From Amphiura filiformis (lineage: Eukaryota; Echinodermata; Ophiuroidea; Amphilepidida; Amphiuridae): a DNA stretch of 64,000 nt. The position numbers and the translations under genes were made by a program. Each line of letters opens with the position of its first letter. Within the stretch, counting starts at the first letter, position 1. Below are positions 1 through 64,000 of the stretch, one piece after another. The DNA is taken from positions 30,440,848-30,504,847 of the forward strand of contig NC_092641.1 in NCBI RefSeq assembly GCF_039555335.1, given 5' to 3'. The notes under the pieces are model-generated. The model saw only the letters and a program-made list of their open reading frames with translations, searched no databases and had not been told where the DNA came from.

Positions 1-1909
1 ATTCATGATATTTGTTCGTATCGACTAGGAAGTAACATTGCACTATTTTTTTCAACATGTTTGTTGAGGCTACTTTTTATTAAGAGCACAAATCGCTCGG
101 TATAAATATGATTTCACTTTAAACATGGCGGACACAACACGAGTAGCGCGCTAGCTGTACAGGTGAAGCAAGGGACCGAACACGCTGATTAATATGATAG
201 TTTTGAAAAGCAGAAAACACTACATGTGGGAGAATTGTACACTTCATTAAGCGTAGGCCTACTTGTAGAAGAGCTACAATTGTTTAAGGTGCAAGTGGCG
301 AGCACAGATGCTGGACCATGGCGTGATGTTGCTGCTACGGAAATGCTTGAACCATTAATTACATTCGCCGATTCGGTATTCGCCATGTCTGTTTCTGGGA
401 AACGGGGAAAAAAAAAAAAAAACTTTTCACGACCGACCGACCCAATTTTTAAAATCCATTCGAGGGCAAGCAAACAATTTTTTTTTTTGGCCTGATGGGG
501 GCAAACTCATATTGTTGGTTTCCTTAATGAAAATAAAACGATGGTTGAAACATGTGCCTATATTGATGCCTTAGTCGCATATAACTTCTCAGTGCGATTT
601 CTTGGCACAAAGCAAAGTGTCACACTTTAATGGTTCATTTTGCCATTCTAAAAGGTGTGGGGTAACGTTTTGATGCAACAAAATGCCGATTCACTGGCCA
701 TCTCCCTGTGGTCCATTTGGCTTTCTTGAGACCGTAGCACATGTGTGTGATATATGGGTGATCAAAGGCGGTGCATCTGTAGTTTGCGCCTACATGTATG
801 TGTGTCAAAAGGATGCACTCGTTGGCTATTTTACATAATAGGTAGGAAATACTAGACTCAGAAGTGGTGATGACTTCAAATCAACCCTGTGACATGTTTT
901 TTTAGGAATGATTTCTGTATTCCTATACACCATGCATGTGAGGATGAGTTGAGTCAGTCCGGTATTTATTTCTAGCAATTATGTAAAAAGAGACAATGAA
1001 CATTTTGTAGCAGCCAGCCAGTAAGTGCATCATTTTGATATGTATGTACACATAAGACACTGTCGCGCACAGTCGCGCCTGCATCACATGTGGGTGGTGC
1101 TAACATATTAACATTTACCAAATTCAAAACCCAAAATATAACCTGTTTAAAACATTTTGAAAACATTTTGTTTGCTGGGTAATTGAAAAGTTGACCTTGC
1201 TGGAATGCTGTCTTCAATTGGCAAATTGTTCAATATTTTGACATGTCACATAATCTTGACTGCTATACATGTAAAATTTATATGAGAAGCATGGTTAAAA
1301 TTATACGCCCACCATGCTTTGACTGAATCGTTTCATAGCATGGTTTTGAGATCATCAAGATCAAGGGCCTATAATGTAAACCGTGCCTTGAATATAAGCA
1401 GTCAATACTATGTAGACATAGATTCTGTCACCTGACAGCAGTGGAACCCTAGGAAATCAACTTCTAATCGAGGTCTGTAGATCCGAAAAAAATGTTTAAA
1501 AAACAATAAGCTATGTTAAAAAAATCAAAAAGTGTCCCTAGGGGTCAAATTTATACAACAGGGTTGAAATTTCAAAATTGCTCAGATTTTATCAAAAACC
1601 ATGTCAAGGTATTTCTCTGGTCATAATGATTCGGGAAAAGTATAGTTTGATCTATGTGCGACATACCGTTCTTGAGATGCAGAAAGGTCACAATTGGGGG
1701 GTGGTCAGCTTTTTTGCACCGCAGGGGTCAAAAACTAGAAGTGCTCTGATTTCAAATAAAATTGCTCAAATTGTTTGTCATGGAAAAGGAACTCAGATAA
1801 GGAATAATTCTCACCTTCTATGATGCAATATGGTTGTTGACCTTTATTTCTGGATTTGGCAATAAAAAAGCATTCTAGACAGTGCATATAATTTTCTACA
1901 CATTTTCCT
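1..1909. other. Intergenic, no gene recognised
   Basis: I see no supported gene in this stretch. It is AT-rich, with short homopolymers near 410-425 and 480-490. A small open frame on the minus strand (ATG at 386) has no recognisable similarity. A relic of a CCCAGCAAACACA-type MITE lies near 1124-1182. The remainder is unassigned, possibly 5' or 3' flank of a gene outside the window. Confidence 0.5.
1124..1182. repeat. Relic of CCCAGCAAACACA-type MITE
   Basis: This segment resembles the right-hand end of the complete element at 49819-50224: both contain a stretch close to aaaatataacctgtttaaaa and end in TTTGCTGGGTA. The left end is not visible here, so it is a truncated copy. Confidence 0.5.
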
Positions 1910-3532
1910 GGGCTGTTTCACAATCAGGGTACACAAGGGTTTCACGAGGGTGCAAAATCAGAGTATCTTAATGTGATTGTTTTAAATGTTAAAGTGGTGT
2001 AAATATATCAAATTTTCAAGTTCTAACAATTATTTAGCCACTTAACCACTATTTTTTATCAAATATTATTTTTTACTTGGCTATGAAGGAAAATGGCCAA
2101 ATACCAAAGTTTACAAACAGCATTACAATGATTTGATACTGCCTTTTTTCAACTCCAAAGTTGTCTAATATTATTGCTGACAAATATAGCTTTCAAATGA
2201 TATACAGATTGTATATTATGTAAACATCAATTTTTTGCAGAATCATGTTAACTGGTGGAAATGGTTCAAATATTGAATTTGACTAAGAGAAGTTACTTGC
2301 AAGTTTACCAAAACAAGTAAAATCTACACAAATATGCATTTTCATGAAGCAGTGGGTTAGTATCTTGTCTCATGTCAAGTTTGGCGGTCATACTACTTAG
2401 CGTTTTTGAGATATGAAGGAAAATGTGTCAAAAAATGTCCCCTCTACATAGTTTTGTTGACTATTTGGAGCATAAAATCAAAATAATAACATCGACCAAG
2501 TGGATTTTGCTATTGTTATGTCTGTCTGTATCCAACCCATCTTCCTAGGTTCACTTTTCTTTAGTTCAAACAAAGACAATCCTATTATTTGAATAAAATG
2601 CAAAAACCATTGATTGTAAAGGAGGGGACACATTTTTTTTGACAGGTTGAAATCTTAAAATTGGAATTGCAAATTATTTCTCCAAAAATCACACTTAATT
2701 ATCATCAGCAGTCCCTATTATGAAATTTAACTACTTTTCACCACTCTATCGGTGTGGGAATATATAAAATTAGACAAAGTCATGATTTTGTATTATCAAG
2801 CGTAAAGGAGGGACATTTTTTTTTGTGGCAAAAGAAAAAAATCTATAGTGAATTTCAAAAATTGGTTCTTATCCCTACAATGGTTGCACCTTGAGCTATT
2901 AAAATGTAATTTAAAAACATGGTACCTAACTGCAAAAATATTGCAGAGAGAATAATGCTGTAAAGGAGGGACATGTTTTTTTGACATCACTTGGTAACAC
3001 TCGTCCCCACTCCGCCACTTGATGTACAATCATGATTTTTGGTACTTTGAATTACAGGATACACATGAAACTTTTCACCCATTCTGCACAATTCTTTAAA
3101 TTGATTTATAGTGCTTCATAAAATCAAATGTAAAGGAGGGGACATTATTTTGGAGATTTTTGACAAATCTTAATTTGGGTCGCATTTTTTCTGTAAATCA
3201 AATATGCAAATGATTTTTATTTCAAAACTTAGGTGCATATAACTACATTTAGAAATGTCACCCAGTAGTAAATTTAGAATTCCTTTACTATATAAATTAT
3301 AGCTTTCAAAATGTGTTTTTGAAGATGAAACATCAAAATGTCAAAAAAGTGAACTTTTCACCATATAATGAAAAAACTAAGGCATTTGTGTGATTTCTTT
3401 TATGTGTGATTTTAAGGGGAGTAGACATACTTCATTTTTAAATTAAAAGAAATCCTTCAGCTTCTTTCATTAAGCAGCAGGATGCTAAGAAACATGGATT
3501 TTGAAATATGTACCCTGATTGTGAAACAGCCC
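1910..3532. mobile_element. Non-autonomous DNA element with 23-bp TIRs
   Basis: The ends are perfect 23-bp inverted repeats beginning GGGCTGTTTCACAATCAGGG at 1910 and its complement ending at 3532. No transposase frame exists inside. The target duplication is not clear. The interior contains a degenerate tandem array at 2619-3300. Family unknown; the inverted ends are the only firm evidence that it is mobile. Confidence 0.6.
2619..3300 (+). repeat. Degenerate ~170-bp tandem array, four units
   Basis: The word TGTAAAGGAGGGGACAT, or a close variant, recurs at about 2619, 2801, 2961 and 3130, always followed by a T-run. Spacing is 160-182 bp. The sequence between the words is diverged, so this is an old tandem array inside the TIR-bounded element. 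Confidence 0.55.
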
Positions 3533-3906
3533 TTCTACAGTTGATTTGAAGTTGATTTCCATGGGTGCAGCATAGCTCCTTCCAACTCAATTAATGGGGT
3601 GGGTCATGGGCATTGCTTGAATTATTAGCCCCCTGGGCAACGGGCATCAAGCGAGTTTATCCAGCCCTGGAGTAATGGGCATATTATTCAAAACTATGCC
3701 CACAGTTTTGGCCAAATAAGATTACATAACTCTATAATTATCACAACAGAATTATCATAAATCAAAGCACACTGTAAGTTTGTATGACGTTAAAACTTTT
3801 TATGAATAAAAGAAAAGATAGTCACAACAAGACCACAAATCAAAGCTTTTGCAAGTTTTTATTTTCTTTGTAAATAGAGCCTTTGATGTTAATAATCACA
3901 AATTTA

Positions 3907-3960
3907 AACAGGTATTGATTGGTGCACAGCACTAAACAGGTATTGATTGGTGCACAGCAC
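3907..3960 (+). repeat. Short tandem duplication, 28-bp period
   Basis: The word aacaggtattgattggtgca and its extension gcac appear twice in direct tandem, 28 bp apart, just upstream of LINE relic A. It is outside the target duplication of that LINE, so it is a separate slippage or insertion scar. Confidence 0.7.
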
Positions 3961-4034
3961 ATGATATTAATTATTTTTCAATGCATGCAGTGCTTGTTGG
4001 CGATTCATGAACAACATTTAAACTTCCGGAGAAA

Positions 4035-4964
4035 TGGTGCCTGGGATCAATTTCTCGATTTATTCATGGCATGTGTTAGGGACTCCATACCTTCTCGCAC
4101 TCAAAGAAAACGTCCCAAGCCCTGGATTACACCAGAAATGCACAGACCCATCACTCGTAAACATGCCCTTTCTCGCAAGGCGAAGTCTTCTCAATCACAA
4201 ACTGATTGGGCTGCATTTAAAAAAACTCGTAACAGGGTATCCAATGGTATAAAAGCTGCTTACAGTAACTACCTTCATTCTGTCCTCACTGCTGACGACA
4301 GTAAAAACGCTTTTGGTCTTTTTTTTGTTCGTGGTCGCATAAAAAAAAAAGAACCCGATGTTAAATCATTTGTTGTCAACGGCAAACTGTGCTCTGCCCC
4401 GGCCGTTATTGCTGACAAGTTTAACCAAACTTTTGCTAGCTCCTTTACTCCCCCCACCTCTCCAGCCTTTGATATTACATCTCCCTTAGTACCTGTGACC
4501 CCCTTATGCTCCCTCCAAATAACCATAGACCAAGTTATACAATCGCATCAAAAAACTTAAAACTGATGGTGCTGTTGATCCCGATGGTTTGTCAGCGAGG
4601 ATGCTTAAGCTCTGCATGTACCAGGTTGCTCCAATTCTCACCAAATTATTTAATCTTTCTCTTAGTTCTGGTCACCTTCCTAGCGGCTGGAAACAAGCCA
4701 ATATTGTCCCTGTTTATAAAAAGGGGACCGCTCAAATGTTGCCAATTACAGGCCCATCGCTTCTGACTAGTATTGTCTGTAAAATGCTTGAAAGCATCGT
4801 GGCTGACAACCTTCGTGTCCATCTAGGTAACAACAATCTCTTATCATTAAGTCAACATGGCTTTAAGCCTGGTTTAGCATGCTGTACACTATTACTTGAT
4901 AAAACAAATGAACTCTTGGAATTAATGGACAGTAAATCTACTCAAGTTGACCTCATTTCTCTAT
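4035..4964 (+). pseudogene. Broken LINE ORF2: linker and RT finger region
   Basis: The first frame (to 4558) encodes the region between endonuclease and reverse transcriptase, with RKRPKPWITPEMHR and DWAAFKKTRNRVSNGIKAAY typical of CR1/Rex-like elements. A frameshift near 4550 moves the reading into a second frame containing DPDGLSARMLKLC, SGHLPSGWKQANIVPVYKKG and LTSIVCKMLESIVADNLR, the conserved RT finger motifs. Coding similarity stops at about 4964, where the sequence joins 3' UTR. The FADD catalytic box is absent. It cannot encode an active enzyme. Confidence 0.85.
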
Positions 4965-5272
4965 GTTTTGTTGTGGGGAGAGGGGGGCATTATCTCATTA
5001 TGTCGTGGTGTGTTTTTTTTCCTGCTTGGCTAAGTGCAATATATTGTGTCTCTTGTATCTTGGGGCTTCATGCTTCTAGTTTTAACATAGTGCTGTTTTT
5101 AGAAAATGTTTGTACTTTTAATGTGTATTTATAGTGCAATACTTTGTTTATTTTCATGACCAGCTTGCAAGGGTGGGGTCCACTCATCTTTTAGATGTCA
5201 GTGCTTTATTTGCCACTTTTGTTGGGCCCTGGCAGCCCTTGCTTGCTGGTCTAATTTTGCTGTATATTTTTG

Positions 5273-5632
5273 TAGTGCTGTAATCGATTGTCGTAAGTAT
5301 CGATAGTCGGAAAATACATAGACTTCCGACATGTCGAAACACTCAATGTCAGTATCGATACACAAACGACATGGCACACATGCTTAGATTATCTCAAATC
5401 AGGTCTCAAATTACCGTCAAATACTCAAATTACCGTCTCCCAATTTAGTTTTAGCTGTTAGGCTTCAATACACTTGTTGTTAACTTGTTTCTGGAACTTA
5501 CTGATAATAAAATTGGTAAACTCAAATCCGTGTTTCAAACTGCGTGAGTATCGATAATAGTATCGACATGTCGGATGTTTGCCTCCCGACATAATTTATC
5601 GATACCCAGAAAGCTTATCGATTACAGCACTA
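5273..5632. mobile_element. hAT-like MITE nested in LINE copy A
   Basis: Perfect 16-bp TIRs TAGTGCTGTAATCGAT bound the element. The 8-bp target duplication tatttttg is present on both sides (5265-5272 and 5633-5640). The orthologous position in LINE copy B (near 46755-46762) is uninterrupted, which confirms the insertion. An 8-bp duplication is the hAT signature; no transposase is encoded. The interior is rich in ATCGATA palindromes. Confidence 0.9.
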
Positions 5633-5954
5633 TATTTTTGTTGAAATGCCTAATGAATAATAAATAATAAATAAATAAATAAATAAAAACATTTAAACTT
5701 CCGGAGAAAAAGTTAAAATTGTGTGATTTTGTGGATACAATCAATTCCATTTCATTGTACATTGGTCAAAGTGTCTGGGGATGTGCCAGTTTTGGTGTAC
5801 CCTTTCAGCGATGAGGATTTTCAGTGACGTCCAATGTGCCCATTTGGGTGCTTTTTATGGAAAATTGGTATACTATGGGTTGCAAAAACAGCAAAAAGTA
5901 GGTGTAGGGAAAGTCAGCATCCGAAAGTCTGTATGGCACATCCCCGTACAAATT

Positions 5955-6180
5955 TTTTCTGCAAAACCTGATCAGATTCCTGCTAAACCTGGCCAGATTG
6001 CTGCAACACCTAATCAGATGTCTGCGAGGTCTGATCAGGTGTCTGCAAAACCTGACCAGATTCCTCCGAAACCTGGACAGTGTCCTGCAAAGCTTGGTCA
6101 GATTTCTGCAAAACCATTTTGGATTTCTTAAAAATTTGATCAGATATGTGCAGAACTTGCTCAGGTTCCTTTGAACTCTG
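5955..6180. repeat. 21-bp minisatellite at the 3' end of ZNF-A
   Basis: About ten imperfect 21-bp units of the form TCTGCAAAACCTGATCAGAT follow each other. On the minus strand they encode a heptad, roughly DQVLQKS, forming the ZNF-A tail. On the plus strand they are also open, encoding SAKPDQI heptads. The array runs past the ZNF-A stop codon at 6010. Confidence 0.85.
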
Positions 6181-8590
6181 GGAACCTTCTTGCAAAGAAG
6201 GTTTTCCTCCTTGTTGTTCATTCCTTGATCCTCCTCTTCTTTTTCTTTCATCTTTCCTCTGTCTAACTATTTTTCTCTTTTTTTGGCCCAAAGTTACCTC
6301 CGGGTTCTGTAACCCCTGAATATCTTCCCTTGAATTCAAGTTGAGATCAAGCTTGGCATGTGTCTTTGCTCCAGCCTGTATTACTAATGGTCTTTGTCTT
6401 TTAACCTTCCCAACTTTATGACCTGCAAGCTGGGCTGTCTTTTGTGGTCGTCCTCTATTACTCTTTTTCCCTACCTCAACTCCAGGGTCCTGCATCTCCC
6501 AAACCACATCCTTTGGATCCCCAACTGTTATTGAAGGCTTATTTTTATCTGATATCTCTATTGTCAAATCCCCCTTTGTCATCATTTTCTTAATTGTGTC
6601 CATATCAGCAGGTAAACAGGATATAACTACAGAATTTACACCAGCATCAGTGCTTGCAGATGAAGACGCAGACAATGTGTGTGGTTCTTCCCCAGATGGC
6701 TCTCCTATCTTGTCTGTAATTACAGAATGAAATACATCTCCAATTTTAGCTGCAATATCCGACGTCGATAACGTTGCCAACTTTGTTCCAAGAACCGGTC
6801 GCAAAGACATATTTAACTTACCCATGCGATGAAGCCTGCCAACCTTTTGAGCTGCAGTATCTGTTCGTGTGTAAACAGTCAAAGTTTTTTCAGATGTCCA
6901 AGAAACGTGGTCGGTTTTCTCCAAAGTCTGGCTTGATTTCTGCAAACCCTGGTAAGTTTTCTGTGATTCAACCTGTTGATCAGATGTATGTACAGTTGAC
7001 GCAGACTGTGCATCTGTTTCATTATCAAAGTCCAAGTTTTCAACTTGAGTTTGAAGTTCAGATGTAGACTTTCCTGTTGACAGATGTAACCCTTCATTTG
7101 ATCCATCGTTAGGCGATGATCTCATCCTTATATTTTTTCGAACATTTGATCCAGCTTCTTGTTCTGCAGTTTCCGGCTGATCTTTAACTGAAGAGTCTGT
7201 TACTTGAATGCTATAAATCCTTGGCTCATCAACATTTCTGGTCTTTTCTTTTGGCAATTCCGCCGTGGATGAAGAAAGACCTGTAGATGAGCTGGCACCT
7301 GCTGCTTTGATCAAAGTCACTGATTTATCTTCATTGACGTCAACTCTCATTTGGCCTTTACGAATCAAATTTGCTACTTGATCACACGAATTTGTGTAAA
7401 TGGTGAACACTTTCCTCGAACCATGTACATCACTGTCAACACCCCTTGCTTGTTTTTTTAATCCTCGTTTATTGGCAGCTAATGGGCGTCGATGGTCCTG
7501 TGTGTGCCTCTGCAAGGATTTTTTTGTTTGAAACAGTAACCCACATTTGTCGCATTCAGGTAACACGCGTGGTGGTGGATGCTGCTTTTTGTTATGATTC
7601 TTCAAGGAATTTTCCGTTTTACACACCGTTTCACATTTATCACATTTATAAGTAATACGTGGCTCTGGATGCTCTTTTCTTTTATGAGCCTGCAACGAAT
7701 CTCTGTTTGCATAAAACTTATCACACTTATCACATTTAAGTTTGTCAGTTGGATCCATATGAATCTTAATACCGTGCCATTCTAGGGATGTATTAGTTCT
7801 GAACAGGGTGCCACACTTTCCGCATTCAAAGTCAAATTTATGATTTTCTTTTAAGTGCTCCAGCAGCAGCTTAAACTCGATAAGTTCCAAGTCACAAGTA
7901 AGACACTTGTTGCTCTTTTGACCGGTAATGGAATTATGTTCGTTTCTAATGTGCTTCCGAAGAAATATGGGCCTTACTTTTTGAAAGCATATGTCGCACT
8001 TGATCCAGCGATCTAGCTCGTGAATAGACATATGATCGTTTAATCCTCGTAAATTAGCCAAAACTTTATTACAGTATTTGCATTTGAATTGCTCGCCATC
8101 ACTAATACCGTGCAAAAGTTGTGAGAGTCGCTCTTCCTCATTCCTTTGCCGCATATCTTACAACAGAACTGACGCTTATTCAAATGAACCCTGCGAAAAT
8201 GCCTCGTAAGTGCACGCTTGGCTTTGAACGTCATGTCGCACTTCTCACACTTGAAGGGACGCTCGACAGTGTGAACTACTTGATGGCGTTTTAGTTCCTT
8301 GGATGAAGAGAATATTTTGCTGCATGTCTGGCATTCGTTAACAGCTTCTGGGGATTGTTTCTTTGATCTTTTAATAAGCCCACTGGTTTCAACTTGATTT
8401 TCTGCGATGACATGCTGCACTTGTTGCTTAGGTCGAGGTGCTTGTCTGGCTGGTGTCTGCATTGTAGGTACATTGTGTTGAGTTGGTGTGACACTACTAC
8501 TATTCAATGCAGCAGTAAGTTCGTCCATCATATGGGAGACTCTTTGGACCTCCCAGCTGCTATCATCATCATGATCTTGCAGAGAGATAC
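6010..8590 (-). CDS. ZNF-A exon 3: C2H2 zinc fingers, AT-hook, heptad tail
   Basis: Main coding exon of a multi-finger C2H2 protein, probably a nuclear DNA-binding regulator. The acceptor is TCTATACAG before 8590, and a split glycine codon joins it to exon 2. Three fingers come first (ECQTCSKIF, FKCEKCDMTF, FCCKICGKGM), then seven more from FKCKYCNKV to PECDKCGLLF. A long Ser/Thr-rich linker follows, with three copies of a motif like KVFTIYTNSCDQVANLIRKG, an AT-hook-like NRGRPQK near 6455, and a heptad tail ending at the TAG at 6010. The reading frame shifts by one base near 8108-8126 inside finger three, in a run of four A; allowing for one missing base keeps the two halves in one frame and gives a protein of about 965 residues. 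This could be an assembly error or a true lesion. The bound site and targets are unknown. Confidence 0.85.
6885..6990 (-). repeat. Second heptad block inside ZNF-A
   Basis: A shorter block with the same 21-bp rhythm as the C-terminal array encodes VESQKTYQGLQKSSQTLEKT on the minus strand. Its phase and composition match the tail array, so both probably descend from one expanding unit. Confidence 0.5.
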
Positions 8591-8921
8591 CTGTATAGAG
8601 AAAAACATATCATTCAATCAAATAAATTTTCTGGGGGCAGAGCCTCCAACGTGGGGGGGGCATTTTCACTAATTTTGGCTAAAAAGTGGCTTTTCAACCC
8701 TCTTTTGAATTTTTCTGGGAGGGGGCCGAGCTGGGGCTAATGATTTTAGGTAACACAAGTTTCACAAAGCATGAGCATGATCACTCCCATCATGCATCAT
8801 TTCATTGTAAGGAGTAATGCTATATGTCTGGGTCCAAGTTGGTAGGATTATGATTTAATCTCCAAAATTTGCGAGATGATTTTATCCAGTCAGATCAAAT
8901 CATGTGCCAGGCCATTATCTT

Positions 8922-9083
8922 CAAGCATGAGACTGCACTTTCCTAAAAAAAACTGAAAAAACTGAAAATGCGCGTGAAATTGGGCAAAAAGTACCAAAAA
9001 CAGGCTGAAATTAAATAAAGTTGCGGAAATTTTGACTATAAAAAAAAACAATTCAGTTTTTAAACTGAAAATTCTCATGCCTG
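8922..9083. mobile_element. Short hAT-like MITE with CAGGCATGAGA ends
   Basis: The ends are CAAGCATGAGACT on the left and AATTCTCATGCCTG on the right, an imperfect inverted pair of hAT type. The flanks share tatctt, a partial target duplication. The element seems related to the copy near 12260-12507. Confidence 0.55.
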
Positions 9084-9219
9084 TATCTTAGTGCTGAATC
9101 TTTCTAATCAATACAAATAACTGCTGTGTTGTTGATATTGAGCGAGAGTGGATGAATGGGTTATCAAAATGCATAAATAAACCATTTTCTTTCTATGTCG
9201 AAATTTTTTTGAATATATT

Positions 9220-9400
9220 AAATTTTACTTCTAGGAGTGTTAAATGTCAAAAATATCAATTTTTAATAATTTGCCAATTTGCCATACAATTTGTAATATT
9301 ACAAATAAAAAAAAAATTATATGATATCAGAAGGACATTATTCCTCGTATTCAAAATGAAATTTGATGTGTCTGATGTGCTCTCATGTCACACAAAAAAA
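9220..9400. repeat. Fragment of the TTAA element family
   Basis: The words gatatcagaaggacatt, cgtattcaaaatgaaattt and gtctgatgtgctctcatgtc match the arms of the complete element at 15062-16311 with scattered changes. Only one arm is present. Confidence 0.6.
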
Positions 9401-9457
9401 TAATGTGCAAACACTGCTATCCACTCCTTTAATTAGTTCTAAAGCTACAGGCATATT

Positions 9458-9950
9458 TATAAAGTCTGCACAAAAAGTAACTCAGCTGTTATAAATACGC
9501 CTATAGATTCAGAACTAATAACTGTTTTCACAATATTTCAACATAAAAAGGATGATTTATTTACGGGCATTTTGATACCCCATTTGTCCAATGTTGTTCA
9601 ATATTGACAATACAGCAGTGTTTTGAAAGAAAAATACCCCAATTTAAAAGTTGCAGTTATTTGTATTGATTTGAAGTAAGCGCGAAGATAATGGCGGGCT
9701 TTACGTGTTTACAGTGCTGGCATATAACCATTGATCGCTGTAAACTGCAACTTTTAAATTCTGGTATTTTTCTGTAAAAGCACTACTGTGTTGTTAATAT
9801 TGAACGACATTTGACGAATGGGGTACGTATCAAAATGTGTGTAAATAAATCATCCTTCTCGCTATGTTGAAATATTGTGAAAACAGTTATTAGTTCTGAA
9901 TCTATAGGCGTATTTATAACAGCTGAGTTACTTTTTGTGCAGACTTTATA
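9458..9950. mobile_element. Palindromic MITE in ZNF-A intron 2
   Basis: Two arms of about 200 bp are near-perfect inverted repeats: TATAAAGTCTGCACAAAAAG at the left and its complement at the right, continuing through aactcagctgttataaatac. They are separated by less than 100 bp. The flanks fit a TA target duplication. No coding capacity. A transcript would fold into a long hairpin. Confidence 0.75.
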
Positions 9951-9985
9951 ATGGCTGCAATACCTTCTGTGATGTCTATACTTAC

Positions 9986-10157
9986 CAACTGTGTCACCTG
10001 CCTCTTGCAGTTGTTTTGATGACTGAGCACACATAACACTATGGCTGTCAACAATTCCACTGATGATAGTATCCAGCTGCAGGCCTTTTGTGTGACAACA
10101 AGCTGATGGAGGAAGTCCTTTGCTCTTTAGACGGTCTAATACCATTGTGACAAGCAC
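9986..10157 (-). CDS. ZNF-A exon 2: family N-terminal domain
   Basis: A 172-base exon bounded by acceptor TTTCTCCAG (before 10157) and donor GTTG|GTAAG (after 9986). It encodes 57 residues plus the first base of a glycine codon, including VLVTMVLDRLKSKGLPPSAC, KGLQLDTIISGIVDSHSVMC and QLQEAGDTV. The segment aligns with residues 60-135 of ZNF-B (TIQKYIASRLQPLLD, KGLTLEEILAIVVERHNALC), so both proteins share an N-terminal domain that I do not recognise as a ZAD, BTB, KRAB or SCAN domain. The exon is phase 0 at its start and phase 1 at its end, and it keeps the frame open from exon 1 through exon 3. Confidence 0.75.
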
Positions 10158-10784
10158 CTGGAGAAAGAGAGAAGAAGAGAACAATTTGTATCAAAAAAAA
10201 TTAAGAAACAGAACTTGTCTTGTAAGTAGCAGTGACAGCTCAAGAGAAGGCATGGGGAAAATGCCCCACACTCACTCAGAACTCTTTTCCCCAGATGCCG
10301 TCAGTAAAAACTCTAAATTGCACAAAATTTGTCCATTTCACAATGTTAAAGACTGTGAAGGATAATGAACATAAGGAAAGTCTCATTATTATGATCCTTT
10401 TTGGGCCCCATATGTGGGGCTTATGTTATCGCCCAGATGGTTGTTTGTTTGTTTGAAAGTAATGTCATGATATATGGATGCCTCGTTAATATTTGTTTTT
10501 TGGCAACTATAATAATAGGGAAGCACTGAAAGATAATAATTTTAAGCAGAATGTTAACATTGGTTTTTAGTCAAAATCAAAAGCATGAGTGTATAAAAGT
10601 AGGCAGAGGAATCGGTGCCCATTAAATTTCCAATCGCATCACCCGTGACCAGATCAGATGTTAGTCTTTGTACCAGCTTTCTTATTCTCCTTCGTGACAA
10701 ATGAGCACAATTCAGCTTGGAACTGAGACTAGCAATATTTAACGCCGTTTTGAACACCATATAAATGCACGGTCCACACATCAC

Positions 10785-10915
10785 AACTTTAGAACCAAGT
10801 ATACTAGACCTTCGGTGTTTTCAGTAAATGATAACCTATTGTATTTGTAATGTACTAATTACAGTAACTCAATTTTCCCCCATGGACCAGATCGTGTCAC
10901 ATATATATAACATCG
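10785..10915 (-). repeat. Dispersed repeat, inverted relative to 54840-54990
   Basis: Complementary words such as actttagaaccaagtatact, ggaccagatcgtgtcacata and gtaactcaattttc occur in the same order here and, inverted, at 54840-54990 and its tandem copy near 58120-58260. Element ends are not defined. Confidence 0.6.
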
Positions 10916-11762
10916 TATTAGCTATAACCAAACTTTGAGGACAAGGTTTGTGATTACAAACTTGGAGCTGAAAGTCTGTTCATATGAAGCGTTTTTATTT
11001 TCAGCCAATTCTACAAGTTGACCTCAAATGTGATTGGACACCACGAATCAGCCGTAAAGTCGGCCCACGGTCAATTTTGTTTTATTTCGTGTTTAGAAAA
11101 TATATAAAACATTTGATATATCATTTGACTTCAAAGGATATCCAGAAGCGTGTTTATGGTTTGTTGAACTCTGTTCCTTTAACAAATGTGTGCCGTTTGT
11201 CGGTTCTATGTGTGTCTCTTTTTCCAAATTTCTGGTAATAAATATCAAACAGTCATAATTGGCGGTCATTTCAAATCATCCCCAAGTCAACAAGGTTCAG
11301 GAATGTCCTCTCATTGTTAACTGTTGATTATACATACAAAATACAATGCTTTGTTATCCACCACTTGAACAGGATTTAGCAAAAGCAAACAAAGACAAGA
11401 ACTATTCTATAGAAATAGGTAGACCCTTATTATCCTCTTCAGCAATAGGATTATTGATTGAATTAAACAGTGTTTGATTCATGAGATACTTGTCGCATCG
11501 AATTGAGATAGCTATGAATACAACCTTCATGCACATTTTACACTGTAACTCAGAATACAATTTGCTGAGTTTACGGCTCATTCGTAGTGTCCACTCACAA
11601 ATGACCTTTGACCTCTATGTGAGAAACTAATCAAAATCTGATCACAGTTTAACCTTAAGCAACACACTACAGCCATGATGCAAATTTTATAGGACTGGTC
11701 AGTGCCTCCTTGAACAATCAGGAGACACCTTCCAGGGATGCAAGTCCACATTTGGCCAATTC

Positions 11763-12175
11763 CACCGTTACGGACGTTACAGATACATGCAACTTGCAAC
11801 TTTTAAGTGAATAGCACACATGTTTGCTGTTAGGATAACACTTTATTTCTTAGTATGCTACTGGTACACACTCTAATGTTCAATATAATGAAGCAATTTT
11901 GTTTTGGCTTTCTTAGTTAATTAGCTACAGAAATTAGAAACAAGCATTACGGACGTTACGCGAAAGTGCCTGCCTTTTTGACAGATGGTACATATCCTTT
12001 TATCTCCACTCAGTTCTGTGTTTTATTTTTTCTGTTAACTATATTGAGTAAGCCCTGACTCCATTCTATGTAAACATGAAAAGTAAGTTTGAAATTAATA
12101 CTCCTGTATCGTCCTACACTGTTGATTTAGTGTTACGGACGTTACATTTTATGTCAAATGTAACGTCCGTAATAT
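11763..12175. repeat. TTACGGACGTTAC-bounded repeat
   Basis: The word TTACGGACGTTAC occurs at about 11768, 11947 and 12133 on the plus strand and inverted as GTAACGTCCGTAA near 12160. The outer pair forms inverted termini of a 0.4-kb segment. No target duplication was resolved. Confidence 0.5.
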
Positions 12176-12259
12176 TTTTTCATAATGAAAAAAAAACTGT
12201 CAAGGTACTTAATCAGATTTTTTTCTTTATTATCTTGCAGTAGGTCTGACATCAATCTA

Positions 12260-12507
12260 TGGAGGCATGATTAGCTAGTTTGAAATAAATGCTCCTGTTT
12301 TGAGCAATAATGTTCCAAAATTTTGTTTAAAATTTCCAAAAGGCACTTTTGGCATGGAATTGGCCTTTTGACAAAAAGCCTGAAAAACAGTGAGAAAATG
12401 ACCAGAATGGGCTGAAACGGGCTGAAAGTGAAAATAAAAGAAATTGCGTAAATCTGGACTGCAGAAAAGCATGAATTCAGGCAAAAGCCTGAAAACTTGC
12501 ATCCCTG
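12260..12507. repeat. Degenerate hAT-like MITE with CAGGGATGCAAG end
   Basis: The right end CTTGCATCCCTG at 12507 is a typical hAT-like terminus. The body, with gcctgaaaaacagtgagaaa and tgaaaataaaagaaattgcg, resembles 8922-9083. The same end occurs at about 53360 (cagggatgccagttttcagg). The left end is diverged. Confidence 0.45.
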
Positions 12508-12535
12508 ACCTTCATACATTAGTATGGACACATAC

Positions 12536-12679
12536 CTCCCTGACAAGTTCATGAAGTGATAAGGTCTGTGCCTCGTCATCTCTGACCCAAGATGCTGCAG
12601 GTGCCCAACTGACAGTACTGTATGGTACCCTCACATTTACTGGAGGCTGGTCTTGCCAGTTTCCATCACCTTCATCCAT
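12536..12679 (-). CDS. ZNF-A exon 1: N terminus
   Basis: The ATG at 12679 has G at -3 and at +4, a good context. It opens 48 codons (MDEGDGNWQDQPPVNVRVPY to SLHELVRE) ending exactly on a GAG|GTATGTG donor at 12536. Acidic and proline-bearing, then a start of the family domain (TLSLHELVRE, compare VPLWSDLLRL in ZNF-B). A possible 5' UTR acceptor, TTTTCCTCAAATCAG, lies just upstream near 12701, so a further non-coding exon is likely. The start is chosen because the downstream exons stay in frame with it. Confidence 0.7.
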
Positions 12680-12755
12680 GACTGATCTTCAAGAGTATGT
12701 GCCTGATTTGAGGAAAAACATTAAATTATGAAAATGTACTCGCCAGAACTAGATA

Positions 12756-14999
12756 AGGCCGTATAAAAAATGTTTTGGTTCTCGTCCCCTCCCTCCTCAG
12801 TTTCTGGGATTTGTCAGATTTTTTTTTTATTAAGATTTTTTAATTATTTTAGACTTTGGAATGATTTATGAATTTTTCATATATGGTCATTTTCACGGTA
12901 AAGGGTGTAACTTTTGATTTTTAGGGTCAAAATTTCAAACCACTTAAATATGTTTCTGTTTACTGAAATCATGCATAGAAGCAACTTAATTTCAAGTAAA
13001 ATAATGTTTCAAGGCTTAAACCTTTTGATTTCTAATAAAAAATTTGACATTTGCATAACATTTTGGTTAAAATCTAAGAAAAAATGTATTTTACATAACC
13101 TCAGAAAATTTTGACATGAAAGCTAGAATACATGTGAAATTCCATTCCAAAGTAAGTCAACAGATATAAGTTAAATTTTATACCATGTTTTGCTATGTTT
13201 GTAATTGCAGTTTTGAAAATTGTTAACATCAAGTGTCATTTACAATGGAAATTTCCAAACCTTAAACATATTTTTTAAGTTTTAATTGGGTTCCTAAAAT
13301 AATTTGAATGTCTAACTTCATGTACAAATACTACTTGATGAAAGGAACCTCCCAGCCAAGTTTCACAGAAATTGGAGTTATTTTTTAGAATTGGCAATTC
13401 AAGCGATTTGTGTTTCGGAGGCTTCAGTTAACAACACAGGTGATCATAAAAGTAAAATATTTAGCTAACTACTACAAGTTGACATAAAAAATAGGTAAAA
13501 ATATCACAATTACCAATTTTCATGCTTTGCTTCTAAGTATTGAATTTCAGTTGTGACAAAATTAAATTATCACAGCAAGTCATTTTTTTTTTTTTTTTGT
13601 CTTCATGTTAACAATTGTTAAACATTGCAGAAGTAGCTTTTTTGAAAACAACAGTGTTGGGATCATCTAAGCTGTTATTTTCTTGTGTGTATTGAATCAA
13701 TGATTCTATGCGGCAGATATTGTAGATTTATCACACATTAATTTTTTCACCCATTTGTTAAGTATGGTGTTTTTTGCATGTGAAGCCTCCGAAACAGGCT
13801 TTTTAAGGTATCAGTATATTTTTCAAACATTAACCATAATGTCAATTTTTTTTTAATTTATGACATTCTGCACATATCAAGTAATAATTACAATGCAGAT
13901 ATCAGTATGAAACACACCAATTTAGATATGCATAGATGATAATTAAGTTTTCTGTTGTTTGGAGGCTTCATTTGTTTCGGAGGCTTCAATTGTTAACGGA
14001 AAGTTTGTATTGGGTCCCATTTTCAAACGGTGATATATATCTCCACGATTTAAAAACATGTGACTTGAGGATCTAGTTTGCTACATTTTAATAAATAGAT
14101 TGGATGAGCTCTTTTATTTATATTTGCACAAGCTTGCTGAACAGTTTGTTTCGGAGAAAAAAAAAAAGTTAACGGAAAAACGGCTATTTGAAGTCAAGAT
14201 TTTATAAAAATTTTAAAAGCTTGCAAATCGGCTAATTTTTGTTACCCATTTCAAGTTAAGATAACAACTGTTATGAATCAAGAAGAAGTGAAGAAATAAC
14301 CAAGAATTATGAACCAAAGCTACACCCACAAAGTTTGTTAACAATTGTTAACGGAAAATGAAGCCTCCAAACGATAAATATCAAGTCCGGTTCTCAAAAA
14401 TACAGGGCCGTTCACAATTAAATCTAATGTGGCAGTGTTTACTGAACATATGACTGTACTTTCAGGATAAGAAAAATTATCCATGAACTAACTGAAGAAA
14501 ACACAGGGTTTTACAAAAATGTTACTGTTTTTTATAGTTTTTCAAAATGGCAATATTAAGTACATTTAAGCCTGTTAAAACTGAACGCAGTAACTCCCAA
14601 AGCTGATTATGCTACCCAAGGTAGCTGCTAACTAGATGACTTATGTGGCCAAAAATTATGGAATTCTGTGGCTTTATTAGAACACTACGGATTAAAATGT
14701 TAAAAATCCAAAGTTACACCCTTTACCGTGAAAATGACCATATATAAATAAGTTTATTAGAGAACAAGGATCACTTCCAAGTCTTTTGTGGTACTCTAGG
14801 GGTTTATCCTCAGAATCTCACATTTGAAAAAAAAAAAAAAAAAGTGCCTCATCGTTTCCTAGAGCACTGTTGGAAAAGACCGAAAACTACTGACAGAGCT
14901 GATTTTACATTGAAAAAAAAAAAAAAAAAAACACCTCCCTCCCTCATCAATTCATGAAAATCCTCTGGACGAGAACCAAAATATTAATTTTATATGGCC
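12756..14999. mobile_element. Outer TIR element, TA-flanked
   Basis: The left end reads AGGCCGTATAAAA, followed after a few bases by ATGTTTTGGTTCTCGTCC. The right end, complemented, reads AGGCCATATAAAA and then ATATTTTGGTTCTCGTCC. Both sides abut TA. The element is 2.2 kb and non-coding, and contains the second inverted repeat. Confidence 0.6.
12879..14745. mobile_element. Inner inverted-repeat element with repeated short motifs
   Basis: The ends ATATGGTCATTTTCACGGTA, continuing aagggtgtaact, and their complement are near-identical. Inside, TTTCGGAGGCTTCA or its complement recurs about six times (near 13413, 13783, 13966, 13977, 14352) and GTTAACGGAAA three times (near 13994, 14167, 14348). 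No reading frame of note. Confidence 0.6.
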
Positions 15000-15061
15000 T
15001 AATGAGAGAATGGGAAAAACTGAACTGATTTAGAAGAGGAGAAAATGAAAGGATAAGGGAG

Positions 15062-16311
15062 TTAAGGGGTCTGGAATGAGCGTTTTGACAATATGTGAGT
15101 ACACCACGAATGAGCCGTAAATGTCCTCAATTGTATTCTGAGTTACAGTGTAAAATGGGCATGAAGGTCGTATTCATAGGTACCTCAATTTGGTGCTACG
15201 TGTACCTCATTTAATGAGATACACGTAGCACCAAATTGAAATACCTATGAATATGACCTTCATGCCCATTTTACACTGTAACTCAGAATACAATTGAGGA
15301 CATTTACGGCTCATTCGTGGTGTACGGTCACATATTTTTGGGATATGAGAGCACATCAGACATTTTGAATTGCATTCTGAATACTGAAGAATGTCTTTCT
15401 GATATCAAATAATTTTGATTGATTGAAATTCACGATATAATAATACAAATTTTATGACAAATTATAAAAAAAAATAATATTTTTCACATTTTTGATATAA
15501 CAGTCTCGAAGTAAATTTTATAAATCTAATGACATATTCTTAAAGTGTATGTAGCTGGGAGGAAAAGCCGACGATCAATTGAAAATTTTGACCTTTCATA
15601 TCGAAGATATGGTCTTTTTTCCCAAAAAGACCTAATTTTTTTGGGTGTTTTGGGAAAAAAATCCATATCTTCAACACGAAAGGTCAAAATTTTCAATTGA
15701 TCGTCGGCTTTTCATCCCACCTACATACACTATAATTATAAATCATTAGATTTATAAAGTTTACTTCGAGTACTGTTAAATATCTAAAATATCAATTTTT
15801 AATCATTTGCCATAAAATTAAAGCCATGATTTCTCTGTGTTACAAATTGGACGATTTCCGTGATTTTCCGTTTTCCACAATAAAGCACCGAAAAGGTTAA
15901 AGCAAACATGTTTTGTCTTACCTTTTATTGTACATGTTGTAGTATGGCCAGAGTATTGCATCGAAGGCCTAGAATTAATGCTAGAATGGATTGTTTTATA
16001 ATGGTTGGTTACTGCTAAATGATCACTTTTCTTTGTTTTATTTTGCAAATCAACACAAAAGGTAGACAATTTACACAGTTTTCAATATTTTGTGGTATTT
16101 TCAAATTTCCGTGAGCAAACCCCGAATTCTGTGAATTTGTCCGTTTTTCATGGCTTTACATAAAATGTGTATTACATTGCGAATTTCAAAAAATCAAAAT
16201 TATTTGATATCATCAGGACATTCTTCGTATTCAGAATGCGATTCGATATGTCTGATGTGCTCTAATGTCACACAATAAATACTGTCCAAACGTTCATACC
16301 CCACCCCTTAA
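15062..16311. mobile_element. TTAA-flanked inverted-repeat element (piggyBac-like)
   Basis: TTAA lies at both ends (15062-15065 and 16308-16311), followed by imperfect TIRs GGGGTCTGGAATGAGCG and GGGGTGGGGTATGAACG. The arms remain inverted repeats for several hundred bases around a centre near 15630 (caaagatatgg/ccatatcttc region). Both arms contain gtctgatgtgctctaatgtc-type words. The left arm is interrupted by the palindrome at 15102-15322 and the right arm by about 360 bp (15830-16190). No transposase. TTAA target duplication suggests mobilisation by a piggyBac-type enzyme. Confidence 0.7.
15102..15322. mobile_element. Perfect-hairpin MITE nested in the TTAA element
   Basis: Each end begins CACCACGAATGAGCCGTAAA and the two arms are complementary almost to the centre near 15212 (cctcatttaatgagata). 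TA flanks both sides (15100-15101, 15323-15324). Half copies or relatives lie near 11495-11600, 11040-11075 and 39690-39720. Confidence 0.8.
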
Positions 16312-16866
16312 AGCCACATAATGTGCAGTAACATTTCCTGAGGAGGATGCCCTCAATATTTTTTTTTTTAATTCTTGTTTTTTACATGATTGTAATGTAC
16401 TTTAATTTATTAAACTGACATACCCTACTTAAGCTACCGGTAAGTACCGGTACCGTACTGTGTTTTTTTGCCAAAAAAAGGTGTTTTTTAAAAATAATGA
16501 ATTTGAAACTGGAAATTATTAAATTTTGTGCCATCTATTCAAAACATGCATGAAATTGGCCATAACATCACCATAATTTATCCTATTGAGTTGAGGTCAT
16601 TTAAAGACTGAAATGCTCCATTTATGAGCTCTTTCATAAGGTATGATTCTACAAAACAGGAAAAACTTCAAATTTTCAATCATCCTCATCCCTAATAATT
16701 ATAGGGTCATTTAATCCTACTATCATGCATGGATTCATGACTATCTGGTATACTGTAAATAGTGAGATATTTATAAAAAGGTTGTGGAAAATTTGTTGTT
16801 GGAAAACCTCCATGCATGATATGATAAGAGTGAGAGTGTGTACATGACATGCATGAGCATGGAACG
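16312..16866. other. Intergenic, nothing recognised
   Basis: AT-rich sequence without a supportable gene, RNA or complete repeat. A short palindromic stretch aagctaccggtaagtaccggtaccg lies at 16430-16455 in two pieces. Confidence 0.4.
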
Positions 16867-17171
16867 CAGGGCTGTCAACTTTTTGGAATTGCTTGGCGTG
16901 AGACAGAAGCGTAGCGGGATTTGCCGACTCCAATGTTCATTTTGACCGATGATTATTTGAACCACGGCGCCGAGACTGTGAAAAGCGGGGGGTTTAGGAA
17001 GTTAGGAACAACAAATTATTCATGACGATGCGTGAGACTTTTACTCATTTTTCAGCTTTTTGCGTGAGATTTATTACCTGGGCGTGAGATTTTACTACCT
17101 TGGCGTGAGACCGTGAGAAAGTGACCCAATGCGTGAGACTCACGGCCAATACGTGAGAGTTGACAGCCCTG
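16867..17171. mobile_element. hAT-like MITE, CAGGGCTGTCAACT family, copy 1
   Basis: TIRs CAGGGCTGTCAACT and AGTTGACAGCCCTG bound the copy. The flanks share tggaacg (16860-16866 and 17172-17178), seven of the expected eight bases. The interior has repeated GGCGTGAGA and TGCGTGAGAC words. It is in opposite orientation to copy 2 at 47342-47624. Confidence 0.85.
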
Positions 17172-18137
17172 TGGAACGGATAGTTGTGGTACAAGTCAAG
17201 TACCGTAGTCCGAATAATCAGACCCAGAACAAAATATTAATTTCTGACATGATCCTGTTCTGGGTCTGAACTGTTTCAATTCGAAATCTTGATGGCAAAG
17301 TGGACAAAAGAAGCACATGGTCCTACATGTACTTCACAGTTTTTTAATCCCCTATTCATGTTGCATGAATCACTCTATTGTGGACCATCCTTTTGATACT
17401 TGAGTATTTGGACAAGCGGAACAGTTTTGACAGACCCTTTACCTCTCTGTTTGTAAACAAACAAGCATGGAAAAAATGGAAAAATATGGAAAAAATGAGT
17501 GCATTTGCTCAGCGATTGTCATGCACACCGCTTAACCACAGGAAATCATGAGTGAATTCCCTCTCTGCTGTTCTATCTACCCGCATGCTGCTCATGTCAT
17601 GTGTTGATCAAATTTACACGAACACGCCCGGAATTTAAGCATGTTAAATAAAAGTATATTTTAATATCAATAAAAACCTCACTTCAAAAATTTCTCATGA
17701 TAAGAACAGGGTGTCTTTTTAACTTTAAAACTTATTATTTTGCTCAAAATTCTGTGCCGTCAATGGAAAATGTGCTAATTTTTCACTGTTTTCGGGGGCT
17801 ACTCGCGTTAAATGTAACAGCCAATTAAAATGACAGGACTTTTTCTAAGAACACGGCTGGTTTATTGACCTACTTGAGCTAAGGATTCTTGTGATATAAA
17901 ACTTGTTTTGATTGGATAAGGGGAACATATATGATAATTTAAAGCAAAATCTAAGCTATCTAAAGCTGTTTCTGTAAGCTGAATATGTTACTTATAACTC
18001 AAACGCTGATCGTTGGAAGAAAAAATTGCTCATTATGGCCTATCTCTCACTACACAAATTTTGTGCATTCAGCCTTGCAGAATGACTTGATGCTTATGTG
18101 GACACAAGAAATTCATATGTTTTCTGCACGAAAGAAA
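17172..18137. other. Intergenic, nothing recognised
   Basis: No gene or complete repeat is supported here. A short open stretch at 17985-18138 runs into the foldback element and has no similarity I recognise. Confidence 0.4.
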
Positions 18138-18150
18138 GTGGGCCGGAATA

Positions 18151-18246
18151 CTGGACACTTCATCCCCTGGACACTTCATCCCCTGGACACTTCATCCCCT
18201 GGACACTTCATCCCCTGGACACTTCATCCCCTGGACATTTCATCCC
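18151..18246 (+). repeat. 16-bp tandem repeat at the left foldback end
   Basis: Six consecutive units of GGACACTTCATCCCCT, the last with one change (acattt). It is matched by about three inverted units at the right end of the element. Confidence 0.95.
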
Positions 18247-18714
18247 CTCGTGTTAAAACGCTATTGTAGCGTTCTTTGAGCGTGACAGTAAATCAAGAAT
18301 GCCTACACTGATAATAATGGTTTAGAATCTTGAACTTAGAAGGAAGTAATATAAGGAAATTAATAATCTTATTTATCCAATGTATGCACCGTGTTCTGTA
18401 TGAGCTAATCACCAGCTGATCACACGTATAATAATCGATCAATGTTGAATGGCAGCAGGGCCTATAATAGACTAATAGTTAATAATAGTTTATACATTCA
18501 GTGAATTTACCTAAATTGAACAGTGCATACAAGCATATCTTTTGTTATTACTGTGAGTATTGTTATCATTATATTATTACTATTATTGTTAATATTATTA
18601 GGCATATTATTATTATTATTATTATTTACTGTGGGTTTTTGTTGTTGATAGCTCAGACTATTTATTATTGTTATGTTAAGTGTATTCTCTTTTTTCCTGT
18701 TATTTATGTATTTA

Positions 18715-18760
18715 TTATGTATTGTTTATTAATTAATTAATTAATTATTTCTTTATTTCT

Positions 18761-18791
<31 letters not shown>

Positions 18792-18880
18792 TTCCTATTT
18801 ATTTATTCCTATTTATTTATTAATTTATTTATAAATAATGAATTTTTATTTATTTATTTATTTTATTATTATTTACTTAA
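18715..18880. repeat. TTTA/TTAA microsatellite
   Basis: Low-complexity run of ttaa, tttatt and ttatt units within the left arm; related low-complexity sequence lies in the right arm near 21830-21900 and 22910-22960. Confidence 0.9.
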
Positions 18881-19085
18881 AGTTGTTCATCTAACAAAAT
18901 TAGTACATTTTTAATACTATTTATCTGTTTATTGTAGGCCTATATTGATAAATATGTCTGCATATGGAAGGATCATGTCCACTTGATGAGGTGATTAGCG
19001 CAATGTCATGTTATACAATAGGAACAATCCCGGGAACAATAGCCGAATGGTTACAGGAAGTTGAATTCTTTCAATCATTGACTGG

Positions 19086-21560
19086 TGTGTTATTAATCAA
19101 TGGAATCTATAACTATATAATCATTCGGGAATCTGTAATATAACCAGAGTCTTATCACTGATAAGGTGCGATTTAAAGGTTCTAAAAGTAGTAAAGTACA
19201 AGGATAGTTAGAACTTGTACTTGTAAATTAATACTAAACGGTAAAGATTAAGGAGTACTATACGCAAAATACTGGAATTCCATCAGTTCAACTGATAATA
19301 AATATCTGCATTATATTTTTTCTTTTTCTCCTGTTTTTTGCCCATTTATTTTTTTCTTGCTTTCCTCCAAAGATCCCCTTCACCACCTCCAAAGATCAAA
19401 TTTTTTCTTGTTTTCACCCAAAAAGCCATGTTTTGCTCCCAAGACCATTTTGTGGGGACACTCTATACTGTTATAAGATCGGCAACCAAGTTTTAGAATA
19501 TGGCTCAAAAAACTGCAGAAAGAACTGATTTTGGGGTTTTTCCGCACATGCATGTCATTTTACTATTACTTAGAGTGCCCCTCCCTGGAATCTTTAAAGT
19601 TTGACCTACGTGATTCCCGACAGAGTTTACACTCTGCATCCGGATTACAATCCATGGCCCCTAAAGACCGGGTTATAAAAAATCGCACTACCGCAAATAT
19701 TTAAATTTGATTTCTCTAAATTAAATTTTCTAGATTAATTTTTTTAACTTTATTTTTTAGGAACTATTGCATAAATTTGTTTGTTTGTTTGTTTATTTAT
19801 TTATTTTAGGAACTGTTGCATTAATCCAACAATTCAAACAACATATATGTGTATTTACTTCCAAATCTGGGTGTTTGATATACCTAGATTTGGAAGATGT
19901 GCGTGCACTCTATTCATTATTTTATTTTTGCATGTCGTGTGTAGAGGCCCTGTACGGGTGTTACTGATAATGATAATAGTCATTATCAAATTTACATTCG
20001 TAAGTTATTATGTATAGTCTAATGTGAAATTCGTGAAAATCCTATCATTCAACAAGGAATTTATCGGGGAAAAGCTCTTTGACCGTTTCCAATCCTTTTA
20101 GCAAAGGATCACCGTCGTTGATCCATCGGCATGATCAAATACTATCAATCATTTGCAAATCAAATAGTCAGATTGCACCCTTTTTCATATATGATTAATA
20201 TTATAATACTTTATATAGGCATGGTGTTTGCTAAAAATCAGTAAATAAATATAATGTGCATGATCATGATGTGTATAGGCAAAAAGGTATAGGCCGTAGG
20301 CTAAACATCATAAATGAAAGAAAGAACCACTAAATCAAATTAAAAGACTAGACCAAAAGATGCACGATCAAGAAGGGTTCAAAACTTTTTGGCCCCCCTC
20401 CCTTTTTACCAGCCCCCCCCCCACCACCAAAGTATTTCTGAACACTCCCCTAGGAATTACCTTGAAAAGTGTCTGAAAAATACAAGATGTCAGTTATAGT
20501 CCAGTCTGAAATTATCAGACAATATTTTAAAAACATTATTAACATCAGCAATTTGCAACAAACCCAAATTATGAAAAAATCATCACAGGGTAGTTTTATA
20601 TTTCTCCATTTACGATCCTGCCCAAAAGTGTCTCCTTTTGATATACCACGTCACAACTACATGTATTTGAATGGGGCTCAACTTTGTCATTACTGTGGTT
20701 TCCTCATTTTTGACAAATGTTTCATTTCGAAAATACCTAAAGGATTTGATCCGATTTGTGCATGATGATGGATGCATCATAATATTTCGGGTCGTGCCGT
20801 ACTGGAAGTCAAATTGTCATTAACCGATTTTTTTAAAATTTCATGATAAATTTATGTGAGACCTTGAGACGAATATACTTTCTTGCTGATAAAACGTTAA
20901 ATCAAAAATAGTATAGGCCTACCATTCCTTTTTATACAATTTTTTATAACCATGAGTTTTAAGTTCAGTCAACTTTCAATCAGTTGATTTTCAAAAAAAT
21001 AAAATAAAATAACGACTGGTAATGTAGACTAACCTATTTTCAGCCACTGCCCCACTCCCCAGAGCCATGGAACGACATGTAGTTATGTTATTTTTAATAA
21101 ACCCAAGTGAACCTACATGAAAAGAGAAACTTGGCCCCCCCGCTTGGCACTTTTGTCGTATTAAACCACTTGTGAGAATTGATATGGGAATATTCTAAGG
21201 ATAATCATGGGGATTAAGCCCTTATATCAGTTATCTCCCTGCGCGTGTATCGACTTTAATTTGTTTCCAATTGTCATACTTGGATGCACACTGACCACAG
21301 AATATTTTCTTTTTATTTGAATTAGTTGTTTGGAGGTTTTGTTTTGAAGGACCATTGACTATGACAGAATATCCAATTTCACAATTTTGAAGTCGGCTTT
21401 TCAAAAATCGCTCAAGATTCAATGGATTTCGTGGGTGAGATTTTCAAAGTAGCCAAAATGTCGCGAAATCGTGGGAGCACTTTGTTTGTCGCGGGACGGA
21501 AGTCAAAAGTCACCCAATTGGGCGACTAAAACTGGCAATATAGTTATATGTATATAGATT
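19086..21560. other. Loop of the foldback element, no gene seen
   Basis: The unique sequence between the inverted arms has only short open frames without recognisable similarity. A poly-C-rich stretch lies at 20390-20430. If the element was ever autonomous, its coding region is no longer legible here. Confidence 0.5.
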
Positions 21561-21930
21561 CCACTGATTGAAAGAGTTCAACTTCCTGTAACCATTCGGC
21601 TGACAGCTATTGTTCCTATTGTATAACATGACATTGCACTAAATCTAATCACCTCATCAAGTGGACAATACAAAAATATTGCCATGATCCTTCCCTAGGG
21701 CCTATTATGCAGACATATTTGATGCTATTATCTTTTATCACTATCTTATTAATAATAAAACATACTATCCACATAACAGATACATGGTTCCCATAAAAAT
21801 GTACTAATTTTGTTAGATGAACAACTAAGTAAATAATAATAAATAAATAAACAAATAAAATAAATACTAAATACATAAATTATAATAATTATAAATAAAA
21901 ACAGCCTATAGATACATAAACAGTACACAA

Positions 21931-22824
21931 TCATACACATGTCACTTGTATGACCCACCCTATGACCCCCGGGAGTGGTGAGTCACTTTACATAGGTGCG
22001 TCGGATTTAACTATACCATGACCCACATGTGCGTCTAAACAATGACTGACATTTGCCGACAATGACTGAGCCCCTGGTCAAAATTGTGACGCACATGTTA
22101 AGGATTATGACTGTCCTCATGACCCAAATTTGACTCACCATTTTAGGCATTTAGGTATTTTGACTGACACTGATGCGCCTAACCATTGACGCACCTAGGT
22201 AAAGTGACTGACACTGGACGCACCCTCGGGGGTATGTTGTGACGCATATATTGAGTAAATGACCGTACCCTGCGTCACTAATTGGTTGGTAAATGACCCA
22301 ACCATGACGCACATCCCCCGGGGGTCCTAGGGTGGGTCATACAAGTAGGTATCCTAGGTGAATTCAAATGTGCCATCAAACTGCATCATTTTATATATCA
22401 AATTAAAGCCCTTGAGTAAACAAAGCCAAAACTGAAAACCATTTTTTCATAGCACTTTCCGTAGCAAAGTTACATCTTGTCAAAGATTGACTTTTATCAG
22501 AAAGTTTCAGCTAGCAAAATTCCCCAAAACGGCATTTCGGGGGTGTTTCTAGATCTTAGTCTCATTATGATAGCAGCTTTTTTTAATGGAACTGCTATCC
22601 AAATCCCTCTAAAATTCCATGTGCGGGTGACTTATCACCATAAAAAATCATATATTTGGGTCAAGTGAAGTATAGAAAACATATTTATGTAGGTTTCCTT
22701 CTTCTAACAGTTGTTTTAAATTTCTATGTAAATTTGCATTGACATTGTCGGCGAATTTGACTGACTAGCAAATGTGTTAACTAAGGTTTGCCTGGGTTAC
22801 CTAATACAAGTGACATGTGTATGA
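21931..22824. mobile_element. Long-TIR element inserted in the right foldback arm
   Basis: With the nested MITE removed, the ends are inverted repeats of about 43 bp with one mismatch, starting TCATACACATGTCACTTGTA. The interior is built from many TGACGCAC, TGACTGAC and ATGACCC words in both orientations. A 9-bp direct repeat, atacataaa, lies at 21912-21920 and 22825-22833, but with a 10-base offset on the left, so the exact end is uncertain. No coding capacity. Confidence 0.65.
22347..22803 (+). mobile_element. 457-bp MITE, uninterrupted copy
   Basis: It starts AGGTATCCTAGG and ends CCTGGGTTACCTA, and the 8-bp duplication atacaagt lies on both sides (22339-22346, 22804-22811). It inserted into the right end of the long-TIR element. 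A second copy at 45440-47176 has a different 8-bp duplication (attattgt) and is itself interrupted by LINE copy B. The 8-bp duplications suggest hAT-type mobilisation. Confidence 0.85.
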
Positions 22825-23309
22825 ATACATAAATAACAGGAAGAAAGAGAACAAAATACTTTAGCTTAAATAGTCCAGGCTAATATCAACAACAACAAAA
22901 AACAAAGTATAATAATATAAATAATAATAATAAAAATATTAATAATAATATAATGATAACGATAGGCCTCCCCCGATAAAATAGCAAAATAATAATACTT
23001 TTAATAATAATACTAGACGTAATACTGAATTAGAATCATCCGTATAGGGGACCTACTACACGCACTGTTCAATAGGTAAATTCATTGCACTATTGCCATT
23101 CAACATCGATCGATTTTTATACGTGTGATCAGCTGGTGATAGCTCATACAGAACACGGTGCATACATTGGATAAATAAGACTAATTTTAAATAAAGATTA
23201 ATTTCCTTATATTATTTCCTTCTAAAGATCCTAAACAATTATTATATTCATATGCAATCTTTTTACTGTCACGCTCAAAGAACGCTACAATAGCGTTTTA
23301 ACATGAGGG

Positions 23310-23358
23310 GATGAAATGTCCAGGGGATGAAAATGCGAGGGGATGAAATGTCCAGTTA
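23310..23358 (-). repeat. 16-bp tandem repeat at the right foldback end
   Basis: About three units of AGGGGATGAAATGTCC, the complement of the left-end repeat, one of them diverged. Confidence 0.85.
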
Positions 23359-23384
23359 CCGTGGGCCTTATAAACTTTTCCAGA

Positions 23385-23650
23385 TGTTTTTTAAGCTTAC
23401 CTAAAAACATGAAAATAGGCTAGCTGAGTTAGCTCTCTTTATACTCTCTAGTCATGCCAGAGCACCAATAACGTGACGATATAGCTTTGGGCATTCACTG
23501 GATTCTTGAATAATCTGCAGATGACTGGCGATCTTCACCTAATAAGGATAAAATTGATCTTCGTCTTCGAGCCAAACATTTTTTTTTCTATCGCCTATCA
23601 ACAGCTCGACACCCATTAGTAATTATGTAGTCATGGGCGATATGTCAATG
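23385..23650. repeat. Dispersed repeat shared with 47745-48005
   Basis: The two copies share aagcttacctaaaaa, ctctagtcatgccag, gtgacgatatagct, ttgaataatctacagat-like words and the stretch tctatcgcctatcaacagct followed by cgacacccatt, all in the same order. Ends are not defined. Confidence 0.75.
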
Positions 23651-23934
23651 TTCATCTGAATTTAATAGGCCTAGAAAAAAAATTGTTTGATTGGCGTATA
23701 ACATCCCCCCCCGACTCAACACAAAAGTTGGCAACCATGAGAGTTACCAAATCTTTCAAAGACCCCCTTTGCAATGATTTTTCATCAAATTTACCCCTCT
23801 TTTTCATGCAAAATCAAGGACAAAATTTGGCCAAAAACAACCCCTTTTTTTGTGGTTTTCAATGACTAGAATTTCAAACACGCCTTTTCAATGACTAGAA
23901 TTTCAAACACTAGAATTTTCAATGACACTAAATA

Positions 23935-24745
23935 GGGTACCTGCAGGGAATATGGGACCATTAAGGACGTTTAGCTTATTTGCATAAAAACTAAAGATAT
24001 GCCCACAAGAGATTGTTATGATGAACAACCTGTCCTTTAAGATTAATAAAACAGGCAATGTTACCTTGTTTTTATGTTTGTTTGGACGCTATGACGTCAA
24101 AATGACGTCATCGTCAAGTATCCCATATTACCTGCATGTGCAGGTAATATGGGACACTGTGTTATCTCTATGGTGAAAATCAAAAGTTCAGAAAATCACT
24201 CTTTTGTTCTAAAAACATTTTTGTTACATGATTTTGAATGTTAAATGCAAATTTCTACAAGAAAATTCAATTTTCTAAATAGTTTTGCTTTTCGCATTGA
24301 CAATGCACACAATTTCCTATGTGTCCCATATTACCTGCACCCATTCAGTTGAAAATCAGAGAAAATAATCATTTATAAAGAAAGTGCCACTTGTCAGTGG
24401 AATTTTACCTGCTGATAAGCTTAACCCATCACCTAAAGATCATAAAAATGACAAATGCCCCTCAGTACCAGAGTTTTTGGATACACAATCATAAAATGTG
24501 ACGTCATTGATTTTATATCAGGCCAAAAAAAACGACATAATTTTTTGGGAAATTTCACTCTTTTTGGCATTGATTTCCAAGAGTTTGATACACAGACTCC
24601 AAAACTGCATTTCTAGAAGCACAATTGATGTCTCTAAACACTTAACAAATCAACTTAAAGTGTTTACCTTCTCTAAGCTACTTTTTGTTAAAATGAAAAC
24701 AGGTGTCCCATATTACCTGCTGTCCCATATTACCTGCAGCTACCC
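23935..24745. mobile_element. TA-flanked element with CTGCAGGTAATATGGGAC ends
   Basis: The left end is GGGTACCTGCAGGGAATATG and the right end, complemented, GGGTAGCTGCAGGTAATATG, with TA on both sides. The word TCCCATATTACCTGC or its complement recurs inside near 24122, 24145, 24323 and 24705. No transposase frame. Mariner-like target choice is inferred from TA. Confidence 0.65.
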
Positions 24746-24747
24746 TA

Positions 24748-26838
24748 GGCCTATTGACATAAAATTATTTTCTCAAGTACCCCTATTATCCAAATTTCGC
24801 GGACAGTGCAAATTAAATACCCCTTATTTTGCTGATTTCACGGTCAAATTTCACGAACAGTCCAACTTAAATACCCCCTATTTTGCCAATTTCGCGGTCC
24901 TTGCTGCAGGTAAAAAAATTACCCCTTTTCCGCGCTATTCGGTAACTCTCATGGTTGCCAAATTTGGGTTGAGTTGGGGGGGGGGCGGGCATTTTTTGGC
25001 ATGCATTCCTTTTTGGCATGCCTAAAGGTGGAGGGGGAAATGCATATATTTATTTGGGCACCCTTCGATAATTACGCCTTAAAAACATGTTAGATTTTTT
25101 CATATAGGGTATAGGCTAATCTTCTTCCACGGTAAACCAAACAGCTTCCGTGGTAAACCTTATAGCGCCATCACTTGATGAAAGTACGTTAGTTAAAAGC
25201 TATCGGGGCTAGAACTATTGCGACTGTAGGGGTGAGCTTGCCTACAGGTAAAAAAATACTCGTGGCGGTTATATTACACGTCTAGTTTAGGGCAATGGGG
25301 GTGGAAAGGAGGGTAGGCCTACTACGGGGATGTGCGACAGATTCGGGGTGCATTTTGGTTTGCCCTCAATTTCATGAAAATTTGGTTTAAGAAAGATTGT
25401 TTTTATTTTTATTTTTTTTAATTAATTTTGTTTCCCAAATTTTTTATCGGAAAGTGTGCCATTTTTTTTTATTGTTACCATGGCGTGCGATATTAAATAA
25501 ATAGGCCTATTAATTTAATTTTTAAATGCTATTTTATTATTTTGTTATTAATTGAAAATCTAAAATAGTATAAAATCGTAGGCCTATATGATGCCTTAAA
25601 TTAAAGTTTAAAACGTTCTTCCAATATTAATAACTATTATTAAATAATTCCTAACATCTCAGACAACACGCCCCCTCCCCCAACACACACACCCCACACC
25701 CCTACACCAACAACCACACGCCAAGTCTTGGCAAAAGTCTACCTTGCACATCGTGCACGGGCGCGTGCGCCATCCAGCATTGTCCCGCTAAAATACACTA
25801 CCCTATTACGAGCAATGGAATAGCCCGTCAATCATGCACAGTGGTTGCTCCTGGAAGGAAGATTATACCCGATGTGACGCGGTTGCTCATAGAAGACAAG
25901 AAGGATTATACCCCTTTTCGATTTTTTGGCATGTCAAAAACATGGGAGTATTTTGTAGCATGTCAACTTGGGGTGCAAAGATTTTTTGGCATGGGGGAAA
26001 AGTTTTTGGCATGCAGACCACCCCCATGAAGAATCAAACGATGTCTAGCCTGGGATTGTTATTTTTTGCAAACATCATCTGAACTGATTTCCAGTCCTTT
26101 TCCCAACTTTGTTTAGCGGATGGGGGATAGCCCACTTGTCTAACTTTGGCAGGGACAAAGTTGTGTGCTCTTGAATTTACTGTAGGCCCTATACTGCATC
26201 TTTGCCCCGGATCATGGCGAGGTTCGTCCCAGGGTTTGTTGGTGTGTATAAAATTGTGCCCTCTTATTAATTAAAATTTGGCCAAACATTTACCAGACAT
26301 CGGCTCCAAACCAGTGGCGTACCGTGGCCGCCCCAACCCCGGGGGCTGAAGAAGAAACAATTTTGCCGCCCTTCTTTAACAGCCCGAAAAGGTTGACCCA
26401 ATTTTTTCACGGTCGTTTGAAAAAGTGAAGAGAAAAAAAAAAAAAAAAAAAACCTTTTTTCAAATTTTTTTATGCTTTTTCAATTTTGTGCGCCCTTTAT
26501 TATTTGCTAATTCATTTTGCCGCCCCATTCGTTTTTGCCGCCCCTGTTTTTGCCACCCATTCTTCTTCGGCCGCCCCCTGCTTTTACCCCGGGGGGCTGG
26601 CGCCCCCAAAGCCCCCCCCCCCCAAAAAATACGCGCATGCAAACTGTGGTTCAAATGTTTTGATTTGACTACATGAATTCGACTTCATTTCAAGTTCAGT
26701 ATTTATGTCCAAAATGGCAAGTGTGGTTGGTATTCCAATGAGTAGGACCTGTTTTTTCTTAGCCACAAACCAGTCCAGGAGGAGGGGTGGGGGCTTTGGA
26801 TGCTGATTCCCCCAAAATGTACAATATCAGTCAAAAAC
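24748..26838. other. Intergenic, repeat relics only
   Basis: No gene is supported. It has short homopurine and homopyrimidine runs, two diverged direct copies of an aatacccctattttgc-type unit (24770-24890), and a GC-rich relic near 26305-26620 beginning ccagtggcgtaccgtggccg that resembles one end of the hAT-like CAGTGGCGTAGC family. Confidence 0.45.
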
Positions 26839-26915
26839 AATTTCCTTCAATTATATCAAACATTATTTATTTCATTATGTTACAAAATCTACATAATCAA
26901 CAAAGAAATATAGTA

Positions 26916-27930
26916 GGGGAGAGCGGGGAGTGTTCGCCCTATTTTTTTCTGACCAGCCTAGCGTTGTCAATTTTAAGGTTAGGGATGACCTGATTAGCTC
27001 AAGTGAAAGCCCTATGTCTTAGCTATATACGACCACAATCCCAGAACTATAGGCCTTACAATAGCAACAGGATAGAGCAAACAAAAAAGTTTTGTAAAGT
27101 GGCGAACTTGCCCCATATTGGGGCAGGTTCGCCCATATGGTGGGGTAAGTTCACCCTAATCACAAAAAAGGTTTTAGACATTGATTAACAATAACATATT
27201 CAATGCAAACATTTAGCAAGAGCATACAGGGCATGCATTCTCTTCTGGGGAATCACTAAATTTGTTGCAGGGGTCGGGTCAAAGTAAAATGTAGGGGTCC
27301 AAAGTGAGCTTAAACGTATCATGTTTACAACTTCAGGGGGATTATGGATCAGGACATACACGGTGGTATGAGTAATACTGATACCACATAACTTTTAAAA
27401 ACATACTTTTCAATAGTTTTACCTTGTTTAATGGTATAATTATCAATATTTTGCATAATACGCTGATGGGGCAGGTCCGCCCTGCAGTTCTGGTTTGGGG
27501 GTAAGTCCGCCTGGGAAGATATAGGGCTAACATGCCCCATCCTCAAAGGGCTTAACGTGCCCTTGTGCACATTTTTGTATTTTCTTCAGGGTATGCAAAA
27601 TACAAATCGAATACGGAGTTTATAACTGCATTTAATCTTTAACAAATCCCATATGTTCCCAATACAGATTTCCATTAAAACCATCTGTATTTATGTATCA
27701 ATGATAATACAACATTATTAATGCAAGAAATAATTACGTTTTGGTGTAATTTTTTCGTTTTGGCTGCAGTTCGATGAACACGTTCAGTATATATCGTGTA
27801 GCTAATATGAGAAGTTTATAATGACCTATGTCACCTAATTTTGCCATCACCAAATCCCCCGATAGCCGTAGTGCTGAGAAACAAGGGGTGGGCGAACCTG
27901 CCCCTAGGGCGAACACTCCCCGCTCTCCCC
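26916..27930. mobile_element. TA-flanked element with 26-bp GGGGAGAGCGGGG ends
   Basis: The TIRs begin GGGGAGAGCGGGGAGTGTTC and are perfect complements over about 26 bp. TA is duplicated (26914-26915, 27931-27932). The segmental-duplication partner near 52942 lacks it, which confirms the insertion. Inside are several gggcaggttcgccc/ggggtaagttc units. No transposase frame. Confidence 0.85.
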
Positions 27931-28093
27931 TATCATACGTAATATGCACCTGCACAAGATGTACTTATATTATTTCAATACAAAATTGACAAAACTTTGA
28001 ACTTTATGCTTAATTATAAGCTGACTTCACATATGTGAAATAAAGGCAGGGGAGAGGGGGTGCTAAACGTTTTGGTAAGGGCGTGCAGCAGTA

Positions 28094-28352
28094 AGGCCTA
28101 AAAAAATGGTTTGATTGGCGTAACCCGACCTACCCTAAAATTAGGCTCGACCTAACTTTTTTTTTTTTGCAAAAAAAATAACAAAATTTCAAAAAATTTC
28201 AAAAAATAAATAAATTAAAAAAAAAAAAGTTCCAAAGCCTTTATCAAAAGAAATTTACAACTTAAAAAGTAAAAAAAAAAAAAAAAAAAAAAAGAATCCC
28301 GACCTACCTACCCTAAAATGTTACGCTAATCAAACATTTTTTTTTTAGGCCT
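28094..28352. mobile_element. Short inverted-repeat MITE, AGGCCTAAAAAA ends
   Basis: The left end AGGCCTAAAAAAATGGTTTG and the right end (complement AGGCCTAAAAAAAAAATGTTTG in two pieces) pair, as does the following attggcgtaac. The interior is A-rich. A one-ended relative starts at about 23668. Confidence 0.6.
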
Positions 28353-29632
28353 AACTTTCAAAGTAAGGCATTATATTCAGTGGCGCAGTGGCACGCCCAA
28401 TATGGTCGCAACTGTCAGGTCAGTAAAATATAAATGCTACATTGCTAGTAAATAAGTCGGATCCTTTACTTTTTTTGAGTAGTGTATTTGTAATTGGCTC
28501 TAAAAACCATTGACAGTGTTAGAAATAAGGCCGGCTGCATACTTTTTAGTGGCTGTAGAATATTACTGACACAGTGACGTACTAAAGGACTCAATGCTGC
28601 ATGCTATTAAACAATCGTTTAGTCATGAAAATATATGAATGAAACCCTAATTTATTGATAAATATCAATTTGAAAAAAGTGTCACATTTTGTGGACCATT
28701 GTAACATTAAAATCTTGAATTGATGTAGTGTGGTAACTTTTACGAGTTCGGCACGTAAAATGGACACGAGGGCCTGAACGATTTATAGTAAATAAGTTTG
28801 CCCAAATGAGAAAAACATGCAAAAAAACCCTTTTAGCGCTATCCCTGACAAATGACCTTTTTTTCTAAATTATGCAGACCTTTACAAGATAAATCTTCAT
28901 TCTGGCCAAAAGCAGACTATTCACAGAAAGTTTATGATTTGGAGTATATTTATATAAAATTGTGACATGTAATTTCACATAAAATTAAGAGTTAGAGTTA
29001 AGATTAGCTTACATGAAATAATTACATGAAGGATCGCCCAGAATTTCAGATTTGCTGAGGAAGACGCCCTCAGTGAATTTTTACAATTCCTTTTTTTACA
29101 CGATTAAATTGTACTTTAAAAACCAATATACCCTGCAAAATTCAAGACTCTAGGTGCTGTAGTTTTGTCAAAATCCGAGATTTTGAATAAAATGCCGGAA
29201 CCAGCGCTTTATTATTACAATGGAATTATTAGTCAATGTTCATAACACATAGTACGTACACGGCATGCGGGACGGTGATGGTTGTACCACAAAATGACCG
29301 AAGGAATTGGCGACATGTGCGCTGGTAGTAAATTCCAATTTTCTTTGCTTTGCCGTAGTTGTTCGGCTCAAAAACAAAAGGGGATATATCTGAGTGACAG
29401 TAAAAGGTAACATTTTATGTCAAAGAAATGCTCATCTATTTTGTTTGAAAATGTTATAATATGGCTTTAAGGCATGTCTTCTATAAAGGGTGTATGGATT
29501 TCAACTGGAATAGCCCAATATGCTCAAGACTTCTGGTGCTTTTTTTAATACAAAAGCTGCATTACAGTGTAACTCTTAAATCATGGTCATAAATGAATTC
29601 TTCACAAAGAATACTTAAACATATTACACATA
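28353..29632. other. Intergenic flank of ZNF-B, no gene seen
   Basis: Unique and duplicated flanking sequence without coding signal. Several pieces align with the ZNF-C flank, as listed under the segmental duplication. Confidence 0.45.
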
Positions 29633-29766
29633 CAGGGGTGTGATTCTTTAGGATTTTTCCCGATTTCTTCGATTTTTTTGGCCAAAATTCAATTCATGCA
29701 ATTTTATTGATTTTTAGCCCTTTTCTGCTACTTTCAGGTTATTTCACCAGTTGAATCACACCCCTG
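29633..29766. mobile_element. 134-bp hAT-like MITE
   Basis: TIRs CAGGGGTGTGATTC and GAATCACACCCCTG bound it. The flanks share cacata, a partial duplication. A degenerate relative lies near 49685-49816. Confidence 0.7.
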
Positions 29767-30309
29767 CACATAGACATAATGCATCACAAGGATTCTGAGC
29801 ATTTTAAATTTTAAATAATACATTTCACCTTTTCTTGTTAGGTATATAATTATTTTGTAAATGTTCCACATTTTTTTCAAATCCGAATTGTGATGTAAAA
29901 CCATACAATGTATTAATTCGTCGGGTGTATTACTAAGTGACAAAATGTCTTACCCTAACCAGGGTGATTTATAAAATTATATTGAGACGGATGTCGATAG
30001 AAGATTTATCAAGAAATGCAGACATCAGGAAAACGTTCAGTAGGTGAATTGTATTGGACACAGAGTACAAACTTGTCATTAATACTCAACAATTTATGTA
30101 TTTATTTTAAAATGTAGACCCTCAAAGGTTATTTTCAAAATGGTTATAAAATCGGGTATCACATTTGACAAAGGTATCCATCACTATGTGATAACCATTT
30201 TTTGTAAAATCTCAACATCCATCACTATGCATTTTGCCCTATTGCTACACCCGATAAATAATTTTGGTAAAATATATATGTACAAAACAGAACTGTGGTG
30301 TCTCTACAA

Positions 30310-30572
30310 CAGGGGTAGCGCTAGAACTAAATACTCCAGTGTCCGCAGGGACCCCCGAACTTGCAGGAAATTAAAAAGTAGGGGGTCCGGAGTAGAGTTT
30401 GGTGAGTCCGAGTTGCACAAATGCAGCATAAACAGTATGTCTGAAATAGCGTTAGATTGAAAAACTTGGGGTCTGCAGGGACCCCTGAACTTGCAGAAAA
30501 TTTAAAAACAGGGGGTCCGAACTCTATTTTGGTGGGTCCGGGACCCCAAAAAGCAACCTAGCGCTACCCCTG
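30310..30572. mobile_element. 263-bp hAT-like MITE
   Basis: TIRs CAGGGGTAGCGCTAG and CTAGCGCTACCCCTG are perfect. The flanking 8-mers ctctacaa and ttctacaa differ by one base. The interior has two copies of a cagggacccc-gaacttgcag unit. Confidence 0.85.
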
Positions 30573-30907
30573 TTCTACAATGCTGGGCATACAATGAAGC
30601 AGCTGAAAATAATTATGTTATGTACAGCTACAATATGCTGCTGGTATCACATACGTGTAGAGCTATGATTTATAAACGACTTACAATTTTGCCCGTGTAT
30701 CAATAGATAAATTTGGGTATAGCACTTTATAAGTGCTCAGTGTGTTATTTCTGGAAAATTAAAATGTTGATACTTTAACCAAATTTAAATGTTTCGCTTC
30801 TCTTGACAAAACAAAATTGATAATAACCATGTTAAACAGTTTTACACCCTATGCCATTGAATTCTACTGGTTAATTTGCAGCACAAATTTTCCTGAAATG
30901 GTCCATA

Positions 30908-31210
30908 GAGTACCCAAGTGTGACGTCATGAAATTTTTTTTTTCTGCATTTCAGCATTTTCATGACCATGTTTCAGTAGAACATGATGCCTCAAAAACAT
31001 TGGCCTGGTTCAAAACTGGTTGGAACCAGGCCAATTAGCACATGATTTCAATATAGCCCCATTAGGTATTCATGTGTATATCTGGCCCTCATGATCCGAT
31101 TCCCACCAAATTTGGACTGTGGATGTTTTTCATCATGTTCTACTGAAATATGGTCATGAAAATGCTGAAATGCAAAAAAAGTTTTTTGTGACGTCATCAC
31201 TTCGGTACTC
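30908..31210. mobile_element. TA-flanked hairpin MITE carrying TGACGTCA
   Basis: Arms of about 85 bp are inverted repeats: GAGTACCCAAGTGTGACGTC on the left, GAGTACCGAAGTGATGACGT (complement) on the right, continuing through gcatttcagcattttcatga. TA flanks both ends. Each arm contains a CRE-like TGACGTCA or close form. Confidence 0.75.
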
Positions 31211-31214
31211 TATA

Positions 31215-31420
31215 TACTGTAAAAGTAGAAATTTTCGCGAGGTTTTTATTTTTGCGAATTTCGCGAGTGGACATAAAATCGCGAAAATAAAAACTTGCGA
31301 AAATAACCTTTTGCATTAGGTTTCTATTGTATCAATATCAAAACCGCGAAATTTAATTCTCGCGCAATTGACAAAATCTTCAAAATCGCGAAAATATTGG
31401 CCATTTTTTTTCTGAGAAAT
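31215..31420. repeat. CGCGAAAA-rich repeat
   Basis: The words ttcgcga, tcgcgaaaat and cgcgaaat recur eight or so times in 200 bp, in both orientations. It resembles a common low-copy element type but no termini were resolved. Confidence 0.5.
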
Positions 31421-31612
31421 TATTAAAAATTAGCCATTTTGTAGGATAAATTCAAGATAAAGTCCACTTTTTTCAGAAAAAATATTGAAATCAGTATTCG
31501 CCAATCGATCCAGAATTTTACAGGTTGGGATCAAAAGTGGATATTTTGTGAATTTTCCTCAAAAAAAGGGCTGATTTCAATATTTTTTCTGAAAAAGTAG
31601 ACTTTAGGAGCG

Positions 31613-31735
31613 ATTGCCGAATAGGGTGCAACTCTACTAGTCTTATTACAAGACTGCCCTACCCCAACCCTAAACCCTAAACTCCGTAAACAAGGACCTG
31701 ACTCAAGTCTAGCAAGTTGCACCCTATTCGGTAAT
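31613..31735. mobile_element. 123-bp MITE
   Basis: Imperfect TIRs ATTGCCGAATAGGGTGCAAC and ATTACCGAATAGGGTGCAAC (complement) bound a short segment. No clear target duplication. Confidence 0.6.
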
Positions 31736-31901
31736 TGTACCTTATTTCTGGCTTCAAGCATTTTAAATAGATTCAAGTAAATTTTTTAATTCTTCCATGG
31801 TCTGTATATGTGCCGGTGACCATCGATAGTGAAGAGGGGGCAAGTTCTTCACCCCTTCTATGCCCCAAAAACCAATGCTTCAACTGTCTTGCTGTCACAA
31901 C

Positions 31902-32134
31902 CAGGCCCGTGGCCAGGATTTATTTTGGGGGGTGCTGATTTTGAAAAAGTGGCCTTTTCTTTCAAAATTTGTACCTTTTTGGACTGGGGAGGTGGATTTA
32001 GAAATTTCTGGAGCCAAAAGGCATAAAAATCCTCTATTTTTTCACTCGCTACGCTCGCAAATGGGACTTTTTGGGCCTTTGGCATTTTTTGGTGAGGTGC
32101 GTTGTACCCCCTGCACCCCCTGGTTACGGGCCTG
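31902..32134. mobile_element. 233-bp hAT-like MITE next to ZNF-B 3' end
   Basis: TIRs CAGGCCCGTGGCCAGG and CCTGGTTACGGGCCTG bound it. The perfect 8-bp target duplication gtcacaac is at 31894-31901 and 32135-32142. No coding capacity. It lies about 290 bp beyond the ZNF-B stop codon and contains an AATAAA on the minus strand near 31919-31924 that could serve as a polyadenylation signal; that use is only a possibility. Confidence 0.9.
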
Positions 32135-32421
32135 GTCACAACCGTTGATCAGCCAATCAGCATGATTGTTTATCACTTTTAAACTGCGTTCACACTCGAT
32201 GCACAGCATACCAAAGAAAATAAAAAAAATACTTCAGTAAGCTGTAGAAAGCTCTCCTTGTATATTATGCAAAACAATTTTTATAAACTAAAAAAAAACT
32301 ACAAAAATGTTTTTTAAAGGGCCAACCCTGATTTTGGCAGACCGAGTAAACTGGGTTTTTTTTCTGCCTAAGTGTGCGACTCAGTAACGTCAGTGCAATG
32401 TGAATGTCTACATGCGGATTA

Positions 32422-35400
32422 TTATTGATGGGTGCCATGCATTGGCATTTCATGGCTGGTACCCGTTTGACTGATGGATGCTAGCATTCGCATTGCAGGG
32501 CTGATACCTGTTGACAGTACAGGGCTAGTTGGCGCTTCTGAGCTGGTACCCGTTGTCAGTTCACGACTGGTACCCGATGACAATTCAGAGCTGGTGCTAG
32601 TAGTCAGTTCAAACCTGGTGCCCGTAGTCGGCTCAGAGCTAGTAACCACTGGTGGTTCAGAGCTAGTACCTATTGGCGATTCAGGGCTGGCACCCATTGA
32701 CATTTCAGAGCTAGTACCAGTCTGCAGTTCAGGGCAAGCAATGGGCTGCTCTTGCACAGAACTTGCTTCACCGGAACTTGTTTCTTCATTCACATTTATC
32801 TCAATGCATTCTAACTTTACAAATGGCAATGTTTTCTCTTCAATGAAATCTGTCTCCAACGTTTTCTGCATTTCTGCGCTATCTTGATCAACATCTGCCA
32901 CCTGAGCATCATTTCGCTTCCCACTTTCAACTACAGGTGTAGGGTTAGTTTCTAGCTTTTCTTCCAACTTTGATTTCAATTGCAGTGACACAGGCTCCTT
33001 TTTAGCCATTGAAGGGCCTGTCATACATTTTGTAACTGTTTTTTCTTTAATAGCAGGTACCTTCACTTTCATGATAACTTTTTTTTGGTTTTTTGTGCCT
33101 TTGTTCCTGGGACGGTACTGCTTAGGAGTTTTAGGAGGAGCAGTTTTTTCACCTGTTACTGTAGATTTTAATTTTGGTTTTTCACTTGGTGATGGCGGCG
33201 GTGACACACTATCCTGTGTCTCAGAAGTGATGTTTAGGCTTGGCTTCAGCAGTATTGGCACAATTTTCATATCAAGTGTTCCCGCTAGAAGTTTCACTTT
33301 GACCTCCTCCGGATTATTACTATTTACAAACATCTTGCGACTGAACTCAGAATCATACTGTGTCGGTTTGCTGTGCATGTGTGTGGCAAATATCTTTGCA
33401 GAATTGCTGCGAACAAAAACGTATGTGATTGTCCCTCGTTTAATCATGTTCAGAGTCGTCTGTGGCGATTGCGAGTACACAATGCACATGTTTGGATCTG
33501 CACCTGGGCTGGGAGATTGCGCTATGCTGAGATTTTTCGGAAGCACAGACGATGTACCTAATGCTTTTACCGTGATTTTCTCCTCCTCTTTCACGCTCTT
33601 GATGCTCCTTTCTGGAGATTTCACATAACGCCCTCTCTTTTGGCGAGGTTTAGGAGATTCGGAAAGGGATTCTGATAGAGTAGCGGTCTCACGTTTTGTC
33701 CCCACAAGTGCAATATATGGGCTGACATCTCCGACTGCTTCCTTGCAAGTAGGTAAACCGATTATCTTCTTTGCGAACGATTTCTGATTGTTTCCTTTCT
33801 TACTACGAGCCTCCAACTCCGCTTTAACAATTGCCATTTCCTGATTGTCAACCTCTTGACCAAGGACATCCTTAGTCTCTAATTCCTCCACTATATCCAA
33901 AGCAATTTCCATTGCATTCTTATTAATTGTACTCTTCAACTGTTCTATCTCTGCTCTCAATTTCACAGTTTCTTCGGAAATTTCCTTCTTAAACGTCTTT
34001 TCATCTTCATATGCGATACCATCAGATTCGGTTTCTTTCTTCATCCTCTTCTCTGTCGCTTCTGCTTGCTCCTTCTTTTTCGCCATAAACGATCTCGCTT
34101 TTCTTGCCAACTCTTCATCTGCTTCTTTTCTTAATCGGAATTCTTCTTGCCGCTTTTCTTTCAACTTCTGTGTGTACCATCGCCTTGCTTTTTTTATATC
34201 TTTGGCTGCTTCCGGATCCATTCCCATATCAATTACCTTTTCAATGAAGTTCTTATTGACCACAGCAAGCTGTGCTGTTTCCTCATCATGTTCCTTTTTC
34301 CGTTCTTCTTTAAACAAACTCTCTAGTTCGTCGAGCGTTTTCCCCACCAATTCCTCAGGTTTCATGCCGCGCCTCTTTGCTTCTTCCGTAAGAAACACTT
34401 CTCGTTTTTCCAGTCGTTTACACATTACGCAGTCTGTACCATGCAACTGGGTGATATGTTGAAATAACATCTCCTCTGTTTGAAATTCAATATTACAAAC
34501 TAAGCACTTGATCAACTGAATCTTTCTGACGGGGCGTGGCAACTGCGCTTTATGAATGATCTTCAGATGCTGGACTAGCTGGAATCGGGACCCATGAACG
34601 CAATGACACAAAGGGCACTTGATGGCCTTGGATCGGTCGTGCTTTGTAATGAAATGCATGTTTTGAGCCTTCTGTGATCTAAATGTCTTCTCGCAAATTT
34701 CGCACTTGTAACGCACCTCTCCAGTGTGGCTGGCGACGTGATCATCCCTTCGTACCTTTGAAGGGAAACCTTTGCCACAGTACGGACAGAACATTTTGAA
34801 TGCCCGCCTAATTTTATCATGCACCCCCCTAATATGCTTTGCCAGATTGTCTCGTGTCTTGAACTTTTTTTGACATTTAGTGCAGCTATGAAGTCTTATA
34901 TCACTATGCACAGCGGAATGTCGGCACAGTTTAGTGATGTCCTCATATTTTAAACCGCACTGGGCGCACATGTACCACTGTTTTGCAGTAATATGTCTCC
35001 TCTTGTTGGAGCTTGGATTTTTCCGCAGGCTCTGCTCTTGCTGTATGATATGCTCAGGTGGGTCGCAGCGTATGATTTTCACGCCTTTTCGCATCAGCTC
35101 ATCCTTGGTGCTTTCAAGCGGACGTTTCCGATTTGCCTTTTTGGGTGCAGTTCCGGAGTTGGTACTCCACGAATCATTGTCATTAGCTTCCATTGTACCA
35201 GGTTGGTTTGACATATTCAAGTTACCTTGCTGTAAAATATCATCATGCTGTGTATGCAGTAAGTCTACCATCGCAGCGGCAGCTGCCTCCGTCTCCGTGA
35301 ATTGTTCCAGTGAGATCGGCACCAACTTGGACTGCTTTTTAGCGACCACCTCCTTATCCACACAGAGCGCATTGTGGCGTTCCACGACAATGGCCAAGAT

Positions 35401-35694
35401 CTCTTCTAACGTCAACCCCTTCAGATGGACACAGTTGTATCCTCTTACGTGCGTATCTAGCAGTGGTTGCAGCCTGCTCGCTATATACTTTTGAATTGTC
35501 AAACGCAGCAGGTCGGACCAAAGGGGTACCGTCTGGGTCTCCATTTCCCTCATTTCCAGGGTGGCGATTTCGATTGGCGGAGGGTCAGTGGTGTGATCAC
35601 CCAGCTGGAGAATAAAGGGTAGATTTTGCTGCGGCTGTCCTCCATGATGCATATGATGAACGGGCGGTATCCAATGATTGCCAGAAGGATCCAT
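32422..35694 (-). CDS. ZNF-B: intact six-finger C2H2 protein with coiled coil
   Basis: An uninterrupted 1090-residue protein, probably a nuclear DNA-binding regulator. Residues 50-145 form a family domain shared with ZNF-A (TIQKYIASRLQPLLD, KGLTLEEILAIVVERHNALC). Six C2H2 fingers run from about 242 to 418 (YMCAQCGLKY, HSCTKCQKKF, MFCPYCGKGF, YKCEICEKTF, IKCPLCHCVH, IKCLVCNIEF). A strongly charged, probably coiled-coil region covers 430-635. Two copies of an unrecognised motif follow (CIVYSQSPQTTLNMIKRG near 737; MFVNSNNPEEVKVKLLAG near 788). Basic Pro/Lys-rich sequence (RPRNKGTKNQKK) precedes an octapeptide tail. The ATG at 35694 is chosen because the frame upstream runs only through a predicted intron acceptor. 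The coding region has no intron, unlike ZNF-A. Confidence 0.92.
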   Translation of the reverse strand: MDPSGNHWIPPVHHMHHGGQPQQNLPFILQLGDHTTDPPPIEIATLEMREMETQTVPLWSDLLRLTIQKYIASRLQPLLDTHVRGYNCVHLKGLTLEEILAIVVERHNALCVDKEVVAKKQSKLVPISLEQFTETEAAAAAMVDLLHTQHDDILQQGNLNMSNQPGTMEANDNDSWSTNSGTAPKKANRKRPLESTKDELMRKGVKIIRCDPPEHIIQQEQSLRKNPSSNKRRHITAKQWYMCAQCGLKYEDITKLCRHSAVHSDIRLHSCTKCQKKFKTRDNLAKHIRGVHDKIRRAFKMFCPYCGKGFPSKVRRDDHVASHTGEVRYKCEICEKTFRSQKAQNMHFITKHDRSKAIKCPLCHCVHGSRFQLVQHLKIIHKAQLPRPVRKIQLIKCLVCNIEFQTEEMLFQHITQLHGTDCVMCKRLEKREVFLTEEAKRRGMKPEELVGKTLDELESLFKEERKKEHDEETAQLAVVNKNFIEKVIDMGMDPEAAKDIKKARRWYTQKLKEKRQEEFRLRKEADEELARKARSFMAKKKEQAEATEKRMKKETESDGIAYEDEKTFKKEISEETVKLRAEIEQLKSTINKNAMEIALDIVEELETKDVLGQEVDNQEMAIVKAELEARSKKGNNQKSFAKKIIGLPTCKEAVGDVSPYIALVGTKRETATLSESLSESPKPRQKRGRYVKSPERSIKSVKEEEKITVKALGTSSVLPKNLSIAQSPSPGADPNMCIVYSQSPQTTLNMIKRGTITYVFVRSNSAKIFATHMHSKPTQYDSEFSRKMFVNSNNPEEVKVKLLAGTLDMKIVPILLKPSLNITSETQDSVSPPPSPSEKPKLKSTVTGEKTAPPKTPKQYRPRNKGTKNQKKVIMKVKVPAIKEKTVTKCMTGPSMAKKEPVSLQLKSKLEEKLETNPTPVVESGKRNDAQVADVDQDSAEMQKTLETDFIEEKTLPFVKLECIEINVNEETSSGEASSVQEQPIACPELQTGTSSEMSMGASPESPIGTSSEPPVVTSSEPTTGTRFELTTSTSSELSSGTSRELTTGTSSEAPTSPVLSTGISPAMRMLASISQTGTSHEMPMHGTHQ
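32480..32765 (-). repeat. 24-bp minisatellite encoding the ZNF-B octapeptide tail
   Basis: About eight units of 24 bp encode SSEPTTGT-like octapeptides (SSEMSMGA, SPESPIGT, SSEPPVVT, SSEPTTGT, RFELTTST, SSELSSGT, SRELTTGT, SSEAPTSP). The matching array in ZNF-C (60750-60970) has one unit fewer and other substitutions. Confidence 0.9.
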
Positions 35695-35712
35695 TTTGTA
35701 CAAGTTGGTTCT
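35695..35712 (-). other. ZNF-B 5' UTR start after an intron acceptor
   Basis: On the minus strand a pyrimidine tract, CTTTTTTGTCTTGCAG, ends at 35711, so an exon would begin at 35710 with 16 bases of leader before the ATG. The same acceptor and leader are conserved in ZNF-C (exon start 63971). A non-coding first exon further upstream is therefore likely, but I cannot place it. Confidence 0.65.
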
Positions 35713-35721
35713 GCAAGACAA

Positions 35722-36486
35722 AAAAGTTGAAAATTAATTAAAATGTTGACAGAAGTTGACCAGGGATATTCATGAGACAAAGTATTGACTGTGGTTTTCA
35801 GTTTTTTTAAGTAGCACACATTACCAAGCAATTATTATTATCTAGGCCAACTTTTCCAAAACATTATAGGCTAGCTTTGCCAGAGTAACAATCTAAAAAT
35901 GAACAAAGGAAGTTTGTATACAAAGGTCAAATGCCCTGTTCTTATGGACAGTGGCCAATGCTGTTACCATAGCAACAGTTCACATTCCACTCTCACTGAG
36001 TAATTTGCATAGGTGTAGATCCCGGGTGATAGGGGTGGGATAAATCCCCCCAATATTTTGCCAGGGGGGATGGTCCATACAATCATCACCCTCCCCCCAT
36101 GTTGAATCCTTCGTGTGGGTTTCTGACCAAATTAAGGTCTCATTATTTGGCCATTTTAGCCACCAAAGCCCATTTTTTCGCGCTTCGTTCGAATTTATTC
36201 CACTTTTGCACAATATTTCATCAGTTTAGCTTCAAAATGGCACCGTTTTTTGCATTTGTACCAGAAACTGATTCTGTCGCCAAAAGGTGCCTGATTCTCT
36301 ATATTTCAAGAATTTTTTCCAACCCAATCCCTCCCAATGTCAAAAAGAAATCTACGCCACTGGCAATTTTTGGTATAATATAAACCATGTGCAGTTCTGA
36401 CAAAAGAGCTTGGGGAAATGATATATCCAGTAATCTCATCAGTCGCAGATCCAGGATTTTTGAAAAGGGGGGCACAAACTTAGAAT
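35722..36486. other. Upstream of ZNF-B; dispersed repeat
   Basis: No gene is visible. From about 36015 to 36370 the sequence (ggatggtccatacaatcatc, ttctgaccaaatta, cacttttgcacaatatttca) is an inverted copy of the repeat at 48545-48895. A relative of its outer end lies near 52365-52460. Confidence 0.55.
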
Positions 36487-37038
36487 CATCTGCGCTTGGA
36501 GCAGCACACGTCGCACTTGTGGGACGAGGGGGGCTGTCTGAGGGGATGTGCCAACCTCAGAAGTGAGAAACTTGAAGACCTAATTGAAGCTATTTGGTAG
36601 ACCATTTTGGCACTATTATTGTGTAAAATGTTAATTTGAAAAAGCCGAAAATTTGCCCAATGACAGTCCAATTGAAGTCATTTGTCGACAAGCTTGCACT
36701 ATTATTGTGTACATTATTCCTTTAAACATAAAGGGTCAGGTGTCCAAAACAAAAGCGAAAGGGTTAACTAGCTTCTTTATGCATACGCAGGGGTGTCTGA
36801 GGGGGATGTGCCCCCCTGAGAAGTGAGAGACTTTTGCAAAATGAAGACATAATTGAAGCGATTTGGTGGACCATTTTGGCACTATTATTGTTTTAATTTG
36901 AAAAAGCCGAAAATTTGTGAAATGACGGCCCAAAAAGCTGAAGTCATTCATCGACAATTTTTCTCTATTAATGTGTAAATTATTGCTTTTTTGCAAAATG
37001 AAGGCCTAATTGAAAGCATTTGGTGGAAAATTTTAATA
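36487..37038. repeat. Internally repeated element, host of the Penelope insertion
   Basis: Three diverged direct copies of a unit with aattgaagcgatttggtgga, ccattttggcactattattg and tttgaaaaagccgaaaattt lie head to tail. The sequence resumes beyond the Penelope-like insertion at 38864 (gaagtcattcttcaac, acataaagggcctggtgtcc), so one repeat was split by that insertion. Confidence 0.7.
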
Positions 37039-37101
37039 CTATTATTTGAATCAGTGGGTTTTTAGCGGGTTCGCCGTCGGACAAGTTTAGAACTGTCAAG
37101 C

Positions 37102-37131
37102 TTTCGTCAGGAGTAGCTCTGACTTCTTCAG
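37102..37131 (-). ncRNA. Possible degenerate hammerhead core
   Basis: On the Penelope sense strand, CTGAAGA (37131-37125) is followed by one A, a 5-bp stem GTCAG/CTGAC with an 8-base loop, and then GAAA (37105-37102). This is the box-stem-box order of a hammerhead, and hammerheads are known from Penelope-like elements. The extra A and the unresolved stems I and III make it uncertain. Confidence 0.35.
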
Positions 37132-37180
37132 GACAAAGTACCTAAGAATGAAACATGTAGACCGCCCCTAGTCTACTGAT

Positions 37181-37550
37181 GACTCTGAAAAGAGTCGTTC
37201 ACTGAAGACTGCCCCTTGTCAACAGAGAACAAGCAGATCTCGCCTATCTGCTAATATAAAGGTTTTGGTGGCTCTGAAAAGAGCCGTTTGCTGAAGACTG
37301 CCCTTGTCTACAGAAACAAGCAGATCTCGCCTATCTGCTGAATTTGTAAGTTTTGGTGGCTCTGAAAAGAGCCGTTTGCTGAAGACTGCCCCTTGTCAGC
37401 AGAAACAAGCAGATCTCGCCTATCTGCTGATTTTGTAAGTTTTGGTGGCTCTGAAAAGAGCCGTTCACTGAAGACTGCCCCTTGTCAACAGAAAACAAGC
37501 AGACCTCGCCTATCTGCTAAATTAAAGGTTTGTTCGCTCTGAGGAAGAGC
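37181..37550 (-). ncRNA. Tandem array of histone-type 3' stem-loops
   Basis: Five units of 88-89 bp. On the minus strand units two to four (hairpins at 37270-37285, 37358-37373, 37447-37462) contain GGCTCTTTTCAGAGCC, preceded by AAC and followed by ACCA. That is the consensus of the replication-dependent histone mRNA 3' stem-loop bound by SLBP. Unit one (37181-37196) has GACTCTTTTCAGAGTC, where both sides of one pair changed together. Unit five (37535-37550) keeps GCTCT/AGAGC around an altered loop. Each unit has a second hairpin, AGCAGAT/ATCTGCT with loop. A U7-type purine-rich downstream element is not obvious. On the plus strand the same stem has a GAAA tetraloop. Confidence 0.75.
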
Positions 37551-37686
37551 TGTTCAATGAAGACTGCCCCTTGTCAACAGAGAACATGTAGACTGCATAT
37601 ACTGTAATAGAAGTATACGGCTTACCAGGAACCGTTTGGCCACTTATGGACCGATTGATTGATTGTATGCACAATGAGCGTTTATA

Positions 37687-38290
37687 TCACTTAATTGCGG
37701 ACGTGGTACAGATTAGCGGCTCTGTGATTGGTTGTTTGAAAATAGAGCGCGCCGCATACGATGTGATAAGATTAGCGACTCTGTGATTGGTTGTTTGAAA
37801 ATAGAGAGCGCCACATACCCGGGGCCACATACGACTGATGTCTTTGCCGTCATTTCTATTGATAGTAGAAGTTTCATTAACTCTGATTTCCAACGCTTCA
37901 CGGGTCAACCTCATCCCCAAGTTAGAAACTTGTGCCAGTTTTGTTGTTTCGTCCCACAGAGGTTCATGGCCTTCTTTGCAAGCATGTTCAGCTAATGCCG
38001 AGCCTTCTTCTTTCTTTTGTCTTGTGGCTCTTCGGTGTTCAGATATTCTGACCTTTAGTGGTCGTTTGGTTTGGCCTATGTATTGCTCACCACAACTGCA
38101 AGGTATAGAGTACACATGGTGCACGATCCTTGGGCAGAGGATCTTTTGGGTGGCTTAGGATGTCTCTTAATTTGGCCGACCTAGAGTAGAATGTTTTGAC
38201 CCCTGATCGGTTTAGAAACCGACAGATTTTGTCTGATACACCTTTGATATATGGCATGAAGGTAACGCCTTTGTGTTCATCGTCCACCAA
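37687..38290 (-). pseudogene. Penelope GIY-YIG endonuclease region, frameshifted
   Basis: The downstream frame (38124 to 37687) encodes HHVYSIPCSCGEQYIGQTKR, then LKVRISEHRRA and SALAEHACKEGHE: the GIY-YIG signature (VYSI..YIGQT) with the Cys and His positions usual in Penelope-like elements. The preceding frame (from about 38290) encodes GVTFMPYIKGVSDKICRFLN and reaches KDRAPCV, where a one-base shift near 38124 separates the two. The C-terminal part contains a duplicated segment of about 70 bp (37712-37815, GCGGCTCTGTGATTGGTTGT). Confidence 0.85.
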
Positions 38291-38334
38291 TTCTTCTGAT
38301 CGTTCTCCTGTCTGTTCAGTGTTCGATTTACCTG

Positions 38335-38580
38335 GATTAGCGTAGCAAAATGCTACTCACAATTTTGTAATTGCTACTCAAATCTGAAAATGAGTAGCAT
38401 TTTTTGCTACACATAAAAATATACGAAAATCGATCACTGGCCACTGACTTGAACTGAAAATGGAACATTCAGGATTAGCATGTTGCAAAATGCTACTCAC
38501 AATTTTGGAATTGCTACTCAAATCTGAAAGTGAGTAGCATTCTTTGCTACACAAAAAAATATACGAAAATCGATCACTGT
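38335..38580. repeat. Insertion with 138-bp direct duplication inside the Penelope copy
   Basis: Two direct copies of a 108-bp segment (starting GATTAGC, with aaaatgctactcacaatttt and aaaatcgatcactg) begin at 38335 and 38473. Each contains gtagca/tgctac inverted words. It separates the RT end from the GIY-YIG part of the coding region. Confidence 0.8.
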
Positions 38581-38854
38581 GTCTGTTTCTTGATTGCCTT
38601 GTGAATGAGGTTTGAGGGATAGCCATTCTTGTTCAACGCTTTTTCAATGTGTTTGAGTTCGTCTTTTCGATGTTCTTCATCACACAGAGTCAGTGCTCTG
38701 TGAACCAGTGTATTGACAACACTGTTCTTGGCAGACATATGGTGACTAGAGTTAAAATGAAGATATTGATCAGTATGAGTGGGTTTTAGGTATATGGCGA
38801 AACTCAAGCTAGTGTCTGATCTCTGCACTTTGACATCAAGGAAAGGTATGCCTA
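38574..38854 (-). pseudogene. Penelope RT C-terminal fragment
   Basis: The frame encodes PFLDVKVQRSDTSLSFAIYL, KPTHTDQYLHFNSSHHMSAK and SVVNTLVHRALTLC, the region just after the catalytic motifs in Penelope-like reverse transcriptases (xKPTHTDxYLxFxSxH). The catalytic core itself is lost to 5' truncation at 38851. Confidence 0.85.
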
Positions 38855-38994
38855 TTATTTGAAGTCATTCTTCAACAAATTTTCACTATTGTGTCAAATT
38901 GCTTGAAACATAAAGGGCCTGGTGTCCAAAGCAGAAGTGAAAATGGCAACTTCTTTATGTATACGCAGGAGGGTGTCTGAGGAGGGATGCAAAA

Positions 38995-39185
38995 ATGGCT
39001 TGTTATTTTTCAAAGAAGTAACAAAATCAGTGATAGATGAAAATTTAAGGGTCTTTGGGTGACAGATCGAAAGGAAATATGGCCGGGTCTTTGGGTGACA
39101 GAGCATGTGTGCTCATAAAAAAATATGGGGTCTTTGGGTGACAGTGATGTTGAAAAAGGGGGTCTTAAAGGAGGATTTTGTGATC
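38995..39185. repeat. Triple GGTCTTTGGGTGACAG repeat
   Basis: The 16-mer GGTCTTTGGGTGACAG occurs at about 39048, 39087 and 39129, spaced about 40 bp. It follows the split repeat and precedes a stretch without recognisable content. Confidence 0.7.
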
Positions 39186-42100
39186 CTAGCATCCTCTTTT
39201 TATGACATTTTTCAGTAGATATCCACGAAAAAGCTTATTTCCAAAATTTCAGTTGATTCTGATTTTGTGTTTGCGAGTTATGCATGATTATGTGTATTAC
39301 ACTGCTCCATAGACAATGTGTTGTAATTTCGTTCTGGTGCAAATTCAAATTTGGCGATATTTTTGCTAAACGAATTAATCTGCAAGAAATATTTGGTACA
39401 TAAACATTATGTAGCCAGAGGTATCCAGTGGTGTAAAAATCTCAACTTTTTTTGGGAAAAGTGGGGGGATGAGGCTGTGGATCACGAAATGCCCCTTTAA
39501 CAAGTAGGTTAGTTACAAATACAATATAAAACAGAGAAACTTTGACTTTAGTGAGTACTTAGCCTGAATTGAGATATATGTGTGAATGTATACATGGTGT
39601 ATGTGCACCCCCCCCCCCCCCATTGACTAAATATATGTGCAAAATATCATACAATATGTTTTTATGTCTGCCAAACAATTGTGACCATCCACCACGAAGT
39701 GGTAGTAAAGTCGGCCCAATGTCATTTTCTTTTTATTACAGATTTTGAAAGAGTGCACTTTCAGCTTTAAAATGACACCTCAACCAGCTTCATCGGACAT
39801 ATGGAAGCAGTTGTGTAGCCAGTGGGGGGGGAGGGGGGTGCTCATGATGGCCGTCGGTTCATGTAAGGCCATCGGTAGACGAAAGGCTTTGGTGAAAAAC
39901 AAATTGGGTGAACAAATTGACTATTTTTGATTTAGTAGTTTTGTAAACCAATCAGGTTAGACATACTTTACTGGCGGGTCACATGGGGTCATATTAATTA
40001 AGGCCGTCGCGTTCATTGATTGGCTTACGATTGCAATTAATAGTTTTTGCAACCAATCACAAAACGGGTTATATGGAGCCCGGCCATCGTAAAATTTTAC
40101 ACACGTCCATGATGAGGCGAAAGCGAGCGAGTGGGATAAAGTCAGTTTCACACCTGTGATTTAATGAAGCGCATCATAAAATCTCTGAGCACATCCACAG
40201 CGCATTTGACAGATAAAAATGAGATTTGCAATTCTGAGCAACGGGATTCCATGAAATTGAAGATTATGTAAGTTATTCTACAGGATCATGAGGATCGGTA
40301 ATAATTAACAGCTGGTCTGCTGTATTTGAAGTGCATATTGAAGTTTGTAAGTTTGTGACTTCGTATGTTATGTGCAATAGATATTACAGGAAGCTTAAAT
40401 TGGCACGCTTTCCTGCAATTTGTCTGTCGCTTGCGAAAGTTATTTGAGTTCAGGGCACGTCACACTGAGTGTGACATGACCTCGCTGGGCATACAGGTTA
40501 CCCACCTTTAATATTGCATAACATTTTGGAGAGAAAAATCACACATTTTGGTATAAAATGTGCATTTTTGCGCATTTTAAACTGGTGTGCGCATTTTACT
40601 CTAAAAATAGCGCATTTTGGATTGATCATTCATGGATAAACATATTGGTGATGTCAGCAGCTTAACTTTGGTGGACAATAGAAATACTGTATACGTACCA
40701 TTGATTGACAAGGTTACCCCTGCGTCCCCTAGCCTAGCTCCCCTCTTGACTGTGTAATATATTCCTCAATCATTCCCTGTACGGTAATGGTCTTATTAGC
40801 CCGAGGTACTCACACCTCCATCACTACGATTTCCACTGACCTTCTCCGTACGAAGGTCTGAGGGTCCTGAGCCTATCTGGTCCAGGGTACACAGTATTGA
40901 ATTTTATTAACAAAATATCAGTTCTTACACTTACAGTTCCTTACGTGAAGATAAGACTTAAGGTTATACAATGGAGTTTTCAAGGCTTGATTCCATACGG
41001 GCCGTAAGTTTTAAATAATAGGAACAGCCATGCAGAAAAAAAATGAACTCAAGGGTACTTGGTGCACATCGTCATCATCCCTATATCTTTGTGTCAAAAA
41101 TTGCCGTGATAGTACAGCGACTCCTCTCGTTTTTCAACAGATCTACACAACGCGATTTTGTTCGAGATAGGCCGAGCGACTCAGGCTAAGCATGCCATGA
41201 CTATCATATGAGATACACACAGAGTTTCTATATTCTACACATTATTACGATTTGTGCATGCTCTAGTACCCCATATGATGTTTCTATTACAAGAAAATCT
41301 ATTTGTTTTCAGGTAAAACCAGGGTTTTGTTTCCAGTACACTCACTCGAAAAGCAGTACAATAATTAGCGGGGCCTTGCAGCTTGCTGTGGATATCTTTT
41401 ACTGCATTTTAGAAGTAATATTTTGATATCCAATGTAAAAATTATGATATATTTAATTTTGAGAATTACAATTCTACTTTATAGGTGCATTGTATAAAGG
41501 AACACTTTTAGCCCATTGAGTTAAGTTCCAGATGCAAGCCCTGCCCCTATAACACAATGCATGTAAACTTTCTTTATCTGTGTCAATAATAGAATATTGG
41601 TTTCAACGGAGTATTGAGCTGTATGGAAAAAATATTTATAATACAGGGTGTTGACACTGTGTGGTGTATCAATCTACATGCACAATGACCACGAACCTAT
41701 GAAACCGTGGCACGTGAGTCATCATATGGTGCAGGGATAGGGAGGGGCAACCATGATTTTTTAATGTCGACATGTCGATATAATTCGCATACACCGACAG
41801 TGTGTCGACATAAAAAAAATTCTAAAAAAAAAAAATTTCCTTTTTTTTTTAATTTTCAAAAAATATTTTTGGCCCGTGTGCCCCGCTTTTTGCAATAGGT
41901 GACCCCGGAATGACGTCACAAGCCGTTGACCTCCGTTAACAACAAATCTGATTCAAAAGTCAAAATACTACCATTTCTATAACATCTAGACATGGAGCTT
42001 CCAGCCAACAACAAAAATAAAGACTCTCCTCTACATGTTCATGTGTTCAGCTTCACATAAAATGCAATTTAAGTATTTAACCTTTACCAAAATCGGCCCA

Positions 42101-42440
42101 GAAATTTGCTCGATTCGAGGTCAAAACAGAATGTAAACAAACTGAATCAGCTCTGCTACATACAAGTGACAGTCTTCAACTAGTCGCTCTGCTCCACGAT
42201 CTATTGTGGGTTGAAAAGCGTACAAAAATGTAAGTGTAGCCGCTGTACCCGGGGGGGGGGCACTCACATGTTAAGGTGGTACGGGTATGTGCGGCGGTCA
42301 AGGTTCCCTTTTTCAGGCTCTCCGGCAGTTCCTTAACCCTAACCCGCCTGAATACTACAAAATACTACTTGATATATGCGCTGTTCGTGCATGCATCCCA
42401 CGTGGTGTGATGACGCAATCGCCCTAAGTGATATATAGGC
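39186..42440. other. Intergenic, nothing recognised
   Basis: No gene or complete repeat is supported. A relative of the CACCACGAATGAG family lies near 39690-39720. Poly-C at 39608-39621 and A/T homopolymers near 41810-41850 are the only simple sequence. Confidence 0.4.
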
Positions 42441-42462
42441 ATGGTTTCGCTGGCCAGCGAAG

Positions 42463-42545
42463 CCCAAGACCCGTGGCAAAGTGTCGCCAACCGAGTGCTT
42501 GGCATGCGAGGGGTCTCGGGTTTGAATCCCACCCAGAGCAAACAA
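42463..42545 (+). repeat. Possible tRNA-derived SINE head
   Basis: TGGCAAAGTGT at 42474 resembles an A box and GGGTTTGAATCCC at 42518-42530 a B box of RNA polymerase III promoters. A D-arm-like GGC/GCC and a T-arm-like GGG/CCC can form. The anticodon stem is poor and no acceptor stem is seen, so it is not a functional tRNA. A pyrimidine-rich tail follows. Confidence 0.4.
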
Positions 42546-42621
42546 CTTCTTTCCTTCTTTTCTCTCTTTATTCTTTCCTTCTTTCCCTTCCCGTCGCCGA
42601 AAAGCCCTTAGGGGGTTAGGG

Positions 42622-43480
42622 TTAAGGTGGTTATGGAGGCATTATAAAAGTGCTCTAAACATGTTTTAAACAGATTAATTGAGTAGAGCAAAGTACACTG
42701 ATCAATATACCTTTTGTTTGGAGTCAATCGGAGATACGGTTTTCAAAATATATCAATTTATATTTTCTTTGTATCTTATTGTTTTTATCAATAATCAATC
42801 AAGTTAATGAGCTAAAATGACTGGAGAAGCTCATTTACTTTTATTTATTTTTATTTCAGACATATTTAAAGAGGGTAGCCAAGATCAGTGATCCAGCACT
42901 GCTTTACACAAGGCCCTTTACATATAATTTTTGCCAATATTTTGCTAAAAATCCATGCATAAATGTTCAGGGTACTTTTATTTTGCATAATTTTGCCCTG
43001 AAACTTGGTCAAAGTGTTTCTAATATGTTTTTTAGTGAAGCCCCCAATTTGCATATTTGCATAATTAATTAGCATTTATGCAAATTAGCTCATTAATTAT
43101 GCAAATATGCAAATTAGAGGGCGGCTTCACTATATAATACATTAGAACATATTAGAAACACTTTGACCAAGTTTCAGGGCAAAAGTATGCAAAATAAAAG
43201 TACCCTGAACATTTATGCATTGATTTTTAGCAAAATATTGGCAAAAATTACATATTAATGAGCCTTTCCAGTCCTTTTAGCTCATTAACTATATTGATTA
43301 TTGACAAAAACAATAGGATACAAAGAAAATATAAATTGATGTATTTTGGAAACCGTATGTCCGATTTGCTCCAAACAAAAGGCATATTGATCAGTGTACT
43401 TTACCCTACTCAATTAATCTGTTTAAAACAAGCTCAAAGCATTTTCTAATTTCTAGAAAATGCATCCAATACCACCTTAA
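42622..43480. mobile_element. TTAA-flanked long palindrome
   Basis: TTAA at each end precedes GGTGGT. The two arms (42622-43060 and 43090-43480) are inverted repeats over nearly their full length, sharing for example ttcagggtacttttattttg and ctgatcaatata-type words. The apex near 43045-43120 is full of ATGCAAAT/ATTTGCAT octamers. No coding capacity. Confidence 0.8.
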
Positions 43481-45431
43481 GCCCCACATTTGGATCTGCT
43501 CCAGTTCTTTGAGCCTCAAATTCTGACAATTGGAGCTCTTTAAGCTCAAATTTGGAAATAATTTAGAAATTTTTTAGCTCAACAGCCTATAATTTGGCCC
43601 TAATTTCAGTTCTTCAAGCCCCTATTTTGCCCGAAAATCAGTTCTCAGGTCCCAAAGTTTGGCGCTCCGCGCCGCACACCCCTACCAAAATTTAAGTTGA
43701 GTGCCCCCCCCCCCCCGGACCGCTGTAGTGTCATGTAAAATAAGCAGGCCTGCCAGCAAGACTTCAGTCTTTATCATCTAGGAATGACGAGTTAGGGCCT
43801 ACAGTTACTGGAACTAGTAAAATAAGTACCCGGATGGCCAGGGAGGGTCACAGGTATACCGTACTCTACGGAAGTCACGGCCCCATGCCATGGTGAGGAA
43901 GGAACCAATACTATAGGTACTTATGATCATCAAATTTTCAAGTATGATATTTCACATCGAAATTGTTTTATTTGAAAAGGTGATTATTTAACTTAAAAAA
44001 TGAGGGGTCAACCACGTCTGTAGGACAAAAAATAGCAAAGTTATGGGCAAATGTCTTTTCCCAAATTCTGTGACCATCATTGACTGTGTACCTTTACAAT
44101 GAATTACTGTACAAAAAAGCAAGCAAAATGCAGCATTTTTCAGCATGGCGATCCATTTTACACAAAAGCGATTTTATTTGAAAAATCACTACATGTATCA
44201 CTGTATGATAACTTATGTATCAAGGACACCAATTGACAGTTTTGGACTTTCTAATGTACGTAAAGTTTCTGGTACGGTATCCAAATTTCATATTTTTGTA
44301 CCTTCCTATGGGGATTACACAGTTAACCAAGTTGGGTGTTGAAGGAGCCCTGATGATAGGCAATGTGGGCATACCTACATGTACTATAGAGCTTTTTCTG
44401 ATGACGTCACCTATAAGGCCAAGTAAAAAATAAAACATGTTTCACGTCCGGGTTTTCGAAAAAAAGGAGGAGGAGGGGCTTTTTATTTTCTATTTTTATC
44501 GCAAAATTGGTGTAAATACCCCATTACCCATACTTACAGCTGTTTTAGCGTAGGCCTATATACAATAATGCCTGGAAAAAGGAGGAGGCCCTTTTTTATT
44601 TGTTGTTCTGAGAGTTACACCCCCTCCAATGATAACAAAACCTTCCTAAAATGTTTCTTGTATCTTAACAAGGCTATAGAAAGCATTCCAACTTCCCAGA
44701 CATATTTTTTGAAAAGTTAAAACTGAATTTCAAAAAATAAAAATATATTTGAGGAAACCTCAAAAAAGGAAGCGGGAGGGGACGCGAAACATGTTTATAT
44801 TTTTATTTTGCCTAATATTGGGGTCTCAGATGTAAACAAACAACATGTGCGTTTCCCACATGCACACAGTGTGAAAACACCAAATACTGCGTATTTTCTC
44901 CTCTGTTCTGTCATCTTTCACTTTAGCTTCCATAAAATAATTTTTTAAACGGAATTTTGAGTTTCCTGTCACATGTCTGAAAACAAGTGAGGTAACTTTT
45001 TCATTATTCATTATTCATTATTTTTCTGCCTTTCATTTATATGACCAACACGCATGTAAAATGTGTTGTTACTTGCCGCTCACTCACTTGAAGATGGATG
45101 TTTAGCCCAAATGAGAAAAGTATATATTAAAAAGAATCTGCAAGGTTGACAGCAAAATGCATGTTTTGATTTTTCCACAAAAAATAAAGGGATTCATAAT
45201 TTTTTTTGCAAATATAATCAGTTTTTATCGGTATTTTTTGGAAAATCACAATAATGAATTCAAGTGAGGGTCAGAAAATGAAGTGCATGAGTGAGGGCGG
45301 GTGACGGGAAACTCAAAATCGACTTTCCTTGGCCTTTAATACCTTTGTTTCAGATTATTTTGATACCACAAAATACAAAAGATACGGAAACCTGTCATGC
45401 TATTTGAAAATTATTCTTTGTCTTGTTTCAC
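43481..45431. other. Intergenic, nothing recognised
   Basis: No supported gene. A poly-C tract at 43700-43714. Small open frames near 44145-44440 have no similarity I recognise. Confidence 0.4.
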
Positions 45432-45526
45432 ATTATTGTAGGTATGCTAGATGAATTCAAATTTGCCATCAAACTGCATCATTTTATATATCAAATTAAA
45501 GCCCTTGAGTAAACAAAGCTAAAACT

Positions 45527-46397
45527 CTGATACCTCTGGTATCGGGCAATTTGCTGATGATACATTTCTTTATCATGCAATTTACAATGCTAATGATGTA
45601 AGGGATTTACAAATGGATCTTGACAAGCTTTCGGTTTGGTCGTCTCGTAATTCACTTCACTTGAATCCTACTAAATGTAAATTTATATCTATCACTCGTA
45701 AACGTACTTCATATCCATCAGTGTACAGTATTAACAACATCAATCTTGATCAGGTAAATACCCCGGGGGTAAATAATCTTCCCCTCTTGGGTGTCACCAT
45801 CTCAGATAAGCTTAATTGGGATGCTCATGTTAAGGATGTTATAGCAAGAAGCAACAAACTTCTTGGTTTTATTCGCCATGTGGCCGGGGAATCTCCCCCA
45901 GAGGTTCTCCTCCAATTATATCAGACCATGGTCTTGCCCATCCTCGATTACTGCTCCCCTGTGTGGATGCCCCACACAAAGCGTCTCAAAATGCTCTTGA
46001 ACGCTGCGTTCAAAGGACAGCCACCAGAGCTATTCTCCATCAGAAGCGTCGCGAGGAGGAGTACAATGTTCGTTTGGAGCGTCTTGACCTCAGTTATTTG
46101 TCCCAAAGACGTGAATACATGTCCATTTCACTTGTTTCCAAATGCCTCCTCAATGTTGACTGCTGCAATGCTATGCCTGCTTTAAATAAAATCCGTCCAA
46201 ATAGTAGGCATCCCGATCACCTTATTTTTCACCATCTCAAAGCCAAAACTGATGCTTTTCTTTATCATTCCATCCAACGCTTCCCCAAAATATGGTCTGA
46301 CCTCCCCCGCCACATCACTGATATTTATTTGTGCAATAGCTTTAACTGCTTCAAATCCCACTTGAGAGACCACTTTCAGTCCATTCAAGAAATTTAA
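45527..46397 (+). pseudogene. LINE RT C-terminal half, frameshifted
   Basis: It begins at the RT catalytic box (GQFADDTFLYHAI), continues with LDKLSVWSSRNSLHLNPTKC and LGVTISDKLNWDAHV, typical of the CR1 group, and reaches SPVWMPHTK. A frameshift near 45965-45990 moves to a frame with NALERCVQRTATRAIL and ends at the stop at 46397. Only the C-terminal half of RT is present. Confidence 0.88.
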
Positions 46398-46803
46398 TCC
46401 TTGGTGACATCTATGTTTTGTTGCGGTGAATTTGTGATAGGGTGGGAGGGGGGGGCATTATCTCATTATGTTGTGGTGTGTTTTATCCTGCTTGGCTAAG
46501 TGCAATATATTGTGTCTTTTTATTGTATCTTGGGGCTTCATGCCTTTAACTTAGTGCTGTTTTTAAAAAATGTTTGTACTTTTAATGTGTTAATAATCTT
46601 TGTAATTTTTATGTGTATTTATAGTGCAATACTTTATTTATTTTCATGACCAGCTTGCAAGGGTGGGGTCCACTCATCTTTTAGATGTCAGTGCTTTATC
46701 TGCCACTTTTGTTGGGCCCTGGCAGCCCTTGCTTGCTGGTCTAATTTTGCTGTATATTTTTGTTGAAATGCCTAATGAATAATAAATAAATAAATAAATA
46801 AAC
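45527..46803 (+). mobile_element. CR1-like LINE copy B, 5'-truncated
   Basis: The insertion junction is defined by the uninterrupted MITE at 22347-22803: host sequence aaaact continues as gaaaacc beyond the (AATA)n tail. Any target duplication is at most a couple of bases. Its 3' UTR matches LINE copy A. Confidence 0.88.
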
Positions 46804-47341
46804 CTGAAAACCTTTTTTTTCATAGCACTTTCCGTAGCAAAGTTACATCTTGTCAAAGATTGACTTTCATCAAAAAGATTCAGCTAGCAAAATTCCCCAA
46901 AACGGCATTTCGGGGGTGTTTCTAGATCTTAGTCTCATTATGATAACAGCTTTTTTTAATGGAACTGCTATCAAAATCCCTCTAAAATTCCATGTGCGAT
47001 TGTCTTATCACCATAAAAAATCATATATTTGGGTCAAGTGAAGTATAGAAAACATATTTATGTAGGTTTCCTTCTTCGGACAGTTGTTTTAAATTTCTAT
47101 GTAAATATGCATTGACATTTTCGGCGAATTTGGCTGACTAGCAAATGTGTTAACTAAGGTTTGCCTGGGATACCTAATTATTGTTTACTTTTACACCGTG
47201 CCGAACGAAACACGTACTGCGAGCTGGCAATTCCGTGCAGGACGCCTAGCGTGGCGCAAAGTAAGTTGATCGCGTTTGGATGACTCGAATGCTAGACCCC
47301 AATATCGATTGATTGGTAACGTCTGAGAAAAAGGTCTATAG

Positions 47342-47624
47342 CAGGGCTGTCAACTCTCACGCATTGGGTCACTTTCTCACGGTCTCAGGCCAAGGACGGT
47401 AGTAAAATCTCATGCCCAGGTAATAAATCTCACGCAAAAAGCTGCAAAATGAGGAAAATCTCACGCATCGTCATGAATAATTTGTTGTTCCTACCCCCCC
47501 CCCCTTTTCACAGTCTAGAGCCCCGTGGCTCAAACAATCATCGGTCAAAATGAACATTGGGAGTCGGAAAATCACGGTACGCTTCCGTCTCACGCCAAGC
47601 AATTCCAAAAAGTTGACAGCCCTG
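47342..47624. mobile_element. hAT-like MITE, CAGGGCTGTCAACT family, copy 2
   Basis: TIRs CAGGGCTGTCAACT/AGTTGACAGCCCTG and a perfect 8-bp target duplication gtctatag (47334-47341, 47625-47632). Inverted relative to copy 1 at 16867-17171. Confidence 0.92.
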
Positions 47625-47744
47625 GTCTATAGGGCTCCGGTCTTTTATGTCCTTCTACTAGCTTTACACAATCTTCACAACGTTATTTTTTTTCTACCAG
47701 CACAGAGATAGGACATGTCCGATTCACAGATTTAACTTTGAAGC

Positions 47745-48005
47745 ATTTAATTTAAGCTTACCTAAAAAATTAATAGGCCAGAGCTCTCTAGTCATGCCAG
47801 GGCACCAATAATGTGACGATATAGCTCCGGGGCATACGGTAAAATCCTTGAATAATCTACAGATCACGGAATCTTCACCTAAAAAAGACAAAAATTGATT
47901 TTCGAGACGAACTGAATTGACCAAATTACATTTTTTCGGGTTTTTTTCTATCGCCTATCAACAGCTCGACACCCATTCAAGCTAGCCGTGGGCGATATCA
48001 GATAC
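47745..48005. repeat. Dispersed repeat shared with 23385-23650
   Basis: Same words in the same order as the copy flanking the foldback element, including tctatcgcctatcaacagct. About 20 bases of this copy (ctgaattgaccaaattacat) are absent from the other. Confidence 0.75.
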
Positions 48006-49818
48006 CAGTGGCGTCCAGCGTTGAATTTCGTTCAAATTAGGGAGCGATCGTTATTTATGACAGAGGGGGAATGGGAAAATTTAGGGGAACACAAACTTTT
48101 TGGGGTCTTTAGGGGGAACCTGAAATTTTAGTTGAACCAGGAGGGGGGATTGTTAAATTTTAAATGGAGAAAATTGGGAAAACAAGGGGGAACGCGAAAA
48201 TGTTGAGCGGACGCGAGGGGTGAACACGACCCCGGGGGGAACACGAAATTTTTTGTCGGATATTTTTTCCAAAACGTCCATTCCCCCCCCTGCCGTAAAT
48301 AACGATCAGTCCCTTAGTGGCCTATGGAGCATAATTTTCAGTATAGGCCCTACACATAATGAACGCAAAATCGAAATCAACTGACATTTCAAGTTGGGAA
48401 TACGTTTTTTCGTGGATACAGAAATGCCCTTCAGCTGTGTCTTCATTGTCCACAGCACTTATAGTCGGCCTACCTCCTGGCCTACATGCATCAGTACTAT
48501 GGCCGGATTGCATAGTTCTGAGTGGGGTCTGTTTCCGGTGTTCCACTTTGCCCAGTGGTGTAAATTTCTTTTCGGACATGGGGGGGGGGTGCGGGTTGGA
48601 AAAAAATCTTGATGTAGGGGCTTTTATAGTGAATCCAGTACCTGGAACACATGCACACGAAGCGCATGAAAAATTTTGCCATATCAAAGCTCTAAACTGG
48701 TGAAATCTGGTGTAGAAGTGGAATAAATTGGCGTGAAGTGCGCAGAAATTGGCACCTTTGGGGCTAAAATGTCCAAAAATGAGGTTAATTTGGTAAGAAA
48801 CGCACATACAGGCGTCAGCATTGGGGGATGATTGTATGGACCATCCCCCTGGCAAAATATGTGGGGATTTATCCCCCTCCCATCCCCGCTGGATGTACGC
48901 CTATGACGTTGCCCCATCCACTTTTTGTCCACTTTGCCCCATTCCACTTTGCCTCGCCCACATGAGATTTCTCCCGACATGCATTACTGTCATGTAGGAC
49001 GCTAATCAGGGTCTTAGCTAGAAATTGTGGGATGCCCATCATTTGAATAAAATTGCCTGTCCTAATTTAACCTTTAAAACATTTACCAGACATCTATAGC
49101 CCATATGGGGGTTCAAAGAGTTCAAATATGTGCTGATAAAAAGGGTCTACTAAAAAGGTTAATTAGCTTCTCAAAACATACAATTCATATTAATAGAGCA
49201 TCTGTCAAAAGGCATTAATTTTGCCCGTCCCAGGAGCAAACTGGCCGTCTAAAATGACGGCCAGACGGGTGGCTAGCTAAGACCCTGACGCTAAATGTAC
49301 ATGTATGTTAGCCCTGTTACCATGCATAGAGTAGGCACAAGCCCACCTGTCATTAATATTTAAGGCTATCGAAGTAATTCAGCAAAAGCACAGTGCTTTG
49401 GCAGATAATTATATTTCTATAAATTTTCGGATTAAACATGAAAAACATACATTTTCTGTAAACTCACACAAACGCCCCCATCACAAACAATGCTGGATCC
49501 ATGTTGTGTTCTAAATACATGAGCTTGGAGATTGAGGGCAGCATAATATACATAAGTTAATGGCGGGTTTCGTTTTGCCCTTGATCCACTTAATTTTGCC
49601 CCAGTCTCCCCTACACTACATGCATGCCAGATTTGAGGGAACAAAATAGAGCAATGCGAGCCAAATTTTCTATGCCTTCTCAGGGGTGTTGCCGGTGTGA
49701 ATCGAAGTGAAATATCCTGAAAGTAGTAGAAAATCATGAAAAACAGCATGAAATTGGGCTATGAATAGGCCTACGGGCTAAAAATCACAATTTAGTCCAT
49801 TTTAGAATCACGCCCCTA
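48006..49818. other. Intergenic, repeat relics
   Basis: No gene. The segment 48545-48895 is an inverted copy of the repeat at 36015-36370. The part 49685-49816 is a degenerate relative of the MITE at 29633-29766. G-rich low complexity lies at 48060-48240. Confidence 0.5.
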
Positions 49819-50224
49819 CCCAGCAAACACAAAATGTTTTCGACATCATTCGCAAACGGTTAGAAAAGGTTGCCAGAAAACGTTTCAATGTTGGGTTATA
49901 TAAATGATATATTAAGGGTATAAAACGTTTTCATAACATTCAAAAACATTTGTTGATAACCTACTGCAAATGTTCTAACATAATGTTATTTAAGTGTTGA
50001 CAAAATATTTGACAAAAATGTTTGCAAAAAATATTGTACAATAACATGTTGAAAACATTTTGAAAATATTGTTGTAGTGTGTTTTCATACAAAACGTTTT
50101 AAAGCGTTTCCATGGCCTTTATATAACCCGACATTTAATGTTAATATTAAAACGTTTTTTCTAAACCAAAACCCCAAATATAACATGTTTAAAATGTGTT
50201 AAAAACATCTTTGTGTTTGCTGGG
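49819..50224. mobile_element. TA-flanked MITE with CCCAGCAAACACA ends
   Basis: TIRs CCCAGCAAACACA and TGTGTTTGCTGGG with TA on both sides (49817-49818, 50225-50226). The interior carries many aacgttt/aaacgtt words. A truncated relative is at about 1124-1182. Confidence 0.85.
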
Positions 50225-50516
50225 TAATATCGTCACGGTGACCCACTCCCGAAACTGCTGCAGCCCTTTTTAAGATTTCATTCATTGTACCCCCTAACGG
50301 TTGCTAAACCGACCTTTCTCCAATTCACCTCCAATTCTCTCTTATACCAAATGTTTTGGTACATGGTGGCAGAGACATAAAAAACTTGTAAACTTGTAAC
50401 CCGGGGGGGGGGTCACTCTCACACAGAAGTGCTACCCACCTGCGTCCGACTACCTCGGGGACTACCTCTGAAATGCACCCTTAATGGTGAATTTTCACAT
50501 AACCAAATTGCACCCC

Positions 50517-51627
50517 TTAACGCGGCTGTGTACTCTAGCCATTGTTTCTTTCTCAAAATTGAGGTTTTATGATATGTTTGTACCTTGTTATGTTTTTTAT
50601 AAATACAAGGAATGAAAATCCAGATTTGTAAACTCCAACTGCAATATTTTAAGGATTTTATTTCACTATTCCACTCGTGTTTGAAATTGAAAAGGAAAGA
50701 AAATCTTTGTTGTACCAGCAAGGTACACGCGCGCAACAACTCATCGCGTTGCGTATCGCGCAATTTGTTAACGCACAAATACGCTACGCATACGCAACGC
50801 TTATCTACATGCGCGGCGCATCTGATGGAAACATCACGGAAGCACTGATTTCACAAAACCTAGTGGTCAAATGGCTCCGTTTTAGCTGATAAAATGTGGG
50901 TTTTTCAAGTTCTTTCCCCGATTTAAATATCAAGTTATGAATGGATTTCGCTCAAACTTCTCAAGGGGCTGTGGATTTACCCGATGTTCACGTAATATAA
51001 GTTTCAAAAACGAAAACTGTCGCATTCTCCTGTGAGATTCGATGAAAGTGCAAATGTGACCACTTTAAACTTCAACGGCCATTATTTCAATGTTCATTTT
51101 CTCGGTAAAATGACGATTTAGGTACACGATAACTCAATAAATACAGCATCTATAGGTAAGCAAATATGATCATCGTAAAAAGCATGATCGACTCAAGAAA
51201 CGGTTTTCTCATTTTTTTATATTTTGGTCTATTTCCGATTTTGGGCATCATTTTGTGCAAATAGGCGTTTTTGAATTTTAAAAGTTCATTTTGATGCCTT
51301 ATATGGTCAATATCTCAAAAAATAAGGCCAATATCAAAAAAATAAAAAACCGTTTTTGGAATGGAGCCTCAAGATTGAGCTAAAAACAAAATAAAATATT
51401 TTGGAAAGAGTGTTTTTTGTTATGATGTACCTAACAAATATTGCCAAAAACTCACTTTTTGTGATTTTCTTCAAAATTGTTGTTTTTACCCCAAATCTGT
51501 ATTTGTATTAAGATTTATTGATGTCTTGCCTTCATAAAAATGTATACTTTTATATGTTTTGCGCGAATAATTACAAAGTTATTGCACTTTTACTACATGC
51601 ATGTCTGAGAGTACACAGCCACCTTAA
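50517..51627. mobile_element. TTAA-flanked element with GGCTGTGTACTCT ends
   Basis: TTAA lies at both ends, followed by CGCGGCTGTGTACTCT on the left and GGTGGCTGTGTACTCT (complement) on the right. It is 1.1 kb and lacks a transposase frame. The GGTGG start resembles the TTAA element at 42622. Confidence 0.7.
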
Positions 51628-52854
51628 TGGCGAAACACATGCAAAAACCATACCCTGAATGAGGTCAACTGAGAAATATCTAATTTATACCCAAGTGGCG
51701 CAAACAGGGAAATGAGCTAATTTGATGCCCAAGGTGTCTTTTTGATTTTGCAGACCTATAGATACTAAAGAAAACATGCAAAGGTAACAAGATTCAATTA
51801 AAAAGTGGTGATTTTTATCTAATTAGTGCAAACTCACTCAAAGAATAATATTACTAACCCTATAAACATCTAAGGATTTGGCTGAAAAAGGACCCCTAAA
51901 TGGCGATGCCTTCTGAAAAAGTACCCCTTTTTCAAAAAGATGTCAACGACGCTGTGTGGTGAAAAACATACCCTTTTCAACATTTTTATTGGATGCGGGT
52001 GCATAGCAAGTCAAGTAGTGAGTGACTCCTCCGGGCTTGTAACCCCATTGGCTCTGGATATAGGCCTAGATAATAATTCCACCCAGGCGGCGAGTGGCAT
52101 GATAGAGCCGGCAACTTGTGAAACCGCCCGGCCGTATAGCATTTTCCCATATACTCGGTTAGTTTTGTGGGGTTCATTATCGAACCCCAACGGTTATAGC
52201 TTGTATTTATATTATTTATTAACATAGGCCTATTTGTTTGTGATATTTCAAGCGTTTTAAAATTTCAAAATACTCCCATTTAACTACACGTTTCACGATG
52301 GAAATTTACTGCATTTAGAGAATGCACGTCTTTCACCACCTGAATTCCACCACTTCATCAGTGCAGTGGTGTAGATCTCTGTTTGCGCTGGGGGGGGGGA
52401 AAAGAAACCCGGATGGAGTTGGAAAAAAGTGAAGGTGAGTGTAGACCTATAAATCCAGCACCTTGAGGCGACGGAGAAGTTTATGGTAGAAATGCGCGCA
52501 AAGAGGCCACATGTCACAGAGTAGATTGCCCAAACTTGACCAAATTGTCCAAAAACGTATGACATTTTGCAACATGTTACGTAAACAAGAAAAAGTGGCC
52601 CAAAGCTGCATAATAATTGCCTGACCAAACATCAAAAGATTTTTGGCAACTATAGCACAATCCGGGCAGTTGCGCGCAGGGTGGAGCAATTTTGAAAACT
52701 TTTGAGCATGGTTTTAGCAACTTCAGGCAATTTTGAAAAAAATGTTGTGTCCTTGGGACTGCGGTGAGTGGATAGCGAATACACTGCTGTAGTTTTAACA
52801 ATGACATTTTTCAAAATGTACAATTTTCAGTATCATAATAAAATAAGTAAAACA
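51628..52854. other. Intergenic, nothing recognised
   Basis: No supported gene. A relative of the 48545-48895 repeat end occurs near 52365-52460 (cagtggtgtagatctctgtt). Confidence 0.4.
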
Positions 52855-52950
52855 ACTTCCTTCAATTATTGCAAACATACATTATACATATATTGATTTC
52901 ATTATGTTACAAAATCTACAGAATCAACAAAGAAATATAGTAACGTAATA

Positions 52951-53220
52951 TCGTAAAAACTCGATAGTTAGCATATGTGCTTACTATCGAGCGTTTTTGA
53001 AAACATGAAATTGTACCAAACTCCGGCGCTTTAATACCAACTGAGCTAATGGGGGTTGAGACACACATTTGTAGGTTTACTTCCTCGTATATAACTATGT
53101 GAATCAATGATTTGCTCAAAACCCTTTACACTTTTGTGGATGGGGCTCTTCATGTTTGTATGTTTTAAAAGCACTCGATAGTAAGCACGCATATGTATGC
53201 TAACTATCAAGTTTTTACGG
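52951..53220. mobile_element. TA-flanked MITE with CGTAAAAACTCGATAG ends
   Basis: TIRs TCGTAAAAACTCGATAGTTA and CCGTAAAAACTTGATAGTTA (complement), TA at 52949-52950 and 53221-53222. The segmental-duplication partner lacks it. The left boundary of the tandem duplication falls inside it at 53126, so only its right part recurs at 56411-56505. Confidence 0.85.
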
Positions 53221-55202
53221 TATTCACCTGCACAAGATGTACTGACTTTTATAGTTCAATACAAAATTAACAAAAATTAGAACTTTATGCTTGATTTAGA
53301 AGTTGACTTCAAATACGTCAATAACCGATGTCACTTTTACTCAATAATTACATCTACAGGGATGCCAGTTTTCAGGCAATTTCCTGATTTCCTACTTTTT
53401 ATTACTCCAATTTTCTGCACTGGAACTACTTCTAACCCGGGCCCCCAAACTTTTGAAAACCTATTATTATTTATTATGTACTATGTATGAATCACTGCAC
53501 TTGGTCTAGCAAGTGCCCCTGTTGACTTAAAATCCCAATAGCAACAAAGTGTCACACATATGTGAACCATTGTAACATTCAAATCTTGAAACTGATAGGC
53601 CAGTCCTATAAATCTTTTGGCCCAAATGAACCTTGAGAATGTTGGCTTAACACTTGACCAATGACAAGGGTATTACATGGGTTTAACATACAACATAATA
53701 AGATTCGCTGCCAGGTCCATAGTCAGGAATTTTTCTTGGGGTTGAGCTAGAATGCAGACCTTACCTTCCTTTTCCAAGAGTAATCTTCATTCTGGCCAAA
53801 AGCAGACCTTTAACCCGGGCCTTTAACTCCCCCTCCCCCTTATTCTACAATTGATTTTTGGAGCCCCTGTGCCCCTGTTGACTTTCCCAAGTCACAATTT
53901 AAGAGTCCCCTTTCAATGCATGGTGGCCATGGAAAATGTATATTGCAGCCACACTACCCCCAAAAAAAAAGCAAGCATATGCTGTATTGGTCAAAAAAAA
54001 GGTCTAAATTTTGGGATGGTCCACTTTTCACATTATTTTGTTTTGATGGATCCAAGTAAGTGAAAACATTGGATCCAAAACATAATAATGATAAAATAGG
54101 TTGCTTTACGTTACGAGTATTTGATTCAACTACGTCTTGTCCAATATTTTAAATTTATAGCTCGACCAATAAATAAGGGCTCAATCGGTCCAATTTTATA
54201 TTGAAATTGTCCCCCTCCCCCCACCTCAAAAAAAAAATGTCTACTTTTTTCCAAATCTGCACCCCTAAAATATAAATCCTGCGTACAGGCTTGGTATTTT
54301 GCTGCGATTCACCTTGCTTGTACTCCCTTTTCATGCTAAAATATAAATTTGTTACTGGTTTTGCAAGACTTTATACGATACTCTTGCAAAATTGTTTTGT
54401 GATTTTCACAATATTGTATGTGCATGTTAGAATAAAACAACCAAAGAGGTTAAAGAACAATGTTAAATCCATTACAAATAATTGCCAAATTAAATTTACA
54501 GGTAAATTTAAATCAATTAATTAAATTAAAGAAATTTAAAACAAAATATTGTATGTGGCGATAAATAAACCTGGTTTTACAAACAAGAGTATCCTATGTG
54601 TATATGTACAATGTTCTTGTACTCACACAAATTTGACCTCCAGTTTAAATTCACATGAACCTGAATTTAGATATGAATTCCATCTATTTTTCGTAATTTA
54701 AGAAGTAATTTTAAAGTTATGTACTTCAAAATTAGCTTATCTCAATCTGTAAAAAATACATTTTTGCCATATTTGTCACATAATATACGTCCTTTCACTC
54801 ACAGTGCATATACATATAATATGAAAAACCACTCTAAATTCATACTCCATATATGTGACACGATCTGGTCCATGAGGGCCAAAGGAGGCATTTTTGAAAA
54901 TTGAGTTACTATAATCATTACCTTCTACAAACATTAGGCTATCATATACTGAAGACACCAAAAGTCTAGCATACTTGGTTCTAAAGTTACGAAGTTTTGT
55001 GACGTCTATTTTCTTATATTTTATTGTTTTTTACCTCCATATTTTTGCCTTTATCTCAATTTCAAATTTGCCCGCTTTAGACCAGATTGTGTCACATATG
55101 TGGACAACACTTTTTTAATACAAAAGATGCATCAACTCTTAAACCATGGTTGTAAAATAATTCCCAACAATTCTTTAACATGGATGGACCCTTTATATTA
55201 AT

Positions 55203-55573
55203 CAGTGGCGTAGCCAGGATTTTGGAACCGAGAGGGCACAACTTGTAAATGTACCGACGAAATATTTTTTGCCAACGTAAGTTGTGATTTGTTGACCCAA
55301 AATTTTTTGCATGGTTTGAAAAAGTGAAGAGCAAAAAAAAAAAAAGGGATAATAAGCGGTACCGACATAAAACAACAATTTTTTCATGTATAATTCAATT
55401 TAATTCACAATTTTTCAGCATTTTTTTTTTATTTTCCCCTTTTAACTTTCACCCTGGGTAAAAAAATAGTCTATTGTTAACCCAATTTTTTTCACCAACG
55501 CCTTCCTTCTATCTACCGACGGCCTTACATGAACCGACGGCCATGCCCCCCCCCCCCACTGGCTACGCCACTG
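55203..55573. mobile_element. hAT-like MITE, CAGTGGCGTAGCCAG family, in unit 1
   Basis: Perfect 15-bp TIRs CAGTGGCGTAGCCAG/CTGGCTACGCCACTG and the 8-bp duplication atattaat (55195-55202, 55574-55581). The partner site near 29620 lacks it. Such CAGTGGCG ends are common in animal hAT-derived repeats. Confidence 0.93.
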
Positions 55574-55720
55574 ATATTAATGTGTTACAAAGATTTTTGC
55601 AAGAAAAATAATATATTACACCTGTTCTCATTATGTAATTTGTAAAATTGTCGCATTTTTTCCACTCCCAAGTGCTGTGTTGTAACTTGATTGTTTTGCC
55701 CCCCCCCCCCTCTAGTGGGT

Positions 55721-56011
55721 CAAAAAAGAACCTTTTTGATCAGGTTCTTCAAAGAACCCTTATCACAAAGGTTCTTTCAATTGAAGAACCATAGGATCCA
55801 TATATGGGACAAAATTGAAGAACTGTTCAATAAAGAACCTTTGTGATATGGTTCCTTTAAAGTACCCTGTCACAAGGTTCTTCTGAGACCCTTTAGGCTC
55901 CTTGAACCCCAATGTAAAGGTTCCCTGGAAGAACCCTTGAGGGTTCCATATACTGGGACAAGGTCAAGAACCCTTAGGGGTTCCAACTTGCACCCTTTTT
56001 TCTAAGAGTGT
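55721..56011. repeat. AGAACC/GGTTCT-rich element in unit 1
   Basis: About fifteen AGAACC or GGTTCT/GGTTCC words in both orientations over 290 bp, ending in cccttttttctaagagtgta. Dense AGAACC arrays with a CTAAGAGTGT end resemble, from memory, repeats in teleost genomes. Confidence 0.75.
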
Positions 56012-56129
56012 AATATGCTCGATGTATGGCACAGTATACTATGGAAGAACTAAACAATTTACTTCAGTAAGCTGTAGAAATCTCTCCTTGTGTGTGAGGA
56101 GATAATGGTCAGCAGTTTACTGCAGTAGT

Positions 56130-56345
56130 GTTATTTCAATGCATTGGAATAGGAATTGAATTGAATTTGATTTTGGCCATTTTTCATTTCAATTCAGTGA
56201 ATTGAATCGAAATGTTTGTTTCTTTTCATTTCAATTCAATGCATTGAATCGAAATGCTTTTATTCTTTCATTTCAATTCAATGCATTGAAATGAAATGTG
56301 TTTTTTGTTCATTTCAATTCAATTCATTGAATCGAAAATGCATAC
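56130..56345. repeat. AATTCAATGCATTGAAT palindromic minisatellite, unit 1
   Basis: Three to four units of about 57 bp, each with ATTTCAATTCAATGCATTGA, a palindromic core. Confidence 0.85.
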
Positions 56346-58472
56346 ATGTATTTTGATTCTGCCATAAAAAATAAACTTTCTCCCTGAACTGCTTTTCGCC
56401 AAATACCCGATTACACTTTTGTGGATGGGGCTCTTCATGTTTGTATGTTTTAAAAGCACTCGATAGTAAGCACGTACATGTATGCTAACTATCAAGTTTT
56501 TACGGTATTCACCTGCACAAGATGTACTGACTTTTATAGTTCAATACAAAATTAACAAAAATTAGAACTTTATGCTTGATTTAGAAGTTGACTTCAAATA
56601 CGTCAATAACCGATGTCACTTTTACTCAATAATTACATCTACAGGGATGCCAGTTTTCAGGCAATTTCCTACTTTTTATTACTCCAATTTTCTGCACTGG
56701 AACTACTTCTAACCCGGGCCCCCAAACTTTTGAAAACCTATTATTATTTATTATGTACTATGTATGAATCACTGCACTTGGTCTAGCAAGTGCCCCTGTT
56801 GACTTAAAATCCCAATAGCAACAAAGTGTCACACATATGTGAACCATTGTAACATTCAAATCTTGAAACTGATAGGCCAGTCCTATAAATCTTTTGGCCC
56901 AAATGAACCTTGAGAATGTTGGCTTAACACTTGACCAATGACAATGGTATTACATGGGTTTAACATACAACATAATAAGATTCGCTGCCAGGTCCATAGT
57001 CAGGAATTTTTCTTGGGGTTGAGCTAGAATGCAGACCTTACCTTCCTTTTCCAAGAGTAATCTTCATTCTGGCCAAAAGCAGACCTTTAACTCCCCCTCC
57101 CCCTTATTCTACAATTGATTTTTGGAGCCCCTGTGCCCCTGTTGACTTTCCCCAGTCACAATTTAAGAGTCCCCTTTCAATGCATGGTGGCCATGGAAAA
57201 TGTATATTGCAGCCACACTACCCCCCAAAAAAAAAAGCAAGCATATGCTGTATTGGTCAAAAAAAGGTCTAAATTTTGGGATGGTCCACTTTTCACATTA
57301 TTTTGTTTTGATGGATCCAAGTAAGTGAAAACATTGGATCCAAAACATAATAATGATAAAATAGGTTGCTTTACGTTCACAGTATTTGATTCAACTACGT
57401 CTTGTCCAATATTTTAAATTTATAGCTCGACCAATAAAATAAGGGCTCAATCGGTCCAATTTTATATTGAAATTGTCCCCCTCCCCCCACCTCAAAAAAA
57501 AAATGTCTACTTTTTCCAAATCTGCACCCCCTAAAATATAAATCCTGCGTACAGGCTTGGTATTTTGCTGCGATTCACCTTGCTTGTACTCCCTTTTCAT
57601 GCTAAAATATAAATTTGTTACTGGTTTTGCAAGACTTTATACGATACTCTTGCAAAATTGTTTTGTGATTTTCACAATATTGTATGTGCATGTTAGAATA
57701 AAACAACCAAAGAGGTTAAAGAACAATGTTAAATCCATTACAAATAATTGCCAAATTAAATTTACAGGTAAATTTAAATCAATTAATTAAATTAAAGAAA
57801 TTTAAAAACAAAATATTGTATGTGGCGATAAATAAACCTGGTTTTACAAACAAGAGTATCCTATGTGTATATGTACAATGTTCTTGTACTCACACAAATT
57901 TGACCTCCAGTTTAAATTCACATGAACCTGAATTTAGATATGAATTCCATCTATTTTTCAGTAATTTAAGAAGTAATTTTAAAGTTATGTACTTCAAAAT
58001 TAGCTTATCTCAATCTGTAAAAAATACATTTTTGCCATATTTGTCACATAATATACGTCCTTTCACTCACAGTGCATATATACATATAATATGAAAAACC
58101 ACTCTAAATTCATACTCCATATATGTGACACGATCTGGTCCATGAGGGCCAAAGGAGGCATTTTTGAAAATTGAGTTACTATAATCATTACCTTCTACAA
58201 ACATTAGGCTATCATATACTGAAGACACCAAAAGTCTAGCATACTTGGTTCTAAAGTTACGTAAGTTTTGTGACGTCTATTTTCTTATATTTTATTGTTT
58301 TTTACCTCCATATTTTTGCCTTTATCTCAATTTCAAATTTGCCGCTTTAGACCAGATTGTGTCACATATGTGGACAACACTTTTTTAATACAAAAGATGC
58401 ATCAACTCTTAAACCATGGTTGTAAAATAATTCCCAACAATTCTTTAACATGGATGGACCCTTTATATTAAT

Positions 58473-58844
58473 CAGTGGCGTAGCCAGGATTTTGGAACCG
58501 AGAGGGCACAACTTGTAAATGTACCGACCGAAATATTTTTTGCCAACGTAAGTTGTGATTTGTTGACCCAAAATTTTTTTGCATGGTTTGAAAAAGTGAA
58601 GAAAAAAAAAAAAAGGGATAATAAGCGGTACCGACATAAAACAACAATTTTTTCATGTATAATTCAATTTAATTCACAATTTTTCAGCATTTTTTTCAAA
58701 TTCGCCCCTTTTTTCTGTCACCCTGGGTAAAAAAATAGTCTATTGTTAACCCAATTTTTTTTCACCAACGCCTTCTATCTACCGACGGCCTTACATGAAC
58801 CGACGGCCATGACAAGCGGGCGCCCCCCACTGGCTACGCCACTG
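58473..58844. mobile_element. hAT-like MITE copy in unit 2
   Basis: Duplicated copy of 55203-55573 with the same TIRs and the same atattaat flanks, so it was inherited by duplication, not inserted independently. Confidence 0.93.
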
Positions 58845-58984
58845 ATATTAATGTGTTACAAAGATTTTTGCAAGAAAAATAATATATTACACCTGTTCTC
58901 ATTATGTAATTTGTAAAATTGTCGCATTTTTTCAACTCCCAAGTGCTGTGTTGTAACTTGATTGTTTTGCCCCCCTTTAGAGGT

Positions 58985-59273
58985 TCAAAAAAGAACCTTT
59001 TTGATCAGGTTCTTCAAAGAACCCTTATCACAAAGGTTCTTTCAATTGAAGAACCATAGGATCCATATATGGGACAAAATTGAAGAACTGTTCAATAAAG
59101 AACCTTTGTGATATGGTTCCTTTAAAGTACCCTGTCACAAGGTTCTTCTGAGACCCTTTAGGCTCCTTGAACCCCAATGTAAAGGTTCCCTGGAAGAACC
59201 CTTGAGGGTTCCATATACGGGACAAGGTCAAGAACCCTTAGGGGTTCCAACTTGCACCCTTTTTTCTAAGAGT
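58985..59273. repeat. AGAACC/GGTTCT-rich element in unit 2
   Basis: Duplicated copy of 55721-56011; differs at a few positions. Confidence 0.75.
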
Positions 59274-59389
59274 GTAATATGCTCGATGTATGGCACAGTA
59301 TACTATGGAAGAACTAAACAATTTACTTCAGTAAGCTGTAGAAATCTCTCCTTGTGTGTGAGGAGATAATGGTCAGCAGTTTACTGCAG

Positions 59390-59905
59390 TAGTGTTATTT
59401 CAATGCATTGGAATAGGAATTGAATTGAATTTGATTTTGGCCATTTTTCATTTCAATTCAGTGAATTGAATCGAAATGTTTGTTTCTTTTCATTTCAATT
59501 CAATGCATTGAATCGAAATGCTTTTATTCTTTCATTTCAATTCAATGCATTGAAATGAAATGTGTTTTTTGTTCATTTCAATTCAATTCATTGAATCGAA
59601 AATGCATACATGTATTTTGATTCTGCCATAAAAAATAAACTTTCTCCCTGAACTGCTTTTCGCCAAATACCCGATAAAATGTATCAGTGTTGGTAATAAG
59701 AATTGAATTTGAATATGAATTGAATTCAAATGCTATGAATTGGAATTGAAATTGGTTAGCAGTTAATTTCAATGCATTGAATTGGAATTGAATCAACATG
59801 ACTTAAACCAGAGAAGAATTGAATTGAAATTGCATCAAAATAATTTTATAAAATAAGAATTGAATCTGAATTGAACTGAAATTCATTTTCTGAATCGAAA
59901 TAACA
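59390..59905. repeat. AATTCAAT/ATTGAATT repeat block
   Basis: The palindromic minisatellite of unit 2 (59390-59605) continues beyond the duplication end into related aattgaattg-rich sequence up to about 59905. That outer part exists only once. Confidence 0.8.
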
Positions 59906-60636
59906 CTAGTTAGCAGTCTAACCAGGAACAAAGCAACTGCCCATCCAAAGACTTTTTACAGGGTGGACCCAAACTGGGGGGTCTGCCCCCTCCCCCACCA
60001 ACCTTGGCTACGCCACTGCTCTGACTAAAGCCTTGGTACTGGTACATTTAAGTACACTATTATGAATGTTTTGAGTCTTCCAGTAGTATAAAATAGACGA
60101 AGAGTCCAGAATTTGATTCATATTACTGTCTATTAAAATACACTGTTGAATATTGATGAAATATTACCTGCATGCAAATATTTAGTTCTAAGAAAATGGA
60201 GACCTGTCATAAAAAAATTATTATTCTCAAACTAAATTCACTCGAATATTTCATGTTTTGTGGTAATAAATTATTCTTGCACATAGAATTCAAAATGAAG
60301 AGTGCTTTTCCAAACACGCTCAGCCTCAGTCCAACCAACACACCTTATTCATACATAATGGGAATAGTTAGAAGGCATTATTTTATCAAAAATCTAAAAT
60401 TAGTCATTGTGGAATGTAAAGACACAAGTTGTGACTATCATTTCAAAAAACAACCATCATTTCTTGGAAAAAATGACTGCTTAAATAAATAATACCACCA
60501 CACATAATGAGGAACATGATGTGCTGACTGATGGACTCAACAAGTGTTTGAAAAGCATTCTACGACTGGAGCTGTTCATGACCCATCACAATTGCTCTTT
60601 TCAAAAGCATGTGACTCAGTGACCCTGGTGCAATAT
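59906..60636. other. 3' flank of ZNF-C, no gene seen
   Basis: A relic of a CAGTGGCGTAGCCAG-family end lies near 60003-60018 (tggctacgccactg). An open stretch on the plus strand at 60172-60492 has no similarity I recognise. Confidence 0.45.
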
Positions 60637-63600
60637 CTACATTTGATGATGGTTATTATTAATGGGTGCCAGCATTGGCATTTCTGGGCTGGTACCTGTT
60701 TGACTTAAGGATGCTAGCATTTGCATTGCAGGGCTGATACCCGTTGACAGTACAGGGCTGGTATCCGTTGGCGCTTCTGAGCTGGTACCCGTTGTCAATT
60801 CAGAGCTTGTGCTCGCAGCCAATTCAAACTTGGTGCCCGTAGTTGGCTCAGAACTAGTAACCACTGGCAGTTCAGAGCTAGTACCTATTGGCGATTCAGG
60901 GCTGGCACCCATTGACATTTCAGAGCTAGTACCAGTCTGCGGTTCAGGGCAAGCAACGGGCTGCTCTTGCACAGAACTTGCTTCACCGGAACTTGTTTCT
61001 TCATTCACATTTTTTCCAATGCCTTCTAACTTTATAAATGGCACTGTTTTCTCTTCAATGAACTCTGACTCCAATGTTTTCATCATTCCTGCACTATCTT
61101 GGTCAACATCTGCCACCTGAGTATTATTTCTCTTCCCATTATCAGCTAGAGGTGTAGGGTTAGTTTCTAGCTTTTCTTGCAACATTGCAAGTGATACAGG
61201 CTCCCTTTTAGCCATTGAAGAGCCCGTCATACTTCTTGTAACTGTTTTTTCTTTAACAGCAGGTACCTTCACTTTCATGGTAACCTTTTTGGTTCCACCA
61301 CCTTTTTGGCGCTGGTCCTTAGGCACGGCAGAAACAAACTTGCCTTTGTGTCTGGGTTGGTACTCATTACGGTACTGTTTAGGAGTTTTAGGAGCAGCAG
61401 TTTGTTTTCCTGTTACTGTAGATTTTGATTTTTCACTTTGTGAGGGAGACGCACTATCCCGTGTCTCATGGGTGATGTTTAGGCTTGGCTTCAGCAGTAT
61501 TGGCACAATTTTCATATCGAGTGTTCCCGCTAGTAGTTTCACTTTGACCTCCTCCGGATTATTACTATTTACAAACATCTTGCGACTGAACACTGAATTA
61601 CTCTGTGTCGGTTTACTACGCATGTGTGTGGCAAAATCCGTGCAGAATCACTGCGAACAAAAATGTATGTGATCGTCCCTCGTTTAATCATGTTCAGAGT
61701 CGTCTGTGGCGATTGCGAGTACACGATGCACATGTTTGGATCTGCACCTGGGCTTGGAGTTTGCGCTATGCTGAGATTTTTTGGAAGCACAAACGATTTA
61801 CCCAATGCTTTTACCGTGATTTTCTCCTCCTCTTTCACACTCTCAATGTTCCTTTCCGGAGATTTTGAATACCGCCCTCTCTTTCGGCAAGGTTTAGGAG
61901 ATTTGGAAGGGGATTCTGGTCGAGTCGCAGTGACACTTTTTGTCGATACAAGCGCAACATATGGGTTGACATCACCAACTGCTTCCTTGCGTAGTAGGTA
62001 AACCGATTATCTTCTTTGCGTAACGATTTCTGATTGTTTCCTTTCTTGTTACGAGCCTCCAACTCCGCTTTAACGATTGCCATTTCCTGATTGTCAACCT
62101 CTTGACCAAGGACATCCTTAGTTTCTAATTCCTCCACTATATCCAAAGCAATTTCCATTGCATTCTTATTAATTGTACTCTTCAACTTTTCTATCTCTGC
62201 TCTCAGTTGCGCATTTTCCTCGACAACTTCCTTCTTAAACTTCTTTTCATCTTCGATATCATCAGATTCGGTATCATCTGAATCGGATACCATTTCTTTC
62301 TTTAGCCTCTTCTCCATCGCTTCGGCTTGCTTCTTCTTTTTCGCCATAAACGATCTTGCTTTTCTCGCCAACTGTTCATCTGCTTCTTTTCTTAATCGCA
62401 ATTCTTCTTGCCGCTTTTCTTTCTTCTTCTGTATGTACCATTTCCTTGCTTTTTTAATATCTTTGGCTTCTTCCGGATCCATTCCCTGATCAATTACCTT
62501 TTCAATGAAGAGGTGATTGACCGCAGCAACCTGTGCTGCTTTTTCATTAAATTCCTTTTTCTGCTCTTCTTTAACCCACCTCTCTAGTTCATCAAGCGTT
62601 TTCCCCACCAATTCGTCAGATTTCATACCGCGTCTCTGCGCTTCTTCCGTAAGAAACACCTCTCGTTTTTCCCGCCGTGTACACGATTCGCAGTCTGTAC
62701 CATGCAACTGGGTGATATGTTGAAATAACATCTCCTCAGTTTGAAAATCGATATTGCAGACTAAGCACTTGATCGACCGCACATTTTTGATGGGGCGTGG
62801 CACCTGCGCTTTATGATTGATCTTCAGATGCCTGACCAGCTCGCATCGGGATCCATGAACGCAATGACACAAAGGGCACTTGATAGCCTTGGATTGGTCG
62901 TGCTTTACAACAAAATGCATGTTTTGAGCCTTCTTTGATCTAAATCCCTTCTCGCAAATTTCGCACTTGTAACGCACCTCTCCTGTGTGAATTGCGATGT
63001 GATCGTCCCTGCGAACCTTCTGATGGAATCCTTTTCCACAATACGGACAGAACATTTTGAACTCTGGCTTGTAAGTTTTATCATGCACCGTCCTAACATG
63101 CTTTGTCAGCATGTCTCGCGACTTGTACTTTTTTTGACATTTAGTGCAGCTGTGCGTTCTTAGATCGCTATGCAGAGCGGAATGTCGAGCCAGTTTACTG
63201 ATATCCCTCAATTTTACACCGCATTCAGCACACATGAACCACTGTTTTGCCGGTATATGTCTCCTCTTGTTGGAGCTTGGATTTTTCCACAGACTCTGCG
63301 CTTGCTGTATGATATGCTCAGGTGGGTCGCAGCGTATGATTTTCACGCCTTTTCGCATCAGCTCATCCTTGGTGCTTTCGGGTGGTCTTTTCCGATTCAC
63401 CTTTTTGGTACCAGGTGCAGTTCCCGAGTTGGTACTCCATGAATCATTGTCATTAGTTTCCATTGTTCCAGGTTGATTTGAGTTACCTTGCTGCAAAATA
63501 TCCTCATGCTGTGTATGCAGTAAGTCTACCATCGCGGCGGCAGCTGCCTCAGTCTCCGTGAATTGTTCGAGTGAGATCGGTACCAACTTGGACTGCTTTT

Positions 63601-63955
63601 TAGCGACCACATCTTTATCCACACAGAGCGCATTGTGGCGTTCCACGACAATGGCCAAGATCTCTTCTAACGTCATCCCCCTAAGATGGACACAGTTGTA
63701 CCCTCGTACGTGCGTATCTAGCAGTGGTTGCAGCCTGTGCGCCATATACCTCTGAATTGTCAAACGCAGCAGGTCGGACCAAAGGGGTACCGTCTGGGTC
63801 TCCATTTCCCTCATTTCCAGGGTGGCGATTTCGATTGGTGGAGGGTCAGTGGTGTGATCACCCAGCTGGAGAATAAAGGGTAGATTTTGCTGTGGCTGTC
63901 CTCCATGATGCATATGATGAACCGGCGGTATCCAATGATTGCCAGAAGGATCCAT
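60637..63955 (-). pseudogene. ZNF-C: paralogue of ZNF-B with three frameshifts
   Basis: Aligned with ZNF-B it has the same order: ATG at 63955 (MDPSGNHWIPPVHHMHHGG), family N-terminal domain, six fingers (FMCAECGVKL to IKCLVCNIDF), charged coiled coil, the two unrecognised motifs, basic region and octapeptide tail ending at 60637. Relative to ZNF-B there is an extra T near 62023 (gcgtaacg against gcgaacg), an extra base near 61990 (gcgtagtagg against gcaagtagg) and a missing base near 61634 (gcaaaatcc against gcaaatatc). Removing two and adding one restores a frame of about 1105 codons. As read, translation would end at 61835 after the coiled coil, leaving the fingers intact. Either a decaying duplicate, a truncated functional protein, or assembly errors. 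Confidence 0.85.
60690..60970 (-). repeat. 24-bp octapeptide-coding minisatellite in ZNF-C
   Basis: Counterpart of the ZNF-B tail array: SSEMSMGA, SPESPIGT, SSELPVVT, SSEPTTGT, KFELAAST, SSELTTGT, SSEAPTDT. One unit fewer than ZNF-B. Confidence 0.85.
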
Positions 63956-63973
63956 TTTGTACAAGTTGGTTCT
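63956..63973 (-). other. ZNF-C 5' leader after an intron acceptor
   Basis: The same pyrimidine tract and CAG acceptor as in ZNF-B end at 63972, leaving 16 bases before the ATG. The window stops 27 bases further on, so the upstream exon is not visible. Confidence 0.6.
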
Positions 63974-64000
63974 GCAAGACAAAAAAAGTTTAGAAAATTG

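Follow-up and report, generated by a model that had tools for sequence, protein, structure and literature searches.

Histone-type RNA stem-loops in a tandem array within a Penelope-like insertion of Amphiura filiformis

To our knowledge, how the RNAs of Penelope-like elements (PLEs) are stabilised, exported and ended is poorly understood. Hammerhead ribozymes of these elements were reportedly described by Cervera and De la Pena in 2014, and structured RNA is said to lie in their pseudo-LTRs. Two members of the Penelope/Poseidon clade with a GIY-YIG endonuclease, PAc from Anolis carolinensis and Penelope from Adineta vaga, offer the closest comparison for the locus considered here. According to the sections of its description available to us (PMC11167929), neighbouring PAc copies in a tandem have a pseudo-LTR between them, with a hammerhead ribozyme lying across the start of the ORF; reverse transcription initiates at an internal site, an AC-rich stem-loop in the ORF start that is also the end of genomic copies, most commonly at 111-118, and a tail between two sites is described. 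The corresponding sections on A. vaga (PMC3846280) give pseudo-LTR lengths of 181-218 bp, report a palindrome in some, and describe for one element a pseudo-LTR that takes in a putative TATA box and the first 12 codons, or 22 if the tail is counted; these sections mention no tandem hairpin array.

Here we analysed a 64,000-nucleotide stretch of A. filiformis DNA (the window) and describe an insertion that, set against the available sections of those two accounts, is alike in its endonuclease, presumed pseudo-LTR and short target duplication, and may share with this clade a hammerhead-like motif at the presumed ORF start and an AC-rich insertion end (Table 1). It also carries a tandem array of histone-type stem-loops, whereas the printed 126-nt leader of PAc has, by pattern, no histone-type stem-loop on either strand and, by a simple count, one six-pair hairpin (PMC11167929). 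No account of a Penelope-like or other retroelement with a histone stem-loop, or of Histone3 in transposable elements, was found in the open-access PMC papers searched, in agreement with a first-pass annotation of this DNA, which knew of no such array in PLEs. As far as the literature search reaches, this would be the first retroelement described with a histone 3' signal.

Table 1. Features of the insertion and its array (window coordinates).
Feature	Coordinates	Strand	Details
Whole insertion, 5'-truncated Penelope-like element	37051..38851	-	1,801 bp; bounded by 12-bp duplication; GIY-YIG domain; hammerhead-like motif; AC-rich end
Target site duplication, element 5' end	38852..38863	.	12 bp, exact CTATTATTTGAA
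C-terminal reverse transcriptase fragment (presumed)	38574..38851	-	downstream of catalytic motif; open frame; element 5'-truncated here
Two repeats	38334-38439, 38472-38579	-	106 + 108 bp, 93.5% alike (self-BLAST); interrupt reverse transcriptase region
GIY-YIG endonuclease frame	37687..38154	-	PF01541, E 4.7e-4, 20.8 bits, under 22.6 cutoff
Promoter-like stretch of presumed pseudo-LTR	37681..37818	-	tandem 60-bp duplication, two AACCAATCA boxes, then TATAAA
Tandem array of three-hairpin RNA module	37150..37605 (about)	-	five units, plus a sixth copy of the first hairpin at the 3' edge
Unit 5 hairpin, degenerate	37535..37551	-	five pairs kept, outer pair lost, five-base loop
Unit 4 histone-type stem-loop	37447..37462	-	GGCTCTTTTCAGAGCC, read 37462-37447; RF00032, 34.8 bits
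Unit 3 histone-type stem-loop	37358..37373	-	GGCTCTTTTCAGAGCC, read 37373-37358; RF00032, 37.1 bits
Unit 2 histone-type stem-loop	37270..37285	-	GGCTCTTTTCAGAGCC, read 37285-37270; RF00032, 34.9 bits
Unit 1 stem-loop	37181..37196	-	16.6 bits, below Histone3 cutoff
Sixth first hairpin (GTAGAC/GTCTAC)	37157..37176	-	3' edge; compared with units 1-4, both bases replaced in two pairs
Hammerhead-ribozyme-like motif	37093..37136	-	presumed pseudo-LTR/ORF-start junction; found by hammerhead filter
Element 3' end, presumed ORF start	37051..37092	-	AC-rich close AAAAACCCACTGA
Target site duplication, element 3' end	37039..37050	.	12 bp, exact CTATTATTTGAA

The first-pass annotation had read the insertion as a PLE with the array inside a 12-bp target duplication, and both statements hold: the insertion is truncated at its 5' end and has the short, exact target duplication found in such elements, with CTATTATTTGAA on both flanks. 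CTATTATTTGAA is the sole 12-mer common to 37000-37080 and 38820-38900, and is also found once at 2582. Only 25 shared 12-mer pairs at 1.5-2.2 kb separation occur in the whole window, and a chance pair at both element flanks is therefore unlikely (by our estimate, below 1%). A GIY-YIG endonuclease at the C-terminus is weakly indicated by the PF01541 match, which drops to 19.8 bits for the longer frame. The linker upstream of the endonuclease lies in another frame, showing that the copy is broken. All evidence on the array comes from one dead element copy. The open frame next to the truncation is one that we take, by PLE motifs, to be reverse transcriptase; Pfam returned weak, unrelated matches only for it. 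The repeat pair that interrupts this region carries hairpin-like inner repeats (AATGCTACTC...GAGTAGCATT) and is perhaps a separate insertion.

Three of the ten window ORFs run against Pfam encode C2H2 zinc fingers, which fits an animal host. The endonuclease, reverse transcriptase and linker proteins had no relative in viral contigs, nor the endonuclease in prokaryotic genome contigs, in scans that reach close relatives only, and tblastn with the endonuclease as query returned chance-level matches only from plasmids and phages (1 and 4 records, best E 0.4). Exact patterns for the stem-loop with its flanks, for hairpin 1 and for two tandem stem-loops had 0 matches in viral contigs, as did the stem-loop with flanks in prokaryotic genome contigs; these collections being viral and prokaryotic, the nulls say little on animals. 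Elsewhere in the window, a zinc-finger ORF and a second ORF (32422-35733 and 60637-61647, minus strand) each overlap a minisatellite, and the 45-bp and 24-bp units of these (32426-32718, 60659-60933) are similar; the two are perhaps paralogous. A weak RVT_1 match on the plus strand at 45523-46182 (E 1.4e-4, under cutoff) is perhaps another retroelement fragment, and GGTCTTTGGGTGACAG occurs three times within 39050-39144 (at 39050, 39086 and 39129) and is absent from the rest of the window.

The array lies 3' of the GIY-YIG region on the minus strand, which is the sense strand of the element, in units that the first-pass annotation had placed 88-89 bp apart; the coordinates (hairpin-to-hairpin spacing 89, 89, 88 and 89) and TRF (period 89, 4.5 copies) agree with it. 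Its extent had been given as 37181-37550, which covers the five units and falls short of the repeats, since these reach further on both sides and include a partial sixth unit; beyond that description, each unit contains two further hairpins. The 16-mer GGCTCTTTTCAGAGCC occurs exactly in three units and its count is 0 in 100 dinucleotide shuffles of the window. As had been quoted correctly, it is preceded by AAC and followed by ACCA in units 2, 3 and 4. When both strands of the window were scanned against 4,227 Rfam families, Histone3 (RF00032) reached its gathering score of 34 in three of five units, on the minus strand, with E-values of 3.4e-07 to 2.3e-06 for the whole window; besides Histone3, no family reached its cutoff, and within 37000-37870 the listing up to E 5 held just one further match, to mir-24 at chance level. 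The covariance model, run on both strands, thus bears out histone-type stem-loops in units 2 to 4; unit 1 scores below the cutoff and the unit 5 hairpin is absent from the listing up to E 5. The earlier description of these two was accurate, with five pairs and a changed loop in unit 5 and a stem in unit 1 (GACTCT/AGAGTC) that is kept by a paired change of its second pair from G-C to A-U. The likeness to Histone3 spans the loop and the 3' flank besides the stem and is confined to the sense strand. The histone-type hairpin array is a real feature, its Histone3 match being far above chance by Rfam E-value, and we observed directly the hairpins, the match and their position relative to the endonuclease and the element end.

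A four-base loop is needed for binding by the histone stem-loop-binding protein SLBP. The available part of one study (PMC10388802) states that SLBP also requires guanine at position 7, in the second stem pair from the bottom. Units 2-4 present both G7 and a four-base loop. Unit 1 has A in place of G7, its compensatory change having kept the structure and lost the base that SLBP reads, and unit 5 has the guanine together with a lost outer pair and a five-base loop. At most three of the hairpins therefore look SLBP-competent. Compared with the stem-loop of histone mRNA (RF00032), these three are alike in the 16-mer, the UUUC loop, the 3' ACCA and an above-cutoff score; unlike it, the signal recurs here five times in tandem, with two other hairpins attached to every copy, and lies in a presumed leader rather than at the end of a message, with no clear downstream element and with presumed template read-through.

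Folding of units 1, 2 and 4 yields a first hairpin (H1, GCAGAT/ATCTGC), a second with a longer stem and internal loops (H2), and the histone-type stem-loop. The minimum-energy fold of unit 3 keeps the stem-loop and pairs the H1-H2 part otherwise, and unit 5 does not adopt the three-hairpin fold. Relative to dinucleotide shuffles, folding energies of units 1-4 are lower by 2.0-3.0 SD on the minus strand and by 2.7-4.7 SD on the plus strand; that of unit 5 is indistinct from its shuffles. Folding energy gives no preference for the sense strand, and if anything the plus strand is favoured. In a hand-gapped alignment of 23 pairs, from which the unalignable H1 of unit 5 was left out and to which the sixth H1 was added, seven pairs vary: four of them, two of which lie in H1 and one each in H2 and the stem-loop, are doubly changed with pairing kept in one or more units, and each of the other three is broken in a single unit. 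As many doubly changed pairs arose in 0.62% of 20,000 shuffles (0.56% on a rerun with all rows checked), although these shuffles take the units as unrelated and template switching between hairpin arms also yields paired changes. An automatic alignment without the sixth H1 gave one doubly changed pair, a number reached by 101 of 500 shuffles (20%), and 97.2% of its cells are paired, which 20 of 500 shuffles matched. G-U pairs on the minus strand number two in the hand-gapped alignment, against no A-C mispairs (the form that a plus-strand G-U pair would take here), or four against one when the unalignable first hairpin of unit 5 is included. Covariation among the units is suggestive only.

Conservation within the array is relevant to two further explanations. 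Among units 1-4, variable columns amount to 2 of 16 in the stem-loop, 1 of 21 in H1 and 7 of 34 in H2; over all five units they are 6 of 17 in the stem-loop and 8 of 34 in H2, and the longest invariant run (columns 41-52) sits in H2. The histone-type stem-loop is not the best-conserved part of the unit, and, as is usual for tandem arrays, similarity is higher among internal units than among those at the edges. A covariance model of the unit gave nine matches in the window; five are the units themselves, all at E 2.3e-18 or below, and the remaining four (E 0.31-0.67) we take as chance. It is quite improbable, in our judgement, that the module acts for a protein of the element itself or in RNA packaging, its third hairpin resembling the histone signal by convergence or coincidence: three hairpins per unit, doubly changed pairs in each of them and an invariant run in H2 rather than the stem-loop would suit such a role, whereas the Histone3 match takes in loop and flank letters and has an E-value of 3.4e-07 when the window is scanned with all families. 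Rather more weight, within the range of the unlikely, goes to a single capture of a histone gene 3' end by the pseudo-LTR, with the sequence around that end multiplied by unequal exchange into a functionless array. A match far beyond chance that extends into the 3' flank is what capture would leave, and unequal exchange is consistent with similar internal units and with a hairpin whose conservation does not exceed that of the rest. Against it stand the paired changes seen in each of the three helices, although template switching between arms can make them, and the sense orientation, although orientation alone is a one-in-two matter. No histone-coding remnant was seen by eye upstream of the stem-loops in three frames. 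We also considered and rejected the array units as decayed hammerheads, there being no core by eye and no Rfam hammerhead listed there up to E 5.

A 14-bp direct repeat (13 of 14 identical) flanks the array at 37152-37165 and 37583-37596 and could be a target duplication, in which case the array would be a satellite inserted into this copy after transposition and uninformative on the family. The other repeat pair, at 38334-38579, likewise interrupts this copy. Both 14-mers, however, fit the phase of the unit when aligned to it, unit 4 has a third and weaker copy, and the 14-mer at the 3' edge aligns as an arm of another first hairpin. They therefore look like edge units, and a later satellite insertion is very improbable.

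Past the array, the insertion continues for 130 bases beyond the last hairpin (37181 to 37051), and about 640 bases, mostly array, separate the endonuclease frame from the element end. Read from 37136 to 37093, this stretch contains a five-pair stem I, a CTGAAGA core, an extra base, a five-pair stem II, GAAA and a two-pair, loopless stem III. Our hammerhead filter, devised after the candidate had been seen, passes this single site in the window and 0 sites in 20 windows shuffled in 500-base blocks. A looser filter with no stem I minimum picks the PAc hammerhead, which has the same one-base extension and the same two-pair, loopless stem III; its stem I of three pairs, by our count, fails the stricter filter, as compared with five pairs here. 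Rfam gives no hammerhead call at 37093-37136, its best match there being RF00008 in another register (14.2 bits, E 1.6). Unlike the hammerheads of PLEs, the array units lack a hammerhead core, and the hammerhead-like motif is separate from them and downstream. An open frame runs from about 37142 to the element end, and the insertion ends, in AAAAACCCACTGA, about 75 bases past the base that matches the A of the PAc AUG. In PAc, AACAACCCTGTGA begins at ORF base 77. It is paired with AAAAACCCACTGA by a loose global alignment, which leaves the hammerheads out of register.

By comparison with PAc, the array is most likely leader within the pseudo-LTR, between the endonuclease and the hammerhead-like motif and ORF start of the next tandem copy. 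If the insertion was made like PAc copies, the array would be leader or intercistronic RNA upstream of an ORF start. Since reverse transcription starts at the future 3' end of the insertion, the template would have run at least 130 bases past the last hairpin, uncut in the array; under the PLE insertion scheme, this copy's template would have been read through. Such read-through would argue against an obligatory histone-type 3' end and be compatible with a mix of cut messenger and uncut template. Other RNAs of the element family could end at the array.

The first-pass annotation had suggested that the array may form the 3' end of the element's RNA, a proposal that the array's position upstream of the hammerhead-like motif and the AC-rich end does not favour, with a template that, if PAc-like, ran 130 bases on. 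In a modified form, RNA entering the next pseudo-LTR would be cut at the stem-loops into a non-polyadenylated messenger, and read-through RNA only would serve as template. The sense-strand Histone3 matches and the position of the array after the endonuclease frame would fit such 3'-end formation, as would the sense strand of the 1,801-bp insertion, in which AATAAA, ATTAAA and AGTAAA are all absent, an absence fairly often expected by chance. In histone pre-mRNA, U7 pairs with the downstream element. The U7 snRNP cleaves 4-5 nt past the stem-loop, according to the part of PMC7026596 available. Within 50 bases after each hairpin, AAAGAG was found in 0 of 5 cases and the best purine 9-mer scored 7 of 9, which may speak against cleavage, although this core is that of mouse and may not be the host's; the putative downstream element of C. 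elegans is AATCC, with no purine run, in the part of PMC1924863 available. We regard this modified form as unlikely, also because the template of the insertion would have passed all five hairpins and because a pseudo-LTR promoter, if real, would have its own RNA cut in the leader, short of the ORF.

Such a promoter upstream of the array is plausible from PLE biology; the motifs in this part of the insertion are CCAAT at 37790 and 37731 and TATAAA at 37686. The two CCAAT boxes with TATAAA were set aside as evidence for a histone-like promoter, as the motif set is not distinctive in the window: the same loose set occurs at four other window sites, two of which are copies of one duplication. Separately, 54141-56337 and 57406-59601 form an apparent segmental duplication about 3.26 kb apart, sharing CCAAT/TATAAA clusters, a 42-bp tandem array (56181, 59445) and a palindrome (55743, 59008).

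Taken together, we tentatively propose, with a probability of roughly 0.38, that the array is an SLBP-docking leader and not an obligatory terminator. The pseudo-LTR would contain an array of a module of about 89 nt with three hairpins, the third of histone-mRNA type, which would act as the 5' leader of RNA begun in the pseudo-LTR and as a spacer in RNA crossing tandem copies. Up to three intact hairpins per leader may recruit host SLBP in dividing or germ-line cells, and docked SLBP may aid stabilisation, export or translation of an RNA without a poly(A) tail, with transcription continuing through the array to the hammerhead and the reverse-transcription start site. In this scheme we infer the promoter, the absence of poly(A), SLBP binding and any benefit to the element. 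The docking leader is supported by sense-only Histone3 matches, by their extension into loop and 3' flank, by the location of the array between endonuclease and hammerhead-like motif with a PAc-like AC-rich end beyond, by the presumed read-through, by the doubly changed pairs and the G-U count, and by the lack of common polyadenylation signals. It is weakened by the single dead copy, a stem-loop that is not the best-conserved part, weak automatic covariation, the changes in units 1 and 5, the plus-strand folding energy, ordinary promoter motifs and the missing Rfam hammerhead call.

A broader version, which we consider doubtful, is that a Penelope-like family took over the histone stem-loop as a leader module, SLBP conferring histone-type S-phase control and cleavage in the array separating messenger from read-through template. 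Even if the array were functionless, a histone signal would have been captured and multiplied inside a mobile element. If true, an array of histone-type stem-loops in the leader would provide a concrete, testable answer on the fate of Penelope-like RNA, and would tie the expression of a retroelement to DNA replication via one host protein, SLBP.
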